From a virus: a stretch of 64,000 bases of DNA. The stretch is from positions 1 to 64,000 of IMG/VR virus record IMGVR_UViG_3300050120_000255; one strand, given 5' to 3'. Positions 1-64,000 of this stretch are shown piece after piece (positions within the stretch are counted from its first letter, which is position 1; the number at the start of each line of letters is the position of its first letter). The notes beneath the pieces were generated by a model. That model was not told the origin of the DNA and ran no database searches. It saw nothing but the letters and a program-made list of their open reading frames with translations. The position numbers were made by a program, and so were the translations under genes.

Positions 1-1
1 C

Positions 2-91
2 ATTTGGGTAGCGCGCCGCCTCGTCAATCTGGCGACGTGGATCGCTGATGGCGTGGAGAGATCAAGAGTCGGTAAACTGAGCCGACGATAA
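2..91 (+). CDS. C-terminal fragment of an unknown protein
   Basis: The frame is open from the left edge of the window and closes at TAA 89-91, giving 29 residues that end in VGKLSRR. The stretch is mixed hydrophobic and basic (NLATWIADGVERSR). A hairpin begins 3 bp after the stop, which fits a real gene end. Too little is visible to name a family. Confidence 0.35.
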   Translation: MWVARRLVNLATWIADGVERSRVGKLSRR

Positions 92-93
92 AA

Positions 94-119
94 GGAGCCA
101 GACCCATGTGCCTGGCTCC
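94..119 (-). terminator. Hairpin terminator between convergent genes
   Basis: GGAGCCAG (94-101) pairs perfectly with CTGGCTCC (112-119) around a 10-nt loop. Read leftward, the stem is followed by TTTT, so it can end the small gene at 133-414. Its position 3 bp after the stop of the rightward fragment suggests it serves both sides. Confidence 0.5.
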
Positions 120-132
120 GAAGAGAGAGAGG

Positions 133-414
133 TTATTTCGACTGCTCTATCATGTTCTCTGGCGTGACAGCTTGTGGATGAATGCAAGAACTCGGCGCTT
201 TTTGGCAATCCACCTTCATTGTCGGTGCAGCTGATGGCCCGGCGCTTCCGGCATCCGGTAAAACGGCGCTGTCTTCGACATCTGGCTTCTTTGAGTTTCC
301 GCTCGGATCATTCGCGGTCTGGGCGATCGCCCCACCGCCAAGGAAAACGCACAAAGCGGCCGCAGCTATCAGAACGGCAAGAGCAACAGCAGTTAACCAC
401 GCACTCCCGGACAT
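133..414 (-). CDS. Small secreted or membrane-anchored protein
   Basis: A 93-residue protein. The start at 414 is preferred because GGGGG lies 5 nt upstream. The N-terminus is a signal-peptide or anchor-like hydrophobic stretch (AVALAVLIAAAALCVFLGGG) followed by a low-complexity, proline/serine/aspartate-rich tail with two cysteines near the end (VDCQKAPSSC). No family recognised. It lies outside the island repeat, so it may be chromosomal. Confidence 0.55.
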   Translation of the reverse strand: MSGSAWLTAVALAVLIAAAALCVFLGGGAIAQTANDPSGNSKKPDVEDSAVLPDAGSAGPSAAPTMKVDCQKAPSSCIHPQAVTPENMIEQSK

Positions 415-426
415 AGTTACCCCCAA

Positions 427-1005
427 AACGCTAAGTTACTGCCGAAAAACTTTTAGAGTAGAGCTAAGTTCCCGCAGCCGAAGCAAATCTTCAGGAGCGG
501 CTTTACCCCAAGCAAGGTAGCTTCCGTCTGCAGGAACCCTGGAGAAGCGGCGGCGGCAGCATTACAGCCACCGGAGCACGATCGTTGGACCTTGGGTAAA
601 ACAGGAGGCCCCCAAGGGGATGGCGAAACGGTCCAGCTCCTGCGCAGGCTCAAGTCCCCGCGTTTGGGCCGGGCTTAAGTAAGGTGAAGAACCGGCCATA
701 AGAGCTAACGCACGATTTTGCGCCGTTAGCATGGCAAGTGGCTCGCGCTATATCATGGACGGGGCCGTTCAGCAGGCTATGCGGCAGTGGTTGCAGCGAG
801 ACATGCATCGATCCGCACTATACCCCGAGCGTCGATAACGCGGAAAGCGTAAGGGCATCCCCATTCAAATGTTTGGACGGAACCTAGGGAGGTCGCCGCG
901 ACAGTCTGGAAAGGCAATCAATCGTTACCCGGAGCGTTACCCTACAGAAATCTGGCCTATCTTTCGCGGTCAGGTTTACGATCTAACTCATTGAAATCAT
1001 TGGTG
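427..1005. other. About 580 bp without a convincing gene
   Basis: No well-supported gene seen. It holds a 7-bp hairpin (GCTAACG 704-710 with CGTTAGC 724-730) and directly after it a 35-codon ATG frame (731-838, RYIMDGAVQQAMRQW...) without a clear ribosome-binding site. It could hold an unrecognised RNA or gene debris beside the island boundary. Confidence 0.4.
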
Positions 1006-1022
1006 CGCAAGAGGGATTCGAA
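1006..1022. repeat. Left attachment-site repeat (att candidate)
   Basis: CGCAAGAGGGATTCGAA, identical over 17 bp to 10672-10688. The flanking TGGTG also matches except for one missing base. On the minus strand it reads as the T-loop plus 3' acceptor/CCA of the tRNA-Thr-like sequence at 10666-10741. A tRNA 3' end duplicated at both edges of a segment with integrases is the usual footprint of site-specific integration. Confidence 0.7.
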
Positions 1023-1076
1023 TTGTTAGCCTAAGCTATTGATATTAAACGAAATATTTCTTATGTAGAATATTTA

Positions 1077-1095
1077 TACCAACTAATATACCAAC
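1077..1095. promoter_or_regulatory. Integrase arm-type site pair (left)
   Basis: TACCAAC occurs at 1077-1083 and 1089-1095, start-to-start 12 bp. The same word with the same 12-bp spacing occurs at 10534-10552 near the other att repeat. Paired short direct repeats beside each attachment core are typical of arm-type sites bound by the N-terminal domain of tyrosine integrases. Confidence 0.5.
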
Positions 1096-1457
1096 GGATT
1101 CGCGCACTAGGCGCGGTCTCAACTGCCTCGAGTCATCGTCGCCCCTTTGAAAGCGACGGAGCGCGGACGCCATTGGGGCGTTTCCGGCGCATGCCGAAAA
1201 CGACGCCGTCCCCAGCCCTACCATCGCACGGATTATTGGAGCAGATCGGTTCCGACGAGAGGTCGTTCCAATAGGAGCCTGAGAACTATTCCTTGCGGCT
1301 GATCAATTGTCATATGCACGACGTTTTCGAACATATCATGAACATTTGCCACAAACGGGGTAGCTCTTTCAAAAAGGCCAGGATTTGAGCATAACGATTG
1401 AAGACGTACCACAACGGTGCGCCGCGCGCCCCCCGTTTGGGGGTCGACGAGACAAAA

Positions 1458-1494
1458 AGAGTCGCACAACCCCTGGCAGGGCACATGCGACTCT
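1458..1494 (-). terminator. Strong hairpin followed by T-run on the minus strand
   Basis: AGAGTCGCA (1458-1466) pairs with TGCGACTCT (1486-1494), with an inner CCCT/AGGG pairing. Read leftward it is followed by TTTTT, a classical intrinsic terminator. No convincing leftward gene lies directly upstream, so it may end an antisense RNA or block read-through across the left island edge. Confidence 0.55.
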
Positions 1495-1611
1495 GTGGGT
1501 TTGACCCCGCGCTCGGATAGGAGCGGGACAATCCTACCCAGCGCCGCAGTCGCAGTCAAAGACTGTTTGCGTGGCTGGCTCGTCCAATATTATGGCGAGA
1601 AAGGTTGGTCC

Positions 1612-1851
1612 ATGGCTCGATCGAGCGATGGCGTCGGCATACGGCTGCACGCAGATAATCATATTCCCCAAACAGGATTTCTCCGTCTCTCTTCCATCCT
1701 CGGACCACACGGACCTATCCCGGTGGGTCGGTCGACCTGGTGGGCTGGCGTCAAAACGGGGCGGTTTCCGAAGCCCGTCAAACTTGGTCCACGAACGACG
1801 GTCTGGCGGATCGAAGACATCCGCGCGCTCATCGCCTGCCTGGGGCAATGA
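1612..1851 (+). CDS. AlpA-family HTH regulator
   Basis: 79 residues. The C-terminal two thirds fit the AlpA/phage excisionase-type pattern: FLRLSSILGP (first helix, 'fLRl.qIl'), then STWWAGVKTGRFPKPVKLG and VWRIEDIRALI. AlpA-like proteins activate or assist excision in cryptic prophages and islands. It sits directly ahead of an HTH/zinc protein and a tyrosine recombinase, spaced a few bases apart, so a recombination-control operon is likely. The start at 1612 is chosen because upstream in-frame residues look non-conserved; no strong ribosome-binding site is visible. Confidence 0.65.
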   Translation: MARSSDGVGIRLHADNHIPQTGFLRLSSILGPHGPIPVGRSTWWAGVKTGRFPKPVKLGPRTTVWRIEDIRALIACLGQ

Positions 1852-1854
1852 GCG

Positions 1855-2334
1855 ATGGCCAACCGACGCCACAGCGCTCGACGGATCAGACGACTCAGGA
1901 CTTATAATGTTCAGCAGGCGGCGACGGCCATCGGCGCAGCGCCGGGGACCGTGCGTCATTGGCATAAACACGGGTTGGAAGCCGTGGCCGGTCACTGGCC
2001 GCTTATCTTCCGCGGCTTGGACATTATCGCCTTTTTTAACAAGCGAAGCAGTGCGCGAAAGCAGCGATGCGGCCCGGGACGAATCTATTGCTTGCACTGT
2101 AGGGGTCCCAAGGCGCCCGCACTTGGGATGGTGGACTACCGGCCGGATACGCCGAAGCGCGGCATGCTCACAGGGCTCTGCCCGGACTGTGGCGGTCTCA
2201 TTTATCGGTGTACATCCCCCTCCAATCTGAAGGATGCAGCAGGCGATCTGGAGATTTCAATAAGGAGAGCGGAGTCACGCCTAGGCGAGACGCATGAACC
2301 CTACTCAAATCATAACTCCGGCCGGGAGGCTTGA
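1855..2334 (+). CDS. HTH protein with C-terminal zinc-ribbon-like motif
   Basis: 159 residues. Residues about 15-40 (TYNVQQAATAIGAAPGTVRHW) look like a MerR/excisionase-type helix-turn-helix. It is followed by two Cys pairs, CLHC and CPDC about 35 residues apart, a likely zinc ribbon. The gene starts 3 bp after the AlpA-like gene and ends 4 bp before the recombinase start, so the three are probably co-transcribed and this protein may be a DNA-binding partner of the recombinase. Exact role not known. Confidence 0.65.
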   Translation: MANRRHSARRIRRLRTYNVQQAATAIGAAPGTVRHWHKHGLEAVAGHWPLIFRGLDIIAFFNKRSSARKQRCGPGRIYCLHCRGPKAPALGMVDYRPDTPKRGMLTGLCPDCGGLIYRCTSPSNLKDAAGDLEISIRRAESRLGETHEPYSNHNSGREA

Positions 2335-2338
2335 ACCC

Positions 2339-3445
2339 ATGTCGAAATACTGCCCCGAAAACGTGAAAATGAAGCGCGCCTATGCTTTCTTTCTGGAGAC
2401 GGCCGACGGCAAGCAGGCCGTCACCGTAGACGCGGCATTGAAAGCCATTGAGCGCTTCGAAGCATCGACAAATCAGAAGCCGTTTCGCAAATTCCACATT
2501 GAACAAGTCCGCGCCTTCCGGAGCCGGCTCGTTGAAGAGACCGGTCGCAGCGGCAAGGGCTTGAGCGCCGCGACGATCACCTCCACACTCAAGCATCTCC
2601 GACATTTCTTTCTGTGGTTGTCACGGGAACCCGGCTTTCGCTCCGCCCTCAACTCCAATGATGCGAATTATTTCACGCCATCGGAGCAGGACCGGCGCAT
2701 TGCCGGCGCGCGGCGGGAACGGCCGGTGCCGACGCTGGACGAAATCAACGCGACGCTGGCGGCCATGCGTTTTGATACGCAAGTTGAGAAACGCGACCGG
2801 GCCGCGATCGCCTTCGCCATCGTCTCCGGCGCGCGCATCGCCGCCATCGCGAGTTTCCGGCTGAAGCATGTGAATCTCGAAGCGCGAACCATTTTTCACG
2901 ACGCTCGCAACGTGCAGACCAAAGGACGCAAGACGTTCACCTCTACTTTCTTTCCAGTCGGATCGGCGGTCGCGATCGTCGAAGACTATGTGCGCATGCT
3001 GAAGGAAGAACTCGGCTTCGGGCCGGATGATCCGCTTTTCCCGTCTACCCGCATGGGTCATGATGCGGACCGAAGCTTTGAGGTGCAAGGTCTGTCGCGC
3101 GAACCCTGGAGCGGCGGGGAGCCTATTCGGCGCATCTTTCGCACGGCCTTCACGGCAGCCAGCTTGTCCTACGCCAACCCACATTCGTTTCGGACGACAT
3201 TGACGCGCCTCGGCGAACGCCTTTGCCGCACGCCGGAGGAATGGAAAGCATGGAGCCAAAATCTAGGCCATGAAAGCGAGACGACGACCTTCGTCGGCTA
3301 TGGCCATGTGCCCACGCACCGACAGACGGAGATAATGCATACGATGTCGAAACCACGATCAATAATCTTGACGGATGGCCTCAACATAGCCGCGCTCGAA
3401 GCCTTCGTCGAAAGCGCGAAATCCAGTAGCACCGTTTATGGATAG
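2339..3445 (+). CDS. Tyrosine recombinase/integrase (left)
   Basis: 368 residues from the ATG at 2339, which has GAGG 9 nt upstream and avoids overlap with the previous gene. An N-terminal SAM-like core-binding domain (TITSTLKHLRHFFLWL) is followed by the catalytic domain. The family residues are visible: Arg in SGARIAAIASFRL, HSFR (HxxR), LGH and the nucleophile region TTTFVGYGHV. It cuts and rejoins DNA at specific sites. It lies about 1.3 kb inside the left att repeat, whereas a second integrase lies inside the right repeat, so this island carries two recombinases from different subfamilies. Confidence 0.9.
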   Translation: MSKYCPENVKMKRAYAFFLETADGKQAVTVDAALKAIERFEASTNQKPFRKFHIEQVRAFRSRLVEETGRSGKGLSAATITSTLKHLRHFFLWLSREPGFRSALNSNDANYFTPSEQDRRIAGARRERPVPTLDEINATLAAMRFDTQVEKRDRAAIAFAIVSGARIAAIASFRLKHVNLEARTIFHDARNVQTKGRKTFTSTFFPVGSAVAIVEDYVRMLKEELGFGPDDPLFPSTRMGHDADRSFEVQGLSREPWSGGEPIRRIFRTAFTAASLSYANPHSFRTTLTRLGERLCRTPEEWKAWSQNLGHESETTTFVGYGHVPTHRQTEIMHTMSKPRSIILTDGLNIAALEAFVESAKSSSTVYG

Positions 3446-3473
3446 GGGGTAGTGTCTCAGTTTGAAATTCGCC

Positions 3474-4259
3474 TTAACCTTTCGCCAGCGCAGATGCGCG
3501 CGGTTCGATATCATCCCAAAGCGAATTGATTTGACGACAGGCGGCACCGATTCTTCGAACGCGAGCCGAGTGGTCAGAGGTTGAAAAGCCAATACGTTCG
3601 CCGAGGCGAATATCGGCAATAATTGACGTTTCTCGATCCAAGCCGCCAAGGTCAGCGAACATCATATCGGCCATGGCGAGCATGTAACGCGCCATTTCGC
3701 GGCGATGTTCTCCGCGCTGGCGTTTCGTTTCTTCAAGCCTGCAGGCGGCGGGGTCTGGGGCTTTCTGAGGTCGGAAAAATATGACGCCGGTTTGTTCGGC
3801 GTCTGCTACGAGCCTTTTAATGAGTAGGTCAGGTTGGATCGATACGAGAACGCCATTGATGTTCATGGGCGCGTAGCGGGCCGTGCTCTCAATAGACGCG
3901 GCGCGAATGCCAAAAGCGTTCTCGGAACTTTCAAAAAGATGGATCGTTTCGATGCAGCGCCTTGATTCTTCTCTTTGTTTGGGCCTAATGGTTTTATCCA
4001 AAGAACGCTGATTTAACGCTTCCTTAACCTCATCTAAAATAGCCTTCGATCGGCGGGGATCTGCGCAATAGGCGCGTATCGCGTTCAGTGCCACCGCGTG
4101 TGGAGAGACAACGAACGAACTGGCAAAACGAGAGTCATGCAATAACCGTTCTTGCTGGTCGGGTGTCATAATTAGATATTCCGCCAGTGTAGCGGCGGAA
4201 ACTCGTGGACGATGGTGCTCACGAATCGAGGGATGCAACTTGGTGATGACCTTAGACAT
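3474..4259 (-). CDS. Unrecognised 261-aa island protein
   Basis: No family recognised. The protein is mostly helical with many Arg/Glu/Lys residues. One stretch, GVLVSIQPDLLI followed about 15 residues later by GVIFFRPQK, has the spacing of a PD-(D/E)XK nuclease core (PD...x-x-K), but the acidic residue expected before the Lys is Gln, so this is only a suggestion. It ends 28 bp from the recombinase (convergent) and its start overlaps the possible rightward gene at 4240. It may be a further component of the GHKL/Dcm/Vsr system. Confidence 0.7.
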   Translation of the reverse strand: MSKVITKLHPSIREHHRPRVSAATLAEYLIMTPDQQERLLHDSRFASSFVVSPHAVALNAIRAYCADPRRSKAILDEVKEALNQRSLDKTIRPKQREESRRCIETIHLFESSENAFGIRAASIESTARYAPMNINGVLVSIQPDLLIKRLVADAEQTGVIFFRPQKAPDPAACRLEETKRQRGEHRREMARYMLAMADMMFADLGGLDRETSIIADIRLGERIGFSTSDHSARVRRIGAACRQINSLWDDIEPRASALAKG

Positions 4260-4497
4260 CGATAATGACCTTTCAGTAAAACTTGATTCTTCAAGAACCC
4301 TTTGGCTGACGGAAATATCGCGCCAAACTTTTACGGATCAAGGGCTTGAGTCTCTTGAAAGCGACGATGGCCTATTCATTGTATTAGAAGATACCATGAA
4401 TAGTTCGTTTGATATACTTGCAAAGGCCGCCTCCCCCGCCTGCGGCATAGAATTGTTAAATCTTTTTGCATTTCGGACCCGGCCGAGGGCTGTTTAA
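4240..4497 (+). CDS. Possible small protein in the divergent gap
   Basis: 85 codons from TTG 4240 (GTG 4243 and ATG 4246 are alternatives; GAGGG lies 7 nt before the TTG). The product has protein-like composition (LFIVLEDTMN, DILAKAASPACGIELLNLFA) and fills the only gap between the 261-aa gene and the ATPase gene. Against it, its start overlaps the oppositely transcribed gene by 20 bp. Function unknown; may be spurious. Confidence 0.35.
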   Translation: MVMTLDIDNDLSVKLDSSRTLWLTEISRQTFTDQGLESLESDDGLFIVLEDTMNSSFDILAKAASPACGIELLNLFAFRTRPRAV

Positions 4498-4523
4498 GGC
4501 GCACGTTTCTTATAAGTGCCGCG

Positions 4524-6992
4524 CTATTCCACATCTTGGCCTTGTACTGATGATGCGTCGACGATCTTCGGAAGATTCTCTGCTAGAGCCAGAACCGTCG
4601 CAGCGGCACCTCTTGCCGCCATTCGTCTGAAATCATCAATATATTCCGCAAGGCCCACCGCCTCTTCCCCTTTGCCCTTTTGAAGGCTTCGAAAGGCATG
4701 TTCGTATCCGAGAAGAAGTATCCTCATTCCCAGGATGTACTTCTCTGTCACGACCGCGCGAGCGACGTCGCTCCGTTGTTCCCGTCGATATTTCTGATGA
4801 TAGGCGTTATCGTAGTTGATTTTGTACACTACCTCGTCACCTAACTCTGCGATGTTGCCGCCGTCCGTCTCGGTGAAATCGTCGGGCCATTTTTCGACCG
4901 AATATCCTTTTATTTCCCCCCCATCTTTTGTCAGCAGAATACAGCGGGGTAAGCCGTGAGTCGGTGCGGCGTCCCCGCCACCTTTCTGCTCCTTGCCTTC
5001 GCCCCCCTTTGGCGATTGAGGAGGATTGGCCGGTCTCCGTGGGTTGTCATCCGCTTGAGCGTCGACAATTCGAAGTGTGACCTCTTCGCTTGCGACCGCC
5101 GCGGGCATGGCGTCGTCCTGCAATCCGATCTGTAAATTGAAGGAAGCGCCCACGTTAATACTCTCGCCTGTCGGCGCGAAATACATCGTCAATCGACCGT
5201 CTTTAAGATGTTCGCGAACGGTGAAACTGCGTCGAATCTTGTCGTCTAGAATGATGCGACCTGGATTATCCGTGCGCTGCAGATATCCGTTTTCTGCATC
5301 CGTCCGCGCCGCAAGTGGCCTGCTCCGATTTACCGGAATCTCAAGTCCCTTCTTTTCGAACCGTTCCTCAAACCGGACGTAGGTAGGACTGTACACGCCC
5401 TCGAACTCAGCGCTTCCGGCTTCTTTGCCGCCATTGCTTCCGCCGGCGGAAGGAAGCCGAATCGTAGGGTCGCGGCTCGACAACAAGCCGGCTAAGTTGG
5501 GGTCCTTGTCGACGAGCTTTTGAAACAGGCTATTGCTCTCAGCCTTCGATGAGTTCTCCAGCTCCTCCGCAGCAACTTTTGCCTGAAGCTGCTTGAGCGC
5601 CTCCGACTCACGAATGGTTTGCGTGACCAGGTCGCGATAGCGCTCGCCATCCAAAGTGTTGCTGATATGCTCGCGGTCGCCCTTCCAGACCTCATTGTGG
5701 CCGGAGAATGAAAGCCCGCTGGCATCGACGATGATGACGACTCGATCTTTCAGAGCGGGGAAGCCGCAACTTTGAGAAAGATATCCTCGAGTTTGTTTGA
5801 ATTGGACCTGGCCGTTAACAGCATGGAACACTCGGTTGATCGAGTTTTGCGGTTTAAGCCAGCCTGGTATGTTACGCTTTAGAGGAATGGCGCTGATTGA
5901 GACTTCTCCGAGAATTGGATCAGTAAATTTTCCCACGAAAAGACGATCCTCGCCGGCCGCGTCCTCTTCATCCTCAATGCCGGCCTCCATGTGTGAGTTT
6001 AGGAGCAAAAATTCCATTCCAAAAAATCGGCGTGCGTCGACTCCCAATGCTCTGTCGGGGCCCTTCTTTTCGTCCGGTTTCTGTCGGAGGTCGAGAATGC
6101 GGAAGGGCAAGATGGTCTCGACGAGGTTTTCAATGAGCGCGTCACGAGATCCCTTAAAGCTCAGAAAGCGCGAACCGACTTGATAGTCGTAAAGTTTCAC
6201 GATGCTCCCTGTTTCGAGGTGAACGCGATCGTAACGCCTCCGCGAACCCGTTTGGAAAGGGAAGAGTTCGGCGGCCTGAAATCGCGAAATCTTTCCGCCG
6301 GGCATGACGAAAAACTCGGCGATCGGCATTTGATTTCGATCCCCAGGGCGCCGGCGCATTAGCGTCCACCCCCAGTCTTTTCCGTCATAGCGCCGGGACA
6401 CGATCAACTTAAACCAATGGCGGCCGCAATACCGCAGCACGCCCGACGAGCCCATGTTGAATTTGCCTTGTACGAAACCGATGCTTTTCTTGTGGCCCGC
6501 GCTTAGGGAAAGAAAGGTACGTTCAAAGTCGTCCGGATTCTGCCCCTCGCCGTTATCGGCAAACGTATAGCAAGGCAGACCTTCGGACTTCGACTTTGCG
6601 CCCGAAACCCCGATGACCAAATTTTTCTGGGCGAAATTTATCAACCATGGATCTTTCGGGTCCAAGTTGACGAGTTTCCCGCCCCGCATCTTTTTAATTA
6701 GGACATCGACTGCGTCGTACATGGTACGAGGAGCTTTTGGACCTTTAGGATCGATGCCTTTCTGATAGGCGTGCTTCAGCAGGACGGCGTCTACCATGTT
6801 GGTCATGAGCTCGGTCAGGGCCTTGCCGCCGTCCGAGGCTTGGTTGCCGGTGACATTAAAATTGGTCTCTCGACCGTCCAACGGCTTCCAGTTCTTCGCT
6901 TCCTTCATCTCGGGAATGGACCCAATGATCTCCTCGACGACTTTCTCAGACTCCGCCGAGAGAAGTTTTAGGCAAATTTCTTTTTGATCCAT
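4524..6992 (-). CDS. GHKL (MutL/MORC-like) ATPase of a restriction-type system
   Basis: 822 residues. The Bergerat ATP-binding fold is clear in the first 210 residues: N-box ELMTNMVDA, DxGxG-type box FADNGEGQNPDD, then GKFNMGSSGV (glycine-rich lid). A transducer (S5-like) domain probably follows, then a long Glu/Lys-rich region and a Gly/Pro/Lys linker near residue 665. Such ATPases clamp on DNA when ATP closes the dimer. GHKL ATPases next to cytosine methyltransferases and Vsr nucleases have been described as MutL homologues of restriction-modification systems and as relatives of eukaryotic MORC. Here the gene faces away from the methyltransferase and is preceded 13 bp upstream by the 75-aa gene. 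I infer a defence role; no nuclease motif is obvious in its C-terminus. Confidence 0.85.
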   Translation of the reverse strand: MDQKEICLKLLSAESEKVVEEIIGSIPEMKEAKNWKPLDGRETNFNVTGNQASDGGKALTELMTNMVDAVLLKHAYQKGIDPKGPKAPRTMYDAVDVLIKKMRGGKLVNLDPKDPWLINFAQKNLVIGVSGAKSKSEGLPCYTFADNGEGQNPDDFERTFLSLSAGHKKSIGFVQGKFNMGSSGVLRYCGRHWFKLIVSRRYDGKDWGWTLMRRRPGDRNQMPIAEFFVMPGGKISRFQAAELFPFQTGSRRRYDRVHLETGSIVKLYDYQVGSRFLSFKGSRDALIENLVETILPFRILDLRQKPDEKKGPDRALGVDARRFFGMEFLLLNSHMEAGIEDEEDAAGEDRLFVGKFTDPILGEVSISAIPLKRNIPGWLKPQNSINRVFHAVNGQVQFKQTRGYLSQSCGFPALKDRVVIIVDASGLSFSGHNEVWKGDREHISNTLDGERYRDLVTQTIRESEALKQLQAKVAAEELENSSKAESNSLFQKLVDKDPNLAGLLSSRDPTIRLPSAGGSNGGKEAGSAEFEGVYSPTYVRFEERFEKKGLEIPVNRSRPLAARTDAENGYLQRTDNPGRIILDDKIRRSFTVREHLKDGRLTMYFAPTGESINVGASFNLQIGLQDDAMPAAVASEEVTLRIVDAQADDNPRRPANPPQSPKGGEGKEQKGGGDAAPTHGLPRCILLTKDGGEIKGYSVEKWPDDFTETDGGNIAELGDEVVYKINYDNAYHQKYRREQRSDVARAVVTEKYILGMRILLLGYEHAFRSLQKGKGEEAVGLAEYIDDFRRMAARGAAATVLALAENLPKIVDASSVQGQDVE

Positions 6993-7005
6993 GAGTTTTG
7001 TTGTC

Positions 7006-7233
7006 CTATTCGAGAGTAAATTTTGTCAAACCGCTTCTCTTTTTGGAGTCGAAGCGCTTCCGACAGAGCGCTAGCTCGTCGTTCAGCGCCTTAAAAATTC
7101 TCGTAATGTCATCGTCTGTGTAGTCATAATTCGATTTATTTGACAAATTTCCAATGAGTTGGATGTCCTTCAAAGCTCGCGTGACACGAGACTGCGCGAG
7201 CTGGACGAACTTTTCGCGGTCGCTATGTCGCAT
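7006..7233 (-). CDS. Small conserved-looking helical protein upstream of the GHKL ATPase
   Basis: 75 residues, two predicted helical segments (EKFVQLAQSRVTRALKDIQLIGNL and DDDITRIFKALNDELALCRKRF). Its pattern of sparse charged helices around NLSNKSNYDY looks like a conserved small partner protein rather than a chance frame. It ends 13 bp before the ATPase start, so the two are an operon. Function not known; a DNA- or ATPase-binding accessory is plausible. Confidence 0.65.
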   Translation of the reverse strand: MRHSDREKFVQLAQSRVTRALKDIQLIGNLSNKSNYDYTDDDITRIFKALNDELALCRKRFDSKKRSGLTKFTLE

Positions 7234-7260
7234 ATATAATGCCCCTATCCAATCCTCGTT

Positions 7261-7281
7261 CGTACATATACAAAATGTACG
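7261..7281. promoter_or_regulatory. Palindrome in the divergent promoter region of the R-M-like genes
   Basis: CGTACAT (7261-7267) and ATGTACG (7275-7281) form a perfect 7-bp inverted repeat with a 7-bp centre. It lies 28 bp upstream of the leftward 75-aa/ATPase operon and 160 bp upstream of the HTH/Dcm operon, a natural operator position. Confidence 0.5.
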
Positions 7282-7409
7282 ACAATCTCAAGGGCTGTAT
7301 CTGCTACAGCGCAACAGGATTGTCGGCTGAGTTTTGCGGAATCGGTCCAAGCAATTGATGATAATGAAGAAATTCCCCACTGAGCACTTGCTCCTTATCG
7401 AGTTACAAG

Positions 7410-7429
7410 TATATTCAACTATATTCAAT
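7410..7429. promoter_or_regulatory. Tandem 10-bp repeat before the HTH-Dcm operon
   Basis: TATATTCAAC and TATATTCAAT lie head to tail (7410-7419, 7420-7429), one helical turn apart, immediately before the ribosome-binding site of the HTH gene. This is a good candidate binding site for that HTH protein (autoregulation as in restriction control proteins) or an extended AT-rich promoter element. Confidence 0.45.
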
Positions 7430-7440
7430 GGGAGGTGCCC

Positions 7441-7623
7441 GTGAGCCGAGGCCGCACGTTCTCCACCGTCGAGGCGGCGAAGGAAATCGGTATTTCCAGG
7501 CCGACGCTGCTTCGGTGGATTCGGGACAAAAAGATCGCCGACGTGAAGCGGGACAGGAACAAGTGGCGCGTTTTTACAGTGGCAGACGTCGAGCGCATTA
7601 AGAGAGTGGCTGGAAATGAATAG
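7441..7623 (+). CDS. Small MerR/excisionase-type HTH protein
   Basis: 60 residues from GTG 7441, with GGGAGG 5 nt upstream. Residues 5-45 are a MerR-like winged HTH (TVEAAKEIGISRPTLLRWI ... WRVFTVADVERI). It overlaps the methyltransferase gene by 8 bp, so the two are translationally coupled. Its position fits a transcriptional controller of the modification gene; it belongs to a different fold class from classical Xre-type C proteins. Family assignment secure, role inferred. Confidence 0.75.
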   Translation: MSRGRTFSTVEAAKEIGISRPTLLRWIRDKKIADVKRDRNKWRVFTVADVERIKRVAGNE

Positions 7624-8848
7624 AGCCGGCAGGGCGAAGCACGCCGAGCCCAAGCGCGCTCCCCGTTTTATCGCTGTCGACTTCTTTTGCGGCGCTGGGG
7701 GGACGACCCGCGGGCTCATCGACGCGGGCGGCTATGTAATTGCCGGCGTTGACAAGGATATTCGCTGCGAGAAGACCTTCGTGGAGAATAATGCAAACGA
7801 GACGCTCGACTGCGCACAACCCCGGTTCTTGAATTACGACATATTTCCGAAGTCGGAAGGCTACCCGGATGGACAGCGTCGTGAGCTAACGCACGCGCTC
7901 GATGAGTTAATTCCACACTACCTAAGGAAGGCGCCGCGCGTTCCCTTACTATTCGCGATTTGCGCTCCCTGCCAACCGTTTACTCGCCTATCGAGGAAAG
8001 AGTTAAGCGAAGAAAGGAAGGAAGGGCGGGAGCGAGACAGCAATCTGTTGCGCAAGGCAGCCTCGTTTGTTCGTCGTTTCGAACCCGAACTTATACTTTC
8101 CGAAAACGTCGCCAGCATTAAGGACCCAAAGTATGGTGGGGTTTGGGACAACTTTAGGAAGACGTTGGAGAAAGCAGGGTATGTGACGGGATCCAAAATT
8201 GTCTGTACATCGCGATTTGGCATCCCCCAATTTCGCAAACGGTCGATCTTGATCGCTGTTCGGCGCGACCTCGTGCGCTTGGAACGCTTCGCAGATCTAT
8301 TAATGGATGAACTTCTTGTGCCTGAGGCGGATCCGAACGCTTCGGTGGTTTCCGTCGCCGATGCAATTGCATACCTGCCTCCTCTTAAGGCGGGAGCAGT
8401 TGATCCTGACATCGCGAATCACAGAACCCGGACGCTAAGCGATTTGAACATCAAGCGAATTGATTGCGCAAAGCCAGGGCAGTCGAATGCCTACATGGAA
8501 GACACCAAGTATGGCGATCTGTCGCTTGATTGCCATCGAAAGGTGAACAAGCGTCTTGGTGATAGATGTTTTAGCGATGTTTATACGCGCATGCACCCGG
8601 ATAGACCTTCGCCTACGATTACGACCAAATGTCACAGCATTTCGAACGGCCGATTTGGTCACTATGACGCCAAGCAAAACAGAGGCATCTCCCTTCGCGA
8701 AGCTGCCATACTTCAATCATTCCCCGACAACTACGTTTTTCATCCGACTGAACAGATCGAGCCGATCGCCCGGATGATCGGCAATGCTGTGCCTCCACGG
8801 CTTGCGCGATATTTCGCGAGTTATCTTGTCAATTCCATTGAGAGTTGA
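7616..8848 (+). CDS. dcm: DNA (cytosine-5) methyltransferase
   Basis: 410 residues. Conserved m5C motifs occur in order: motif I DFFCGAGGTTRG, motif IV APCQPFT with the catalytic Cys, motif VI SENV, motif VIII QFRKRSILIAV, a target-recognition region, the PSPTIT segment and motif X GNAVPP. It transfers a methyl group from SAM to C5 of cytosine in a specific DNA word; the target cannot be read from sequence. Paired with Vsr, which repairs the T:G mismatches that arise when 5mC deaminates, and with the GHKL ATPase in the same island. It overlaps Vsr tail to tail by 20 bp. Could be an orphan or the modification half of a defence system. Confidence 0.95.
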   Translation: MNRAGRAKHAEPKRAPRFIAVDFFCGAGGTTRGLIDAGGYVIAGVDKDIRCEKTFVENNANETLDCAQPRFLNYDIFPKSEGYPDGQRRELTHALDELIPHYLRKAPRVPLLFAICAPCQPFTRLSRKELSEERKEGRERDSNLLRKAASFVRRFEPELILSENVASIKDPKYGGVWDNFRKTLEKAGYVTGSKIVCTSRFGIPQFRKRSILIAVRRDLVRLERFADLLMDELLVPEADPNASVVSVADAIAYLPPLKAGAVDPDIANHRTRTLSDLNIKRIDCAKPGQSNAYMEDTKYGDLSLDCHRKVNKRLGDRCFSDVYTRMHPDRPSPTITTKCHSISNGRFGHYDAKQNRGISLREAAILQSFPDNYVFHPTEQIEPIARMIGNAVPPRLARYFASYLVNSIES

Positions 8849-9275
8849 TTCGTAGGGAATTTCCCGCTGTCCTCAGTAAATCGATGGTTTTCGCCAAATT
8901 CTCTGACAGGCGACATTCCCATATCGTTATCACGTACCAGCCCTGTTCACGGAGGGCTCCGGAGCTTGCATTATCCCGGCGGACGTTGCCGGAGATTTTT
9001 GTCGCCCAAAAGACTTCGTTAGTAGTTGGCAATTTGCCGCGCGGGCAGTCGTGTCCATGCCAAAAACAACCGTGAACGAAGATGGCTGTCTTAAACTTCG
9101 GCAATACGATGTCCGGGCGTCCAGGCAGGTCACGCCGATGAAGGCGAAATCGAAAACCGGCACGATGCAACGCCGACCTCACCGCGAGCTCGGGTTTTGT
9201 ATCGCGCCCTTTGACTTGGCGCATTAGACGACTGCGAACTTCTTTTGTGAGCCGATCTGCCAATTGGGGACCCAT
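8829..9275 (-). CDS. vsr: Very short patch repair endonuclease (Vsr)
   Basis: 148 residues. Family landmarks are all present: KGRDTKPE near the N-terminus, LPGRPDIVLPKFK with the catalytic Asp, VHGCFWHGHDCP with the Cys/His zinc ligands, and FWATKISGNVRRD. Vsr nicks 5' of the T in T:G mismatches produced by 5mC deamination, so it normally accompanies a Dcm-type methyltransferase, as here. In GHKL-containing systems Vsr-like nucleases have also been proposed as restriction effectors. Convergent with dcm. Confidence 0.95.
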   Translation of the reverse strand: MGPQLADRLTKEVRSRLMRQVKGRDTKPELAVRSALHRAGFRFRLHRRDLPGRPDIVLPKFKTAIFVHGCFWHGHDCPRGKLPTTNEVFWATKISGNVRRDNASSGALREQGWYVITIWECRLSENLAKTIDLLRTAGNSLRINSQWN

Positions 9276-9290
9276 ATTTGCTGCATAAGA

Positions 9291-10502
9291 CTAATGCTCG
9301 GAGCGCACCACAATGCTCCCACGCCGCAGTTCATCGCAGCGATCCGCCCACCACGCCATCATGCGGACGCGTTCGTCCCAAAAGTCGGCGCGGGCATAGG
9401 CCCGGCGGACGCTATCATTATCGACATGGGCGAGTTGACGTTCGATGGCGTCGGCGTTCCATAGGCCGCTTTCGTTCAAGATCGAAGACGCGGCCGAACG
9501 GAAGCCGTGGCCAGTCATTTCATCTTTCGCGAATCCGAGACGGCGAAGCGCCGCATTGATCGTGTTTTCGCTCATGCACCGCGCCGCCGAGCGGACGGAC
9601 GGGAAAAGGTACTTCCCGTGCCCGGTCATCGTCCGAAGTTCCCGCAAAATGGCGACGGAGCGGGAGGAGAGCGGCACGAGATGCGGACGCTTCATCTTCA
9701 TTTTTTCGCCCGGTATCGACCAGACGGCTGCTTCGATTTTGAACTCCGCCCATTCCGCCGCACGAAGTTCTCCGGGCCGAACAAAGGTCAGGGCAGCCAA
9801 TTCGAGCGCCACGCGCGTTTCCGGCGTCCCCTCATAGGTCGCAATGGCACGGAGAACACCGCCGAACGCCTTGGGCTCAATAATGGCTGCCCGATGCTGA
9901 ACTGTCGGAGTGGTTAGTGCGCCTTTTAGGGCGCCGGTAGGATCGGCCTCAGCGCGGCCGGTCCCGATTGCGAATCGGAAAACCTGCCCGATGGTTGCGC
10001 GGAGCCGCCGGGCCGTTTCATGCCTTCCACGCGATTCGACCCCGCGCAGGACGGCCAAAACTTCCGGCGCGGTGATCTCGGCGATTGGACGTGAGCCTAT
10101 CGCCGGCCGCGCGAGACTGAGCAGCCATTCGAGCTTACCCACGGTCCGATCAGCTTTCGACTCTCGCTTTTTCTTCTCCAGAAGCTCGGCGGCTATTGCA
10201 TCGAATGTATTCGCGGACGCGGTGGCCTTCGTTGCCTTGGCAAGCTGTTTCACAAGAGACGGATCCGTTCCAACGGCCAAAAGCCGTTTCGCCTCCTCCC
10301 GCGCGTCTCGCGCCTCGCGGAGGCCCGTCGCGGGGTAGACGCCGATCGCGAGTGTTTTTTGCCCCCCGCCGAACCGATAAGCGAGGCGCCACCGCTTGGC
10401 TCCATCCGGCATGATCCATAATTGCAGGCCACCGCCATCCGATAGCTTGACGAGGCGCTCGCTGGGCTTGGCCTTGCGAATTTCGATATCGGTAAGGGCC
10501 AT
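9291..10502 (-). CDS. Tyrosine integrase with DUF4102 N-terminal arm-binding domain (right)
   Basis: 403 residues from ATG 10502 (MALTDIEIRKAKPSERLV, the usual start of this family); an upstream in-frame ATG at 10580 would add 26 residues unlike the family. The order is DUF4102/Arm-DNA-binding domain, SAM-like domain, then the catalytic domain with Arg in ELAALTFVRPGELRAAEW, HGFR (HxxR) and a terminal QLAHVDNDSVRRAYARA nucleophile region. It sits just inside the right att repeat with the arm sites directly upstream, the typical layout of an island that integrates at a tRNA 3' end. Confidence 0.93.
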   Translation of the reverse strand: MALTDIEIRKAKPSERLVKLSDGGGLQLWIMPDGAKRWRLAYRFGGGQKTLAIGVYPATGLREARDAREEAKRLLAVGTDPSLVKQLAKATKATASANTFDAIAAELLEKKKRESKADRTVGKLEWLLSLARPAIGSRPIAEITAPEVLAVLRGVESRGRHETARRLRATIGQVFRFAIGTGRAEADPTGALKGALTTPTVQHRAAIIEPKAFGGVLRAIATYEGTPETRVALELAALTFVRPGELRAAEWAEFKIEAAVWSIPGEKMKMKRPHLVPLSSRSVAILRELRTMTGHGKYLFPSVRSAARCMSENTINAALRRLGFAKDEMTGHGFRSAASSILNESGLWNADAIERQLAHVDNDSVRRAYARADFWDERVRMMAWWADRCDELRRGSIVVRSEH

Positions 10503-10503
10503 G

Positions 10504-10552
10504 TTGGTATCTGTTTTGTTGGTATCGACGTTGTACCAACAAATGTACCAAC
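10504..10552. promoter_or_regulatory. Integrase arm-type site cluster (right)
   Basis: Two inverted copies (TTGGTAT at 10504-10510 and 10519-10525) face two direct copies (TACCAAC at 10534-10540 and 10546-10552). The last pair has the same 12-bp spacing as 1077-1095. They lie between the integrase start and the att core, so they may both bind integrase for recombination and repress its promoter. Confidence 0.55.
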
Positions 10553-10665
10553 TTTTTGATCGGATATCAACGCACGTCAAAGGACGCTATCGGACCAATG
10601 CTAGACCATAAACTATTTCTTTTCAGTATGTTACAGACATTCTCGGACGCTGCCGGACGGTGATT

Positions 10666-10741
10666 TGGTGCCGCAAGAGGGATTCGAACCCCCGACCCCC
10701 TCATTACGAATGAGGGTAGCCATAGACCAAGGCTACATAAC
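10666..10741 (-). tRNA. tRNA-Thr(CGT)-like sequence lacking its 5' acceptor strand
   Basis: Read on the minus strand, the T-arm (GGGGG/TTCGAAT/CCCTC), 5-nt variable loop, anticodon arm (CCTCA-TTCGTAA-TGAGG, anticodon CGT) and a D-arm (TAGC/GCTA) fold well and the 3' end is TTGCGGC-A-CCA. The 5' strand should be GCCGCAA but the sequence there is AAAGTTA, which cannot pair. So the gene is truncated at its 5' end, probably by recombination at the attachment site, and is unlikely to be functional as it stands. Confidence 0.6.
10672..10688. repeat. Right attachment-site repeat (att candidate)
   Basis: Identical 17 bp to 1006-1022, inside the T-loop/acceptor part of the tRNA-like sequence. Together the two copies bracket a 9.7-kb island. 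Confidence 0.7.
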
Positions 10742-10917
10742 TTTTACCTCTATTATCAGCATGTTACCGATTTACCACCGAGGTCTTTTTGGCTTCGGGT
10801 ACAGGATCGGGTACAGCTTGCTCCTCCGTCGCGCGATCGCCGGCCGCTGAACCGCCCAGGTCAGGACAAACCCGGCGGACCGCTTGGCCCCATCGAGGGG
10901 CTTTTGGGTCCTAAAAG

Positions 10918-10947
10918 AAAAGGCCCGCGATCGCTCGCGAGCCTTTT
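10918..10947 (-). terminator. Intrinsic terminator of the nucleotide-metabolism operon
   Basis: AAAAGGC (10918-10924) pairs with GCCTTTT (10941-10947) around an inner CGCGA/TCGCG stem. Read leftward the stem is followed by a T-rich tract. It lies 24 bp after the ribonucleotide reductase stop and is symmetrical enough to work in both directions, so it probably marks the left end of the phage transcription unit. Confidence 0.8.
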
Positions 10948-10970
10948 CTCCGATCAATGCGGTCCTCCGA

Positions 10971-12626
10971 CTATCCGCCGCAGGTCCCACCTTTGCCCGA
11001 AATATCGCAAATATCATGCGACTGGATAGCCTTGGTAAATTCCACACCGAGCAGATCTTTGGCTTCCGAATAGCGGACCGAGGTGAGGGGTTGTCCGCCG
11101 CGGGCGCCATCCGGATAGCAGGTGAAGCCGCGCAGCCGCTCCGCGTATTTAGCGAGGATCTTCGCGAACGGAACGACCTTGTCCTCGTTGTTCAACTCCG
11201 TCCCCCACTCTGGTAGATTAATGGTCGACGAGATCGCCTGGTCGACATAATCCTGAGTGTCCGCTTGGAACTTGATCCGGCGCTCCGGGTCTGCCGAGAG
11301 GTCGATCGCTGTTTCGATCGTATCCGGATCAACGCCGGTTTGATCGATGAGGAGTTGCGCGGTCGAATCCACAGTATATTGGTGATGCCAGTTCGTGCCG
11401 TCTTTAAGGTAGCGTCGCATGTAGGCGACCGCGAACAGCGGCTCGATGCCGGTGGTCGTGCCGGCGACGAGACCGATGGTTCCGGTTGGCGCGATGGCGC
11501 GCTTGGCGATCGGCCGGCTGATCCCGAGGGTGTCGGCGAATGAATCGGCGGCTCGGTCGCTTTCTTCCTTCCAGACGGCATACCACTCATGAAGCTCTGG
11601 CGTGACTTCGTAGCGGTATCGACGCTGCAGCAGCCACTCATGCACGCCCATGAGGCCAAGGCCCAGCCGACGGTTCTTCTCGCGCGTCTTGTAGACCTTT
11701 TCGAATGGCAGGTCGGCGCGGAGCGTTCCGAGGAGCAGGAAGCGGGACGCAAGGCGAACAACTTCGCGCAGATCCCGAGTGTCGGCGATGCGGCCAAGAT
11801 TTATCGACCCGAGGTTGCAGACGTCGCTGTCATCCTCGGACGTCACTTCGCAGCAGGCGTTACGGAGGGTCTCGTTTTCCTTGTCGTAGAAGTTGAACGA
11901 GAAACCAGGCTCGCCAGTCTTCAAGGCCTGATAGACGTTGTCAGTGAATATTCCACTGACGTCGCCGGTTGCCTTGTAGCCCTCGATCCAATCCGTGTCG
12001 TAATTGAGTGACACATTCGTCATGTCGAGCGGCGCCGGCCAATTGAAGTCGAGGCGCTTAATATCCGCAACGGTCAGATCAGTCCCCGGCACTTTGATCT
12101 TGTGCCAATCCTTATGAGTGATCAGTTCGTGCGCGTCGCCGTGCTGCCAGTTGAGGGATGCATAGATCGCGGAGCGCCGCGAGCCCCCCTGAAAGACGCG
12201 GCGCCCGATCTCGTTGGTCATCTCCATTTTTGGAATTGGGCCAGATGCGGTTCCGCCGGTGCGCCCAAGGGGCGCACCTTTAGGACGATAGATCGAATAG
12301 TCGTTCCCAATCCCGCCGCCCGTCATAAGCGCGGATTCGGCTTTCCAAGACGTGTTGGCCCAATCCTGCCGAGTATCCTCTTGCGACCTGAACAAATAGC
12401 AGTTGTTGAAGAACTTGGCCTTGCGGCCCGCGTAATAAAGGTAGCGGCCGCCGGGGATAAATTTCATATCGATCATAAATTGGACGAGTTGAGCTTTCTC
12501 GTCCTTGGGCATCTCCGTCCTACAGACATCCTCGACCAATGTGTTGCAGAGTTCGGGCCATGTTTCAGCCCCTTCGTGGGGATATTTTTGGTTGAAGATC
12601 GCCAACGCAAGCGGGTTGCGGAACAT
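10971..12626 (-). CDS. nrdJ: Phage class II (B12-dependent) ribonucleotide reductase
   Basis: 551 residues from ATG 12626 (GGAAGGAA about 10 nt upstream; longer in-frame extension not conserved-looking). It reduces ribonucleotides to deoxyribonucleotides for phage DNA synthesis. Seen: first active-site Cys in FFNNCYLFR, GGGIGNDYS, the NACCEV...VCNLGSINL active-site segment, APTGTIGLVAGTTTGIEP and a C-terminal Cys pair region GKGGTCGG that would accept electrons. The single-chain layout without a neighbouring NrdB radical subunit points to the adenosylcobalamin class, so the host should supply B12. Last gene of a module with dNMP kinase and dCMP deaminase. Confidence 0.9.
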   Translation of the reverse strand: MFRNPLALAIFNQKYPHEGAETWPELCNTLVEDVCRTEMPKDEKAQLVQFMIDMKFIPGGRYLYYAGRKAKFFNNCYLFRSQEDTRQDWANTSWKAESALMTGGGIGNDYSIYRPKGAPLGRTGGTASGPIPKMEMTNEIGRRVFQGGSRRSAIYASLNWQHGDAHELITHKDWHKIKVPGTDLTVADIKRLDFNWPAPLDMTNVSLNYDTDWIEGYKATGDVSGIFTDNVYQALKTGEPGFSFNFYDKENETLRNACCEVTSEDDSDVCNLGSINLGRIADTRDLREVVRLASRFLLLGTLRADLPFEKVYKTREKNRRLGLGLMGVHEWLLQRRYRYEVTPELHEWYAVWKEESDRAADSFADTLGISRPIAKRAIAPTGTIGLVAGTTTGIEPLFAVAYMRRYLKDGTNWHHQYTVDSTAQLLIDQTGVDPDTIETAIDLSADPERRIKFQADTQDYVDQAISSTINLPEWGTELNNEDKVVPFAKILAKYAERLRGFTCYPDGARGGQPLTSVRYSEAKDLLGVEFTKAIQSHDICDISGKGGTCGG

Positions 12627-12658
12627 TAAAATTGATTCCTTCCTAAATGTATTTGGAA

Positions 12659-13291
12659 TTAATGGGTTGAATAGGGAGACGGGCCTTGTCGCAATACTGC
12701 AAGCAACTCGTCGATCCAATTCTGTAGATCGCTAATACTTCCTTCGTTGTAGACTATCGCGTCCTGCCTGACTTTGTAGCCTTCGGACGCATGCTCCGCG
12801 GTTCGTTCAACAACGGAAGAGCGAGCAATCCGAATGTGAACCCCTCCTAGATCGCGCACGGCCTGTGCTTCGTTCGCGAACCGGCAGTCGTCGACGACAA
12901 CAAAGCCGCCGCGATCCAACCGCGTCTGGACGCGCGATTTCCAGATCGTCATCCAAAAGTCAGCACCCATGCACTGGCGGGCCCATTCGGTCCCAAGCGT
13001 CTGCATGGCGTAGCGCGGCGTCTTGCCGCCAAGGATCTCTGCGGGGGTCTCTTTCTCCGCGCCGTCGACCTGCTCATGTGTGCAACCGAGCGACTTCAGC
13101 ATGTCCTTAATGGGACCGGCGAAGCGCGTATATTCGAAGCCGACTTTATCGACGAGGTACTTCGCGGCGGTGGATTTTCCCGCGCCGATCTCGCCGACAA
13201 ACGAGACAAGCCGGGGCCCGCGGTAGTCGTGAGTCCCCTGCATTGCTACGGCTTGAGCAAGCGCGAGTTCCTTCGTTAGCGAGTGGCTCAT
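12659..13291 (-). CDS. Deoxynucleoside monophosphate kinase
   Basis: 210 residues. P-loop GEIGAGKST near residue 32, then VDKVGFEYTRFAGPIKDMLKSLG, a DFWMTIW segment and the second-strand motif GGFVVVDDCRFANEA. This is the pattern of phage dNMP kinases (T4 gene 1 / T5 dmk type) that phosphorylate dNMPs to dNDPs. The start at 13291 overlaps the deaminase stop as ATGA, showing translational coupling. It lies 32 bp upstream of nrdJ, so supply of dNTPs is organised as one operon. Confidence 0.85.
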   Translation of the reverse strand: MSHSLTKELALAQAVAMQGTHDYRGPRLVSFVGEIGAGKSTAAKYLVDKVGFEYTRFAGPIKDMLKSLGCTHEQVDGAEKETPAEILGGKTPRYAMQTLGTEWARQCMGADFWMTIWKSRVQTRLDRGGFVVVDDCRFANEAQAVRDLGGVHIRIARSSVVERTAEHASEGYKVRQDAIVYNEGSISDLQNWIDELLAVLRQGPSPYSTH

Positions 13292-13620
13292 TGGAACAAC
13301 TCCGGGGGAGACGCGATGATGATTTCCTTGATGCCTGCAGCTTCGCTCTCGGCCTTGCAGGAGTTGCACGCGTAGGTATGCCCTTCGAGGTATAGCTTGC
13401 CTCCAATCGCATCCGGACCGGCGGCGATTATGGCGGAGACCTCGGCGTGAGCACCCTGCTTGCAGATGTCTTTGCAAAGGTGGTAGCCGACGCCACTTGG
13501 CATGTCGCCGCGCGGGCAGATTTCTTGTGGATTGGCGCAGTCGTTCTCGCCATAAAATCTATCACCATTTAAAGCGACGATGGTCGCGCGAACGACCTGT
13601 TTTGCGCAGGGACCTCTCAT
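13288..13620 (-). CDS. dCMP/cytidine deaminase-family protein
   Basis: 110 residues from ATG 13620, which has GGAGG 9 nt upstream (earlier in-frame ATGs sit directly on that site). The zinc site is visible: HAEVSAI (H-A-E) and CNSC (C-x-x-C), with an additional Cys-rich segment NDCANPQEICPRGD before it, as in many dCMP deaminases. Expected reaction dCMP to dUMP, feeding thymidylate synthesis. Ligand order is normal although the Pro usually before the first Cys is absent. Coupled by a 4-bp overlap to the dNMP kinase. Confidence 0.8.
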   Translation of the reverse strand: MRGPCAKQVVRATIVALNGDRFYGENDCANPQEICPRGDMPSGVGYHLCKDICKQGAHAEVSAIIAAGPDAIGGKLYLEGHTYACNSCKAESEAAGIKEIIIASPPELFQ

Positions 13621-13648
13621 CAACATCATCCTCCTTCGTTGCGGAATT

Positions 13649-15373
13649 TTAGGTGCGGTATCGGCCGTTCTCGATGAAGACGAGCGCGCGCTTACCGTTC
13701 GAGTAGGCTGCGGTGTTGGCCTGCCTCCATGAACTGGGGCCCGCGCGGTTGAATTCGCGGCGCAGCAAGCAACTCACTCCGGCGATGTAGACGCCGTCCC
13801 AGATTCCAGGGGAGTGCTTGTCACCACCACTGGCCTTACCGGCGACTCGGGCCAGGGATGTCGGCGTTGCGCGCGACCCGTTGGGGCCTAGATCAAAGTG
13901 ATCACCACACTCAATGCCGCCGTGCGCTTGACAGATCTGGAATCCCTGCCCTTCGCGAAGCAGAATGACATCGTCTATCCGCGCAGCTTTGGAAGATCGC
14001 AAAGCGTGATGGATAATGTCGAATTCTGCATTTCCTTCGGCGATCGCGCGATGGCGGGCCAGCTCGAATTCGAGATAAGTGAGGGCATTCGCTCGGTCCT
14101 TGCGATGATCGCAACGGTCGAGCCATTTATTCAGCCATCGATCGTGATTGCTTCGAACGACGATGCTCTGTGAAAATTCGCGTGTCGTCTCTTGGAGGAG
14201 CCGTGCCCCTTGGTCGATCTCCCTCTGCAAAAGGTACTGACCGGCCACGTAGCGCTTGTAGCGCATAAGCGTGTTGTGTTCGTCGTGATGACTGATCGCG
14301 GCGTGATCAATCAAGTCATGGAAGAACTGATAGCGCGGACGAAGGAAGTCGGACATCCCATCGCCGGTCCGCCGCCAAGACTCGACGTCGAATCCCCAGT
14401 TCGCCATCGCGCATTCGGGGTCCAGATAGGGGCTATGGATGTCGCCGTAGGTGAGGGCCTCGATTCGATTGCCCGTCGTCACATGGCCATTTCTGTCGAT
14501 GCAAACGTCGAAATCTTGAAACGATCCGTCGGTCATTCCGAGGACATGACGCAGCGGCGTAAACCCGTCCGAACCTATCTCGGCGATCACGGCACCGTAG
14601 ACATGATGGAAGACGCCTTTATGCCCGGCCTTCGTATCGGTGTAATTCGGAACCGTGCATGTGCCGGTCGTCATGATGATTGGCGGCAGGTCGCTGTGCG
14701 CCGCAGGAATGGTCTCTAGGCCAACCTTGGCGTGCGGAAAGATTGCGTTGCGGCTCTGCCCGTAAGTGGCGAGCCCAGACAGCGGACGGTTCGCCGTCGG
14801 CAAGGTGTTCATCTCCGCGCAAAAGATTGCGCTGCCGATCGTCGTGCGCTCCCTCACGAGCACGTCTTGGATTTCGGGAGACCAACGATATTCCTGCTTC
14901 GTTTTCTTTTTTTCGTTGCGGTCGCGTTCGTCCGCCATGGCGGTTTGATAGGTGAACGGCGCACATAGAATTCGCGTGTTGCCGAGGTGCGCCGCGTAGG
15001 CGCGAAGGTTATCGAGGAAGGGCCGATTGACGTCTGTGTCGTTCTGCGCCGATGTGAGGAGCGCGTATTCTTTGCCGCGCGGCCGGGCCCAAAGAGGCTC
15101 GCGGCGAGGCAACTCTTTCAGCTTTTCGTTTGGCTCTTCTGGATCGGGGCCGATCTCCCAATCGACCTTCAACCCGAGGCGCTCATAGGGGCCGCCGGGA
15201 GCGACACGAGAGGCCAAAGTTCTGCGGGGAATCCTGAGCTGAGAAGCAGCGATTGCGATGGCGCCGGGGGTTCTTGCTGCGGGTTTTTCACCGATGCCGG
15301 CGAAGCCAGCGCGCAAAGCGCCCTCTACGGCCGCGATATCAATCTTCGCGGCCTCTATGTTCGTTAGCGCCAA
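13649..15373 (-). CDS. T5 A1-like phage protein, metallophosphoesterase fold
   Basis: 574 residues from a TTG start with GGAG upstream. A short helix-turn-helix-like N-terminus (AIAASQLRIPRRTLASRV) is followed by a long domain with calcineurin-type metal motifs: GDIHSPY, RSNHDRW (NHD) and QAHGGIECGDHFD. This combination occurs in phage proteins related to T5 A1, which is needed for second-step DNA transfer and host DNA degradation. Homology is argued from motifs and length only. First gene of the leftward takeover/nucleotide operon behind its own promoter near 15411-15439, which suits early expression. Confidence 0.65.
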   Translation of the reverse strand: MALTNIEAAKIDIAAVEGALRAGFAGIGEKPAARTPGAIAIAASQLRIPRRTLASRVAPGGPYERLGLKVDWEIGPDPEEPNEKLKELPRREPLWARPRGKEYALLTSAQNDTDVNRPFLDNLRAYAAHLGNTRILCAPFTYQTAMADERDRNEKKKTKQEYRWSPEIQDVLVRERTTIGSAIFCAEMNTLPTANRPLSGLATYGQSRNAIFPHAKVGLETIPAAHSDLPPIIMTTGTCTVPNYTDTKAGHKGVFHHVYGAVIAEIGSDGFTPLRHVLGMTDGSFQDFDVCIDRNGHVTTGNRIEALTYGDIHSPYLDPECAMANWGFDVESWRRTGDGMSDFLRPRYQFFHDLIDHAAISHHDEHNTLMRYKRYVAGQYLLQREIDQGARLLQETTREFSQSIVVRSNHDRWLNKWLDRCDHRKDRANALTYLEFELARHRAIAEGNAEFDIIHHALRSSKAARIDDVILLREGQGFQICQAHGGIECGDHFDLGPNGSRATPTSLARVAGKASGGDKHSPGIWDGVYIAGVSCLLRREFNRAGPSSWRQANTAAYSNGKRALVFIENGRYRT

Positions 15374-15410
15374 AGCGGAATCTCCGTCCGTCTATTAGTT
15401 GATGTGACAG

Positions 15411-15439
15411 ACGGTACATTCATCAAATAGATGAGTCAA
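15411..15439 (-). promoter_or_regulatory. Leftward promoter with operator-like spacer
   Basis: Read leftward: TTGACT, a spacer of 16-17 bp containing CATCTATTTGATG, then TACCGT. A second TCTATTAG-type copy lies downstream at about 15392-15398 and a CATCGGATAGATT copy just upstream of the -35. It would drive the A1-like/nucleotide operon starting at 15373. Confidence 0.6.
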
Positions 15440-15556
15440 TCTATCCGATGAATACGCCGCGGCTTATTGGGGGCCGAGGGCGCCGCTTGCGCCGGCATAG
15501 ATGGTCACGGATAGTGACAACCACCTTGCGCCTGCCGGTTTGACTGATGATTTAGG

Positions 15557-16708
15557 CTAATATCCGAGCAGTCGATCCAAGCACGCGAGCACTCGAGCGG
15601 GAATCCCATTTACGCGGTCTATGTATCCCGCCGGCGTCATATGCGTGCCGTCGTTCTGATACCAGTGAGGATCGTTCGAGTTGGATATAACCCTCGGATC
15701 GAAATGAAGGAAGGTTCGGGTGTCGATGACCTCGTCGACAAGAAGCGCCGCCTTGTTGGCTTGAACGTAATCAATCGCCTCGACGAACTTGGCGTTCTCT
15801 GAAACACTCGCGCCGCGCTGAATCGGACCGATCCAAACTACATTCGAATCGGGAACGATGGATTTGCAGGCGGTGATCAGTGGAATCAGCGAGTTGGTGA
15901 TGTAGTTTGGCGACTTCGCGAACGCCGCGCCGGGCGTCCCGACAGGAACGGACCCAAGCCCAGGGTTGCCGAGCAGATCAGCGTAGTTGAAGTCGTTCGT
16001 CCCGAGCCAGATGGTGAAGTTGACTTGCTGTCCTGGAAACACGACGAGCGACGACAAGAAATTGACGATCGCTTCCGCCCAGGGGCTGCCCTGAACATAG
16101 GCGAAGGCTGGTCCCCATGGTCCAGCGGGAATATTGCTCGCCCGGCAGCTATCCTGCCCAAACTTATAATGGATACGGCTTCGCGGTTCAGTCAGTGAGG
16201 AGCATGTGTAACAAAAGGCTGGCCCCTGAGTATCTCCGCCGCCAAGCTTATAAATATATGGAACGCCCATCTGAAGGATCGGCTGCGCAAAGAAATCAAC
16301 TGCAGGGGTTGACATTAATGGATACGTCCCGCCGCCGATGTCAGACGCGGAGATCGAGTCGCCGAGAAAGATGTTGATCTGCCGGTGAACGCCAGGGTTC
16401 CAGATGTTAACCAGGTTGGAGTTGAGCGAGAGCGCCGGCGTCGGTGCGGTATTCTGACTGGTATCGCCCGGTTGCGGCGCGTAGCCTGCGGCTACGAGCG
16501 ACGCATAGAGCGCATCCGGCAGCTCCGTCCATCGCGCGGTGCCGCTCTGCGTGAATGATTGGCTCAGCATTGCGGTCCCGCGAAAAGGCGCAACCTGTTG
16601 AAGCCTCGCATTCAGATACGAAAGATTTTGCAGCTCGCTCGACGCGGTTTGGGCAACGATGGATGTCGTCGCCGCGTAGGCTTGCTGCCCTCTCAGATAT
16701 TGCGTCAT
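15557..16708 (-). CDS. Tail-associated SGNH/GDSL hydrolase
   Basis: 383 residues. The SGNH blocks are complete: nucleophile Ser in NIFLGDSIS, the oxyanion Asn in TIWLGTNDFNY and the Asp-x-x-His pair in NDGTHMTPAGY. The first 110 residues are a helical/fibre-like region without catalytic motifs. Enzymes of this fold de-esterify sugars; on phage tails they strip acetyl groups from surface polysaccharide. Placed after a lectin-like and another fibre-type gene (overlap of 4 bp with the former), so a receptor-binding/depolymerising tail role is likely. Substrate unknown. Confidence 0.8.
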   Translation of the reverse strand: MTQYLRGQQAYAATTSIVAQTASSELQNLSYLNARLQQVAPFRGTAMLSQSFTQSGTARWTELPDALYASLVAAGYAPQPGDTSQNTAPTPALSLNSNLVNIWNPGVHRQINIFLGDSISASDIGGGTYPLMSTPAVDFFAQPILQMGVPYIYKLGGGDTQGPAFCYTCSSLTEPRSRIHYKFGQDSCRASNIPAGPWGPAFAYVQGSPWAEAIVNFLSSLVVFPGQQVNFTIWLGTNDFNYADLLGNPGLGSVPVGTPGAAFAKSPNYITNSLIPLITACKSIVPDSNVVWIGPIQRGASVSENAKFVEAIDYVQANKAALLVDEVIDTRTFLHFDPRVISNSNDPHWYQNDGTHMTPAGYIDRVNGIPARVLACLDRLLGY

Positions 16709-17535
16709 GGGAAACTCGCAAAGTAAGCGTCATAAGTCGCGCGCTGCGCTAGAGTGGGGATACCGGCCCGAACAAATCCTGCGACGAACTCTGCAAACAG
16801 CCACCCAGCCGGAACAGTAATGGAATTGGCGCCCATGATTATGCCGTTGCCGCCAGGGTTGTTGTTGTTCAGCGCCCAAGGGAATGCTTCCGTGGGAGTC
16901 CATGTCTGCGTCGTATCGAGCACGCCGTTATGGTAGCTCGCATAGGTCGCCGGGCTTTGCCTGATATCGACTTCCCAGCCGATGCTAACCTTAGTCACCA
17001 CATCGGTAAGAGCGCCGCCGTTGGCGACGCCCACAGATTGATTGGCGGTCGTCAATGTCGTGTTGACGACGCCATCACGCACGGAGGAAGCCAGATATGG
17101 TTTGCGCCCGGTGCTGCCGTTGCTCAAAAATAGCTCGCAACGGCTTATACCGCCGGTGCCAGGTGGGGAGGTCGTTGACGCGCTCTGCGAGCAAAGAATA
17201 AGGGTCCGCGCGGAGCCGCCGGGGTTGAGATCGGGCCTCAGCAGCGCGTAAACAGTGATTGCATTGAGGCCATTGAACAGGTCTTGACGCACCAAGCTCA
17301 TGACGCCGGCGCCGTTAAAAAACGGGCCGCCGTTCACGCCCTTCGGCGGTTGCAACGTCTTGATCGGTTGCGCCCAATCGTAGCCGTTATTGGTCAAATC
17401 AGCGATATAGCTGATGGTTGGCGCCGCAAGACTGTCAGTCAGCGTGAAGCCTGTTTTTGTGACATCCCACCACGCCAGCAGCCCGGTCGTATCAAAAGGC
17501 GGCGTCGGGAGAATGATGGGCGCGGGGCGCGTCAT
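16705..17535 (-). CDS. Lectin-like (concanavalin/LamG-type) tail-fibre protein
   Basis: 276 residues, all-beta composition. Features typical of LamG-like phage fibre proteins: GLLAWWDVTKT start, NGAGVMSL, ITVYALLRPD, SYHNGVLD and LFAEFVAGFVRAG near the end. It probably binds cell-surface glycans. Its stop overlaps the hydrolase start as ATGA, so the two are made together. Family assignment from pattern only. Confidence 0.6.
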   Translation of the reverse strand: MTRPAPIILPTPPFDTTGLLAWWDVTKTGFTLTDSLAAPTISYIADLTNNGYDWAQPIKTLQPPKGVNGGPFFNGAGVMSLVRQDLFNGLNAITVYALLRPDLNPGGSARTLILCSQSASTTSPPGTGGISRCELFLSNGSTGRKPYLASSVRDGVVNTTLTTANQSVGVANGGALTDVVTKVSIGWEVDIRQSPATYASYHNGVLDTTQTWTPTEAFPWALNNNNPGGNGIIMGANSITVPAGWLFAEFVAGFVRAGIPTLAQRATYDAYFASFP

Positions 17536-17538
17536 CGA

Positions 17539-18453
17539 TCAACGCTCCCGAAAAATGAAGGTGAGGTTTGCGGTCGCGGCGGTCGCCTGCCCATTCCAGT
17601 TGAGGCAATAGGACTCGTTTCCCAAATTCAAAACCCAAGGCTTGCCACCCTGCGCCGGCGACATTTCGGCGGGGATGCCGTTGCTCGGCGCCGTCGTCGC
17701 ATCGAGAGTCAACTTCAGAGAATCGACATTGCCGACAGAGGTGCCAAGAGTTGTCGGGCTGACCGTATAAACCTTCAGAGTCGCGCTCGCAGCGATATCG
17801 TTGCTGTCATTCAGGGCTGGAACTATCGCAGCGCCGAGCGTGCCGCCAGCATTCGCGGTGGTGCGCTTGACGAGAATAAGGTCGGCGAGCGCCAAGGCGC
17901 CAGATACGGCGCTGATTTTGACCTTGAGCAGCTCGACCTTCTTTGTTGTTGATCCGGAGATCGTCATGATGTCCGTCATTCCCGCGGCGATCGCTACATT
18001 GGGGACGGACACTGAATAGGTCGCGTAGGGTGCGCCGACGTTATCGACGGGCAGAGGATTCGCGGTGACGTTGACGGGAAAGGCACCAGGGCCGCCCTGC
18101 ATCGTTGCGAATTGGGACGAGGGAACCCCCGCGAGGCCATAGGCTGCCAGCAGAGTATTAACATAGGCCTTTGTCATGGCCATCAATGAGGGGGAGGACT
18201 GAACTCCGTCCCAAGCCGGGTCTTGCATCGAGCCAAGAGCTACGTCTGCTCCATCAGCGATCGTGATCGCTCCGCCGCTGGTGCCGCCGCCGGAGGAAGT
18301 GAAGGACTCCTGCCAACCGTTGGCCAGTAGAACTTCCGCATCGAAATCGGGCACACTGATCGAGGTTCCCGGCGTGCTCGTGTAGGTCCGACCATTGACG
18401 GTCACACTGTTACGGCTACCGTCAGCGGGCGGGACTACATTCACCATGGGCAT
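17539..18453 (-). CDS. Virion/fibre protein sharing an N-terminal domain with the 98-aa protein at 41.9 kb
   Basis: 304 residues. The first about 45 residues (VNGRTYTSTPGTSISVPDFDAEVLLANGW) match the N-terminus of the protein at 41887-42183 (VNGRTYSCNVGSTVDVPEF...), so both carry the same small module. The rest is Thr/Ala/Ser-rich beta structure ending in YCLNWNGQATAATANLTFIFRE, as in phage decoration or fibre proteins. A structural role in the particle is inferred. Confidence 0.6.
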   Translation of the reverse strand: MPMVNVVPPADGSRNSVTVNGRTYTSTPGTSISVPDFDAEVLLANGWQESFTSSGGGTSGGAITIADGADVALGSMQDPAWDGVQSSPSLMAMTKAYVNTLLAAYGLAGVPSSQFATMQGGPGAFPVNVTANPLPVDNVGAPYATYSVSVPNVAIAAGMTDIMTISGSTTKKVELLKVKISAVSGALALADLILVKRTTANAGGTLGAAIVPALNDSNDIAASATLKVYTVSPTTLGTSVGNVDSLKLTLDATTAPSNGIPAEMSPAQGGKPWVLNLGNESYCLNWNGQATAATANLTFIFRER

Positions 18454-18471
18454 TAAAACGTCTCCAAAAAA

Positions 18472-18750
18472 TTAGCCGCCGTTGATATGCGGGACAGTCG
18501 GAAAATGATCTTTCAGCGCTACCCAAAGGAAGCCGATGAAACCTGTTATGAGGACCAAGATGAGCGTTCCGATCGTCTTGGATTTAATCAGTTCCATCGT
18601 CTCCCCCCACTCCTTGAGGCGATGAAAATCGCGCTGCATCTGAAGCGGGTTTGAGACATCGATTCCCATTCCTGAAAGAAATTCGCGGAGGGTCTCTTTG
18701 ACGGTTTCCTTGACGATTTCCTTCACCTGGTCTTCGGTCAGCGGAGGCAT
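18472..18750 (-). CDS. Small membrane protein with coiled N-terminus
   Basis: 92 residues from ATG 18750. Amphipathic Glu/Lys helix (VKEIVKETVKETLREFL), GIDVSNPLQMQRDFHRLKEW, then one transmembrane helix (TIGTLILVLITGFIGFLWVAL). Small proteins of this build are common next to alphaproteobacterial phage lysis genes and are often labelled holin-like. It lies at the distal end of the lysis cassette. Confidence 0.65.
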   Translation of the reverse strand: MPPLTEDQVKEIVKETVKETLREFLSGMGIDVSNPLQMQRDFHRLKEWGETMELIKSKTIGTLILVLITGFIGFLWVALKDHFPTVPHINGG

Positions 18751-18794
18751 ATCGAATCTTTCCGGCGGGCGCCGATGAGTGGACTGGTCGGGCG

Positions 18795-18902
18795 TTAGGG
18801 ACCCAGGAGGGGCGCGATGAAGGAGAGGAATAATTTGTAGGCTACGCCGATCAAACAAAGGGAGATCGCCGCGACGCCGACACCGGCAAGTACGTTTCTC
18901 AT
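18795..18902 (-). CDS. 35-residue membrane peptide
   Basis: A very short gene supported by an AAGGAGGGAAA site right before its ATG at 18902 and an ATGA overlap with the previous stop. One transmembrane helix (GVGVAAISLCLIGVAYKLFL), then SFIAPLLGP. It could be a pinholin, antiholin or regulator of lysis. No family recognised. Confidence 0.6.
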   Translation of the reverse strand: MRNVLAGVGVAAISLCLIGVAYKLFLSFIAPLLGP

Positions 18903-19099
18903 TTTCCCTCCTTGCCGCAGACGACGCGGAAGGTTCCGGGGATGCGCTGTCCCATCTGGAAGACGGCCCCCTGGTAGTGGGTACCGCAGGCGGATCGGTC
19001 GATTTCCACGTCCTGGGGGACTCTCCGTCCATCCAAGGCGAGGAACATGAGCGAGGCCTTGACGAGCAAGACCTTCGCTGCTGCCAAATGCAGCGCCAT
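18899..19099 (-). CDS. 66-aa protein in the lysis cassette
   Basis: Starts at ATG 19099 in a TAATG overlap with the lipoprotein gene. Begins with a weakly hydrophobic segment (ALHLAAAKVLLVKASLMFLAL) and continues with a Cys-containing polar tail (SACGTHYQGAVF ... VVCGKEGK). Possibly exported or membrane-associated with a disulphide. Function not recognised. Confidence 0.5.
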   Translation of the reverse strand: MALHLAAAKVLLVKASLMFLALDGRRVPQDVEIDRSACGTHYQGAVFQMGQRIPGTFRVVCGKEGK

Positions 19100-19428
19100 T
19101 ACAGCGGGTTCGGGATGCCGCCGAGCTTCGTGCAATCGGCCGCGGAAGCTGCGTAGACGTGACCGGCAAGAACTTGAATGGCCACATCGCCGGAGGCTTG
19201 ATCGTCGACGTAGGCGGCTACGTTGGCGGTGTCGCAAGCGACGGTCATTCCCAGCTTCTCGGCATCTTGAATGAGCTTCGCAAGAGCCGCCGAATTCAGA
19301 CCACTGATGACAGTGGTCAGACCGGCGTCGATGCCCGTGACAACCGAGTCGAACGAACAGGCGCCGAGACCAATGGCCAGGGCACACGCGCAGGTGAGAG
19401 CGGTAAATTTCTTGAGGTCAAAACGCAT
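19099..19428 (-). CDS. Phage lipoprotein
   Basis: 109 residues. Signal peptide ending in the lipobox GLGAC, so the mature protein begins at Cys24 and is lipid-anchored. The mature part is Ala-rich with two further Cys residues. Ends in a 1-bp TAATG overlap with the next gene. A spanin-like or superinfection-exclusion role would fit its place between lysis genes, but no motif proves it. Confidence 0.65.
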   Translation of the reverse strand: MRFDLKKFTALTCACALAIGLGACSFDSVVTGIDAGLTTVISGLNSAALAKLIQDAEKLGMTVACDTANVAAYVDDQASGDVAIQVLAGHVYAASAADCTKLGGIPNPL

Positions 19429-19437
19429 TTTTGTCTC

Positions 19438-19980
19438 CTATTTGATTGGTGTTGAAATATTTTCAGAACGGAAAAGGAGGTCCCATACGCCAGTCGTGAC
19501 GCCGTAGTTGACCGTATGAAATCGATGGTGCGCGACGTGCCGCAATTTGGCGCCGTAGAGCGGATTTCCTTTGCGAATATCGGCGTAGTGGAAGGCCGTA
19601 TGCTCGAAGGAGTAGAGGACGTAGCCGACGGAAAACCCGAGTGCGAAAGCACTGCTTCGGGGGCCAAACAAAATCCACATGGCGGCGTATATGGCCACGG
19701 TCACTAGAGGATGAACCGCGATGTATTCTTTCTGATTGCGATGGTGCAGCCAGTGAACAGCGCGGAAGACTTGTAACTCGTGCAGAACCCAACGGTGGGT
19801 TGCGTATTCGTAGAAAGTCCAGGCGAGCAGGCCGAGGACGAATCCAGGCAACCACAAGGGTCCGAAGCTGTGAAGCAGCGAATACCCCATCAACGCCAGC
19901 GTTAGTGGCGGCGTGATGAAGAAGTCCGCGAAATACTCGCGCTTCGTCAGTTGGAACACCTTGAGGAGGATCGCGGCCAT
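19438..19980 (-). CDS. Fatty acid hydroxylase/sterol desaturase-superfamily membrane enzyme
   Basis: 180 residues, several hydrophobic segments (LTLALMGYSLLHSF, WLPGFVLGLLAW, YAAMWILFGP, FALGFSVGYVLYS). The histidine clusters that hold the di-iron centre are present: ATHRWVLH, HWLHHRN, HTAFHYAD and HVAHHRFHTVNYGV. Such enzymes hydroxylate or desaturate lipids in the membrane with O2. A lipid-modifying enzyme between lipoproteins and holins of a phage is unusual: it may alter host lipids for lysis or exclusion, or be a captured host gene. Close spacing (5-10 bp) to both neighbours shows it is part of the cassette. Confidence 0.85.
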   Translation of the reverse strand: MAAILLKVFQLTKREYFADFFITPPLTLALMGYSLLHSFGPLWLPGFVLGLLAWTFYEYATHRWVLHELQVFRAVHWLHHRNQKEYIAVHPLVTVAIYAAMWILFGPRSSAFALGFSVGYVLYSFEHTAFHYADIRKGNPLYGAKLRHVAHHRFHTVNYGVTTGVWDLLFRSENISTPIK

Positions 19981-19985
19981 TGCGC

Positions 19986-20123
19986 TTAGCAGTCGCCCGT
20001 TTGCTGACAGGAATGTGTGGCGCCCTCGATCACGACGTCGGCAAGATTAAGGATGCCCGACCTACAGCCGGCCATGCTGAGACCAAGGCCGATTATGAGG
20101 ATCGCGATTGCGATTTTCTTCAT
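19986..20123 (-). CDS. Small lipoprotein (45 aa)
   Basis: MKKIAIAILIIGLGLSMAGC is a textbook signal peptide with lipobox, followed by only 25 mature residues including a final Cys pair (CQQTGDC). The start overlaps the upstream stop as TGATG. Size and place resemble o-spanins (Rz1-type), but there is no proline-rich region, so this is only a possibility. Confidence 0.65.
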   Translation of the reverse strand: MKKIAIAILIIGLGLSMAGCRSGILNLADVVIEGATHSCQQTGDC

Positions 20124-20596
20124 CACAGCCCAAAGATTCCCTTCTGCGTGAAGTTGCCGTTCGCATCGAGTTGATGGGACGGATCGGTCGCCCAGGATTC
20201 GGAGATGAGGCCTCCCTTTCCGTCCGGCTTGAGCGTCGATACCCAAGTGACAAGTGTCGGGAGGACCACGGCCAAAACATCGCTGACCACTACAACCGCT
20301 TCCTCGGCGGCCGCGGCCGGCGGGTAGACGACGGCGATGGCTTTGAGGAGGCTCTCGATGATTGGAGCCCCGGCGGCGAGTTCAGCCTGAAGGTCCTTCG
20401 ATTTCCATGCGGCTTCGAGCGCCGCGAAGTCCGAACTGATAGGCTTCAACGCGGTGACGACGTTGGTCACATCCGCGACGGTGGTCTTAACCACAGCCGG
20501 AATGGCGGCGGCTTCAGTCTCGACGGCCGAAACTGTTGCCGCGATGGTCGTGGCCGCAGGCTTGAGCCACCCGATGATTGAGCCGAGCCAGCTCAT
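20123..20596 (-). CDS. 157-aa helical protein in the lysis cassette
   Basis: Starts at ATG 20596 (ATGA overlap with the gene upstream). MSWLGSIIGWLKP start, long Ala/Val-rich helices (TTIAATVSAVETEAAAIPAVV, VYPPAAAAEEAVVVVSDVLAVVLPTL), then a polar C-terminus. May be membrane-associated and could partner the holins; could also be an i-spanin-like protein. No family recognised. Confidence 0.55.
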   Translation of the reverse strand: MSWLGSIIGWLKPAATTIAATVSAVETEAAAIPAVVKTTVADVTNVVTALKPISSDFAALEAAWKSKDLQAELAAGAPIIESLLKAIAVVYPPAAAAEEAVVVVSDVLAVVLPTLVTWVSTLKPDGKGGLISESWATDPSHQLDANGNFTQKGIFGL

Positions 20597-20817
20597 TTGC
20601 CAACGTTCGGAAGAGCAGCCGTGCCGGTCTTGTCGCCATCTTTGGCGAGGAGCCCGACGATGCCAAACAGGATGAACCCGAGGTCGACGTGCCAATTCGG
20701 AGAGAGCTGGCGGTTCACCGCATAAGCCAGCAAATCCGCAACACCCGCAAGAATGCCGGTGCCGCCGAAGAGCGACGTCTGCGAGTTGCGTTTGATGTTA
20801 TCCCATACGTTGGTCAT
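20593..20817 (-). CDS. Holin-like small membrane protein
   Basis: 74 residues from ATG 20817. Short polar N-terminus (MTNVWDNIKRNSQTSLFGG), hydrophobic GTGILAGVADLLAYAV, then GFILFGIVGLLAKDGDKTGT. The final GLxxAKDxxxTG pattern is common in small phage proteins annotated as holins. Sits between the peptidase and lipoprotein genes. Confidence 0.6.
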   Translation of the reverse strand: MTNVWDNIKRNSQTSLFGGTGILAGVADLLAYAVNRQLSPNWHVDLGFILFGIVGLLAKDGDKTGTAALPNVGK

Positions 20818-20818
20818 T

Positions 20819-21019
20819 TCAGATCCGTTTCTCGAAAATTTCTGCAAGAATAAAAGGGGCGAAAACCAAAACAGCGGAGACGATCGTGCAAACGACAACG
20901 GCAATACCGAAGCCCGTTCCAACGCGCCCTCGGGGAAGTGCGCCGGCTAAAAGAAAGCAGCCCATTCCGATGACGCCGATGAGCAGCGCGCCCGCTATTG
21001 GCCCGGGGTAGATGCTCAA
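20819..21019 (-). CDS. Two-helix membrane protein, holin candidate
   Basis: 66 residues from a TTG start at 21019 with GAGG upstream; the start overlaps the peptidase stop (TTGA), so translation is coupled. Two transmembrane helices (IAGALLIGVIGMGCFLLAGAL and FGIAVVVCTIVSAVLVFAPF) joined by a short Arg/Gly turn: the layout of a class II holin placed directly after an endolysin. Confidence 0.65.
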   Translation of the reverse strand: MSIYPGPIAGALLIGVIGMGCFLLAGALPRGRVGTGFGIAVVVCTIVSAVLVFAPFILAEIFEKRI

Positions 21020-21522
21020 CTTACCCTCGCGTATTGAAAGTGCATTCCATCCGGTCGCCCGTGCCAACGGCCGCCCCAAGTCCAACCCTCGGCTTCGAAG
21101 GTCTTCACGACGATCGAGTCTTCAGTGAAGCTGTGCTCATGGCCACCCGGCGCGGCGCCGAGTGGATTTTCAGGGGCATCGAAATCAACGGCGAGGCCGT
21201 AGGCGTGCATCGACACAGTCTTCATGCCACGCATCGAACGAACGACCCACGAACCGGAGAAGAGATCGGCGTGTGTCGCCCTGAGCTTTCCGAGATCTTG
21301 GTCGCAGGCCTTCCAGATACTCTTCAGGACGCGATCAAATGAATCAGCGCAAACCTTGTTGAGCGAGATCGACTTGATCGGGATCTCGCCCATAAACATC
21401 GGAAAAGGCGGCGGAATGCGCATGATATTGCGCACGGCAAACCCGGCCGAAGTCGGGTTGCCGAACAGCTCCGCGCAATCACGCTGCAAAGGGGTCTTTG
21501 CCGATGGGATTGAAGCTGACAA
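21016..21522 (-). CDS. M15-family peptidase, endolysin
   Basis: 168 residues from a TTG start (AAGG upstream). Zinc-peptidase motifs of the VanY/L-Ala-D-Glu endopeptidase group: SMHAYGLAVDFDAPENP (H..D ligands) and the final GRPDGMHFQYA with the third His. It would cut peptidoglycan peptides and act as the phage lysin. First gene behind the promoter at 21558-21586 and followed immediately by the holin candidates. Confidence 0.85.
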   Translation of the reverse strand: MSASIPSAKTPLQRDCAELFGNPTSAGFAVRNIMRIPPPFPMFMGEIPIKSISLNKVCADSFDRVLKSIWKACDQDLGKLRATHADLFSGSWVVRSMRGMKTVSMHAYGLAVDFDAPENPLGAAPGGHEHSFTEDSIVVKTFEAEGWTWGGRWHGRPDGMHFQYARVS

Positions 21523-21557
21523 CGCCGCGCCTTCTATTCGATTAATTCAACGGTCTA

Positions 21558-21586
21558 TCCATACATCGAATAGATAGGAGCGTCAA
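21558..21586 (-). promoter_or_regulatory. Lysis-cassette promoter with operator in the spacer
   Basis: Read leftward: TTGACG (21581-21586), 17-bp spacer holding CTATCTATTCGATG, TATGGA (21558-21563). A further partial copy (CGAATAGA) follows at about 21536-21543. The spacer motif is shared with the promoters near 45.15 and 15.4 kb. Confidence 0.7.
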
Positions 21587-22197
21587 GAAGGCGGAATCCC
21601 TCCCCACGGGGGAAGCGGATCGCTGACCTTGCCGAAGGTGATGGACCGGCAGGTTTGCGGCAGCCAAGTGCCAGAGAACCAATCGAAGCCGACGAAGCCG
21701 AGCCCGAGCACCATGTAATAGCGAACGGGATTGCTAAAGTCGGCCTTCCCGATCGCGCTCCACGATTGGAGGTTCAGAATCCGCAGAGCCGGCGTCGTTC
21801 CCCTGCCCGGCAGGTCCAAGTCGACAATCGCATCGAAATAGAGGAGCTGATTGCCCGTGCTCCATACGGTCTGGATCAGAGATTCTATCTCGCAGGGCGC
21901 GGAGATCACGTCTCCGAGGCTCTGCGAAGTGCTGCCCCATTGAATCTCCTTTCCTGGAGTCATCCGTGTCACCCTCCCGTCTGGATAGACGTCAGCGACC
22001 TCGAGAATCCCCTGGCTCGTGAAGGCATACAGCCATGAGTCGTTCAAAACTCGATCGGCGCCCATAAATTCATCCATACGGACGACGCCGGGATAGGTTG
22101 GATCGAGCCAATATTTCAACGTGCGGTCCCCGACGACGTTGAATTGCGCGTCGCCGGGAGCCGGGCTGGGCCAATAATCTTGGGTGTTGAAAGTCAT
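21583..22197 (-). CDS. Unknown phage protein, probably virion-associated
   Basis: 204 residues from ATG 22197, overlapping the RlpA-like stop as TGATG. Trp/Tyr/Phe-rich with YYMVLGLGFVGFDWFSGTWLP near the end, VVGDRTLKYWLD near the start and an LDLPGRGTTPALRIL segment. No family recognised. Its stop overlaps the -35 region of the lysis promoter, so the late operon and lysis operon abut without spare DNA. Confidence 0.65.
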   Translation of the reverse strand: MTFNTQDYWPSPAPGDAQFNVVGDRTLKYWLDPTYPGVVRMDEFMGADRVLNDSWLYAFTSQGILEVADVYPDGRVTRMTPGKEIQWGSTSQSLGDVISAPCEIESLIQTVWSTGNQLLYFDAIVDLDLPGRGTTPALRILNLQSWSAIGKADFSNPVRYYMVLGLGFVGFDWFSGTWLPQTCRSITFGKVSDPLPPWGGIPPS

Positions 22198-22547
22198 CAA
22201 TCTATCCTCGTGATGTGAACGGTCGCGACGCCATCTTTGATCATGCCAATGCGTTCCGCCGCGCCGCGGCTCAGGTCCGCGCATCGACTGGTCCACCTGG
22301 CCGGGCCCCAATCGTTGTGAACCACGTCGACGACGCGGCCCCTTAATGAGACCCGGTAGTGATGCCCGAAATCGTAAGAGCGCAGAGCGACCGAGAACCG
22401 ACTTGGATTGAACCGCCGGCCGTCGGCGGTATGTGTGCCACTCTCCCTTCCGTAAAATGACGCCCTGCAGGTTTCGGCGCGAACATTGATGACCTGGGCA
22501 ATTAATAGGGCCGCGCAAATAGATAAAAAAATCCAAAACTTTGTCAG
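22197..22547 (-). CDS. RlpA-like double-psi beta-barrel protein, apparent CTG start
   Basis: 116 residues. The only start in frame behind the perfect AGGAGG (7-nt spacing) is CTG at 22547; no ATG, GTG or TTG is available before the signal peptide (KFWIFLSICAALLIAQVINVRA). The mature part has the RlpA signature: ASFYGRESGTHTADGRRFNP, an alanine/histidine segment, VVDVVHNDWGP with the catalytic-type Asp, then LSRGAAERIGM. RlpA-fold enzymes cleave naked glycan strands. An exported cell-wall enzyme here could help DNA entry or lysis. Coupled to the next gene by TGATG. Confidence 0.75.
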   Translation of the reverse strand: MTKFWIFLSICAALLIAQVINVRAETCRASFYGRESGTHTADGRRFNPSRFSVALRSYDFGHHYRVSLRGRVVDVVHNDWGPARWTSRCADLSRGAAERIGMIKDGVATVHITRID

Positions 22548-22604
22548 GGCCTTTCCTCCTATTCGATCATGTAATAGATTGAAGTCACTAATATGAGATG
22601 CTCG

Positions 22605-23729
22605 TTAGGGTAGATTGCCGGTCCAATCGCAATTCCAAACCGTGATGTTCGTCATTCGGGTTTCCGAGCCAAATCGACCACTAATAGCCGCGCTGGTAGC
22701 TCGGTTTCCGGTGACTAAAGACGTGAGCGCGAAGGCCCCGCCGCCGCTGTTCTGGAATCCGCCCGAGCCACTTCCGCCCTCAACGACGCTCAGAACATTC
22801 ACGGAAAAAGTTTGAATCTGATCAGCCTGAGTCGTATAAAAAACGCGCCCAGGGTCGACGCTTGCTCCACTGCCCCAATTGCGATCAACATATCCTCGAG
22901 AGTCCGGGACGTTGAAAGTGGTCACGCCGTCCCCAATTCCCCAATTCGTGCCGTAGGCGGCAAAGAGCGCGGGGTTCGCCGTCCGCGAGATTGCCGCGCC
23001 ATCCTCCGGCACTGATCCTAACGGGCACGTCGGGATACGCATGTGGATGACTTCGCCGGCAAAGTGAATCGACGGCAACGTTGTAGTCAGCAGCGGTGAG
23101 CCATCCGCGCGGGTATAGTCGGCCAGGCGCCAAACCCCACCGCCGGTATAAAGCGCGATCGCCTGATCTCCGGCTTTCGTCGTGATACTCGCCGAGGTCG
23201 GCAGCAATATCGTCGATATACCGTAGGTAATCGTGGTTACGCCAGAGAAATTCAAAAACTTCGCCTGTCCGATGCCGCAACTCGATCCGAATGACGTGAT
23301 CGGCGTCGTTCCGGAAATCGAGATCGACGATTGCGGAATGCTGCAAAGATCATCCGTTGCAGCGGAAGCCATGGTCGCGATCCCGCCGCCAATGTTCGGC
23401 ATCCAAACATGGTTGGTGGAATCGATCGCGCCCATGCCGAGCGCAACAGTCCCATCCTGAACACGCCAAATAGGAAACGCGCCTCTGGTGTCTAACCAGA
23501 CCTGCCCAGCAGGAGCCGCGCCGCAGCCATTTGCCGGGACAGTGCCGCCGCTATTGGAGGACAGAAGAGCCGCAAGAGCTGCGTTTATATTAGTCGTGTA
23601 ATCGACGCCGTCGATGACCCCCGTAAGAGGCAAGCAGGCGCTTCCTTGAGAGGCCTTTAAATCATTTGCTCCAAATAGCGCGAGCGTCATGATTAAACCC
23701 GCGAAAATATACCGTAACTTCGAAAACAT
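22605..23729 (-). CDS. Tail collar-domain protein with signal-peptide-like start
   Basis: 374 residues. The C-terminal third holds the phage tail collar pattern: GEVIHMRIPTCPLGSVPEDG, NPALFAAYGTNWGIGDGVTTFNVPDSRG and a final NITVWNC. Such domains end fibres and contact the host. Oddly, the protein begins with a signal-peptide-like segment (MFSKLRYIFAGLIMTLALFG ... KA), which virion proteins assembled in the cytoplasm should not need; it may act as a membrane-interacting tip. It lies 3 bp after the hub gene. Confidence 0.75.
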   Translation of the reverse strand: MFSKLRYIFAGLIMTLALFGANDLKASQGSACLPLTGVIDGVDYTTNINAALAALLSSNSGGTVPANGCGAAPAGQVWLDTRGAFPIWRVQDGTVALGMGAIDSTNHVWMPNIGGGIATMASAATDDLCSIPQSSISISGTTPITSFGSSCGIGQAKFLNFSGVTTITYGISTILLPTSASITTKAGDQAIALYTGGGVWRLADYTRADGSPLLTTTLPSIHFAGEVIHMRIPTCPLGSVPEDGAAISRTANPALFAAYGTNWGIGDGVTTFNVPDSRGYVDRNWGSGASVDPGRVFYTTQADQIQTFSVNVLSVVEGGSGSGGFQNSGGGAFALTSLVTGNRATSAAISGRFGSETRMTNITVWNCDWTGNLP

Positions 23730-23732
23730 ATT

Positions 23733-26700
23733 TCAATATCCTTCCACATCAATATTAAGTCCCGTGCGCGCCACCCCAACGCCTCCGTTGAGCACTTGCA
23801 CCTTGACGGATGACAGCGATAGCGCGCTGATCTGAAGCACGTCGCCAGCTTGGTTATTGAAGCTGACGTTGACGTAAGGCAGCGCCGCCGCGTTCGGGCC
23901 GCCGTTGAACGCGCCGGGGACTGATCCGCCGTCCGGTATGAACGTGATCGTCGTCCCTGCCGCTGCGACGCTGATATTTTGGTAATGATCAATCCGCGCC
24001 GGCACCGCGGCTTGAAAGCTGAAATTCACAAGAACCGGAATAACGTTGGTGTTGCTCGAGCTAAATCGAACCCTGAAATTCGCATACTGGCCTTGATAAT
24101 TGCCGGGAATGAATTTTTGCCACGGTGCCCATGTAATCCCTCCCGCTCCGTCGGAGATGCCAATCTGAACTTCAATAGAGCACAAGACGTATTGGATATT
24201 CTTCGCGCCGAAAACGTCAGTTTGCGCGAGAAAATCCGCAATACTGAGAATGTTGTCGTTAGCCCCGATTCCTGTCGCTAGCCAGGTTGCGTTGAGCGCG
24301 AGTACGCCAAAATATCCGAGGTTGACGATCTGACTAAGGGGAATCGTGTATAGGGCTTCCGCCAGAGGCCCCGCAGTCGCCGCGTCAAGCGCGAGGAATT
24401 GGTTCGGCGAAGCTCCGTCGACGACAATATTGCTTTTTGTGCCGGGCCATCCTTCTGCCTGCTGATCGCGTATGACGAGAGAATTGGCGATGAGCATATT
24501 GCCGGCAACAGACACGGGGGCTGACGGCAGACTCGTCGCGGTCAGACCAACGGCTGGCGAGCAATAAGCAGTCACATAGTAGGTTCCGGCGCCGAGCAGC
24601 AAGAACGGAGGGTGTGCGAGATCGCCGACCGTCTGCGCTCCTCCTGGTGAGGTTCCGCTCGTGACAAAATAGCGGATGTTCGGTCGAAAATCTGTCACTT
24701 CGTCCCACCACAATTCTTCGAATCCCGCAGAAAACACGGTACGAAGATTTTGAGGCGTCGCGATCTGGGAGAGCAGCGGCGATCCGGTGATCTTGTAGTT
24801 GTACGCCGGCACGCTGCTCAGTTCTTGACCGCCGCCGCCCCAGAGGTTGAACGAGATGAATTTCATGTAAACCGTAGAGCCGATATCAGTCGTCTTGTAC
24901 GGGGTCTTGAAGAGCGACACGTCGGCGCGCGTGAAAGGAACGCCCGCCGGATGAGCACCGATCGGAGATCCGTAGGCGCCACGCAATAGCGTCGTCAAAT
25001 TGTATTTGTTGGCCGCCGTGAGGGTCGCCGTCTGAAACGCGATAAACTCTCCATCCAGGTAGCAGATGGTGTCCGCCGCAACCAACGCTGCAGACGACAC
25101 AGAGACTAAGCCTCCTAAGCTTTCCGTCAGGTCGACGCCAAGCGTGCTGGTGCCGTCGATGGTCTGCCCCGTGTCGCTTTCAGTAACAGATGGAAGCGCG
25201 CTGGTTGTGGCGCCCATTCGGGCAACGCCGTTAATCGTTCCGGCGAGGGCGTACGTGATGTCGTCGGAAGAAATCCAAACGTCGCACCCTCCCCAAACGG
25301 TGATGTTCACGCCCGAGACCGCCGCCCACACCTCTAGCCCATTGGCGAGCGTATAGGGCGGTTCAAAGAATATCGGGGGGTTGACCAGGCCCGGATCAGC
25401 ATTCGTGTTCGGCGGGGGCGCCATCGCAGCCTGCGCACCATAGTTCGGCGCACCCAGCGTTCCGAACACTTCATCCGCGATAAAGCTGAGCGACCCATCC
25501 TGATTTTCGGTGATTTCAGTGATGCGCACCGCTTGGCGGAACATTCCCAATTGGGGATCGGTCAGCGTGACGATATCCATCGGGTCAAGCAGGACCGCCC
25601 AGGCGCCAAGGGTAAAGCCGTAGGTGCAAGCAATCTGCGCGCGATGAAGCTGCAAGCCAAGAGACTGCGCCGCCGCCGACTGGATGCAGAACATATCGAG
25701 CTGCTGCATGTCACTCGGACGGAAGACATTATAGGCGGCGATCGACCCCTCATCCCGGATCTCGACCGGCACAGACGCGTAGTATAGCCCGCGCTCCTGG
25801 TATGACCCGACCATCGAATTGATCATTTGCGAACGCGGCTTGCGGCTGATTGAAATAGGGGACTTACCCGCTGAATCGCCGGTGGATAGCGAACTTTGAT
25901 CGGGCATTAGATCATCGTCCGTCAGATCATAAATCGGACTCAAAGAAACGACATGCGTTCCAAAGGCCGAAGTAACCGTTTGATCGGTGTACGGCACCAA
26001 TTTTAGAACGCCAGAAGACCAAACGAACTCACTATTTGAGGCATGAGTTATTTTAATCAAAAATTGCTGCGCAGATGTTTGCGCAGTCAATGACACTGAC
26101 ATGAAAAGTCCAAGCGCCCGGCAATACATCCGGTAGTCGCTCAGATCTCCCAAGATATTGATTGGGAAAAGCGGCACGCCATATTCAACATTCGTCAGGA
26201 AATCGAATATGATGTCCGCAGGGTTCGCGTCGACGATGCCGGCGAAGCCGCCGCTTATCGGCGAGACTATCTCCGCGCTGATGTTGGTCAGCGATGACGA
26301 CTGTCCGAGATTGAGGTTCGATATGTTTATTGTGGCGTTGTTTCGATAGTTGAGCGACTGGCCCGGCTCCACGGAGTCCATATATCCCCATGTCCCCTGG
26401 ACACTCGAGCCATTGAAGCTGGTGATCGAACCCGGAATCATCCCGTTGCTGAAATAGTACGGGAAGAACTGCTGATACTGCCCGTAATAGATGCTCGGGA
26501 TGCTGTTTATGGGCCCTTCGCAGAACGAAAAGATGACCGAAACGTAATAGGTAAAGGTGCTTCCCTGGCCGCCCTTTCCGCCGCCGCCCCCACCACCACC
26601 TTTTCCTCCGCCCGATCCGCCGCTATTGCTGGTCGTGTAGTGAAAAAATCCATACCAGATGACGTTGCCCGAAACGCGCTGTTGCCCGTAGACGATCGGC

Positions 26701-26795
26701 ACCGGACGAGTCATCAGCGACGTCGTGAAGGACGTCAGCGAATAATCTGGACCCAGTTGCGTTACTTTGCTGCTTTTGGTTAGCCAATTTCCCAT
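23733..26795 (-). CDS. Tail hub/host-specificity protein (GTA-like, Phage-tail_3 type)
   Basis: 1020 residues. Starts MGNWLTKSSKVTQLG, followed by a Gly-rich linker at about residues 60-80 (GGGKGGGGGGGGKGG). The central part shows the baseplate-hub pattern (AQIACTYGFTLGAWAVLLDPMDIVTLTD; FIADEVFG) and later LTTLLRGAYGSPIGAHPAG, typical of the GTA/alphaproteobacterial hub. The C-terminal third is beta-rich, presumably fibre-binding. It would form the tail tip that opens on the cell surface. It follows NlpC, DUF2163 and DUF2460 genes, the conserved GTA order. Confidence 0.85.
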   Translation of the reverse strand: MGNWLTKSSKVTQLGPDYSLTSFTTSLMTRPVPIVYGQQRVSGNVIWYGFFHYTTSNSGGSGGGKGGGGGGGGKGGQGSTFTYYVSVIFSFCEGPINSIPSIYYGQYQQFFPYYFSNGMIPGSITSFNGSSVQGTWGYMDSVEPGQSLNYRNNATINISNLNLGQSSSLTNISAEIVSPISGGFAGIVDANPADIIFDFLTNVEYGVPLFPINILGDLSDYRMYCRALGLFMSVSLTAQTSAQQFLIKITHASNSEFVWSSGVLKLVPYTDQTVTSAFGTHVVSLSPIYDLTDDDLMPDQSSLSTGDSAGKSPISISRKPRSQMINSMVGSYQERGLYYASVPVEIRDEGSIAAYNVFRPSDMQQLDMFCIQSAAAQSLGLQLHRAQIACTYGFTLGAWAVLLDPMDIVTLTDPQLGMFRQAVRITEITENQDGSLSFIADEVFGTLGAPNYGAQAAMAPPPNTNADPGLVNPPIFFEPPYTLANGLEVWAAVSGVNITVWGGCDVWISSDDITYALAGTINGVARMGATTSALPSVTESDTGQTIDGTSTLGVDLTESLGGLVSVSSAALVAADTICYLDGEFIAFQTATLTAANKYNLTTLLRGAYGSPIGAHPAGVPFTRADVSLFKTPYKTTDIGSTVYMKFISFNLWGGGGQELSSVPAYNYKITGSPLLSQIATPQNLRTVFSAGFEELWWDEVTDFRPNIRYFVTSGTSPGGAQTVGDLAHPPFLLLGAGTYYVTAYCSPAVGLTATSLPSAPVSVAGNMLIANSLVIRDQQAEGWPGTKSNIVVDGASPNQFLALDAATAGPLAEALYTIPLSQIVNLGYFGVLALNATWLATGIGANDNILSIADFLAQTDVFGAKNIQYVLCSIEVQIGISDGAGGITWAPWQKFIPGNYQGQYANFRVRFSSSNTNVIPVLVNFSFQAAVPARIDHYQNISVAAAGTTITFIPDGGSVPGAFNGGPNAAALPYVNVSFNNQAGDVLQISALSLSSVKVQVLNGGVGVARTGLNIDVEGY

Positions 26796-26796
26796 T

Positions 26797-27255
26797 TTAA
26801 TGCGACTTGATGACTGAGAAAAATTTAGCGGGGGTGTTGTAAAGTTCGCCGTCTCTTCCGCCGCTGCGGATCACCGATCCAGCGCTTTTGTAGGCATGCA
26901 CGATTTCAGAACTCCATTTCACAATGAACGCGCCGTGCGCATAGCAGCGGCCTATTTTGTAGAGCACTATGTCGCCGGCTAAAGCTTCCGACTCAGCGAT
27001 CTCTCGGCCGCGCCTGAGAACGTAGCCCATGAATTTTTCTTCACTCCGATGAAGAAACCACTGAGGAGAGTAAGGCTCGATTTCGAGCGGCTCGATCGCA
27101 CCCGCCTCTGACAGGACACAATTCAAAAGATTGGCGCAATCGACGCCAACGCCTTTGAGGGCAGCTCCGTCATGGAAAGGCGTCGATATCCAAGAGCGCG
27201 CCGTCGCGACGATGTGCTCTCTCAATTGTATCTCTGTCATACCGTCGTCCATCAC
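26797..27255 (-). CDS. NlpC/P60-type tail peptidase
   Basis: 152 residues. Catalytic Cys in GVDCANLLNC and His in YAHGAFIV, with W-x-TPFHDGAALKG before the Cys, as in the GTA cell-wall peptidase. It cuts peptidoglycan peptides during DNA entry. The start overlaps the DUF2163 stop by 4 bp and the hub starts 2 bp after its stop. Confidence 0.85.
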   Translation of the reverse strand: MMDDGMTEIQLREHIVATARSWISTPFHDGAALKGVGVDCANLLNCVLSEAGAIEPLEIEPYSPQWFLHRSEEKFMGYVLRRGREIAESEALAGDIVLYKIGRCYAHGAFIVKWSSEIVHAYKSAGSVIRSGGRDGELYNTPAKFFSVIKSH

Positions 27256-28193
27256 ATGACCTGCTCCGGCGGAGGAATGAAAGGAAAGCCTCCGAAATTT
27301 TCTTTGTTGTTGACGGCTTCACAAGTCGCCAAAGTCTTGTTGCAACCGGGGAATATTGTGAAGGTGTCTCCTGCTGAGACCGCATAATTGAACGGGTTTA
27401 TTAGCGCGAGAGTTTTGGCTCCGTCCCAATTGGAAATGGTTCGCTGCAACCCCTCATTTTTACCGCTCGTCATGAGGATGCGTCCAAGGGTGTAAGTCCC
27501 GAAGCCCGTTGGCGCCGAGAGTGTGGCAAGGATGGATATCTGCGTCGAACCGGCAAGCACAGATCCATTTTTCGCAAAGGCCGCTGCGCTGAGCGTGCAT
27601 CCCGTGTCAAACAATGTGTGTCGGCACGCAGGCTGATAATAGTTGCGCGGCATGTTGATCGATAGGAGTTGCCTCAAGTCGCCTACGTCGCAAAACACTT
27701 CGCTGGTTGAGACGGAGACGTCCATAAGCAGACCGGAGAAAATGGTTATGGCCCCGATGGGGACGGCGCCCGCCGGAGGGATCGGATATGTCGGGCCCGG
27801 TGCGCTAAAGAAAGCCCGCTGCACCGTGACGGCCGATCCATCGAGCGCGCCAGCCCGCGCGGCGGCGAGCCATGGAGTGTTCCCGATCAGGTCCGGGAAG
27901 GTCGCTCCCGTTATGTCGTCTTGCGCCCTGGGAAACACCGAAAACGACCAACGATCGACGTCAAGGCCGATCTTCCAATGTCCCAGCGCTCTTTGCCCAT
28001 TTGTGTCAAATCGCGGACCTTTGCTGACGAAGGTCACGCCGGTAAGAAAAATGTCAAAATCCGAAGTCGTGTAATAGAGGTTCGATCCGCCCGCGAGGGC
28101 GAAGGTGTAAAGCTCCCAAAAACAGGCGGACCCCCCGATATTCGAGCGGAACGTGTTCATGAGATCGATGAGACTTGATGAAGCTGGTTTCAT
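27252..28193 (-). CDS. DUF2163 tail protein (GTA-like distal tail/hub connector)
   Basis: 313 residues from ATG 28193, chosen because it forms an ATGA overlap with the DUF2460 stop. Diagnostic C-terminal segments: YYQPACRHTLFDTGCTL and PGCNKTLATCEAVNNKENFG, with conserved Cys that may bind an iron-sulphur cluster in GTA relatives. Forms part of the tail-tip complex between distal tail protein and hub. Confidence 0.85.
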   Translation of the reverse strand: MKPASSSLIDLMNTFRSNIGGSACFWELYTFALAGGSNLYYTTSDFDIFLTGVTFVSKGPRFDTNGQRALGHWKIGLDVDRWSFSVFPRAQDDITGATFPDLIGNTPWLAAARAGALDGSAVTVQRAFFSAPGPTYPIPPAGAVPIGAITIFSGLLMDVSVSTSEVFCDVGDLRQLLSINMPRNYYQPACRHTLFDTGCTLSAAAFAKNGSVLAGSTQISILATLSAPTGFGTYTLGRILMTSGKNEGLQRTISNWDGAKTLALINPFNYAVSAGDTFTIFPGCNKTLATCEAVNNKENFGGFPFIPPPEQVM

Positions 28194-28792
28194 AAAATGA
28201 CGCTCGTAAATGAGATTTTCTTTGCTTCCCAAAGGCCGACCATGAAGTTGCTGAAGTCCACTTTGTCGTCATCAAAGCGGCAGAGCCAATTGAACGATCC
28301 GGTCCAAGTCAGCGCCGCTCCGTGCGCGGGCGCGACCATGAACACGACCGCGCCGGAAACGCTGATCACGTAGTCCGTTCCCAGCGCCATAGCGGTCCCG
28401 TTGACAAAGATCGTCGGGGAACCGGTCGGGAGATAAACAGGCTCGACGAAGCCGCCAATCGCTCGCAAGATCTGAAAGGTGAGAGACACGCCGTCGCCAG
28501 TCCCGAATAGTTGCGTCGTGGCGCTGTTGTCCTCTGAATCCGTGTATCCAAAGGTGTAGGCGCGGCCGAGCACAGAAGCGTAGAATCCCGCCAGAGTCTG
28601 CATTTCAAGAAACGCCGCCGACGAGCGAAGCATCTCAAAATCAATCGTCCACTGCCATTTCGGAGTGATGCGCTTTGGATACGTGGTTTGCTTTCCGTTG
28701 ATGGATTCGTGGACCACTGTGTCAAAGGTTGGCCCCGAACGCCCGATCGGAAATGTCAGCCCAGGGAACGACGGAAATGTCTGCACTGCCAT
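28190..28792 (-). CDS. DUF2460 distal tail protein
   Basis: 200 residues. FPSFPGLTFPIGRSGPTFDT start, FEMLRSSAAFLEMQTLAGFY, VYLPTGSPTIFVNGTAM and a final FDDDKVDFSNFMVGLWEA match the DUF2460/TIGR02217 family, the GTA distal tail protein that joins the tube to the hub. Placed 3 bp after the tape measure gene. Confidence 0.88.
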   Translation of the reverse strand: MAVQTFPSFPGLTFPIGRSGPTFDTVVHESINGKQTTYPKRITPKWQWTIDFEMLRSSAAFLEMQTLAGFYASVLGRAYTFGYTDSEDNSATTQLFGTGDGVSLTFQILRAIGGFVEPVYLPTGSPTIFVNGTAMALGTDYVISVSGAVVFMVAPAHGAALTWTGSFNWLCRFDDDKVDFSNFMVGLWEAKKISFTSVIL

Positions 28793-28795
28793 TGA

Positions 28796-31700
28796 TCAAT
28801 ATCCGCTCGGTCGAAGGGAAGGATTTTTGCTAAACTGATCTCCGACCATTTTTGCGATCTCCCTGCCGTGGGCGCGAATGGTGTCCAGAGAAGATCCAGG
28901 TGCGGCGTTGTAATGGACGTGAACCGTATGGCCTCCGCCGGAGCTTCCACCCCCGCCGCCTGACAGCGCGCTACGCATCGAGTCGGCATGGCTCGCCGGG
29001 ACGATCATTTCGCCTTTGTGGACTTGGGCGATCATGTCGCTCGGGAGTTTCCACGCGCCGACCGCAAATGATCCAGCCGCCGCTGCGACCGTTGCCTCCC
29101 CAGCGGCGGCAGGGCCAATAGCCGCTGGCCCCATAACGGGGGATAGAAAGCCGAAGATGCCCGCAAACGTCTCACCAGCGCTTGCCATAATTGACTTGGT
29201 TATACTTGCGATAGTCACTGCGGCAGATGTTGCCGCCCCGGCCCCTTCACTCGCCGTTCGCGCCGCGGTTCCGGAGGCAACCGCTGCGGTCTTCGTCGCT
29301 TCCCCCGTCGTGGTCGCCATGACCATGATCGCCTGTTTCGCAAGCCAATCGGCGACCATCTTCGCCGCCGCTTGCACGAACGAACTTTCGATCGAGGTGG
29401 CGATGCCTTTCAGCGCGCTGCCGGCGGTCTCCGTGTGGTTGACGATTCCCACGAAAGCACTTGCAGCGGTCGAACCAGCTTTTTCGAACGCCTTCTCATA
29501 GGATTCAGCGATCGCTTGAGCGCTCTGCAAATTAACTTTGTTGATCTGCAGAGCGCTCTGGGCGGCGGACTCCTGCATTTTCTTTTGGGCGGCGTCGAAT
29601 TGGGTAGTGCCCTGCCCCCAGATCGTCATGAGGGACTGGTAGTGCGCCTGCTCTTGCGCAAGCTCTTGCTGCAGGACAGCCGTCTCCTGGGAGGCCCCCT
29701 GCTGCTGGGAAAGCTGCTTGGTCTTGGTCTCTTCGCGGATCAGCGCCATCTTCTCTTCAGACGCTTTCTGCGCAGCGTTGAAGCTCACGTCTTCAGTGTC
29801 GGTCGCGGTTTTCGCGGTAGCGCCCTCGTAGGTGTCCTGCGCCGTCTTGACCTGCCCTTGCGCAGCGGAGTTCCGCGGATCTCTTTTGTCGGAATATTGC
29901 TGAAGGGTCAGGTTCGCCGACGCGATCTGCGCATCGCGAAGCTGCTTCGGATCGTTGCTGCCTGTCTTGACCGACGTCACGGCCAAATCCGCGATAGCCT
30001 TCCGACTCTCGTAGATCTTTTCGTTCAACGCCGCCTGATCGTTCGACGCTTGCTCCTGCGCCTTGTTGATCGTCGCTTGGCTGGCGCCGGCAGCCTGCAA
30101 CTCCACAAGATAAGTTTGCGAGGCCGCCGCTTTTTGCCGAGCTGCCTCAACCGGAGCAACGGCCGCTTCCGCGTTCTGTTTCGCCAGAGCCAATTCTGCG
30201 AGTTGGGTCGCGCTGCCGCCAGCACGCAGATCATTTTGGGTCTTGATCGATTCGTTGATCTTCTGCTGTTGATCCTGCGTATCGGCCAGGGCATCGTTGA
30301 TATTGTTTGTCGACGCTCCACTCGTGACGTTGGCCGCCTCTTGCTGACGTCGACTCGCATTCACGCCACCGTTGTCGCCCGTGTGCGCGAGGATGGAGCT
30401 CGATATCCCCGTGTCGCTGCCGGTCCGCGCCGCGCTCGCGACGTCAGACGGTAAATGGCCGTAGTTATATTGGATCGACGTCAGCGAAGCTTTGGCTTGG
30501 TCAGAGAGCTTTGCCCACGCTTCGCCGACCTGCGTCGCCGCGGCCGTCGCCGACTCTGCCACGCGCCGGGAAAGATCCCGCTGCGCATCCTCCTCCGTCG
30601 TCGTGGTATCGGCGGTGACATTGTGAACGCCGCCGCTTTTATCAGTCGTCGTGTCGGACCCGTAGCCGGCGCGGAAATGATTCACATCCCATTTTGCCTG
30701 GGGCTGGAAGCCTTCGAACCCTTTGATCATGGAAGTCGCATCGCCGGTCTCGGCGGTGCTCCCCATCTGGTTCGCGCCGCCACCCGCCTGCCCGATGCGC
30801 TGAAGCGCCGTGCGAAGCGTGTTGGCCTTGTCGATGTTCTCTTGGAGCTGCGCCGACAGTGGGTTGTCTTTGACGGCGATCGAATTCGCCGCCGCAACCA
30901 CCTGCTGTAACGATGGGGCGAGTTTACGCGCGGCGTCCGCGGCGGCGTCTAATTCTCCCGCGGTCTTGTGGGCCTCATCTGTAAATTTTCCAGTGGCATT
31001 TCCCGCGATGCCGGCCGACAGCCCCAACGACTTGAACACGTTGATCGAGTCGATGAATTTCTCGAGGCCGCTCGTGTGAACGGCGGTGAGATCTTTGTGG
31101 GCTTCGGCGGCTTGCTCGGTGACGCGGGCAAGGGCGCCAACGAAAATCGCGAGCTGCTGTTGCTGGTTGCCGGACGCCGCCGCCGCTGCCATCATGTTCG
31201 ATTCAGCAGCGGTCACTCCGCCCAAGGAATCGATCAGCGCAAGACCAGCGGTCGCAGGTTTGGTGAACGCCGCGGACATGGCATCCGTGGCGGCCGGGAT
31301 GTCGGAGTGCATCATGTCTGCCACAGTCTGGATGCTGTGCGACAGCCCAGATCCGAGCAAATTGCCCGCGTCGTTCATTTTGAGAACGGCGGCCGTAAAT
31401 TTATTCGCTGAATCGGACGATTGGTCCGGCAGCTTGTTCACTACGTCGAAATCAGATTTCGCCGACCCGAACGAATTGTTCGCGTTACCCGTCGAGTTTG
31501 ACTGAACCAAGAGGCCGTTGATGTTGTTTTTGGCCTCTTGAGCTTTGTAGCTGAAATACGCCGCCGCGCCGGCCGCCGTAAGGAACCCAGCCGACAGGCT
31601 GAGGATGCCGGCATTGCTCGCGAGGAAAGCGACGCCGATGCCGCGCGCCTGATAGGCTAGGTTCGCCAAGGAGCCGTACATCTGGCCCCAGCGCCCTGAC

Positions 31701-32983
31701 AACGCTTCATCGGTAACGGCATGCAAGCTGCGCACGAGGCCGCCCATGCCAACCATGCCGGCGCGCGCCGCGCTCGCTGCGGAATTGACCGCCGACGGAA
31801 TCGTCGCAGTGGCGATAGCCATAGCCGAGGCGGCGGCGCCGGCGGAGGACATACCCCTTGCGACGACATCCATCGCCTCCCGCGCCGAAGCGACGTTTCT
31901 CGCGGCGATGCCCGCCTGGGTCATCCCCTCAATGACGGTGATCGTCTCTGCGCCGAAGACGGCCGCGGATTCTCGTGCGGACTTGAATGACAATCCCGCT
32001 GATTCAGTGTTCCGAATCAGCGCGCCAAATTGCGATCCCGAAAGTGTGGCGACGGACCCGCCGACGTCACCTAGCGCCGCTTCGAAAACCGAGGCACTCT
32101 CCTTAGCTGAGGCGAAAGATTGCCGCTGTGTGGCAAGCGAGGCGACTAGTGCCCCGAATTGCGATCCCGAAAGCGTGGCGACGGACCCGCCGACGTCACC
32201 TAGCGCGGCTTCGAAAACCGAGGCGCTCTCTTTGGCGGACTTGAATGTCAATCCCGCTGATTCAGTATTTCGGACCAGTGCCCCGAATTGCGTTCCCGAA
32301 AGTGTGGCGACGGACCCGCCGACGTCACCTAGCGCCGCTTCGAAAACCGAGGCGGATTCCTGGGCGGACTTGAATGACAATCCCGCTGATTCAGTGTTTC
32401 GGACCAGTGCCCCGAATTGCGTTCCCGAAAGTGTGGCGACGGACCCGCCGACGTCACCTAGCGCCGCTTCGAAAACCGAGGCACTCTCCTTAGCTGAGGC
32501 GAAAGATTGCCGCTGTGTGGCAAGCGAGGCGACTAGTGCTCCGAAGTCGGAAGCGGCTAATGTGCGAACAGAAGCTCCGATCGCCGCGTTCGCAACGGCC
32601 GCTTCAGCCGCCGTCGCTCCCTGCGTCGCAAGAGCAGACGCGAAAGTCGCGGCGCTGCTCCGAGCGGATTGGAAATTACGATCAAGTCCGTTGGTTTGAT
32701 TGATGAACTCTTGGATGCCGCCGGCGCCCGCCGATGCGGTGGCCACCTCCGAAATGCTCGCCTTCAAGGCGTCCATTTTGGACTTAACCCCGTCGAGGGT
32801 AGCGTTAAGAGTTCCGAGGCGGGAAATTATACCGGAATCAGTAGCCGCGCCAAGGGCGATAGCGCCATCCGCCATATCGCGGATGGCCTTTGTGGTGACA
32901 CGGATCTGAGCGGCGGTGATGTCCATCTGCGCTTGCAGAGTGGATGAATCCGCGCCGATGGAAATCCGAATGTCATCCGCCAT
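28796..32983 (-). CDS. Tape measure protein with embedded lysozyme domain and tandem repeats
   Basis: 1395 residues; it sets tail length and is expelled with DNA. Residues about 145-320 consist of 43-residue repeats (ESASVFEAALGDVGGSVATL...). A hydrophobic helix lies near residue 490. Residues about 745-890 form a T4-lysozyme-like (GH24) domain: MIKGFEGFQPQAKWDVNHFRAGYG with the catalytic Glu, then KASLTSIQYNYGHLP and GVNASRRQQEA. A long coiled coil follows, then hydrophobic segments and a C-terminus ending in HVHYNAAPGSS. The lysozyme domain should cut peptidoglycan as the tail penetrates. Flanked by tail chaperone and distal tail genes. Confidence 0.92.
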   Translation of the reverse strand: MADDIRISIGADSSTLQAQMDITAAQIRVTTKAIRDMADGAIALGAATDSGIISRLGTLNATLDGVKSKMDALKASISEVATASAGAGGIQEFINQTNGLDRNFQSARSSAATFASALATQGATAAEAAVANAAIGASVRTLAASDFGALVASLATQRQSFASAKESASVFEAALGDVGGSVATLSGTQFGALVRNTESAGLSFKSAQESASVFEAALGDVGGSVATLSGTQFGALVRNTESAGLTFKSAKESASVFEAALGDVGGSVATLSGSQFGALVASLATQRQSFASAKESASVFEAALGDVGGSVATLSGSQFGALIRNTESAGLSFKSARESAAVFGAETITVIEGMTQAGIAARNVASAREAMDVVARGMSSAGAAASAMAIATATIPSAVNSAASAARAGMVGMGGLVRSLHAVTDEALSGRWGQMYGSLANLAYQARGIGVAFLASNAGILSLSAGFLTAAGAAAYFSYKAQEAKNNINGLLVQSNSTGNANNSFGSAKSDFDVVNKLPDQSSDSANKFTAAVLKMNDAGNLLGSGLSHSIQTVADMMHSDIPAATDAMSAAFTKPATAGLALIDSLGGVTAAESNMMAAAAASGNQQQQLAIFVGALARVTEQAAEAHKDLTAVHTSGLEKFIDSINVFKSLGLSAGIAGNATGKFTDEAHKTAGELDAAADAARKLAPSLQQVVAAANSIAVKDNPLSAQLQENIDKANTLRTALQRIGQAGGGANQMGSTAETGDATSMIKGFEGFQPQAKWDVNHFRAGYGSDTTTDKSGGVHNVTADTTTTEEDAQRDLSRRVAESATAAATQVGEAWAKLSDQAKASLTSIQYNYGHLPSDVASAARTGSDTGISSSILAHTGDNGGVNASRRQQEAANVTSGASTNNINDALADTQDQQQKINESIKTQNDLRAGGSATQLAELALAKQNAEAAVAPVEAARQKAAASQTYLVELQAAGASQATINKAQEQASNDQAALNEKIYESRKAIADLAVTSVKTGSNDPKQLRDAQIASANLTLQQYSDKRDPRNSAAQGQVKTAQDTYEGATAKTATDTEDVSFNAAQKASEEKMALIREETKTKQLSQQQGASQETAVLQQELAQEQAHYQSLMTIWGQGTTQFDAAQKKMQESAAQSALQINKVNLQSAQAIAESYEKAFEKAGSTAASAFVGIVNHTETAGSALKGIATSIESSFVQAAAKMVADWLAKQAIMVMATTTGEATKTAAVASGTAARTASEGAGAATSAAVTIASITKSIMASAGETFAGIFGFLSPVMGPAAIGPAAAGEATVAAAAGSFAVGAWKLPSDMIAQVHKGEMIVPASHADSMRSALSGGGGGSSGGGHTVHVHYNAAPGSSLDTIRAHGREIAKMVGDQFSKNPSLRPSGY
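32032..32547. repeat. Four tandem 129-bp repeats inside the tape measure gene
   Basis: The word GCG(A/T)TCCCGAAAG recurs at 32032, 32161, 32290 and 32419, exactly 129 bp apart (43 codons). Copies are nearly identical over about 90 bp, while the remainder alternates between two versions (SLATQRQSFASAKES and RNTESAGLSFKSAQES), a sign of unequal crossing-over. Copy number would change tail length. Confidence 0.9.
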
Positions 32984-32991
32984 TTTAGTCC

Positions 32992-33285
32992 CTATGTCGC
33001 CGTCTTAATTCCCGCGAGCGACGCCTCGAGGTCTTTGATCCATTTCTGCTGGCGCAACTGATCCGATGGGAGGTTGTTGCGAGGAGCTTTCTTCAGCCTG
33101 GGGACCCGCTTGAGGTGGACCGCCGCGAGGATCTCGTTTGCTGGGGGGTTGTCGCCCCAATATTCAAGGAGAAGCTGCAGGTCGAAAACGGTCATGTCAT
33201 CGACCTGCTCGTATGAGCGGCCTGCGGCTATCAGGCGACCATAGGTAAGGCGCCAGAAGGCTTCCCTATCTAGGCCGCCTTCTCT
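32992..33285 (-). CDS. Tail assembly chaperone, frameshifted T-like extension
   Basis: The frame ends at 32992 and is open upstream past its first ATG (33195) into the end of the preceding gene: REGGLDREAFWRLTYGRL, RSYEQVDD, then MTVFDLQLLLEYWGDNPP. This upstream part is clearly protein-like (LTYGRLIAAGRSYEQV). The frame is -1 relative to the upstream gene, matching the G/GT arrangement of tail chaperones that precede tape measure genes. So the main product is probably a fusion made by a -1 ribosomal frameshift near 33285-33291, not a separate 67-aa protein. Confidence 0.65.
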   Translation of the reverse strand, partial: REGGLDREAFWRLTYGRLIAAGRSYEQVDDMTVFDLQLLLEYWGDNPPANEILAAVHLKRVPRLKKAPRNNLPSDQLRQQKWIKDLEASLAGIKTAT

Positions 33286-33572
33286 TCCCCCGGCTCGCCC
33301 GCCTCAAGGAAGCCGGACAGACGCAGAATGGCGCCTTGAGCGAGCATGACCTCCATCGACGTCCCTTCGAGATCGTCGATATTTGAGGCCTCCTCTTGAT
33401 AGTCGCGGCGGAGGGCGACCGCGACTATGTCCATGGCCACGGGGATGTTTCCGCGTGCTGCGCGCGCCGGGTCCAAAAGGATTTCCTCGACCTTCCGGAC
33501 TTGACCAAGGGTGAGGGGCCGGATCGTGAAATCCAGGTCCCCCAGCGTAACGGTGATCGGATCAGGCCGCAT
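33270..33572 (-). CDS. Tail assembly chaperone, G-like
   Basis: 100 residues from ATG 33572, overlapping the tail-tube stop (TAATG). MRPDPITVTLGDLDFTIRPLTLGQVRKVEEIL, then an acidic end EAGEPGEEKAA. Size, acid end and position between tail tube and tape measure fit the chaperone that coats the tape measure. The last codons overlap the -1 frame of the T-like extension. Confidence 0.7.
   Translation of the reverse strand: MRPDPITVTLGDLDFTIRPLTLGQVRKVEEILLDPARAARGNIPVAMDIVAVALRRDYQEEASNIDDLEGTSMEVMLAQGAILRLSGFLEAGEPGEEKAA
33285..33291 (-). promoter_or_regulatory. Candidate -1 frameshift site
   Basis: Read leftward the sequence is GGGGGAA, in frame as CCG-GGG-GAA-GAG, 4 codons before the stop of the G-like gene. 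A run of five G lets tRNA-Gly re-pair in the -1 frame; re-pairing of the second tRNA is imperfect, so the exact slip codon is uncertain. Confidence 0.45.
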
Positions 33573-34339
33573 TAGGACACCTGCGGGTAGATGAACTCGC
33601 CGATGTTGCCAGCGGCGTTCACGAAGGAGCTGAACTCGAAGGCGGGCATCATGAAGTCTTCGAGTTTGGCGGCCATGGACACCTTGCTGCCCGTACATTG
33701 GAAGAGGCGAACAAGGAACGGCGCGTTATTCCGAACCGTGTAATAGTCGAGCTGGAAAACGGGCGTGTTGCCAAGGAGCTTGTTGGCGATCGTCAGCGTT
33801 TGACCAGTCGTCACGGTCGAACGGTAGGAAATGAGAATCGCGACCCCTTCATCAGCCAGGGAGAACGCATATGAACCCGTGGTCGGGTCCACCGTATATT
33901 GACCAACTGTTGGCGCCGTCGCCACTTTCTGGAAGGGCAGTCCGGAGCCGGCGTAAATAACGCCGAGATCCCCACCAGCGACGGACTTGTCAAAGGTCGC
34001 GCCGTTCATCACTACTATCGTGAACGGAGTGATCGCGGGAATCGAATGGGGCTCTAGATCGTTCATCTGGTAGCCGCCAGGGACGAAGGTGTTTCCGAAG
34101 AACACCGAATTCCACGCGATGCCGGAGATGACCGCGGCAGTCATTTTACCTGTCACCTTTGCAACGCCGCGCGCGACGTCGATAGGGTATTGGTTCTGAC
34201 CGGTCAGCTCTTTGATGGTGCCGGAAAAGTCGACTTCGAAATCCTGGGAGAACCCAATATTTACGGGAGTTCCATTGGCAACATCTGTCCGGGTCACAAT
34301 GACCTTTCCAGGACCGAAGGCGCTAAACGGGGTGGTCAT
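33572..34339 (-). CDS. Major tail tube protein
   Basis: 255 residues. GFSQDFEVDFSGTIKELTGQNQYPIDVARG and VTGKMTAAVISG are typical of siphophage/GTA tube subunits. It contains an inserted small beta domain (about residues 125-172: GVIYAGSGLPF ... GQYTVDPTTGSYAFS) that also occurs in the connector at 35332-36168. Tube hexamers stack to form the tail. Confidence 0.8.
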   Translation of the reverse strand: MTTPFSAFGPGKVIVTRTDVANGTPVNIGFSQDFEVDFSGTIKELTGQNQYPIDVARGVAKVTGKMTAAVISGIAWNSVFFGNTFVPGGYQMNDLEPHSIPAITPFTIVVMNGATFDKSVAGGDLGVIYAGSGLPFQKVATAPTVGQYTVDPTTGSYAFSLADEGVAILISYRSTVTTGQTLTIANKLLGNTPVFQLDYYTVRNNAPFLVRLFQCTGSKVSMAAKLEDFMMPAFEFSSFVNAAGNIGEFIYPQVS

Positions 34340-34360
34340 TAAATTAGTCTCCTCAAATGT

Positions 34361-34789
34361 TTAAAGTGTAATTTTGATTGGAACGATGAGCAGGCCATCG
34401 CCGTCTATGTCGCCTGGGTCTTTGAACGGGTCTCCTGCGATGCGCGCCCAGAACGCCGCGCCTCCGAGTGTGTTTCGGCCTTCTCTTCCTTGGCCTTTGG
34501 CCATCGCCGCATCGAGCGCATCCATGATCACGTTGAGAGCGGAGGACCCGACGACGCTGGGATCTTTCGCGTCGATGTAGACAAACAGGCGGACCTCGAT
34601 CTCGACCCGAGGCTCGACTCCCTGCTGCCAGACGTATCCCTCCTTGCCGCCTTCAAAGAGGAAGCAAGCAGGTCGCATTTCGACGGGAACGGAATCCCAC
34701 AACCTCAATCGCCGCGACGGCGGCGTCGCCCACGGATAGGCGCCGGCAACAAGATCCTCGAGCGCGATCACTGCAGCTTCGCGGCTCAT
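34361..34789 (-). CDS. Tail terminator/completion protein candidate
   Basis: 142 residues. Acidic alpha/beta protein with RLRLWDSVPVEMRPACFLFEGG, VEIEVRLFVYIDAKD and a beta C-terminus ending in LLIVPIKITL. Length, fold pattern and position between the HK97 gp10-like gene (ATGA overlap) and the tail tube are those of tail terminators. Not proven by a motif. Confidence 0.65.
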   Translation of the reverse strand: MSREAAVIALEDLVAGAYPWATPPSRRLRLWDSVPVEMRPACFLFEGGKEGYVWQQGVEPRVEIEVRLFVYIDAKDPSVVGSSALNVIMDALDAAMAKGQGREGRNTLGGAAFWARIAGDPFKDPGDIDGDGLLIVPIKITL

Positions 34790-35268
34790 CGACCTACCGC
34801 CGCGTGGACAGCGGCATCCAAATCAGCGATGAATATTTCGCGGATGTCTTCGAGCGAAGAGCGCATATATGAGCGCTCTGGCATCTGTGATCCGGGATGA
34901 TGCACGACGCGCCTAAAGACCTGCTTGCCCTCGAATACAAACGCTAGCACTTTGGCCTTCGTCGCGATGATGTCGTGGGGTGGAGTTATGCCGCCGTATT
35001 CGTGAATGGCGCCGTAAGCCGCGCCGCTGGCCGACTGAGTGACCGATCCCGTCACTGACGTCCCGCCGTCGTCGACTTTGGACGAGATGGAGGCGCGGAG
35101 CTTTCCCGTCACGGCCTGAAGAACGCCGCCGGAGAGCTTGTCGCGGACGATGTCAGCAAGCTGAGAGGTATCTTTGGAGACGACACCGACGACAGCCGCG
35201 TGGACAGCCTCGGACATCCGCCCCAAGCGCGCCACGATCGCGGTATCATCAACGTCGAATTTGATCAA
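34786..35268 (-). CDS. HK97 gp10-like head-tail joining protein
   Basis: 160 residues from a TTG start (AAGGG/GAGGG upstream). VTGKLRASISSKVDDGG and GAAYGAIHEYGGITPPHDI are hallmark segments of the HK97 gp10/minor tail family; PERSYMRSSLEDIRE completes it. It links the neck to the tail. First gene behind the promoter at 35301-35329. Confidence 0.82.
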   Translation of the reverse strand: MIKFDVDDTAIVARLGRMSEAVHAAVVGVVSKDTSQLADIVRDKLSGGVLQAVTGKLRASISSKVDDGGTSVTGSVTQSASGAAYGAIHEYGGITPPHDIIATKAKVLAFVFEGKQVFRRVVHHPGSQMPERSYMRSSLEDIREIFIADLDAAVHAAVGR

Positions 35269-35300
35269 AGCCCTTACGCCCTCAAAGAATAGACAACGAC

Positions 35301-35329
35301 AATCTATCAGTTCATCTAATAGATTGCAA
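35301..35329 (-). promoter_or_regulatory. Leftward promoter between connector and neck genes
   Basis: Read leftward: TTGCAA (35324-35329), 17-bp spacer with TCTATTAGATGAACTGA, TAGATT (35301-35306). A second operator-like copy (TGATAGATT) overlaps the -10. Spacer motif shared with the promoters at 48.4 and 53.47 kb. Confidence 0.55.
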
Positions 35330-35331
35330 TA

Positions 35332-36168
35332 TCAGTCTGGCGTGAAGAATGAGCGGAATGGATCGATTGCGGATTTGACGTGCATCGAGAGGGCGTTCGC
35401 AGCAAAGGTTGTGGTTTCCTGCCCGGCCAGCGCCTTTGAGTTGATGCCGATGCGCTGCCTATATGCATAGCGATCGCCGACTGCAGAAGTGCAAGCCTCG
35501 GCGAGCGCAGACGGCACGTATCCGTAGGAAATCTGAGCCTCCGAATAGACGTCTTCCGGGCTGAAAGTGTAGACGCCTCCGGCCACCGAATATTGGCCAT
35601 GCGCGGGGTTCGCGGCCACTGGGGTTAACGGCAGCCCGCTCAAAGAATAGACGACGCCGGCATCGCTCGCCCAGGCGCCGAGCGGCTCAGAAAGGGTGAT
35701 GGCGAATGGCGAGGCCGGAACAGTCCAGGATTCCGTTTGCTGATAGCCTGCGGTGTATTGAATGAACGTGCCTTGCGGATCGTGGCCGCGAGTCAGATTG
35801 CGGAAATAGACCGTCGTCTGGCGGCCAGGTGGGAACGGATCGACCTGCTCCATCGTCCATCCGGTCTGCCGCGTGGCGCCGGCGACGAGTGGCGGCGCGG
35901 GCGGAATCAGAACTCCGTCAATGGAGATCGATTCGATCTCGATAACCGGCCATCTGCGCAGCATGATTTCTCGCCGCGGCCAGAATCCGTCCCTGACCTC
36001 CGAGTAAGACACCGGAAGAAGAGACCCTCGCCCAAGATGGGTGAGGATCTGCTGACTGGTGCTCGTGATCAGCGAACTCAGAATCGCATCACTGGTCATC
36101 CCCGTGCCGACACTTCCAATCCACGCCTTTACGGCGGCGAGTGACGTGAGATCGCTGAGGCTCGCCAC
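35332..36168 (-). CDS. Head-tail connector (gp6-like adaptor) with inserted domain
   Basis: 278 residues from GTG. The N-terminus (LTSLAAVKAWIGSVGTGMTSDAILSSLITSTSQQI) and C-terminus (SALAEACTSAVGDRYAYRQRIG) are the helical adaptor halves; the middle is beta-rich. Residues about 185-235 (GVVYSLSGLPLTPVAANP ... GGVYTFSPEDV) repeat the small domain found in the tail tube protein. It would sit under the portal ring. Confidence 0.75.
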   Translation of the reverse strand: MASLSDLTSLAAVKAWIGSVGTGMTSDAILSSLITSTSQQILTHLGRGSLLPVSYSEVRDGFWPRREIMLRRWPVIEIESISIDGVLIPPAPPLVAGATRQTGWTMEQVDPFPPGRQTTVYFRNLTRGHDPQGTFIQYTAGYQQTESWTVPASPFAITLSEPLGAWASDAGVVYSLSGLPLTPVAANPAHGQYSVAGGVYTFSPEDVYSEAQISYGYVPSALAEACTSAVGDRYAYRQRIGINSKALAGQETTTFAANALSMHVKSAIDPFRSFFTPD

Positions 36169-36171
36169 GAA

Positions 36172-36744
36172 TTACGCGCCTTCGCCGAAGGGGAAAGGCG
36201 GCTCCACATGGGTCGCAACCGCTTCGACAACGGCCTCATCTTCGACGAAGACCTCGGCCAACTTTTTCTCGAACACGCTCAGGGCGATTTCGCGCAACTC
36301 GACGTCTTTCGACGCGGCGGTCAGCTTGAACCCTTTGCCTTTAAGGAACCGGAAGAGATCCGGGCGCCGCATCGTGGCTATATCCTCAACCTTCACCTCG
36401 TCCACAACGAGATGGCTGCCAGGGGCGTCCTCTTCGCCGGGCAGAGTGCCGTTCGACGGGGTCGCGGCGGCGAGGCGCGCGCGCAGCTCGTCGGCGGACA
36501 GTCCCTTGATAACCTCGAGGGTCCGCTTCATGACTTCGGTAACAAGCTGGCTGTGCGACATGGCTTCAACCTCCGGCTCCTCCGAGCCATCGGCCCAGTC
36601 GCGGAAGCCATGAGACTTCAGGTCGTCCACTTCGGAGGGGAGGACCCAAACACTTCCATCGGCCGGATCAGCATCAATCGCTCGTCCGTTGTAGCTCATC
36701 GAGCCGAAACCATCTGGGGCTTTTAGTTTGACAAATCCGCGCAT
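36172..36744 (-). CDS. Head-region protein of unknown function
   Basis: 190 residues. N-terminal module GFVKLKAPDGFGSMSYNGRAIDADPADGSVWVLPSEVDDLKSHGF looks like a small beta/helix domain common in phage head operons. The rest is acidic and helical with a LEM/SAP-like piece (MRRPDLFRFLKGKGFKLTA). Between capsid and connector genes; perhaps a head-completion or scaffolding accessory. Confidence 0.6.
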   Translation of the reverse strand: MRGFVKLKAPDGFGSMSYNGRAIDADPADGSVWVLPSEVDDLKSHGFRDWADGSEEPEVEAMSHSQLVTEVMKRTLEVIKGLSADELRARLAAATPSNGTLPGEEDAPGSHLVVDEVKVEDIATMRRPDLFRFLKGKGFKLTAASKDVELREIALSVFEKKLAEVFVEDEAVVEAVATHVEPPFPFGEGA

Positions 36745-36807
36745 ATTTCAATCGGTCCTTGTTGCTGGTGCTGAGGGGACCTGGGGGCCCGAAGGCCCCC
36801 AGACGAA

Positions 36808-38328
36808 TTATCCGTTGGTGATATTCGAGATGACGGCCATGCTCGGCGGGAAGAAGTGTTGGAGCACTTCGTCGGCATAGACGCCGTATTCGTATTTGCG
36901 CGAGCGGAGCGGCCATTCGATCTGGAAATAATCTTGACGAGTCCGGATCTGCATCACGTTGCCGACGCCGGAAAGCGGGTACGGGATCGACACCGAAGTG
37001 AAGAGGACCGTGCCGGCTGGCATATTCGGATGGACTTTGATGTCCACGACCGAACCACCCTGCATCGAGAACCGGTTCAGGTAGGTGCGGACCATGATGC
37101 CGCCGCCGATATTGGCCTGCTCCGTGTTGAAGACGAAGCGCTGCGCCGAAGACTGGCCACCTTGAAGGATCTTCTTCGAGATGTTCAAAGCTTCCTGCGA
37201 GCTGACCCACATCGTATCCGGGCCGAGCTTAAAGCCATCCCACATCGCCTTCAGAACGATGTCGATTTCGACGATGCCGCCGGAACCGTCAGCGGTCAGC
37301 GGAGTGCCGATGCCGGCGGCGCCCGTTGGCATCTGGTAGATGGTCGCGCCCGATCCGGGAGCGAAAGCTTGGGTCAGAAGACCGTCGAACGACAGTGAAT
37401 TGGTGCTGGCGTCGGCGGAGAACTGAGCTTCGGAGGCGAGGACGCCCGTGGTGCCGGTGGACGTTCCCGCCGCAGTCGTGATCAACACGCTGTTGATGGT
37501 TGTAATCGCTCCGAGGCGCTCGTTGCCGACGGTGCCCCAGAACCAGGCATAGCCGATCGCGTTTGCTTTGGCGTTGGTCGTCGCGAGGACGCTGTTTGTC
37601 GCGCCAGCGCCGGTCGAGACCGAGGCCGCGGTGGACTTGGCGCTTGATCCGCCACCGAACGCGTCGGAGGACCCATCAACGTTGGTCCGGCTAACCCGGC
37701 CTTGAATACCCGCCGCGAGCGAACCGTTGAGGAAGCCATCCAAGGTCAGGGCGACAACGATGACGCTAACGACCTGAGTCGCAGCGATCGCGCCGCCGGT
37801 GAGGGCGGTGGAAACGACCGGAGTCGAAGGGGCGCCAAGAGCCTGCGAGCCGTTGCCGCCGAGGATCATAGCTTCCTCGCCGAGCATCAGAGATTCGAGA
37901 CCCGTCTTGGCGCCGATCGCCCGGATGTCATCAAACCCTTGGCCAGCATACTCAGCTTCGAAGTCGACGCTGGTTTCGATGCCGATTCCCTTATAGGAAG
38001 CGGTGTAGTCCTGGGTGCTGACAACCTGCGCAGCGTTACGGTTGCCGCCGGACACGCCGATGCGAATGCCGTTGACGTTGACATTGGTCACTGCGCGCCA
38101 AGCGGCCTGGATGCCACCCTTGCCGGACACACGGGGGGTCGTGTTGCGCAGCGGGGTCAGAACGGGGTAGAGGAACTTCGCGCCGAGTTCGAGGTCATAG
38201 TAGGTCAGACCCGAAGTAGCGGAGGCGGATTGAACGAAAGACGAGGCTTTGCCGAGTTTCAGATCGGGGGAGGCCTGTGCAGCTTTGATAGATTTCAGAG
38301 CTTCTTGAATATCGGCGCCATCAATCAT
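36808..38328 (-). CDS. Major capsid protein, HK97 fold
   Basis: 506 residues. LELGAKFLYPVLTPLRNTTPRVSGKG, QAAWRAVTNVNVNG, TYKGIG-like strand and GEEAMILGGNG are common in this alphaproteobacterial capsid family. A Gly/Ser/Thr-rich Ig-like insertion occupies about residues 185-330 (TLDGFLNGSLAAGIQGRVSRTNVDG ... GYAWFWGTVGNE), then the conserved FKLGPDTMWVSSQEALNI and the P-domain end LRSRKYEYGVYADEVL. It lies after the protease and behind an unusual 190-bp leader. Confidence 0.88.
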   Translation of the reverse strand: MIDGADIQEALKSIKAAQASPDLKLGKASSFVQSASATSGLTYYDLELGAKFLYPVLTPLRNTTPRVSGKGGIQAAWRAVTNVNVNGIRIGVSGGNRNAAQVVSTQDYTASYKGIGIETSVDFEAEYAGQGFDDIRAIGAKTGLESLMLGEEAMILGGNGSQALGAPSTPVVSTALTGGAIAATQVVSVIVVALTLDGFLNGSLAAGIQGRVSRTNVDGSSDAFGGGSSAKSTAASVSTGAGATNSVLATTNAKANAIGYAWFWGTVGNERLGAITTINSVLITTAAGTSTGTTGVLASEAQFSADASTNSLSFDGLLTQAFAPGSGATIYQMPTGAAGIGTPLTADGSGGIVEIDIVLKAMWDGFKLGPDTMWVSSQEALNISKKILQGGQSSAQRFVFNTEQANIGGGIMVRTYLNRFSMQGGSVVDIKVHPNMPAGTVLFTSVSIPYPLSGVGNVMQIRTRQDYFQIEWPLRSRKYEYGVYADEVLQHFFPPSMAVISNITNG

Positions 38329-38384
38329 GATGGATTCTCCTTGAAATGGGATGAGAGGGTTGTTGGCCTAGATGCCGTCGCCTG

Positions 38385-38503
38385 CCCGTCCCCGGAGCGT
38401 CGTCTAGATTGCCTTCCTATTCGATGTGGTGATAGAAGCCAGCCCGTCCCCGGAGGCATTCCGCGAGTTATCAAATTTAGCGAGCTTTATATCCGTCCCC
38501 GGA
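38385..38503. repeat. Three CCGTCCCCGGA repeats in the capsid-gene leader
   Basis: Copies at 38385-38396, 38443-38454 and 38493-38503 (leftward TCCGGGGACGG), about 50-58 bp apart, with a TCGAATAGG operator-like word between the first two. They fill the only long gap in the head operon. Possible mRNA-structure elements or protein sites boosting capsid expression. Confidence 0.7.
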
Positions 38504-38519
38504 TCAGCTCGCTCCGGTA

Positions 38520-40304
38520 TTAGCGATCTTGCCCTTTGATGAAGGGTTTCGGATCGTTGTAAGACTGCTTGAACGCCGCCAGGGCCAAAGCTTGTGGATT
38601 TTCCGCGAGGACCTTCAGCATACGGGTCAAATCGGCGTTCTGGTCGGGCTCGGCCTCGCCGCCTTTATTGACGGCGCCGGCGCGGGCCTGAATTGGTAGA
38701 GGGAGTGGCTGCTCCTCGATATTTTTCACACTCTTGAGTAGATCGAGCATTTGCTCGGACATGGTCTCGAATTTCTTACCGAGAGCCTCATTGAGAGCAT
38801 GGACCTTGCGAAGCTCATCCGAGTCGGTTGCGACCTTGGCAAGCGCCACATCGGCTTCCACCTTGGCCACCTTTTCGAGTTCTACCTTCGCGGCCTCAGC
38901 TTTGAGAACAGCGCGCTTGGCGATCAGCGCGTCAACGAACGGCTGAGGCAGATATTTGCGGACCGCTTCGAATTCGCCTTCCGGCAGCGCGACGGCGCAA
39001 GCCATCCAATCGACAACGAGCATGTCATCAACGTTCTGACCTTGGGTCAGTTCGGCGGTCTCTTCCTGAACCATCAGCACGAGGGTCGCGCAGAGGTCTT
39101 CGAGGTTCGAATGGAGCATTGCCGGGAGCGGCGAGTTGTCGTTTTCCTCCTTGGCCTCCATGTGAACGGCCATCTTCACGTCGAAGATTTCTTCGATGAG
39201 ACAGGAAAGCCGCGAGATGGTGCGCATCCCCTTCTCGAGACCGAGCTGAGCGACAAGTGTCTTCTCGCCTTTGGCCGCGGTGAAAGACTTGAGCAAACCG
39301 GTTTCGACGGCCACGACAGCGGCTTCTTCGACAACAGCGGCCGGCGCGGCGCGCTTAGAGACTTCGGCCGCCAACTCCGCGAGAACCGCGTCGGACGCCG
39401 CCGTCTTGGCCGCAACCACCGCCGCTGCATCGAACGCCTCGTTGTGGGCGATCATCTCGGCTTTCTTTTTGAAGAGCGAGCCGTCACGGCTCGACTTCCA
39501 AACCTGTTCGCCGTGCTCGTTTTCGACCGGCGTAGCCGTCTTGACGACTTCGACGGCAGCTTCGATCTCCGCGGCCTTCTCGACCTTGTCCTCGACGACC
39601 ACTTCGGCCACCGTCTCGACTTTGGCGACGCCTTCGACGACCAGAGCGGCCTTCTCGATCACCGTGCCGCCGTCGCCCGTTTCGGCCATCAATTGGTCAC
39701 GCGCGGCTTCAACGAAGTCGCCCCACCCCTTGGCTCCTGCAGCTTTAGCAAGCTCCTGGGCGCGATCGGCAACTTGGTGACTCGTCGGCATTGGGACCTC
39801 TTTGGAATGAAATTTGCGCAGCTCGGCGACGCCGTCCGCTTTGATCATGGAAAAAGTTGCATCAGGAAGGCACGGGAGATCCACAAGCGAAACCTCGCAC
39901 GGATCGGCGGTGTAGCGCTGCAATCCGGTGTCTTTATCGAGCCAACGCTTCACATATGCGCCGCCTTGACTGAAACCGGTGTAGACGCCCTCGACCACCT
40001 TGTTCCATTCGGCGTCATCAACGACCTTGGCGCAGATCTCGATCTGCTTGGCATCGTCGTTGAACTCGATCATCGTCACTTTGCCGGCAGCGACATTGCC
40101 ATGCATCGCCCGGACGTTGCCAAGCGACTTCCCGTCGGTCGACTTGGAAATATCGGACGACCACTTCTCATAGAAGGGCTTCGTCGTGGCGTAATCGCAG
40201 ATCTCCCCCGACCGATCCTCCGTTTCCCCGGTCGCGATGCCGTAAACGAGCCTTTTGGCTACGTCGACCTTCGTGATCGGAATGAAAAGTTTGAGGTCGG
40301 CCAT
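38520..40304 (-). CDS. Prohead protease fused to scaffold-like domain
   Basis: 594 residues. The first about 170 residues look like a capsid maturation serine protease (XkdF/U35 type): candidate His in RAMHGNVAAG and Ser in GVYTGFSQGGAYVKRW, with DPCEVSLVDLPCLP following. The remaining 400 residues are Ala/Glu/Val-rich helix and coiled coil, as expected of an internal scaffold that is removed during maturation. Placed between portal and capsid. Confidence 0.75.
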   Translation of the reverse strand: MADLKLFIPITKVDVAKRLVYGIATGETEDRSGEICDYATTKPFYEKWSSDISKSTDGKSLGNVRAMHGNVAAGKVTMIEFNDDAKQIEICAKVVDDAEWNKVVEGVYTGFSQGGAYVKRWLDKDTGLQRYTADPCEVSLVDLPCLPDATFSMIKADGVAELRKFHSKEVPMPTSHQVADRAQELAKAAGAKGWGDFVEAARDQLMAETGDGGTVIEKAALVVEGVAKVETVAEVVVEDKVEKAAEIEAAVEVVKTATPVENEHGEQVWKSSRDGSLFKKKAEMIAHNEAFDAAAVVAAKTAASDAVLAELAAEVSKRAAPAAVVEEAAVVAVETGLLKSFTAAKGEKTLVAQLGLEKGMRTISRLSCLIEEIFDVKMAVHMEAKEENDNSPLPAMLHSNLEDLCATLVLMVQEETAELTQGQNVDDMLVVDWMACAVALPEGEFEAVRKYLPQPFVDALIAKRAVLKAEAAKVELEKVAKVEADVALAKVATDSDELRKVHALNEALGKKFETMSEQMLDLLKSVKNIEEQPLPLPIQARAGAVNKGGEAEPDQNADLTRMLKVLAENPQALALAAFKQSYNDPKPFIKGQDR

Positions 40305-40307
40305 AAA

Positions 40308-41858
40308 CTACTCTTCCTCTTCGGGCTCATAGCCCTTTCGCGCCGTCATCGACGGCCCGGTCTGAACTTTCGGCGTTGTCGCCGCCGGGGACCCCTGTGT
40401 TCCCTTCGGAACTCCTATCCCAGGAGCCCCCGGAGGTTTTGGGGGAGAAATCTTCGCCCGAGCCTTCAATCCTTCGATTGTGTTGGCATCCACGGGAATC
40501 ATTCCAAGGGCGGTATAAATCATCGGAACGTCGAAGGCGGGGTTATCGATCCTATCTATCCCCACTTCTATTCGTGCTTCGTTTAGACTCTTTATACCTA
40601 ATTTCACCTGTCCGTCAAGTATGGTCGCCTTGGCGGACTCGTCGACGCTATCTTCGCGGCCAAAAATGAACTCGACGTCGGGTGCCTCAAGCTCTGTGTC
40701 TATTACATCATCGATTAGTTCCTTGACCCAGGCCATGATCGGCACGAGGCCTTCTTCCTCGGCCGACGCCTTTTGCGTGTCGCCGGACGCCCGGTTCGTC
40801 TGCTTGATGAGGCTGTTCGGTGAAACCGAGAAGGCAAAGCAAACGACGCGCGACAGCCAGTCGTCGAATTCCGCCTTCAGATCCGGTTCTTTGGTCTGAT
40901 GGAAGTTGGCGCCGGTCCCGCCCGGCATGAATTTGACCTTCCGGCGTGCGCCCTCGGAGCCGCCGAAGTAGACGTCCCAATATTTCTGATAGGCCTTGAT
41001 TTGGTCAGGCGACCAGGTATCCGGGACGTTGGCGATCGCGTCTGGAATATTTCCTTCCGTGAAATAAGCTGTCGTGAAAGCTTGCCGGCGCAGCGCCAAG
41101 TTGACCGTGGCGATGATCTGCTCGGTCGGGGAATACCCGTAAAACGAATTGGAGCGAACGTTGCGCGGCTTATAGATCAAGTCGCGCACGGAATAGTCAA
41201 CCGCTGGGTAGCCCTTGAGGATTTGCTGATAGGCGACTGGATAGATCGTTTTCCCACCCTGCTTATACGGCAGCGGCGTGCGTCCGAAGCTGTCAATTAC
41301 CGGATTCAGCGTGGCTCCATCGATCGGATACAACGCTGTCAGCTTTCCGCCGCGATTCCGTTGCTTATAGACCGCTGGCGCGTCGATGACGAATAGATCC
41401 TCGAGCAGCATCCCGAGCCACTCGGAAAACGTGTGAAAACCGTCCGGCTTCTTAAAGAATTGCGTGACCCGCTGAGTTTGCTCGGAAACATCTTTCTTGG
41501 TGTGCCGGTTTTTCGGCTGCAGGCTCCAATGGAGGCGCTTGGCCTGATCTTTGCGCGTCTCGATGACGAGGCGCAGCAGATCCCAGTTCTCCGCCATGGC
41601 CCGCAGAGTGTGAAAATCGACGGGCTTATAGACACGGGAAACCGTGTTTAGGTTATATCCGGAAGGATAATCGGTCTGGCGGCTGGCGACCCCCGGGGGC
41701 GCGATCGGGAAGATCGGCTGAAGTGGTCCGAACCAATCCGCGCCCTCAACAGGCTTTGGAGCCGGGGCGTTCGGATTCCCATACGAAATTTCAACCTGAT
41801 AAGCGCTCTGGTTGACGTATGCTCCTGCGCGGCCGCCGCGGGTAGGGGCGTCTGCCAT
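40308..41858 (-). CDS. Portal protein
   Basis: 516 residues. Portal pattern: FHTLRAMAENWDLLRLVIETRKDQAKRLHW, GMLLEDLFVIDAPAVYKQRN, SFYGYSPTEQIIATVNLALRRQAF, ARRKVKFMPGG and FAFSVSPNSLIKQTNRAS. It forms the dodecameric DNA gateway at one capsid vertex and docks the terminase. Ends Pro/Lys/Glu-rich. Confidence 0.92.
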   Translation of the reverse strand: MADAPTRGGRAGAYVNQSAYQVEISYGNPNAPAPKPVEGADWFGPLQPIFPIAPPGVASRQTDYPSGYNLNTVSRVYKPVDFHTLRAMAENWDLLRLVIETRKDQAKRLHWSLQPKNRHTKKDVSEQTQRVTQFFKKPDGFHTFSEWLGMLLEDLFVIDAPAVYKQRNRGGKLTALYPIDGATLNPVIDSFGRTPLPYKQGGKTIYPVAYQQILKGYPAVDYSVRDLIYKPRNVRSNSFYGYSPTEQIIATVNLALRRQAFTTAYFTEGNIPDAIANVPDTWSPDQIKAYQKYWDVYFGGSEGARRKVKFMPGGTGANFHQTKEPDLKAEFDDWLSRVVCFAFSVSPNSLIKQTNRASGDTQKASAEEEGLVPIMAWVKELIDDVIDTELEAPDVEFIFGREDSVDESAKATILDGQVKLGIKSLNEARIEVGIDRIDNPAFDVPMIYTALGMIPVDANTIEGLKARAKISPPKPPGAPGIGVPKGTQGSPAATTPKVQTGPSMTARKGYEPEEEE

Positions 41859-41886
41859 TAGATGGCCTCGGTGCTAAATGCCACGC

Positions 41887-42183
41887 TTAGACTTTTCCAC
41901 CGGTGACGCTGTGCGTCCAACCACTTCCGGTCCAGGTCACAACCGCGCCGACGGTCGTGTCGAGGTATCGTTCCCCAACTTTGGGCGCCGTTGGACGAAG
42001 GGCGGTCGTCCCGACTTGGGCATTCGGTCCGGCGGTGTTGATCCAGCCATTAGCGATCAGGACCTTGGCGTCGAATTCTGGCACGTCAACGGTAGATCCC
42101 ACGTTGCACGAATAGGTGCGCCCGTTGACCGCCATCGGCTCGTGAGTGTTATTGTCAGGGGGTGTCAAACGCCAATTGGCCAT
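41887..42183 (-). CDS. Small virion-type protein sharing a domain with the 304-aa fibre protein
   Basis: 98 residues. VNGRTYSCNVGSTVDVPEFDAKVLIANGW matches the start of the protein at 17539-18453 almost position by position, followed by a short beta tail (LRPTAPKVGERYLDTTVG, TWTGSGWTHSV) reminiscent of phage fibre-end segments. Between terminase and portal. Role unknown; perhaps a head decoration or fibre anchor. Confidence 0.6.
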   Translation of the reverse strand: MANWRLTPPDNNTHEPMAVNGRTYSCNVGSTVDVPEFDAKVLIANGWINTAGPNAQVGTTALRPTAPKVGERYLDTTVGAVVTWTGSGWTHSVTGGKV

Positions 42184-42251
42184 GGATTCTCCTATCTATC
42201 CGCAATGCTTACAGCAATTTCGGCGCAGAGTCTAGGTCGCCGCTCTGCCCG

Positions 42252-43712
42252 CTAATTCAGGTAGCGCTCAACCGTATGGACACCATTGTTCCGATCTTCC
42301 TGCTCCGCGGCGAGGCGGCGGTAGAATTCAACCATGCCGGACGTGTCAGCGGTCCCGAGGAGGTCGGTCGCGGCCCAGACATATGCGTCGGCGTGGTCAG
42401 GCGATCCCGCGCCCTTGTAGCCACCCTCTGAGAATGCGCAGAGCTGATCCTCGAGAATCGGAAAATCCCCGACGTGATGGATGCGGCCGGCAGCGGCGTG
42501 GACCGAGATCGGCTCGGCCCGGACGATCTTGCCTCGGGTCGCGGAAACGAGCCTAACGGGAACGTTCGGGTCGACTGCTTGTATGGTGGACCGAACCATC
42601 TCCCCGCCGAAGTTTGCCTCGGCTATGATCGCGTCGGCGCTGTATTGGTGGTAGAGAGCGACCGCCCTCGTCGCCCATTGCTGCGGGCCGGCGCGCAGCG
42701 ATCCGTCCTCAAGCACAAAGGCGTGGCCGATCATATTTTTGGCCATGACGACAATTCCGATTTCGTCCTTTGACGTGTCCTCTTCGTTTCGGGCGCCCGA
42801 TGGATCGACCGCGACGACCACGCGCTGGCGATCGGAGATGGGGATCTCGCTCGGCTCGACGCGGTTTTTCGCGATGCTTTCGTAGGTCCAGAGCGCGCCC
42901 TCGACCTCGTCGACGAACACCCCCTCAAAGAAGCGCTTGCGCTGCTTGTCCGGCTGGTAGGCTAAGCTATCCAGAAACTTTTTGCTCAGGTTGTGAGCGT
43001 TATCAACCGGATTGAGGTTCGCATAGACGTATTCGTGCGGATCGCGGAGCTTTTTCTTGCTGACCGGGTCGACCTTTTGAACGAAAAGCTGGTTGGTCCA
43101 ATGCGACTTGCCGACGGGGTTCAAATCGACGTAGGCGCGCTGCGGTATGGCATCATGCACCTGCGCCAGGCGGGTCATCGCGACAAGGAACGACGCGAAC
43201 GGGATCTGCGACGCCTCGTTGAGGAAAATCGTTGAAAACTCGGTGCCCAGGATCTTTTCGACGCGTTCTTTGTCGTCGAGGCCACCGATCCAGATCTGAG
43301 AGCCGTTCGGAAGCTGAAAATATCCGTCCTGCCGGGCTTCTTCGAGCTTGAGGCCGGGGAAACAGATCCGAACGACGTTGGGCAGCGTGTCGAGCGCCAA
43401 TGAGTGCCGCGCCGCGTTGCCGCGGAACCTCAGCATGGCGTGGCGTGTCCCCGCCGCCATCGCCGCGCGCTTGAGGATGGCCCGAACGATCAGAAAGGTC
43501 TTGCCGGAGCGCGTCCCGCCGTAGAGGCAGGAATGCCGCGCGACCGGCGCGGCTAGCGCCTCCCACGCCGCGCGCTGCTTCGGGCTGACTAGGATCTGCT
43601 CCGGTTTCAGCTCCGGCTTCCGGCCCTCCCCTATTTCGAGGAGTTGGGCTCGCGTCGCCTTTGGCCCGAATATTGACATTTCCTTCACGGACGGGAGGAG
43701 ATACTCGGACAC
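42252..43712 (-). CDS. Terminase large subunit
   Basis: 486 residues from GTG 43712 (TAGTG overlap with the small subunit). ATPase: Walker A GGTRSGKT and Walker B STIFLNEAS. RNase-H-like nuclease: VVVAVDPSG, AIIAEANFGGEM and SPDHADAYVWA with the acidic residues. It pumps and cuts DNA at the portal. Confidence 0.95.
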   Translation of the reverse strand: MSEYLLPSVKEMSIFGPKATRAQLLEIGEGRKPELKPEQILVSPKQRAAWEALAAPVARHSCLYGGTRSGKTFLIVRAILKRAAMAAGTRHAMLRFRGNAARHSLALDTLPNVVRICFPGLKLEEARQDGYFQLPNGSQIWIGGLDDKERVEKILGTEFSTIFLNEASQIPFASFLVAMTRLAQVHDAIPQRAYVDLNPVGKSHWTNQLFVQKVDPVSKKKLRDPHEYVYANLNPVDNAHNLSKKFLDSLAYQPDKQRKRFFEGVFVDEVEGALWTYESIAKNRVEPSEIPISDRQRVVVAVDPSGARNEEDTSKDEIGIVVMAKNMIGHAFVLEDGSLRAGPQQWATRAVALYHQYSADAIIAEANFGGEMVRSTIQAVDPNVPVRLVSATRGKIVRAEPISVHAAAGRIHHVGDFPILEDQLCAFSEGGYKGAGSPDHADAYVWAATDLLGTADTSGMVEFYRRLAAEQEDRNNGVHTVERYLN

Positions 43713-44326
43713 TAGAGACCCTTATCCTCCTCGCCGAAATTCAGCGTAATCGGATCTTGGTTGACCTTCTCGTCGATGCTGAACGCCACGCGCTCGAGGC
43801 CCTGGACCCGTGTGTGGATACGAGAGAGCTTCTCGATGATGTCGGACACCGATTCCTTGTTGTTCATGAACGGCGCCTCTATCTCAGATCCATCCACGAA
43901 GATCTTGATAGGCTTACCGTCCATATAGGCGTCGAGGCGCTCGGTCAGTTTCGAGGTGATGCCGCGCAGGCGCCGGAGGTCTTTTCGATGTTCTAGAACA
44001 ACGAGAACCGCCGACTGCGCCATCGCCTGAACCATTCGTTCCTCGTCTTCAAGGAACTTGGTGTTGGAGGGCGCGAGGTTGCGACCTTTGCCGTCATCAT
44101 CAGGTTTGTGCTCTTCGGCAAGCCGGCTTTGCAGAGCGATCTTAAAACGGTCTTTGAGATCCCGCTGCCAATTTTCAGACTTGGCGCGCTTGAGGAGCAT
44201 CTGCGTCGACATATTGAATTGTTTGGCGAGAGCCGCGTCGGAAATATTCCCGATACGCCATTTAAGCTCTACCGCCTTCCAATCGTACCGCGGCCGGGTG
44301 TCGGGAATTTTTTCAAGCGCCGTCAT
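43712..44326 (-). CDS. Terminase small subunit
   Basis: 204 residues from ATG 44326 (AGGA upstream). N-terminal HTH (WRIGNISDAALAKQFNMSTQMLLKRAKSENW), central helices (MVQAMAQSAVLVVLEHRKDLRRL) and acidic end NFGEEDKGL that could contact the large subunit. It recognises the packaging site. Overlaps both neighbours by 1-4 bp. Confidence 0.8.
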   Translation of the reverse strand: MTALEKIPDTRPRYDWKAVELKWRIGNISDAALAKQFNMSTQMLLKRAKSENWQRDLKDRFKIALQSRLAEEHKPDDDGKGRNLAPSNTKFLEDEERMVQAMAQSAVLVVLEHRKDLRRLRGITSKLTERLDAYMDGKPIKIFVDGSEIEAPFMNNKESVSDIIEKLSRIHTRVQGLERVAFSIDEKVNQDPITLNFGEEDKGL

Positions 44327-44670
44327 GAATCCAATCCTACGAAAAATACACATCTCGCGCCCGAGGGGCCGCTGTCGAATACCCGCATTTTAACGCGGTC
44401 AGCGGAGATCATCGGCCAGACCGGGGCGTGAACGGTTTGGGGAATTCCCCGCTGTTTGATCAGGCGTTGCGATTGGATCTCGGCCATGGCCTTACTTTCA
44501 GCGTCAGAGACGTGGACCGCCCACTGCAACTCCTCGATCGCCTGGTCGCGATAGATGTGACCGTGCTCACCAGCCATTGAGGGTAGAGTGAAGGTCTTCT
44601 GCACCATTACGAAAGGCCAGCTCGATCCGACGGCGCGGTCCTCGTCCTGCTTCGAATTCTTCCGGCTCAT
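44323..44670 (-). CDS. 115-aa protein upstream of the terminase
   Basis: Overlaps both neighbours by 4 bp, so it is translated in the late operon. SSWPFVMVQKTFTLPSMAGEHGHIYRDQAIEELQWAVHVSDAESKAMAEIQSQR has no recognised family. Possibly a packaging accessory. Confidence 0.6.
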   Translation of the reverse strand: MSRKNSKQDEDRAVGSSWPFVMVQKTFTLPSMAGEHGHIYRDQAIEELQWAVHVSDAESKAMAEIQSQRLIKQRGIPQTVHAPVWPMISADRVKMRVFDSGPSGARCVFFVGLDS

Positions 44671-45032
44671 TTACCGCGCTCGTCGCGCGCCGATGCATAG
44701 ATCGGGTTTTTACACTCCGCACTCCATTCCCCGGTTGCCGCGTATTTGGCGATGGTGTCTGCATTCTCAAACAGCCGCCGGATCGTCGCGGAATTGTCGA
44801 AGCTGTGCTCGCCGATCAATAATTCGATTGCCCGCAGCCGGACGTTGGCCAGCAGGCGGACCCCGGCGAGTTCGGAATTGGTCAGCGCCCTCGCCTGGAT
44901 ATCTGGGTCTGGAAGCGGATGGGCTGTCCAAGTCCCGACCTTGACCTCAAGCTCGTAGACCTGGCTTTGGAGCCCCATCTGCTGCAATCGGAGGGTACTG
45001 AGGTCGCTTGCCGTTTGTGCGTCTTGAGTCAT
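44667..45032 (-). CDS. First gene of the late operon, helical protein
   Basis: 121 residues from ATG 45032, chosen for GGAGG 8 nt upstream. Coiled coil at the start (ASDLSTLRLQQMGLQSQVYELEVKVG), then helices with ATIRRLFENADTIAKYAATGEW. No family recognised. It is the first gene after the promoter at 45144-45172 and its leader contains the long inverted repeat 45061-45134. Confidence 0.65.
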   Translation of the reverse strand: MTQDAQTASDLSTLRLQQMGLQSQVYELEVKVGTWTAHPLPDPDIQARALTNSELAGVRLLANVRLRAIELLIGEHSFDNSATIRRLFENADTIAKYAATGEWSAECKNPIYASARDERGK

Positions 45033-45060
45033 TTTTTTAATCCTCCGTTGCGAGGGGAAG

Positions 45061-45134
45061 TCTGGCGGGGCCGGAGACGCTCTCATGGTCAAAGCATCTG
45101 TTTTGGTAGGAGCGCTCGCGCTATCCCCGCCAGA
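45061..45134 (-). promoter_or_regulatory. Long-range inverted repeat in the late-operon leader
   Basis: TCTGGCGGGG (45061-45070) and CCCCGCCAGA (45125-45134) are perfectly complementary, 54 nt apart. The predicted transcript start is about 45136, so the RNA begins with one arm and reaches the other 15-20 nt before the first ribosome-binding site. It could stabilise the mRNA 5' end or control termination/translation of the late operon. Confidence 0.6.
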
Positions 45135-45143
45135 TTTAATCAT

Positions 45144-45172
45144 CGTATAGAAGATGATCTATTCGATGTCAA
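45144..45172 (-). promoter_or_regulatory. Main late promoter with operator in the spacer
   Basis: Read leftward: consensus -35 TTGACA (45167-45172), 17-bp spacer TCGAATAGATCATCTTC, -10 TATACG (45144-45149). The best sigma70 match in the window; it would transcribe the packaging/head/tail genes. The spacer holds the ATCGAATAGAT word seen at other promoters, so a repressor could block RNA polymerase directly. Confidence 0.8.
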
Positions 45173-45331
45173 GATAGATAGAAAGCGGCGTTTAATTTAT
45201 CCACTCAGGAAAACGCCGAAAGACTGAGGCAACTCCCTGTAGCCGGAGGGAAAGGACAAAACCTTCACGGCAGGGATGGACGCCATTTCTCGGGCTTGGG
45301 CTAAATGAGCATGGCACCGAGGCGTGTCCAT

Positions 45332-45360
45332 TTTGTAACAGTGATCTATCACTATGTCAA
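45332..45360 (-). promoter_or_regulatory. Leftward promoter with palindromic spacer
   Basis: Read leftward: TTGACA (45355-45360), 17-bp spacer containing the perfect palindrome AGTGAT-AG-ATCACT, TACAAA (45332-45337). It lies just after a terminator and 160 bp ahead of the late promoter, so it may give a short leader RNA or add to late transcription. No convincing gene follows at once. Confidence 0.6.
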
Positions 45361-45370
45361 ATAGACGAAA

Positions 45371-45394
45371 GGGCCCGGATTTCTCCGAGCCCTC
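45371..45394 (-). terminator. Terminator after the mini-protein operon
   Basis: AGGGCCCGGA and TCCGAGCCCT pair across a TTTC loop with one mismatch; read leftward it is followed by TTTCG. It lies 80 bp after the last gene of the 48.3-45.5 kb operon and just before the late promoters, isolating the two units. Confidence 0.6.
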
Positions 45395-45473
45395 CTGTCG
45401 TGGCCTACTGACCAATCATCGCCGCTCTTCCCTTTCGGGCGCTTTCAAGCGTGTTGGGATTTCGCCACGGCAT

Positions 45474-45953
45474 TCACGGCGTCCCGGGCCATCTGGTTAC
45501 GGAGCCCGGCGCGGTCAAGTGCACGGTCTGGATACCGAGCGCAAGTTTCGTGTCGTTGAGATTGCTGATCAGGGTTTCTTGCCGCCAGGCCAGCGTCGCC
45601 CACTCCTGGTTCGCTGTGTCCGCCTTCTCGAGTGCCGCTTGGACGCGCTCCAGTTCCTTTTCAACGATTTGGATATACCCTTCCCTATTATCGTTGATCC
45701 TGGCAAGCGCTATGATTTCGGCTTTCTGCTGCTCGTTGAGGTCATGCAAGGAGGTATTGGCCGCTAGAAGGACTTGAATGTTTACCTGCTCGCCGTCAAC
45801 CTCGGAGGTCAGGCCGGCATCGACTTCCTGATCCAGGGCAGCGTTTACGGTTTCAAGCTCATCCTGCAGCCGCGCGCGATCGGCGACTGCGGTTTCGTAA
45901 TGCTTAAACAAGAGGCCGGCCACTCCGGCGTCGACTCGCAATTCGATTGCCAT
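45474..45953 (-). CDS. Coiled-coil protein, last gene of the mini-protein operon
   Basis: 159 residues from ATG 45953 (AAAGGAG upstream). MAIELRVDAGVAGLLFKHYETAVADRARLQDELETVNAAL, then long heptad-like helices (YIQIVEKELERVQAALEKADTANQEW). No enzyme motif. Probably an oligomeric coiled coil; partner unknown. Confidence 0.65.
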   Translation of the reverse strand: MAIELRVDAGVAGLLFKHYETAVADRARLQDELETVNAALDQEVDAGLTSEVDGEQVNIQVLLAANTSLHDLNEQQKAEIIALARINDNREGYIQIVEKELERVQAALEKADTANQEWATLAWRQETLISNLNDTKLALGIQTVHLTAPGSVTRWPGTP

Positions 45954-45988
45954 GAAATTCTCCTTTGGTTGCAAAATGGATCTAGAAA

Positions 45989-46219
45989 TTACGCGGTGCC
46001 GGGGGAAGCCTCGGCGTGGCAAAGCATATGGAACGCGACGGCCCACATAGCGTTGAGTACCTTCATCGTCTCGGTCGAGAAACCCCGCAGGATTGCATCC
46101 CCGGCAGCCTCATCAACTTGACGAGCGGCTGCCGACATGGCCTGGGAGCGCTCTTGGTTGCCGAGCTTCCATTGCGCGTCAGCAGCCCTCCGCAGCTTCC
46201 CCGCTATGTCAGTGGTCAT
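45989..46219 (-). CDS. 76-aa helical protein
   Basis: Start at ATG 46219 overlaps the upstream stop by 11 bp. Ala-rich helices (IAGKLRRAADAQWKLGNQERSQAMSAAARQV) and a hydrophobic end VLNAMWAVAFHMLCHAEA. Not part of the winged-helix series by pattern. Function unknown. Confidence 0.55.
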   Translation of the reverse strand: MTTDIAGKLRRAADAQWKLGNQERSQAMSAAARQVDEAAGDAILRGFSTETMKVLNAMWAVAFHMLCHAEASPGTA

Positions 46220-46619
46220 AGAGGACCTCGCGCCAATGGAGGACCGAGCCACCGTCTGTCTTCGTCACGGCGCCGTCGGCAGGAACATGGGCTTTGTTCC
46301 ACAACGAGAAGAACAGTGGCGGCGCTGGCTTGGCGAAGTCCTCGTCTTCTTCCTGTTGAACGAATTCCTCGTCGACGTCCTCATGAATCCACTCAACCAA
46401 TCGATCGCGATTCTGGGAACGCCCTGAGATGTCGTATTCGAGGACCTGGGCGACCCAATCGATGCCTTCGCGAAGGATGAGGACGCGCAGCGGTCCGGAG
46501 ATCGGCGGCCTTGTCGAGTTCGCCGCGGGTGGCGGGGCGTAGTTGCCACAGGTCTTAGCGAGCGGTTGAAGAAGGGACATACGCACCAGCTCGCTCGGGT
46601 ACTGATTGACTTCGGTCAT
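46209..46619 (-). CDS. 136-aa acidic protein of the mini-protein operon
   Basis: From ATG 46619 (TGATG overlap). A beta segment (LRVLILREGIDWVAQVLEYDISG) precedes an acidic stretch (WIHEDVDEEFVQQEEDEDF) and an aromatic end FFSLWNKAHVP ... VLHWREVLYDH. The start LREGIDWVAQ.LEYDI resembles small phage proteins of unknown function. No family claimed. Confidence 0.6.
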   Translation of the reverse strand: MTEVNQYPSELVRMSLLQPLAKTCGNYAPPPAANSTRPPISGPLRVLILREGIDWVAQVLEYDISGRSQNRDRLVEWIHEDVDEEFVQQEEDEDFAKPAPPLFFSLWNKAHVPADGAVTKTDGGSVLHWREVLYDH

Positions 46620-46852
46620 CAAATTGATTTTCCTTTCCGCGGGCTCTCCGCCCAAACAGTTTGAAGACTTGCAAGACGGATCTCTCCCGCGGCGCGGCGC
46701 TTGCGGATGATCGCGACGGCCGAGACGTGCGCTTCGAGATCAGTGGCGCCGTGCAGCTTCGCGACCGACTTGAGGCCATCGCCCGTGAACGGACTCTGCC
46801 GCATCAGCGCGGCGACGTGCTGCTCGAAGGCGGAGCGGTTGAAGGCGCTCAT
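46619..46852 (-). CDS. Winged-helix-like mini-protein, copy 1
   Basis: 77 residues from ATG 46852. MSAFNRSAFEQHVAALM, core LKSVAKLHGATD, then VAIIRKRRAAGEIRLASLQTVW. It shares with the next five upstream genes the plan F-x-x-x-A helix, 'l..xA..xG' turn, Arg-rich recognition helix, R-x-x-G-E-(V/I) wing and a terminal Trp. Overlaps both neighbours (TGATG and 4 bp). Likely a small nucleic-acid-binding protein; target unknown. Confidence 0.65.
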   Translation of the reverse strand: MSAFNRSAFEQHVAALMRQSPFTGDGLKSVAKLHGATDLEAHVSAVAIIRKRRAAGEIRLASLQTVWAESPRKGKSI

Positions 46853-47061
46853 GTCGTGAACCACCGCTTCAATCCTCGGTCGTAAACAGCCTCGTCGGCG
46901 CGGCGCATCCGTTGCATGAGGGCGCTGGCGACTGCCCGCGCGTTCTGCGCGTCGCATCCGTACCGGATCGCGATGGCCGCGATGTCATCGATCAGAAGAG
47001 CCCAGCCGTACAGCCGGACCCGCACATCCTGGCGAAACTGGATTTGGTTGAAGGCGCTCAC
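46849..47061 (-). CDS. Winged-helix-like mini-protein, copy 2
   Basis: 70 residues from GTG 47061, which has GGAGG 7 nt upstream and a GTGA overlap with the previous stop. MSAFNQIQFRQDVRVRLYG starts like copy 1 (MSAFN). Core IAAIAIRYGCDAQNARAVASALMQRMRRADEAVYDRGLKRWF follows the shared plan but has lost the Gly of the wing. Adjacent copies 1 and 2 look like the most recent duplication at their N-termini. Confidence 0.65.
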   Translation of the reverse strand: MSAFNQIQFRQDVRVRLYGWALLIDDIAAIAIRYGCDAQNARAVASALMQRMRRADEAVYDRGLKRWFTT

Positions 47062-47276
47062 TTCGACACCTCCTGCCACGCATGAACCGTGGGACAATAT
47101 TTGACCTCCCCAGCCAGGCGACGGATGGAGAGATAGTTGTCGGCGGCCTTTGCCAGTAGCCAATCAGGGCAGCCGAAATTTCCAGCAATCCCCATTATCT
47201 CAGACCGAGTGAATGATCCGTCGGCGGTGCGCTTGCGCGCGGCCGCCTCGAATCCGAGCCTGTCGGACGAGGTCAT
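47058..47276 (-). CDS. Winged-helix-like mini-protein, copy 3
   Basis: 72 residues from ATG 47276 (TGATG overlap). LGFEAAARKRTADGSFTRSEIMGIAGNFGCPDWLLAKAADNYLSIRRLAGEVKYCPTVHAWQEV: the helix, NFG turn, long helix, RRLAGEV wing and Trp are all clear. The sequence around the NFGCP turn is closest to copy 2 (RYGCD). Confidence 0.68.
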   Translation of the reverse strand: MTSSDRLGFEAAARKRTADGSFTRSEIMGIAGNFGCPDWLLAKAADNYLSIRRLAGEVKYCPTVHAWQEVSK

Positions 47277-47509
47277 CACTTGGCGACCTCGAACCACATT
47301 GTTGCGCGGCCGGACCGCTCGTGAAAAACCTCGCCGTCCTTGCGGCGCTTTTGCAAGAATCGATCAGCTACCCGATCCGCTCGACTAAACGGAAAACCGA
47401 ACGTTTTGGCGAGCTCCCCCAGTTCTCGTTGCTGGCAGGGTCCGGCACGCAGCGCCTCCCGCGCCGCCTTCTCGAACCCGGCGTTGTCTTCTTGCAGGGG
47501 CGCGCTCAC
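47276..47509 (-). CDS. Winged-helix-like mini-protein, copy 4
   Basis: 77 residues. NAGFEKAAREALRAGPCQQRELGELAKTFGFPFSRADRVADRFLQKRRKDGEVFHERSGRATMWFEV, the most regular member of the set: helix 1 FEKAAREAL, helix 2 LGELAKTFG, recognition helix with QKRRKDGEV wing and MWFE end. Overlaps the upstream stop by 4 bp. Confidence 0.7.
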   Translation of the reverse strand: MSAPLQEDNAGFEKAAREALRAGPCQQRELGELAKTFGFPFSRADRVADRFLQKRRKDGEVFHERSGRATMWFEVAK

Positions 47510-47760
47510 GAACGAAGATCCAAGGACCAGATGGTCCCTAAATTCATCGTCCGGTACGGCAGCGTCAGTTTGCCTGCCTTGCGCAGCTTTCGGATCAGCC
47601 GGCGGACCGCGGCGCGCGGCGAGAAGCCGACATCATATTTGCGCGCCATGTAGACTAGGGCTTTGGTGGGGCAGGTCCATTCGCCGAGGCGGTGGATTGC
47701 GGCAGCTTCGAACGCCTCGACGCCGCCGATTTCGATGTCAGGCGTCAGGGCGGCGCTCAT
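47506..47760 (-). CDS. Winged-helix-like mini-protein, copy 5
   Basis: 84 residues from ATG 47760. GGVEAFEAAAIHRLGEW, LVYMARKYDVGFSPRAAVRRLIRKLRKAGKLTLPYRTMNLGTIWSL: same plan with LRKAGKL in place of RxxGEV. It has the most basic recognition helix of the series (RRLIRKLRK), suggesting DNA or RNA binding. Confidence 0.68.
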   Translation of the reverse strand: MSAALTPDIEIGGVEAFEAAAIHRLGEWTCPTKALVYMARKYDVGFSPRAAVRRLIRKLRKAGKLTLPYRTMNLGTIWSLDLRS

Positions 47761-48029
47761 GATCCGCGTCTCCAAAACCGGAGAAGTCGGCCCGTCCGGC
47801 GGAACATCGTTTTGTTGGACATGCAATCATGGAAGGCGACAAACCGCCCGTCCTTCAGGCCATCAGCAACGAACTTGCGAGCATCAATGAAGGCTTCCGA
47901 GAGGGACCCGGCGTGAAACTGTGTGATGACCGCAATGTCATTCACCTCGAACGGGCTGCTGCGAATGCGGGCCTCTACCAGTGCCTCGGCGATGATCTGA
48001 TTATCAGGCGCGGGAGCCGCGGCGCTCAT
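47757..48029 (-). CDS. Winged-helix-like mini-protein, copy 6 (divergent)
   Basis: 90 residues from ATG 48029. IIAEALVEARIRSSPFEVNDIAVITQFHAGSLSEAFIDARKFVADGLKDGRFVAF, then a Cys-Met-Ser segment and a basic tail (FRRTGRLLRFWRRGS). Matches the plan loosely (DGLKDGRFV as wing) and lacks the final Trp position of the others, so membership is less certain. Confidence 0.58.
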   Translation of the reverse strand: MSAAAPAPDNQIIAEALVEARIRSSPFEVNDIAVITQFHAGSLSEAFIDARKFVADGLKDGRFVAFHDCMSNKTMFRRTGRLLRFWRRGS

Positions 48030-48349
48030 AGGAACTTGCCCGCGATGAAGCCGGCAGCGACAGCGAGCGTAAGGAAGACGACGATCTCCCAAACGACGGT
48101 TGACGGCGCCTCGTCATCTGAGCCGGCCTCGAGTTTCTGGTAGAGAACTTCCTCGCCGACGCGCACCGGGATGACAGTGCCGCCCTCAAGGCCGTGTACA
48201 ATTTCGGCTTCAGCAGAAATCCGGGCCCCCTGGCCAAAGATCCCCTCGTGCATGAGGAAGGTGGACAGACTTTCGACGCTGAACGGTGCGCCTTCCAAAT
48301 ATTCCTTGCGGCGCGCGACTTTGGCGTCGTCGGACAGGGTCAGTGCCAT
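48026..48349 (-). CDS. C-terminally membrane-anchored protein, first gene of the operon
   Basis: 107 residues (ATG 48349, AAGGAG upstream). A soluble part with RKEYLEGAPFSVESLSTFLMHEG and IVHGLEGGTVIPVRVGEEVLYQ, then one transmembrane helix (STVVWEIVVFLTLAVAAGFIAGKF). A tail-anchored protein leading an otherwise cytoplasmic operon; role unknown. Lies 37 bp after the -10 of the promoter at 48386-48414. Confidence 0.65.
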   Translation of the reverse strand: MALTLSDDAKVARRKEYLEGAPFSVESLSTFLMHEGIFGQGARISAEAEIVHGLEGGTVIPVRVGEEVLYQKLEAGSDDEAPSTVVWEIVVFLTLAVAAGFIAGKFL

Positions 48350-48385
48350 GAAATCGAATCTCCTTTGTGATTTGGTTGCATTGCT

Positions 48386-48414
48386 ATCCTGACGTCTAAT
48401 AGACTAGGAGTCAA
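48386..48414 (-). promoter_or_regulatory. Leftward promoter of the mini-protein operon
   Basis: Read leftward: TTGACT (48409-48414), 17-bp spacer CCTAGTCTATTAGACGT, CAGGAT (48386-48391). The spacer contains AGTCTATTAGACG, near-palindromic (GTCTA-TTAGAC). Another copy, GATAGATAGG, sits just upstream at 48417-48426. Confidence 0.6.
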
Positions 48415-48426
48415 GTGATAGATAGG

Positions 48427-49058
48427 TCAGAGACCGATCTTTTTTGGGCCGGTTTGGGCCACGATTTAGGGGTGATTTAGGGGCGCTTTTGTTCGTTAAA
48501 AGTGATCAGAAATGAATCGAGGCTGGCTATTTCACCAAAACAGTCCGGGAAATCGGCCTGATCATGTGTAAAATCAACAATTTAGTCCCGATTTAGCCCT
48601 TAGAGTGACTCGGCCTGTTTGAGGGGCGCCGGCCGCGCGGCGGGACTGGTCGTATCCTGTTGATTTTGCTTCGAAGTCGGTATGCCGGCATCGGCCTCGG
48701 AGAACTTTTCTGTTAACCCGGATTTGGAGAACTCCGGGGTAAAAAATCCGAGGGGGAGTATCTTATTGAAACTATTTTGTAAAATAGGATTGGGATGGCC
48801 TAGAATAAAAATCAGGGCCTGTTTGACCGCATTGATCGCTAAGTCATTGGCACTATTTTGTACAATTGGGTTTGGGAGGTCGCGAGGAAAAATTGGGTAA
48901 ATAGGGTATCCACGGCGCCCAATCCGATCGATTCAAACGCCTTGCCCTCCTCGAGCCGCGTGTCGCTCGATATCGGCTTGCCTTCATCGAACAGGTATAT
49001 CTATCTATCCTATCACGTCTTTGTGATAACAAACGTGTTCCTAACCATCGAATAGATA
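48427..49058. other. Divergent control region of the phage
   Basis: About 630 bp with no convincing gene. It contains GATTTAGGGG twice (48463-48487), two diverged copies of a roughly 45-bp AT-rich block that both begin ACTATTTTGTA (48770 and 48852), a TATCAC/GTGATA inverted repeat near 49010-49030 and operator-like words CTATCTATCC and CATCGAATAGATAG (49003-49060). A natural place for early-promoter control or a replication origin; neither is proven. Confidence 0.5.
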
Positions 49059-49087
49059 GTGACACAATGCGCATAACAAAATACGGT
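49059..49087 (+). promoter_or_regulatory. Rightward early promoter
   Basis: GTGACA (49059-49064), 17-bp spacer, TACGGT (49082-49087), with CATCGAATAGATAG directly upstream of the -35 and GTCTATCTTG directly after the -10. The first rightward gene begins at 49123. Operator-like words on both sides rather than in the spacer. Confidence 0.55.
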
Positions 49088-49122
49088 CTATCTTGTAGCA
49101 ACGAACGAAGCGAGCAAAGACA

Positions 49123-49320
49123 ATGAACGGCATGTTTCAAGCACTCTGCCCGGATAGCCGAAGCATATTGGCAAGCATCTACATGAACATAGAAGTTTGG
49201 CAGGACTGGTTAGACTTTCTCGCCGTCATTGACAAGCGCGGATATGGTGACTTCATGTCTTTCGCGGAATGGTGCGGTGTAGAGCCGTACCGCGCCGACA
49301 CTGGTATAATTTGGTGCTAA
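49123..49320 (+). CDS. 65-aa protein, first rightward gene
   Basis: MNGMFQALCPDSRSILASIYMNIEVWQDWLDFLAVIDKRGYGDFMSFAEWCGVEPYRADTG... acidic/aromatic, helical. The ribosome-binding site is weak (GCAAAGACA). A small early takeover-type protein is possible; no family recognised. Confidence 0.5.
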   Translation: MNGMFQALCPDSRSILASIYMNIEVWQDWLDFLAVIDKRGYGDFMSFAEWCGVEPYRADTGIIWC

Positions 49321-49352
49321 TCCTATCATCACATCTAACAGGAGCGACTCCC

Positions 49353-49550
49353 ATGCTTATTTCAGACAACAATGAACCGGCTACTATCCATGATTTGGAC
49401 AAGGCGCGCAGAGCCGCAAACCTTGCGCGACATGAGATAGTTAAGCGCCAGTCTGAACAACGCGCCCATGATCGTCGCACCGTTGCGGAATATCGTGACG
49501 GACGCAAAGCACGCCGCTTCGCTGGATCACTCTTTATCATCGAGGATTGA
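49353..49550 (+). CDS. 65-aa basic early protein
   Basis: From ATG 49353, which has AACAGGAG upstream. After an acidic start (LISDNNEPATIHDLDKARR) it becomes Arg/His-rich (HEIVKRQSEQRAHDRRTVAEYRDGRKARRF) and ends in SLFIIED. Might bind nucleic acid. No family recognised. Confidence 0.55.
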   Translation: MLISDNNEPATIHDLDKARRAANLARHEIVKRQSEQRAHDRRTVAEYRDGRKARRFAGSLFIIED

Positions 49551-49558
49551 TCTATCAG

Positions 49559-49581
49559 TACAGCGCATAGCACGCGCTGTA
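49559..49581. repeat. Perfect hairpin between early genes
   Basis: TACAGCGC and GCGCTGTA pair around ATAGCAC. No T-run follows, so it is more likely an mRNA processing/stability element or a protein site than a terminator. Flanked by TTGATCTATC and an AACAGGATG start region. Confidence 0.5.
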
Positions 49582-49618
49582 TCAATGGATCAATTCCGAT
49601 CTAACAGGATGACCGGCT

Positions 49619-50044
49619 ATGGCGCAGAAACTTGACACTTTGACGGTTTGGAATTTTGAGACTGCCCGCTTCACAATCGCCTTGGAAATCGATTACCTCG
49701 ATTACTTCACCTATGACGGCGACGACGAAGGCGGCGAGATTCAAGCTAATTTACGAAAAGGTGATTACGTAGCGTTCGATTCGCAAGTTGTTGTTTATCT
49801 GGATGGTCAAGAAATCGGGTTTGCTTCGCTTGGCGGTTCGATCTATGCCCGGAACGAAGTAAGCGACTTTTGGACGGCTCATCGCGACCCGGACCCAATG
49901 AATCGCAATTGCTCGACCATGCGCGCGGCGCGCGGCGAAAATTGCTCAGTCGGCCACTATTTCCCCGACATGATTCGCGAAGCGGTTGCGGGGGCGCGCA
50001 AAGCTTTGCGCGCCCGCCCCGCTATTCGTGCGAACGCCGCGTGA
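49619..50044 (+). CDS. 141-aa early phage protein
   Basis: Start within AACAGGATGACCGGCTATG. A beta-rich acidic N-terminal half (IALEIDYLDYFTYDGDDEGGEIQANLRKGDYVAFDSQVVVYLDGQEIG) and a C-terminal half with NRNCSTMRAARGENCSVGHYFPDMIREAVAGARKAL. Small phage proteins of this type are frequent in early operons; function unknown. Confidence 0.6.
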   Translation: MAQKLDTLTVWNFETARFTIALEIDYLDYFTYDGDDEGGEIQANLRKGDYVAFDSQVVVYLDGQEIGFASLGGSIYARNEVSDFWTAHRDPDPMNRNCSTMRAARGENCSVGHYFPDMIREAVAGARKALRARPAIRANAA

Positions 50045-50235
50045 CCGGCGCCGCGATCAAGGCGCACGCGCAGCGCGGTGGAATGCAGCTAGCTGAAGTC
50101 AAGCGCTTAATGCGCACAAACGACAACTGCAAAGCGACAAAGTTTTTGCAGTTTTGGCGCAACCGGCCGGACGCCAAGTTTGGCGACGCCTGGAGCGCAT
50201 ACCAAGATCAACATCTTAGAGAGAAAGGATTCTGA
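50041..50235 (+). CDS. 64-aa protein with GTG start
   Basis: GTG 50041 overlaps the previous stop (GTGA), so it is coupled. MTGAAIKAHAQRGGMQLAEVKRLMRTNDNCKATKFLQFWRNRPDAKFGDAW is basic and helical. Function unknown. Confidence 0.5.
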   Translation: MTGAAIKAHAQRGGMQLAEVKRLMRTNDNCKATKFLQFWRNRPDAKFGDAWSAYQDQHLREKGF

Positions 50236-50236
50236 C

Positions 50237-50470
50237 ATGACCATTATCAGTCAGGGCAAACGATTCGAGTTAATTTCATACGGCAACGGCGCGGCCTATT
50301 GCTTGCGCGACAAGCCTGCCAAAATGTCAATCGTCACGCAATACGGCGACGACTCGGCCGTTTTCCGCAATGACTTTGACGCTATCGAATCGGCTCGGCC
50401 GGATGATCCAAACGACTCGGTACTAGGCGAACTTTGGGACTGGTACGGCGACGTAGCGCAGGAGGATTAG
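50237..50470 (+). CDS. 77-aa protein, small beta fold
   Basis: From ATG 50237 with GAGAAAGGATT upstream. ISQGKRFELISYGNGAAYCLRDKPAKMSIVTQYGDDSAVFRNDFDAIE looks like a compact beta protein followed by an acidic tail (DPNDSVLGELWDWYGDV). Unknown family. Confidence 0.55.
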   Translation: MTIISQGKRFELISYGNGAAYCLRDKPAKMSIVTQYGDDSAVFRNDFDAIESARPDDPNDSVLGELWDWYGDVAQED

Positions 50471-50488
50471 TTGAACTATTTTGTTCAA
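50471..50488. promoter_or_regulatory. Palindromic site TTGAAC-N6-GTTCAA
   Basis: Perfect inverted repeat with TATTTT as centre, just after a stop codon. The core ACTATTTTGT recurs at 48770, 48852 and 60962, so this is a second dispersed motif of the phage. LexA-like spacing is not matched to any known box I can verify. Confidence 0.45.
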
Positions 50489-50565
50489 ACCGGCTCCCCG
50501 TCTATTGCATGTTCGAACAGATTTGGTACTATCCATCCGATGAAACGCAAATGAGGGATAGGAAG

Positions 50566-50775
50566 ATGACTAAGCGCAAGAATGTCGAGGAATTTTCCGA
50601 GTCCCTCGACGGGCGCAGGCACAAGGCGGATGACAAATGGCTGCGGCGCATGGATGCCCGCGACCAAGACATAAAGACCCTCGGCCAACTCTGCCGCAAC
50701 GGAGCCACGATTTATTATTCCTTCGCGGTCGGCGGGAAATACCTCGAAAGCGCTAACCCTTACGACCTAGTTTGA
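50566..50775 (+). CDS. 69-aa charged early protein
   Basis: From ATG 50566 (GGATAGGAAG upstream). TKRKNVEEFSESLDGRRHKADDKWLRRMDARDQDIKTLGQLCRNGATIYYSFAVGGKYLE: charged helices, then a short strand pair. Unknown function. Confidence 0.55.
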   Translation: MTKRKNVEEFSESLDGRRHKADDKWLRRMDARDQDIKTLGQLCRNGATIYYSFAVGGKYLESANPYDLV

Positions 50776-50828
50776 CCTCTCACAAGGCGGCGTTCGCGCC
50801 GTCTTCACAACCAAACGAGGATACGGAT

Positions 50829-51002
50829 ATGACAAACGAAGCCAACAACACCAAGACGGTTCGTGACTTCCAAGACTCCGCCTCGGCTCGCGCTGCCAGC
50901 TTCTCTTCCCTTCAATGGCTGCGCGCTTTCACCGTCGAAGAGCACGCTGAGCGCATTCGTATCAGCCAAGATCAACCCAAATGGTTTGATAATGCCGAAT
51001 GA
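50829..51002 (+). CDS. 57-aa early protein
   Basis: From ATG 50829 (ACGAGGATACGGAT upstream). TNEANNTKTVRDFQDSASARAASFSSLQWLRAFTVEEHAERIRISQDQPKWFDNAE, two short helices. The intergenic CACAAGGCGGCGTT block upstream (50780) is repeated at 51008, downstream of this gene, so this unit may have been duplicated. Function unknown. Confidence 0.5.
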   Translation: MTNEANNTKTVRDFQDSASARAASFSSLQWLRAFTVEEHAERIRISQDQPKWFDNAE

Positions 51003-51068
51003 CCATTCACAAGGCGGCGTTAGTCGCCGCCTCAATGAGTGATCCACTAGCAAATCAAGGATATGAAG

Positions 51069-51269
51069 ATGAAATATTACGTCAAGGCCAATATTGACGA
51101 GAGGGGGCGGGTTCTAGGCTACGGTGTTTATTTCGAGCCAGTGAAACAACCGGGAATAAACGTTGAGGTTGATGCAGGCTATTTCGAGGTTCGCGGAAAG
51201 CAAACCGCCGCAATTGCGTTGTACCTCGCTAACATGCTGCGCGACGATCTAAACAAACAAATTGCCTGA
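51069..51269 (+). CDS. 66-aa early protein
   Basis: ATG 51069 has AAGGAT 8 nt upstream; an ATG two codons earlier is too close to it. KYYVKANIDERGRVLGYGVYFEPVKQPGINVEVDAGYFEVRGKQTAAIALYLANMLRDDL: beta strands then a helix. Unknown family. Confidence 0.55.
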   Translation: MKYYVKANIDERGRVLGYGVYFEPVKQPGINVEVDAGYFEVRGKQTAAIALYLANMLRDDLNKQIA

Positions 51270-51306
51270 CCATTCATCACTGCAACCGAAACTAAGGGAA
51301 CAGAAA

Positions 51307-51417
51307 ATGACTAAGTGGGCATATATTGTCACTGACATGCCTGTGACATACAGTAGACATACCATCCGAAGGGAACACGGTCATGATAAACAGCATCCAA
51401 TCCTACAACATCGATAA
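51307..51417 (+). CDS. Possible 36-aa peptide
   Basis: ATG 51307 follows CTAAGGGAACAGAAA, the same kind of site as the next gene. Product TKWAYIVTDMPVTYSRHTIRR..., ending in a His/Gln-rich tail. It overlaps the next gene by 35 bp in another frame, which argues against it. Confidence 0.3.
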   Translation: MTKWAYIVTDMPVTYSRHTIRREHGHDKQHPILQHR

Positions 51418-51610
51418 GGACGATGACGCCTCGGCTTGGGGCGCTAGCCTCGGTCTTGGTAATGCGATGTTTAAGGAAGTTCCGGTCGGCGCGCCCTTCC
51501 GGTTCGCATCAAGCGAGCAACGTTTCATCAAGACGCGCACGGGCTACAAGCAGCCGGGCATTCCGCATGAATTTAAAACCGGCGCGCGTACTGCGGTATT
51601 TTTGATCTAA
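51383..51610 (+). CDS. 75-aa conserved-looking phage protein
   Basis: GAAGGGAACACGGTC precedes ATG 51383. ASLGLGNAMFKEVPVGAPFRFASSEQRFIKTRTGY and TGARTAVFLI show the V-x-x-G-x-x-F-x-F / F-I-K-T / A-V pattern found in many small phage proteins of unknown role (a short beta barrel-like domain). Confidence 0.6.
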   Translation: MINSIQSYNIDKDDDASAWGASLGLGNAMFKEVPVGAPFRFASSEQRFIKTRTGYKQPGIPHEFKTGARTAVFLI

Positions 51611-51810
51611 GCGGCACGATAATTAGGACATGACGCCAATACTAAACATAATTGTTCAAACAGATTTGTAATTTGGCGAACGGGACAAATCGAACTTTTC
51701 TGCCCGTTTTGGACGTTTCGCGCGCTTTGGACGATGAAACAAACATGCTCTAACAGTTTTGTTCTTTCCGAAATGGGTTGCCGGATTGAGGCCGAATCGC
51801 CCCCTATATG

Positions 51811-51845
51811 CTCTGTACCGATCGGTCCACTCTGTACCGATCGGT
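51811..51845. promoter_or_regulatory. Tandem ACCGATCGGT operator
   Basis: CTCTGTACCGATCGGT occurs twice (51811-51826, 51830-51845), start-to-start 19 bp, each with the 10-bp palindrome ACCGATCGGT. This is the look of a double operator for a dimeric (for example TetR-type) repressor. It lies in a 350-bp gene-free stretch (51611-51959) that otherwise shows only AT-rich TTGTTC/AACAGATTT words. Confidence 0.6.
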
Positions 51846-51959
51846 TTAACACATGACCGCGATGCGATCGATTGGTAATCGAATAGTGGTATATTTATCA
51901 CAGAATTGCACTGAAATAGATTCCCCCTATCATATCCTAATACACAATCGTTTTTACAG

Positions 51960-52238
51960 ATGATCGGAGTCAGATTGAAGCACAAAATTGGCATTTGTTG
52001 GAACGGCGCGGTACGCCATGGCGGCATGAAAACTCGTTATCTTGTCGGGCGTTCGCCTTCGATCGGCTTTCAATGGCCTTGGCGCGGACCGTGGCATTTC
52101 TGGCTATCTTACATGCCTAAATTGTCCGCTCCGTTCCCCTCGCAGATTGACGCGGCGCAAGCGGCGGTTGATTCCGGCCTGGAATTATCCGAACCTAAGA
52201 ATCCGAAGGCGAGTCATAGGCATGGGCGCCGACATTGA
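51960..52238 (+). CDS. Possible 92-aa protein
   Basis: ATG 51960 or 52026; neither has a good ribosome-binding site. From the second start: LVGRSPSIGFQWPWRGPWHFWLSYMPKLSAPFPSQIDAAQAAVDSGLEL, aromatic then a helix. The pattern of a Trp-rich strand followed by an 'A..A...G' helix is seen in small phage proteins. Doubtful but protein-like. Confidence 0.35.
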   Translation: MIGVRLKHKIGICWNGAVRHGGMKTRYLVGRSPSIGFQWPWRGPWHFWLSYMPKLSAPFPSQIDAAQAAVDSGLELSEPKNPKASHRHGRRH

Positions 52239-52249
52239 GGAGTCAAACT

Positions 52250-52483
52250 TTGGCCGAAAACGTCGATAACCTAGTGCTAGAGCATCTTCGTCATATTCGC
52301 GCGTCTCAAGATCGCCTTGAAACGCGTATGGATGACCTAACGACTCGCGTCGGGCGAATCGAAACCGGCATAGCGCAATTAGGCGTGACGCTGGCGGAGC
52401 ATTCGATCCGCTTCGATCATATCGAGACGCGTATTTCGCGGATCGAAAAGCGCCTGGAATTGTCCGAGGCGCTGCCGAGATAG
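52250..52483 (+). CDS. Coiled-coil protein, TTG start
   Basis: 77 residues from TTG 52250 with GAGGAG 6 nt upstream. LAENVDNLVLEHLRHIRASQDRLETRMDDLTTRVGRIETGIAQLG... is one continuous heptad coiled coil. Proteins of this kind (VDNLVLEHLRxIR) are common in Hyphomicrobiales chromosomes and elements, often near toxin genes; function not established. Confidence 0.65.
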   Translation: MAENVDNLVLEHLRHIRASQDRLETRMDDLTTRVGRIETGIAQLGVTLAEHSIRFDHIETRISRIEKRLELSEALPR

Positions 52484-52601
52484 ATGTTGCTGATATGCCA
52501 CGGGCATTCGGAAACGAGGGGGGAGATTTCAAAACGATTATGCCTTTTGATTTAAAATCTGCTTTTGTTGCGCGGATTTTATCCTTTGAAAGGAATCTAT
52601 T

Positions 52602-52988
52602 TTGAATAAATTTTTCTTAGTTTCCGCGTATGCTCTGGCATTGGCCGGATGCGCGACGGCCCCGCCAGTGTTTTGGGTCCGAACGGACGGCCAAAGAGTC
52701 GGCAACAGTCCCGCGCTACAGCAACAAATATCGATTGATAAAACCATATGCGCAGGCGAGTCACAAAAAGCGAATCTATCTGCGGGGACAAATTATCTCG
52801 GCGGCTTTGCGGGCGGATTCGAGGCCGTTCGCCGCGATCAAGCTGCCGGGGAGGTCACTAAAGGTTGCATGGCCGAAAAAGGCTATCTCTTAGTTCAAGC
52901 GGATCAAGCGGAACAAACTTCCGAAGCTTTTGCGGCCACGCAAAAGGATAGGCCGAGGCCGCCCAACCCCACCGCACCCCAACACTAG
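52602..52988 (+). CDS. Lipoprotein, TTG start
   Basis: 128 residues from TTG 52602 (AAAGGAA 7 nt upstream). Signal peptide with lipobox ALAGC; the mature protein has two further Cys, a small Gly-rich segment (GGFAGGFEAVRRDQAAGEV) and a Gln/Pro-rich tail. Expression of a lipoprotein in the early region suggests superinfection exclusion or another envelope change. Inferred only from location. Confidence 0.65.
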   Translation: MNKFFLVSAYALALAGCATAPPVFWVRTDGQRVGNSPALQQQISIDKTICAGESQKANLSAGTNYLGGFAGGFEAVRRDQAAGEVTKGCMAEKGYLLVQADQAEQTSEAFAATQKDRPRPPNPTAPQH

Positions 52989-53457
52989 GACGCTCGCAGG
53001 CCGCCGGCAGTAGCCTAAAGCCTCCAATGTACCGCGCGGAACCGATTCGGCCGCCAGACCCCCGTTTCCGCCGGATTCTGACCCTACCCTTTGGCTCGCT
53101 CCGTATCGATTCGTCTGATAGGTCCGATTCCTATCCGATACGTCCGACTTTTTCCGCCGCGCCCTATCAGTTCGCCGCGATCATCAATCCCAATTGAGCC
53201 ATTGCCCCCGTTCAATGCGCCCGCGTCTCCCTTGCGTCCTAATCGTCACGCCTTGGCCTGGATGATCTTGTGCGCCCTATTGCCGCCTGGCCGCTCCTAG
53301 CCGCCCCCTAGCCTAACTCCGCCGCTCGATTGGGTTTGATGGAAAGAGACGGACCCCGACCAACGGGGAGCGGGGCTGTCTCCCTTATTCCTTCAATCCT
53401 TAATCTGACGCGGCCTTGCGAACATTTTTGTAATTATTTTCATCAAACAGACGTTCT
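52989..53457. other. Gene-free stretch with two hairpins
   Basis: No convincing gene. A nested hairpin at 53102-53142 (CGTATCG/CGATACG outside, GATAGG/CCTATC inside) and a terminator-like hairpin at 53346-53382 (GAGAC..CCCCG with CGGGG..GTCTC, followed by a pyrimidine-rich tail). The second probably ends the first rightward operon before the promoter at 53463. Confidence 0.5.
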
Positions 53458-53462
53458 ATCTG

Positions 53463-53491
53463 TTGACTCCTCTAATAGACGCGCATACTAA
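53463..53491 (+). promoter_or_regulatory. Promoter of the clamp/methyltransferase operon
   Basis: TTGACT (53463-53468), 17-bp spacer CCTCTAATAGACGCGCA, TACTAA (53486-53491). The spacer contains TCTAATAGACG, the inverted form of the word in the leftward promoter at 48386-48414. The leader that follows is about 160 nt. Confidence 0.78.
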
Positions 53492-53510
53492 GAAAGCATG
53501 GGTAATGGTC

Positions 53511-53550
53511 GTTCTATACGGGGATCACCTAAAGGTTCCCCCGATAGAAC
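53511..53550 (+). promoter_or_regulatory. 40-nt structured leader hairpin
   Basis: GTTCTAT...ATAGAAC encloses GGGGA/TCCCC and then ACC-TAAA-GGT, giving a nearly continuous hairpin that starts about 12 nt after the predicted transcript start. No T-run follows, so it is likely a 5' stabiliser or a binding site for a regulator, or the body of a small RNA. Confidence 0.6.
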
Positions 53551-53630
53551 TCCTACCCTCCTTCTAAGTGTCCTCTAGGATTCGCGCGCGATATGTAAAG
53601 CCACACTAACACCTTAACGAACAGATAAGT

Positions 53631-53660
53631 TTCAATCTAATAGAGCGAGAAACAAAAATG
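53631..53660 (+). repeat. 30-bp leader repeat, copy 1
   Basis: TTCAATCTAATAGAGCGAGAAACAAAAATG is present unchanged at 53953-53982. It covers an operator-like word, the ribosome-binding region and the start codon. CGAACAGAT(A/T)AGT precedes both. Confidence 0.8.
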
Positions 53661-53915
53661 GCAAAGCTTCTAACAATAGACGAAATGGTTTTATGCCTTC
53701 GCGAGATTGACTTCGATCAGGCCGACAGATTTGCCCGAACCTTCGAAACGCTGGCCACTGAGCTAGGGGAGGCAATCGCAACACAGCTTGGCGTAAGCTG
53801 CGGCGAGGGTATTTTCGATGAGGGTGGGGTAATGGTCGCCTTTGCGCCGAAAAACGAAAATGACCCCTGCCCGGCCGCCCTTGAGCCTTTCGACCAGAGC
53901 GCAGATTGGGACTAG
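53658..53915 (+). CDS. 85-aa early protein
   Basis: AKLLTIDEMVLCLREIDFDQADRFARTFETLATELGEAIATQLGVSCGEGIFDEGGVMVAFAPKNENDPC: a helical half then a short beta half with two Cys. First gene behind the structured leader. Function unknown. Confidence 0.6.
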   Translation: MAKLLTIDEMVLCLREIDFDQADRFARTFETLATELGEAIATQLGVSCGEGIFDEGGVMVAFAPKNENDPCPAALEPFDQSADWD

Positions 53916-53952
53916 CCGTCGCGTCGATCTAACCGATCATCGAACAGATTAG

Positions 53953-53982
53953 TTCAATCTAATAGAGCGAGAAACAAAAATG
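53953..53982 (+). repeat. 30-bp leader repeat, copy 2
   Basis: Identical to 53631-53660. A third related leader (CGAATAGATTAGTTCAATC) lies at 54245-54263 before the clamp gene. Each gene of this operon start therefore has its own operator-like site. Confidence 0.8.
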
Positions 53983-54237
53983 AACATTTTCCTTTTGACC
54001 GCTGAACACTTCGAAATTCCGGGCCTGATCCAGCGGGCCTTCCATTCGGAGCTCGGCGCGGATGCGGAAGCGGCCGAACTGGTCAACCTCATGGTGGGTG
54101 ACTCGGACGACTCCGAAGTCGGCGAAAAGCCCGCGCCCTCGACTGCGGCGAACTGGGATACCGCGCTGGAATGGCTTCAAGGCATCCACGGCGCCGCCCA
54201 TTGCTACGTCGAAGTTTCTTCCTTGGCGGTGCTCTAG
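53980..54237 (+). CDS. 85-aa protein, paralogue of 56034-56300
   Basis: LLTAEHFEIPGLIQRAFHSELGADAEAAELVNLMV ... EKPAPS ... ALEWLQGIHGAAHCYVEV. The AEHF-x-I-x-G, RAF-x-SE and HGAAHCYV-x-V blocks are shared with the second copy. No catalytic pattern I recognise; the HGAAHCYV end may bind metal. Confidence 0.65.
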   Translation: MNIFLLTAEHFEIPGLIQRAFHSELGADAEAAELVNLMVGDSDDSEVGEKPAPSTAANWDTALEWLQGIHGAAHCYVEVSSLAVL

Positions 54238-54287
54238 CACTTCAACGAATAGATTAGTTCAATCCATCACATAAGGAATCAGAAAAC

Positions 54288-55586
54288 ATGAAATTCCAGA
54301 TTAACGCCAAATGCCTCGCCACCGCCCTCGCCGCCTCTTGCAAGATTGCCGACAAGCGCGGACATTCCCCGGTTTTGACCATGATCAAGGTCACGGCGCG
54401 CGCATCCTGCATCGAGCTTACCGCCACGGATCTTGACGTGTGCCAGACGGTCCGCGTTCCTGCGGACGTCCAGACCCAAGGCGTGACTCTTCTCCCTGCG
54501 CATTCGCTTCTAGCCTTCGTTAAGTCGCTTCCGGTTAGCGGAACGATGCAGCTTGAAACCGTCGAGACGGAAAAGGATTACCACGGCGCTGCGCAACGTG
54601 ATGGCGCCGCCCTCCATATGAGCGATGGCAAATGGCGCTTTGCAGGCAAGCACAAAGCGGAATGCTCCGACAGCGAAACGAGCGGCGAAGCGGCGAAGAA
54701 ATATTGCGAGCTTGCAAACATCGGTCCGGACTCAAAGGGAGTCGCAACGGTTTCTTGCGGCTCGGCGCGCCTCAACCTGAATTATGGCGCTATCGGCGAT
54801 TGGCCGGAGTTTAAAGGCCTTCCTATGGACTGCGCAGCGTTCGAACTTGCCGCGCCTGATTTCCTTAATGCTCTTGACCGGACAACCTTCGCGATATCGA
54901 GCGAAGAAACCCGATACTATTTGAACGGCATTTTTCTACACGTGACCGAAGGTCTTTTACGCCTGGTCGCGACGGACGGTCACAGAATGGCGATTGCTGA
55001 TTTACCGGCGCCTGCGATCGAAGGAATGTTTCCCGCTGTCATCGTGCCACGGCTCGCGGTTGAAAACCTGAATCGTTTGCTCAAAAAGGTAACGGCGCCG
55101 GTTCGCGTTGCGATCTCTGGTCCGCAATCGACCTGGACAATCGAAGCGCGCGACGGAACCGTCACAACGTTCGAGACGAAGCATATTGATGGAACCTTCC
55201 CGGACTATAGCCGAGTTGTTCCCAGCGCAAACGACAAGTTTGCCACGATTGACCGCGCCGCTTTTTCCGACGCCGTTAAGCGGATCTCGTCGGGATTGCG
55301 CGGCTCCCAGTCTCGCGGCTCTGCGTTGAAACTCCTTTTCAGCCAAGGTGAGCTTAAAATTTCGCGCACAAATGCCGATATAGGCAACGCCTCCGAAAGC
55401 CTGCCTTGCGATTTCGACGCGTTCCCTTTGGAAATCGGTTTCAACGCAATGTATCTCGCCGACGCGATCGAAGCGACGGACGGTCAAGACGTGCTTTTGT
55501 CCTTGTATGATCCCGGATCGCCAACCTTGATTGCCGCCCGTCGCGGCGCCTCTAATCGTTCCGTCCTCATGCCAATGCGCATCTGA
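54288..55586 (+). CDS. dnaN: Phage-encoded DNA polymerase III beta sliding clamp
   Basis: 432 residues. DnaN pattern through all three domains: an N-terminal MKFQINAKCLATALAASCKIADKR, GRQ-equivalent lost, then AISSEETRYYLNGIFLH, LRLVATDGHRMA, DGTFPDYSRVVP and the C-terminal SVLMPMRI. Longer than bacterial clamps (about 370 aa) because of an insertion of roughly 55 residues around residues 105-165 (CSDSETSGEAAKKYC...). It would ring the phage DNA and hold a polymerase. A phage-owned clamp with no polymerase in the window suggests it recruits the host polymerase or one encoded further right. Confidence 0.93.
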   Translation: MKFQINAKCLATALAASCKIADKRGHSPVLTMIKVTARASCIELTATDLDVCQTVRVPADVQTQGVTLLPAHSLLAFVKSLPVSGTMQLETVETEKDYHGAAQRDGAALHMSDGKWRFAGKHKAECSDSETSGEAAKKYCELANIGPDSKGVATVSCGSARLNLNYGAIGDWPEFKGLPMDCAAFELAAPDFLNALDRTTFAISSEETRYYLNGIFLHVTEGLLRLVATDGHRMAIADLPAPAIEGMFPAVIVPRLAVENLNRLLKKVTAPVRVAISGPQSTWTIEARDGTVTTFETKHIDGTFPDYSRVVPSANDKFATIDRAAFSDAVKRISSGLRGSQSRGSALKLLFSQGELKISRTNADIGNASESLPCDFDAFPLEIGFNAMYLADAIEATDGQDVLLSLYDPGSPTLIAARRGASNRSVLMPMRI

Positions 55587-55663
55587 CAAAAGCGGCGCGG
55601 GATTGCCCCGCGCCTCTTACCCGCCTGCCACCCCTTTCCATCGAACGCATGAGGCTTCAGACC

Positions 55664-55963
55664 ATGGCAACTTATACCGGAAAAATCACAACGACTCGCC
55701 TGGGCAAATCGAACGGCCGCGAGGTCTTGATTATCGACTTTCGGAAAACCCCCTCTAAGCCGTTTGAGGCGGCAAGCCTTAAAGGCATCATCGAAGCGAT
55801 TGCGGCCTTCGCGAAAGAGCTTGAAGCCGAGCCGGAAGCCTACAAAACATCGGTTAGCCTCGCGAGAGGCGTCCGCGCCCCGGCCGGGTTCAATGCCCTC
55901 AATGCGCAATATTCCGGCGAGCTTAGCCTCAACATCAACGCGCATTTGGCGCCGGAATGGTAA
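55664..55963 (+). CDS. 99-aa early protein
   Basis: ATG 55664 is favoured by GAGG 8 nt upstream. ATYTGKITTTRLGKSNGREVLIIDFRKTPSKPFEAASLKGIIEAIAAFAKELEAEP then SLARGVRAPAGFNALNAQYSG: beta hairpin, helix, beta. Unknown family. Directly after the clamp gene, so it may act in replication. Confidence 0.6.
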   Translation: MATYTGKITTTRLGKSNGREVLIIDFRKTPSKPFEAASLKGIIEAIAAFAKELEAEPEAYKTSVSLARGVRAPAGFNALNAQYSGELSLNINAHLAPEW

Positions 55964-56033
55964 GCGCGGTTTGTTTTCCTGCCAATTCTAATTTTCCAAT
56001 CCGTTCAACACTCTATCACATGGGACTATAGAC

Positions 56034-56300
56034 ATGACTAAGCAAGAGGTTTGGATTTTAGAAGCCGAGCATTTCAACATAGATGGGCGCATCGCGCGCG
56101 CGTTCGGCTCCGAGGCTGCCGCAAATCGCGAAGCTGTGAAGTTAATCAATGGACTGCTCGACGAAACAGATTGCAGCGAAAAACCCGCGCATACGACCGA
56201 CGATGAGGAATCCATGAGCGCAACCGCCGAATGGTTGGAGAACTATCACGGCGCAGCGCATTGCTACGTGCGGGTGGTCTCGGCACAAATCGAGGCATGA
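56034..56300 (+). CDS. 88-aa protein, paralogue of 53980-54237
   Basis: ILEAEHFNIDGRIARAFGSEAAANREAVKLINGLLD ... EKPAHT ... AEWLENYHGAAHCYVRV. Same three conserved blocks as the first copy. The leader CACTCTATCACATG differs from the first copy's but resembles the one before 56361. Confidence 0.65.
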   Translation: MTKQEVWILEAEHFNIDGRIARAFGSEAAANREAVKLINGLLDETDCSEKPAHTTDDEESMSATAEWLENYHGAAHCYVRVVSAQIEA

Positions 56301-56360
56301 CTATTCACAGAACGGCGTCCGCGCCGTCTCCGCACTCTATCACATGAGGTAGCAGACAAC

Positions 56361-58316
56361 ATGACATCATTCACCGCCACGTACAGCCCGGAAGACAACA
56401 AGCTTCGCCTTTACGCAAGCACTCGCCTCGACGCTGAAACCTATGCGCGCGTCAAGGCCGCTGGATTCAAATGGGCGCCGAAGCAAGATTTGTTTGTTGC
56501 GCCGATGTGGACTCCCAGCCGTGACGATTTGCTAACCGAGCTGGCCGGAGAAATCGAAGACGAAGACAAAAGCCTTATCGAGCGCGCGACCGAGCGCGCG
56601 GACCGCTTCGACGATTACAGCGACAGCCGCGCGGCCGACGCCGAAAGCGCGCGCAAGGCGGTTTCCACGATCGCGGATCATATCCCCTTTGGTCAACCTA
56701 TTCTCATCGGACACCATTCCGAAAAGCGCGCGCGCAAGGATGCGGAGCGCATTGATAGCGGAATGCGCCGCGCCGTGAAGATGTGGGAAACGTCCGAATA
56801 TTGGCAGAGCCGCGCCGCTGGCGCCTTAGCCGCCGCGAAATACAAAGAACTGCCAGCGGTCCGCGCGCGCCGGATCAAGACGCTTGAAGCGGAAATGCGT
56901 TCGCATCAGCGCGACGTGGCCCTGGCCACAAAGTTCCTTGCCGCTTGGTCGATCCAAGACCTATCGCTTGACCAGGCGCGTCGGATTGTGAACGGCGGTG
57001 ATTGCTGGCTTACGGTTGAACGGAACGAGGCAAACCCATATGGGCGTACCGCCTATGACGTGTTGCGCGAGCAGGAAGACGGTTCAACGTTTTGGACTGT
57101 CGCCCAAGTTGTCGAGGTCGCGTTGCGCGTTTACCCCGCGACGATCGCCCACGCGCAGCGCTGGATTTCCCATTATGAAAACCGGCTGATTTACGAAAAG
57201 GCGATGCTTGACGAACAAGGCGCAAGCGATTTGATCGCGAAAAAGCCGCGTCCGAAGCAATTGCCGCTTTTGAACTATGAGGCCGAATCCTTCCTCGTGG
57301 CTTGCCTTTATCAAAGGGGTGAATTTGAGACGTTGAAACAGGTCCGGCTTACAGCCGAGCAATACCAATCGATTCCCGACGAAATGCGCGGAACTCGCGA
57401 GATCGAAAAGTCGCACCGCATCCGCGTTGCCCGCATCGAGTTTGACGATGCAGGAAAACTGAAGCGCTGGCCCTCTTTTAAGGCCGCATTGATGGCGGTT
57501 TTCTTGACGGACAGCAAATTCCACCCAAAGCCCGACGCGCCGAAGGCTGAAACGCCAGCGGCGGCCAAGGAACCCGATCGAGACGTTCCCGCGCCCATGC
57601 CCCCACGCGAATTCGTTGCCGCGACGCGCGAGCCGTTAGCCGAAAGCCGCGAGGCATTCCGTGCGATGGCTGCAAGCCTAAAGGCCGGTGTGTCCGCGCC
57701 CGCGCTCACCCCCACGCGCGAATTCGCTGCCGCGACGCGCGAGCCGTTAGCCGAAAGCCGCGAGGCATTCCGCGCGATGGCCGCAAGCCTAAAGGCCGGT
57801 GTGCAAGTTGTTGTGGCGCCGCAACTGTTCCCGACTTCGGAGGACATCGCGGCCGAAATGGTAGAGCTTGCGGAAATCAATCCGGGACACCGAGTCCTTG
57901 AGCCTTCGGCCGGAACCGGCAACATCATCAAAGCGATGCAAGAAACGTCGCCGGGCCTGAATATTTGGGCGATTGAGACCGTTCCGCGACTCGCGTCTGC
58001 CTTGAGCCAAAAATTCCCAGACGTTCGAGTCCGTGAGGATGATTTCTTGAGTTGGATTGATCACGGGCTTTTTGACCGCATCGTGATGAACCCGCCTTTT
58101 GAGAATGGCGCGGATATCAAACATATTCGGTACGCCGCAAGTATGTTGGCGCCTGGCGGCCGATTGGTTGCCTTGTGTGCCAACGGTCCGCGCCAACAAA
58201 TCCAATTGAAGCCGCTCGCATCGGAATGGCGCGACCTTCCGGCTGGATCGTTCAAGGCCCCAGGAACCGGCGTAAATGTGGCCATGCTGGTTATCGATCG
58301 GCCGGAGGCTCAATAA
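56361..58316 (+). CDS. DUF3560-methyltransferase fusion protein
   Basis: 651 residues. Residues 1-220 match the DUF3560 pattern of plasmid/phage proteins: YSPEDNKLRLYASTRLDAETYARVKAAGFKWAPKQDLFVAPMW, then long helices with HHSEKRARKDAERIDSGMRRAV. A linker carries a tandem duplication (EPLAESREAFRAMAASLKAG twice, about residues 422-480). Residues 490-651 are a Rossmann methyltransferase: VLEPSAGTGNI, AIETVP and MNPPFENG (NPPF, as in N6-adenine enzymes). It may methylate phage DNA or other macromolecules; substrate unknown. TAATG overlap with the next gene. Confidence 0.85.
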   Translation: MTSFTATYSPEDNKLRLYASTRLDAETYARVKAAGFKWAPKQDLFVAPMWTPSRDDLLTELAGEIEDEDKSLIERATERADRFDDYSDSRAADAESARKAVSTIADHIPFGQPILIGHHSEKRARKDAERIDSGMRRAVKMWETSEYWQSRAAGALAAAKYKELPAVRARRIKTLEAEMRSHQRDVALATKFLAAWSIQDLSLDQARRIVNGGDCWLTVERNEANPYGRTAYDVLREQEDGSTFWTVAQVVEVALRVYPATIAHAQRWISHYENRLIYEKAMLDEQGASDLIAKKPRPKQLPLLNYEAESFLVACLYQRGEFETLKQVRLTAEQYQSIPDEMRGTREIEKSHRIRVARIEFDDAGKLKRWPSFKAALMAVFLTDSKFHPKPDAPKAETPAAAKEPDRDVPAPMPPREFVAATREPLAESREAFRAMAASLKAGVSAPALTPTREFAAATREPLAESREAFRAMAASLKAGVQVVVAPQLFPTSEDIAAEMVELAEINPGHRVLEPSAGTGNIIKAMQETSPGLNIWAIETVPRLASALSQKFPDVRVREDDFLSWIDHGLFDRIVMNPPFENGADIKHIRYAASMLAPGGRLVALCANGPRQQIQLKPLASEWRDLPAGSFKAPGTGVNVAMLVIDRPEAQ

Positions 58317-58624
58317 TGGCGAACCTCTCGAAGTCCCAAGCCACCGCGTTAAATGCCGCCGTATTCATAGGAAGCGCTTTTGATTGCCGCCCCTTTCGCC
58401 GTCCAGGCGGCCTGCGCAGTCAGGCTCTAGTGCGTAGAATTATGCGCATGGTGCGGGACGGTCTTTTGACCTATGACACGCCCTGGCCCAGCGCGACCGA
58501 AAAAGGAATCGATGCGCTCAAAGCGCATTATCCGAATCTCGATTATTCAAAAGCCGTCCGGTTCGGGGCGCATTGGAAGGCCTGGAAGGAAGCGCCCCTC
58601 GCCGAAGCGCCGGAGGCGCTTTGA
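58316..58624 (+). CDS. 102-aa protein coupled to the methyltransferase
   Basis: Starts in the TAATG overlap. ANLSKSQATALNAAVFIGSAFDCRPFRRPGGLRSQALVRRIMRMVRDGLLTYDTPWPSATEKGIDAL looks like a winged-helix: helices, then the RDGLLTY wing and TEKGIDAL, as in small transcription regulators. Likely nucleic-acid binding. Confidence 0.6.
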   Translation: MANLSKSQATALNAAVFIGSAFDCRPFRRPGGLRSQALVRRIMRMVRDGLLTYDTPWPSATEKGIDALKAHYPNLDYSKAVRFGAHWKAWKEAPLAEAPEAL

Positions 58625-58944
58625 TGGCGCCGCGCCGGACAAAAAAGGCTGAGGTTCCTACCCTGCCACAAAGTCATTTGATTAAAATAGACAGGCTTGG
58701 AATGCGCACGGTTGCTTACCTGTCAACATTCGTCGCAACGGCCGCTGGCCGTAACGAATGGCTGCCGCGCGACATCATCGGAAACGATGGTAAATCACTG
58801 GTTATTTACCGCGAGGGCGGGGACTATCACTTTGCGGGGTGGGAGCCGTGGCGAGACGGTCATTTCGGAGGCCGGTACGAAACAATCTTGGGCGCGCTGG
58901 CCTGGTTTGATTGGCTCGAAGCGGAAAACAAGGAGTCGTTCTGA
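58624..58944 (+). CDS. 106-aa early protein
   Basis: TGATG overlap at both ends. Basic start (APRRTKKAEVPTLPQ), then VAYLSTFVATAAGRNEWLPRDI, a DYHFAGWEPW turn and ILGALAWFDWLEAE helix. No family recognised. Confidence 0.55.
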   Translation: MAPRRTKKAEVPTLPQSHLIKIDRLGMRTVAYLSTFVATAAGRNEWLPRDIIGNDGKSLVIYREGGDYHFAGWEPWRDGHFGGRYETILGALAWFDWLEAENKESF

Positions 58945-60041
58945 TGGCGCTCCTTTCCGACAAGACCGAACTCGCCGACATGCTCGCCTACGCTGAATCG
59001 GTCGGGCGCGGCGACTATGTGCCGCTGTCCCGCGCCGAGCTTGACCAGGCCTTGACCCTGGCGCCCGGCCACGTCAGCGGCGACCGCCGCGTCAGCGGAT
59101 CAACCGGGTATTACTGCAACTATGCGAAAGAGGGCGCCCCAAGCCGCTGGTCGCTCGTTGCGATCGGGCCGCACGCCTGGAATATCGGGAGGCCCATTGC
59201 AGAATGGCTCAAGAGCCTGCCCAAGCGCGGCGCGGAAAATTCTGACCGATGGGTCGTTAAACGCTTCTATTCGACCTATGAGCCCGCCACGCCAATCTTA
59301 GACACAGTTAAAGAGGGTGACTTCGCTTTTGCGAAGCTCCGCGACGGCTCCGGCGTTGTGCTTGCCCTTGTCATAGCCGCCACCGATGGCAAGCCGGATC
59401 TTGTTGACCTTTCCATGTCGGAAAGCCAGCAACGCCGCGCGGCTGATCTTTCGGACAAGTGGCAAGTGATGCCGGAGCGGCAAGAGGAATGCGCCAAGAT
59501 GTTTCAATCGGGACGGACTCGGTTCCCCGATCGGTGGCAGTTTGGTTGCCAGATTGGGCGTCGGCATAGGCGCGACAACCTGGGCGCGACGCCATTGAAG
59601 AAAAACGAAACGGCTTTCGCGCCGGGCAATTTCGTTTGCGGCCACATGATCGATGCGCCTGCCTATGCAACTCAGCTCGGCAAAGTCTTAGAGGTGGACA
59701 AATCCGGCCGCGTCCTGACCGTCCAAATTGGCGCCGGGGAGATTGTGCCGCGCGGCGCCGCGAAGAAATGGAAGCTGGTAGAGGACAGGAACGGCAATTG
59801 CGAGTCCCTACTCGCCGATGGCGGCAAGTTCAAGAGCGGGTTCGCCTTCATGCGCGCGCTGCGGAAGCTGCCGGCGGCCAAACCAAGACGCGCGGCTACT
59901 GATACCGCCAAACCGATCGGCGCCGACCCGGTAGCCTTGCGCGTGCGACGGCAAACCCATAAGGAGGCCATTGCGGCGGGCATCCCGCAAGAAATAGCCC
60001 AAAGGTTGGCGAAAGCCGCCTTCGACGCCGCTTCGACGTAG
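58944..60041 (+). CDS. 365-aa protein, paralogue of 60182-60904
   Basis: LADMLAYAESVGRGDYVPLSRAEL, then SGSTGYYCNYAKEGAPSRWSLVAIGPHAWNIGRPIAEWL, a middle region with AKLRDGSGVVLALVIAATDG, and a GNFVCGHMIDAPAYATQLGKVLEVDKSGRVLTVQIGAG beta domain before a basic tail. The N-terminal 90 residues and the GYY...W-x-LVAIGP block are shared with the gene at 60182. Function unknown; start at 58944 fixed by the TGATG overlap. Confidence 0.65.
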   Translation: MALLSDKTELADMLAYAESVGRGDYVPLSRAELDQALTLAPGHVSGDRRVSGSTGYYCNYAKEGAPSRWSLVAIGPHAWNIGRPIAEWLKSLPKRGAENSDRWVVKRFYSTYEPATPILDTVKEGDFAFAKLRDGSGVVLALVIAATDGKPDLVDLSMSESQQRRAADLSDKWQVMPERQEECAKMFQSGRTRFPDRWQFGCQIGRRHRRDNLGATPLKKNETAFAPGNFVCGHMIDAPAYATQLGKVLEVDKSGRVLTVQIGAGEIVPRGAAKKWKLVEDRNGNCESLLADGGKFKSGFAFMRALRKLPAAKPRRAATDTAKPIGADPVALRVRRQTHKEAIAAGIPQEIAQRLAKAAFDAAST

Positions 60042-60181
60042 CTGATAGAGACCTATCCCCCGATATTCTCCGCCTCAATTGTTAATTTCGGCTTGGATGG
60101 GTACAAAGACCGTGCTATTCCATCCTTATTGCAGATAGGAGCTTATCTAATTTATCCAAATACACATAGGAGACATGGAAA

Positions 60182-60904
60182 ATGGCTGCACTATCCAACA
60201 CAGGGGCTATGGCAAGTTTGCTAGCCTACGCGGAGAAACTCGGCCTTGAGTACGTGCCTATGCGGGCGGAAGCTGTCGAGGCAGCCGCAAATGATCCCTT
60301 TGCCTACGAGGAAGGGACGTTTATTGAAGATAAACAGCCCCACGCCTCCGGCTATTATAAGAAATATGCTTCCGGCTGGGCGCTCGTTGCGATCGGCCCG
60401 AGCCTTGGCGGTCGCGTGCTGTCTAAGAAGGAATGGCTCCGCGTGCCGAAGGGCGACGGATGGGCGACGCGTGACGAATGGCGCCGCGCCCTTGTGTCCG
60501 ACTCGGCTAAGTCCGGCGACATCGTTTATAATGTCGCGCCTAATGGCGTTGTTCGCCTAGCGGAAGCCGTGGAGGTCGATGCGCGCGGCTATCCCACGTC
60601 CCTATTGCTTCGAGGAGATTTGATAGATCCTCGCGACGTTGACGGCGTATGGGAGAAGGCGCCGGGCCGCGAGGAGGCGGCGCGCTATCTCTATGACCAA
60701 GGGAAAGACTCCTTTATCAATCTTTGGACCTACAAGACGCAGCTCGGCAAGCGGATTCGGTTGCTGAAAGAAGCGAAAATGCTGGATCACGAAAGAGATT
60801 CCAGGAGAACATTCGACCATCAAAAAGCGCTCGATAAGGAGAACTCGGCTTTCGTCGCCCGCGTCAAACGCGCCAAACTTGAACGCCTGAAATCTGGCGC
60901 ATAG
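60182..60904 (+). CDS. 240-aa protein, paralogue of 58944-60041
   Basis: MASLLAYAEKLGLEYVPMRAEAVEAA, SGYYKKYASGWALVAIGPSLGGRVLSKKEWLRVPKGDG, then GREEAARYLYDQGKDSF and a charged helical C-terminus. It lacks the C-terminal beta domain of the longer copy. Preceded by a 140-bp gap with CTGATAGAG and TCTAATTTATCC words and ACATAGGAG as ribosome-binding site. Confidence 0.65.
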   Translation: MAALSNTGAMASLLAYAEKLGLEYVPMRAEAVEAAANDPFAYEEGTFIEDKQPHASGYYKKYASGWALVAIGPSLGGRVLSKKEWLRVPKGDGWATRDEWRRALVSDSAKSGDIVYNVAPNGVVRLAEAVEVDARGYPTSLLLRGDLIDPRDVDGVWEKAPGREEAARYLYDQGKDSFINLWTYKTQLGKRIRLLKEAKMLDHERDSRRTFDHQKALDKENSAFVARVKRAKLERLKSGA

Positions 60905-60981
60905 GATCGATCGGGGCGCTTCGGCGTCCCTCTCTCTCTATTTGAGCCCAAATTATTTAGAACTATTTTGTTAGAAATATA

Positions 60982-61009
60982 TTGACGAATAGATAGGACC
61001 GTCTATCCT
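60982..61009 (+). promoter_or_regulatory. Rightward promoter with operator in the spacer
   Basis: TTGACG (60982-60987), 16-bp spacer starting AATAGATAGGACCG, TATCCT (61004-61009). CGAATAGATAGG overlaps the -35/spacer junction. The AACTATTTTGTT motif lies just upstream (60961). Confidence 0.6.
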
Positions 61010-61040
61010 CTGTTTCAGACGCAACGGAGGACAGAACGAA

Positions 61041-61421
61041 ATGAAAATCTGGGCTTTGATTTCCTGCTTTCCTGAAGAGACGGCCCCCGTATACCCACAT
61101 CTGTTTTTGACGCGGGAGTCGGCCGACAAGGCATTCGACGAAATCATGCGCGAGGAATGGGACCACTACGCCCCTGGAGACGATGATGGAGAGCCGTTGC
61201 CCTATCCCGGCGATCCGGCCGCGGCAAACGAGGCTATCCACGAAAACGACGCGGAAGAATCCTGGGGTCAATGGGAACTGATCTGTGTCGAGGTACCACG
61301 TAAGCCAGTTGAGGCGCCCCCAACGCTCTCCGATCTGAAAAAGCAAATCGAGGATCTGGATAAGAAAGTCGACATTCTTTCTGTTTGGCGCGATCGTTTG
61401 GTTTTCGCTGCGGCTCAATAG
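61041..61421 (+). CDS. 126-aa protein ending in a duplicated coiled coil
   Basis: KIWALISCFPEETAPVYPHLFLTRESADKAFDEIMREEW, acidic middle (HYAPGDDDGEPLPYPGDP), then the PVEAPPTLSDLKKQIEDLDK coiled coil, whose coding DNA is identical over 78 bp to that in the next gene. The shared helix may let the two proteins form one complex. Confidence 0.65.
   Translation: MKIWALISCFPEETAPVYPHLFLTRESADKAFDEIMREEWDHYAPGDDDGEPLPYPGDPAAANEAIHENDAEESWGQWELICVEVPRKPVEAPPTLSDLKKQIEDLDKKVDILSVWRDRLVFAAAQ
61295..61372 (+). repeat. 78-bp perfect repeat, copy 1
   Basis: Identical to 61747-61824 in the same reading frame; encodes the coiled-coil end of this gene. Complete identity at synonymous positions points to recent duplication or gene conversion. 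Confidence 0.9.
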
Positions 61422-61453
61422 CGCCAAGGCTCATTTTGAAAGGTCCAGATATC

Positions 61454-61873
61454 ATGTGGTTTTTTAAGCCAAGACGAACAGCCGCAGAAGAACTGTCACC
61501 CTCGGCTGACTTTATGAGGCTGAAGGCTCGGGCGGAAAAATATCCTTTCTCAGTCTCCGTTCGCGAATTCGATGAAGCGATTGGGGAGCGCACGCGCTGC
61601 GCTACCCTACAGGAAGCCAAAGAGGCCGCGTCAGAGATCGCCGCACGTCTATCAAAGACACGCCGAGCCTGGATAACGAGCGATCGCGGACGGATCATGA
61701 CCGATTGGGCGACCGACGGGAACTTTACATGGCCCGACGACTGGACACCACGTAAGCCAGTTGAGGCGCCCCCAACGCTCTCCGATCTGAAAAAGCAAAT
61801 CGAGGATCTGGATAAGAAAGTCGAAAAGCTTCTTTATGCTCAAATGCAGAGCGCCGGCACTCTCCCCAAGTGA
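61454..61873 (+). CDS. 139-aa protein sharing the coiled coil
   Basis: From ATG 61454 (AAAGG upstream). WFFKPRRTAAEELSPSADFMRLKARAEKYPFSVSVREFDEAI, TLQEAKEAASEIAARLSKTRRAWITSDRG, then the shared PTLSDLKKQIEDLDKKV segment. The N-terminal part is unrelated to the previous gene, so a C-terminal oligomerisation module has been shuffled onto it. Confidence 0.65.
   Translation: MWFFKPRRTAAEELSPSADFMRLKARAEKYPFSVSVREFDEAIGERTRCATLQEAKEAASEIAARLSKTRRAWITSDRGRIMTDWATDGNFTWPDDWTPRKPVEAPPTLSDLKKQIEDLDKKVEKLLYAQMQSAGTLPK
61747..61824 (+). repeat. 78-bp perfect repeat, copy 2
   Basis: Identical to 61295-61372. Confidence 0.9.
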
Positions 61874-62004
61874 ACTTCTAACCCCCCATATCGTAATTCT
61901 TATCCGTGGCGCGCGATCGCCGCGACCGGATAACTGCGCCCGTTTCATACCTTCAACCTATCCGTTTAAGTGATAGAACCCCAACTGAAAGGAGACCCAC
62001 AACC

Positions 62005-62346
62005 ATGCTCAATTGGATCAGCCAAAACATTCTCCGCCCGCTTTTCGAGCCGCTTGCGTGGCATCCCATGGGCAGCCCCAAACCGCTCCCGCCGTGCACG
62101 ATCACCGAAAAGATGATTCAGGAGGGTGGCGGAATGAGCCGCGAGTTTCGCCTCGCCGCGATCATCCTTGGTGGCGCAAGCGTCCTATGCCTCTCTACGG
62201 TCGTCTGGTCCCTTGTGAACCAGCGTCGGACGGAAGTTGACTGCGTCGCTCGCAACCTCAATCAGGTGAGCCGCATGGCCTTCTCCGAAGAGGTCGACCC
62301 CGGATTTGCGTCCGCCCAATCGCCGAAAATTAAAATCGTCGAATAG
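62005..62346 (+). CDS. 113-aa single-pass membrane protein
   Basis: From ATG 62005 (AAAGGAGACC upstream). A cytoplasmic-like N-terminal half (LNWISQNILRPLFEPLAWHP), a transmembrane helix (FRLAAIILGGASVLCLSTVVWSLV) near residue 55, then a polar C-terminus. Early-region membrane protein, possibly exclusion or host-membrane remodelling. Unknown family. Confidence 0.6.
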   Translation: MLNWISQNILRPLFEPLAWHPMGSPKPLPPCTITEKMIQEGGGMSREFRLAAIILGGASVLCLSTVVWSLVNQRRTEVDCVARNLNQVSRMAFSEEVDPGFASAQSPKIKIVE

Positions 62347-62537
62347 GCCATCTGTGCTATTCGCTGCTTGACGGCGAGCATAACAACGGTCTAGATAGAT
62401 CCAGGCCCCCCCAGCCAAGAGGCCTCGCAACATAGGAGGCGGCCATGATGTAGCGGAGGCGAAATCCTTCGGCAAACGGCGGGATAGTGGCGCCGTTTCG
62501 CGAAGAATTTCCTTCAGTCTATTAGGAGGACTTATAG

Positions 62538-62816
62538 ATGTCAAAGACACACACACACCACCAAACGATTGAAATGCTCGGCCCCATCGATTCGATGGAT
62601 CTTACCGTCGAGGTCGTTTTCACGAAGAGCCGAGACTATCCCGCTACCTGGGATGAACCGGCGCACGGCGGCGAGATCGGCATCACAGAGATTCATCTCT
62701 TCGACACGGCTACCAAGAAATACCTCGACGTCGCCCCTTGGCTCCAGACCTTTTTGCGCAAGGCGATCGACGAGGGCGCCCTCTTCGAATACGCGCGCGA
62801 AGAGACCTTCGCATGA
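62538..62816 (+). CDS. 92-aa early protein
   Basis: TTAGGAGGACTTATAG precedes ATG 62538. TIEMLGPIDSMDLTVEVVFTKSRDYPATWDEPAHGGEIGITEIHLFDTATKKYLDVAPWL then an acidic helix. A beta-sandwich-like start with a His-rich leader (THTHHQ). The pattern G.iD...l.V.v...P....... matches small phage proteins of unknown function. ATGA overlap with the next gene. Confidence 0.6.
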   Translation: MSKTHTHHQTIEMLGPIDSMDLTVEVVFTKSRDYPATWDEPAHGGEIGITEIHLFDTATKKYLDVAPWLQTFLRKAIDEGALFEYAREETFA

Positions 62817-63187
62817 TCGGGCGCTTTCTCATCGTCTGCGCCGCCGCCGCCGGCGTCGCCGCGTCCGCTGCCCTTGCCGCTGATCCGGCGCCGAAGTGTG
62901 ACCTCAACGTGGAAGGCGCCTGGCTGTGCCACGGCGCGGCAGGCGATCACTGCGCACAGCCGGTTGACGCCTCAGCGCCCCGCGACCCGAACGCCACGCC
63001 GCATCAAATCTGCGAGGGCGAATACAGCACGAAAGAGTACATCAATCAGATTTTGGCCGGGACGCTCAAGGCCGAAGGCCGCGCCCGGTTGATCCGCCTT
63101 TGCGAGTTCACAAAGACCCAGCGCCAACCCGGTCATGTGACCTACGCCATCATCACATCAGCAACAGAGAAGGAGTCCGCACATTGA
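62813..63187 (+). CDS. 124-aa secreted protein
   Basis: Signal peptide IGRFLIVCAAAAGVAASAALA with cleavage after ALA-A; the mature part has four Cys (KCDLNVEGAWLCHG, HCAQP, ICEGEY) that may form disulphides in the periplasm. Coupled to both neighbours. Function unknown; an envelope-acting early protein. Confidence 0.62.
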   Translation: MIGRFLIVCAAAAGVAASAALAADPAPKCDLNVEGAWLCHGAAGDHCAQPVDASAPRDPNATPHQICEGEYSTKEYINQILAGTLKAEGRARLIRLCEFTKTQRQPGHVTYAIITSATEKESAH

Positions 63188-63771
63188 GCGATTTCGATTG
63201 GAACAAACCCTTCCGCGCCAAGAACGGGGACAAGGCCGAACTTCTGGGCACCTTGAACACAAATTCCGGCTACCCACGAATCGTTCGGTTCACGGGAAAC
63301 GACGGAGTCCAACGCGCCTGTGGGGTGAGATTAGACGGGACAATCACCTACGACCCCCGTCACAGTCTCGAAAACTACGAGGTCGAGCAGGCCTGTACAG
63401 TCACGGACACTCGCGCCCCGGCTCTGATCAAGGCCTTCGATTGGAATAAACCTTATCGCGCTGAAAGCGGTAGAAAGGCCGAGCGAATCGACGTTCTTAC
63501 GACAAGGGGATCGCCATATAAGAACGTCATCAAATACACCCACGCGAACGGATCTCAAGAGGTAGATACTGTCCAAGACGGCGGGAGCGCCGGGGGTCTC
63601 GAGCACTCGAGAAACCTCGTGAACTACGAAGTCGAGCGCACCATGTTCGCGCCGATTTTCCGCTCCCCACATGGGGATTATGTCGGAACTCTTGTGCCGA
63701 CCGAATCGGAGGCCCAGCGCCCTAAAAACTATGCTTTCCTTGGTGTCGCAACCGTGACGTGGAAGGCCTGA
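63184..63771 (+). CDS. 195-aa protein with two tandem domains
   Basis: TTG 63184 with AAGGAG 7 nt upstream and a TTGA overlap. Two copies of one module: FDWNKPFRAKNGDKAELLGTL ... LENYEVE and FDWNKPYRAESGRKAERIDVL ... LVNYEVE, about 85 residues each. The module (strand-rich, FDWNKP start) resembles small beta domains in phage early proteins. Function unknown. Confidence 0.65.
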   Translation: MSDFDWNKPFRAKNGDKAELLGTLNTNSGYPRIVRFTGNDGVQRACGVRLDGTITYDPRHSLENYEVEQACTVTDTRAPALIKAFDWNKPYRAESGRKAERIDVLTTRGSPYKNVIKYTHANGSQEVDTVQDGGSAGGLEHSRNLVNYEVERTMFAPIFRSPHGDYVGTLVPTESEAQRPKNYAFLGVATVTWKA

Positions 63772-63774
63772 TCG

Positions 63775-64000
63775 ATGTTCAACAATACCTCAATGGTAAA
63801 TTTGCTTCTGAACAAAAGCATGTTCATGAAATCTTCAAAACACCGAGGCCCCGGCGATCAGACGACCGGGCCGGAGGCGGCCGGGAAGTTCCGCGCGCGG
63901 CACAGCGGCGGCCGCCCGACGATCGCGAGGCTTGAGCGCGAGGCCCGCATTCACAACGGCGCTCGCCCGCTGTCATTCGGCCAAGCCGGCGGGCGCGAGC
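63775..64000 (+). CDS. N-terminal part of an unfinished gene
   Basis: The frame is open from ATG 63775 to the right edge (75 codons). The start could be a later ATG at 63820. After a polar start it becomes Arg/Gly-rich: RHSGGRPTIARLEREARIHNGARPLSFGQAGGRE. Too short to assign. Confidence 0.4.
   Translation, partial: MFNNTSMVNLLLNKSMFMKSSKHRGPGDQTTGPEAAGKFRARHSGGRPTIARLEREARIHNGARPLSFGQAGGRE

Follow-up and report, generated by a model that had tools for sequence, protein, structure and literature searches.

Six consecutive genes on the minus strand of a soil phage, running from a first start at 48029 to a last stop at 46619, appear to encode diverged copies of one small protein, for which a stand-alone winged-helix domain is predicted. 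The window, i.e. the whole stretch of DNA analysed, comprised bases 1–64000 of a 78,490-base virus record. A sequence-only reading had described six consecutive genes of 70–90 aa at this place, each starting or stopping inside its neighbour; both points were borne out with exact coordinates, and the strand, on which that reading was silent, is the minus. In order, the genes have 90, 84, 77, 72, 70 and 77 codons and correspond to member 1 (47757–48029), member 2 (47506–47760), member 3 (47276–47509, GTG start), member 4 (47058–47276), member 5 (46849–47061, GTG start) and member 6 (46619–46852). They form one overlapping operon in which the overlaps are just 1–4 nt long, being 4 nt (ATGA or GTGA) at genes 1/2, 2/3, 4/5 and 5/6 and 1 nt (TGATG) at genes 3/4. 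The array is joined likewise to its flanks, by a 4-nt overlap with the preceding gene P7 (48026–48349, minus strand, 107 aa) and a 1-nt overlap with the following gene P8 (46209–46619, minus strand, 136 aa), which is followed by P9 (45989–46219, minus strand, about 76 aa). P7, which heads the leftward transcript, has a strong ribosome site (aaaggag) and a hydrophobic, transmembrane-like segment at its C-terminus. Within the array, clear ribosome sites were located only at members 2 and 5, so that the remaining members probably rely on re-initiation at the overlaps. It was also found that the first 15 nt of members 5 and 6 are identical except for the A/G of the start codon.

Common ancestry of the six products was examined by a leave-one-out procedure, in which a profile built from five members scored the sixth against 5000 shuffles of that sixth sequence. 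Members 2–6 scored 15.6–47.2 bits, a level reached by 0 of the 5000 shuffles in each case, and member 1, the most diverged, scored 7.9 bits, a value matched by 7 of 5000 shuffles. Against the array profile in the same test, P7, P8 and P9, which flank the array, were no better than chance, and P8 and P9 are regarded as non-members. Pairwise identity was 36% between members 3 and 4 and about 20–29% for most other pairs. In pairwise shuffles, members 3 and 6 were linked to all others with p values of 0.001–0.002, near the floor of the test, and the links of member 1 to members 3 and 6 lay at that floor (p=0.001). In addition, five of the six genes start with Met-Ser-Ala, compared with 3 of the 93 other predicted genes (Fisher p about 5e-6), and the GC content at third codon positions is 0.68–0.79, the codon-position GC fitting coding in this frame. 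From the leave-one-out profiles, the pairwise shuffles, the Met-Ser-Ala starts and the codon-position GC, we infer that the six are true paralogs; for members 2–6 these sequence comparisons place the relationship beyond doubt, and member 1, judged a paralog with less certainty, is the least secure of the six. The proposal of serial duplication followed by divergence is thus supported by the profiles and shuffles, the junctions and the common starts, and the profile alignment of the six products that had been suggested as a check gave similarity above chance, weakest for member 1. P7 resembled member 1 locally (p=0.014; p=0.04 when summed over the six members; hhalign P=0.078), which is suggestive of a highly diverged seventh relative.

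The residue plan attributed to all six products suited members 3, 4 and 6 reasonably well but the others only approximately; as an exact full motif it was overstated, being complete in only two to four members. F-x-x-x-A is present in members 2–4, and (I/L)xx(I/L)AxxxG in members 3–5, member 6 having V for the second I/L. RRxxGE occurs in members 3, 4 and 6, its counterparts being RRADE in member 5, LRKAGK in member 2 and GLKDGR in member 1, and the wing Trp is found in members 2–6, with Phe in member 1. The alignment columns that are conserved are F12, L30, L33, A34, A48, L52, R56 and W72, of which R56 is a basic residue at the end of helix 3, whereas the helix-3 columns 41–47 and 49 vary freely, except column 44, which is mostly Ala; burial was judged by how hydrophobic residues are distributed along the alignment. 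The six proteins are without exception basic, with pI values of 8.7–10.9 (10.2 for member 2 and 10.9 for member 6), and P7 and P8 are acidic. The net charge of helix 3 is +1 to +7 in members 2–6 and 0 in member 1, which also has an Arg-rich C-terminal tail. A conserved core combined with a varied helix 3 agrees with a single scaffold whose binding specificity differs from copy to copy.

Structures of members 3 and 6 were predicted by AlphaFold2 with the six-row alignment; as one small alignment was common to both, the two predictions are not independent. Member 3 was modelled with a mean pLDDT of 89.6 as three helices (residues 9–22, 27–36 and 41–57) followed by a β-hairpin wing (strands 61–66 and 69–74), and member 6 gave the same order of elements at moderate confidence (pLDDT 76.5). 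The two members were thus predicted alike and not as unrelated folds; members 1, 2, 4 and 5 were placed on this plan by profile. Both models stop 3–8 residues past the second wing strand and have no extra helix. Structural comparison of member 3 (Foldseek, VIA-align) returned mostly winged-helix DNA-binding domains, with a best Z of 9.1 and many values of 8–9, the best matches including PerR, MecI, NolR, CzrA, SmtB, AspA and Z-alpha (Z 8–9); the Foldseek matches were generic, none reaching E 0.001, and those of member 6 were weaker and mixed winged-helix. A weak structural match was nowhere counted as family membership. The winged-helix-like plan proposed earlier is supported by these models and matches, and the array proteins are predicted to be small single-domain winged-helix proteins. 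Winged-helix folds also serve RNA binding and protein binding.

Small winged-helix proteins are ordinary in phages. No model of Pfam or NCBIfam reached its cut-off for any member, the best score being that of AbiEi_1 to member 6 (16.6 bits vs a cut-off of 22.2), and among the PHROGs only member 3 gave a match, a short one of 29 residues to phrog_14380 (function unknown; E 0.0024), which the other five did not match. PADLOC, whose library holds defence proteins and not inhibitors, gave no match, the family profile drew only chance matches from the PDB sequences, and no tandem winged-helix paralogs in phages were found in open-access literature text. These results agree with the earlier statement that no described system of this form was known, in that a row of six diverged, end-overlapping copies was not found in the open-access literature. 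Single-protein scans of IMG/VR with members 2, 3, 4, 5 and 6 revealed no credible relative; such a scan needs an eight-residue peptide match and so reaches close relatives only. The sole IMG/VR matches, obtained with member 5, were rejected, since they consisted of an IDDIAAIA stretch within a 304-aa phage protein whose profile score was at chance and whose gene sits upstream of a capsid-like gene. In phage records, tblastn with members 3 and 6 gave nothing better than E 7, and neither a plasmid search with member 3 nor a DNA-level search of phages gave a match. About 1180 alphaproteobacterial genomes, comprising 9 with related terminases and 397, 397 and 385 from the family, order and class of Methylocapsa acidiphila, respectively, yielded no relative of the array among the candidates scored (the first 14 per genome in the large searches). 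The genome matches inspected were discarded as chance: one lies in a leucyl-aminopeptidase-like gene (L129), one is antisense to a hydrolase-like gene (L131), and one is antisense or out of frame (L121). Because of the eight-residue criterion in IMG/VR, the use of one or two members as phage and plasmid queries, and the limited number of genome candidates scored, these searches show the absence of close relatives only.

The large terminase subunit (42252–43712, minus strand) was used as the marker for placing the phage. Its closest relatives in cellular genomes are in prophages of Beijerinckiaceae (Methylovirgula and Methylocapsa; 59–64%), and the host is therefore probably a member of this family, which supports the assignment to an alphaproteobacterial phage made previously. 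Contig L008 matched the terminase at 100% and is the sole source of a relative of P8; it is of the same phage type and ends inside P8, short of the array. The next relative, L009 (terminase 65%), has P9 (L009:3570–3935, phmmer 1.8e-6), the gene preceding the small terminase and the two terminase genes, arranged as here, with other genes and no array between or before them; at the corresponding position it carries other cargo, e.g. an ASCH-like gene named by eye. The related phages of the same terminase type, many of which are fragments, gave no sign of an array; the search for similar arrays that had been suggested, run in these phages and among the candidates scored in the alphaproteobacterial genomes, found none. 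A tandem-paralog scan covered about 120 loci. Just upstream of the large terminase gene, L010 (2174–2828) and L018 (1726–2757) contain repeated DNA readable as repeated short frames, and the units upstream of the terminase in L010, L011 and L018 were rejected as a gene array, being probably repeated DNA with doubtful frames. In L013, an adjacent pair of similar 107-aa genes (8097–8813, phmmer 1e-33) lies downstream of the terminase and is unrelated to the array.

Leftward, the gene order is P7, the array, P8, P9, the small terminase subunit (43712–44353, minus strand, phrog_1206), the large terminase subunit, the portal, and tape-measure-sized and tail proteins; the array thus follows a single gene at the head of a transcript which runs on to the terminase genes downstream on the same strand. 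The rightward genes begin at 49123 and include that of the DNA polymerase III beta clamp (54288–55586). Between the two sets lies a divergent intergenic region of about 770 bases (48350–49122), AT-richer and a candidate operator/promoter region, in which a 48-nt direct repeat was located (48765–48812 and 48846–48893, 73% identical). The copies hold the dyads CTATTTTGTAAAATAG (48772) and CTATTTTGTACAATTG (48853), respectively, and each bears a CTATTTTGTA dyad. Pairs of ATTTAGnnnnGATTTAG were found at 48464 and 48580; the region has ATTTAG pairs. Allowing up to 3 mismatches, the dyad motif has 11 sites in the window vs 2.3 expected, several of them on the plus strand within the rightward gene region, and it overlaps a promoter-like hexamer pair; a search of the region for RNA families found none. 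These repeats and dyads could be operators or promoter elements.

The best reading of the array, which we hold tentatively, is that of a set of diverged DNA-binding regulators, each a single domain, that are coupled in translation; it draws on the predicted fold, the charge and the position of the genes. One ancestral small winged-helix gene would have undergone five or more tandem duplications close to where the leftward transcript begins, the copies diverging thereafter. Each product would be a lone basic winged-helix domain, too short to include a sensor or a long dimerisation helix, and the stop-start overlaps should couple translation, so that the six would be made together. On this reading the proteins would most likely bind DNA via helix 3, its basic end and the wing, as homo- or heterodimers, and would act as small regulators that differ in the sites they prefer. 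The closest candidate sites are the repeated dyads at 48350–49122, to which the array proteins may bind. The earlier suggestion of regulators with different targets fits the data better than that of an arms race, given the basic charge, the conserved core, the variable helix 3 and the position next to the divergent region. However, six regulators exceed the normal need of a phage at one switch, helix 3 of member 1 is without net charge, and the dyad motif, whose link to the array proteins is putative, may be a promoter element.

Diversified inhibitors serving anti-defence or host takeover, with the winged-helix scaffold binding host proteins and the duplicates aimed at different targets such as nucleases, defence sensors or RNA polymerase, are an unlikely but arguable alternative. 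Small orphan proteins with a conserved core and a freely varying surface would suit such a role, as would the other cargo held at the array position in L009. A precedent exists in the clustered, diverged AcrID1 paralogs of rudiviruses, where 26 of 35 AcrID1 homologs are in close proximity in four viruses, and HTH domains have been found in predicted anti-defence proteins (PMC11065993). Those clusters likewise consist of several diverged small paralogs close together, but they belong to archaeal viruses and encode a protein different from the array members. The basic charge and the Arg retained where helix 3 ends, on the other hand, point to nucleic acid, and the array shares its strand with the packaging genes into which it leads and not with the rightward, replication-type genes. 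Divergence driven by an arms race, as first proposed, is not directly supported, as nothing ties the genes to a defence target.

An accessory nucleoprotein or packaging complex, in which the six would co-assemble on DNA at fixed stoichiometry, for example near the packaging start, with every copy adapted to its own place in the complex, is likewise rather improbable. The coupled stop-start junctions would give a matched supply, the array lies upstream of the small and large terminase genes on the same strand, and the many structural matches include the centromere-binding proteins AspA and TubR. AspA (pNOB8; Z 8.9 to member 3) and TubR are also small winged-helix DNA-binding proteins. Each of them is a single gene with partner proteins, whereas no partner was seen beside the array and there is no sequence similarity. 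Moreover, since no trace of the array was seen in the related phages with this terminase type, though many are fragments, packaging is probably independent of it.

Neutral amplification, by tandem duplication near a recombination-prone junction and with little function beyond one or two members, is very unlikely. Further paralogous pairs are present in the same genome (53980/56034, 58911/60182 and 64739/65927), which indicates that this phage duplicates genes readily; however, all six frames are intact, the core is kept at 20–36% identity and a coding-type third-position GC is maintained, whereas neutral copies would have decayed. That the genes or their likeness are an artefact of a GC-rich sequence in which both strands carry long open frames, as might be thought from the long antisense frames, two of which a crude gene picker chose over members 5 and 6, is scarcely credible in view of the profile similarity far above shuffles, the third-position GC, the regular junctions and the confident fold of member 3, and is already refuted for members 2–6.

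The known systems closest to the array include the bacterial winged-helix repressors (BlaI/MecI, ArsR/SmtB/CzrA, PerR, MarR and PadR), whose DNA-binding domains have the same helix-helix-helix-hairpin order and size and matched member 3 at Z 8–9 with no sequence match. They differ in that the array domain is free-standing, with neither dimerisation nor sensor helices, and occurs in six tandem diverged copies. The Z-alpha domains (ADAR1, PKZ and viral E3-type), among the best structural matches, likewise stand alone, with 60–75 aa and a wing Trp. These domains contact Z-DNA via an Asn and a Tyr of helix 3; in the array this pair is not conserved, while five of the six have the wing Trp. It is also conceivable, though doubtful, that the array represents an expandable winged-helix cassette with a fixed core and a variable helix-3 face, diversified by tandem duplication to act on different host targets, be they defence factors or host promoters, and produced in a coupled manner, which if true would be a modular, library-like array of inhibitors or regulators, previously undescribed.

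To our knowledge, few phages carry one small domain as six diverged neighbouring copies. Should every copy recognise its own DNA site or host protein, the array would provide a natural series on how the specificity of a minimal winged helix changes, and would point to a layer of control or counter-defence in phages of Beijerinckiaceae that has gone unrecognised; if they are redundant, they would exemplify how readily small phage genes amplify.

Elsewhere in the genome, two paralogous genes of 85–88 aa (53980–54237 and 56034–56300) flank the beta clamp gene, and further paralogous pairs were located at 58911–60041/60182–60904 in the window and at 64739–65485/65927–67003 in the record. Two tyrosine-recombinase integrases of different types (2294–3445 and 9291–10580) lie within 8 kb of each other, and between them are an 822-codon GHKL-ATPase-like gene (4524–6992) and a C5-methyltransferase-like gene (7616–8848), both named by eye; a possible reading of this region is a nested integrated element, or else defence cargo.
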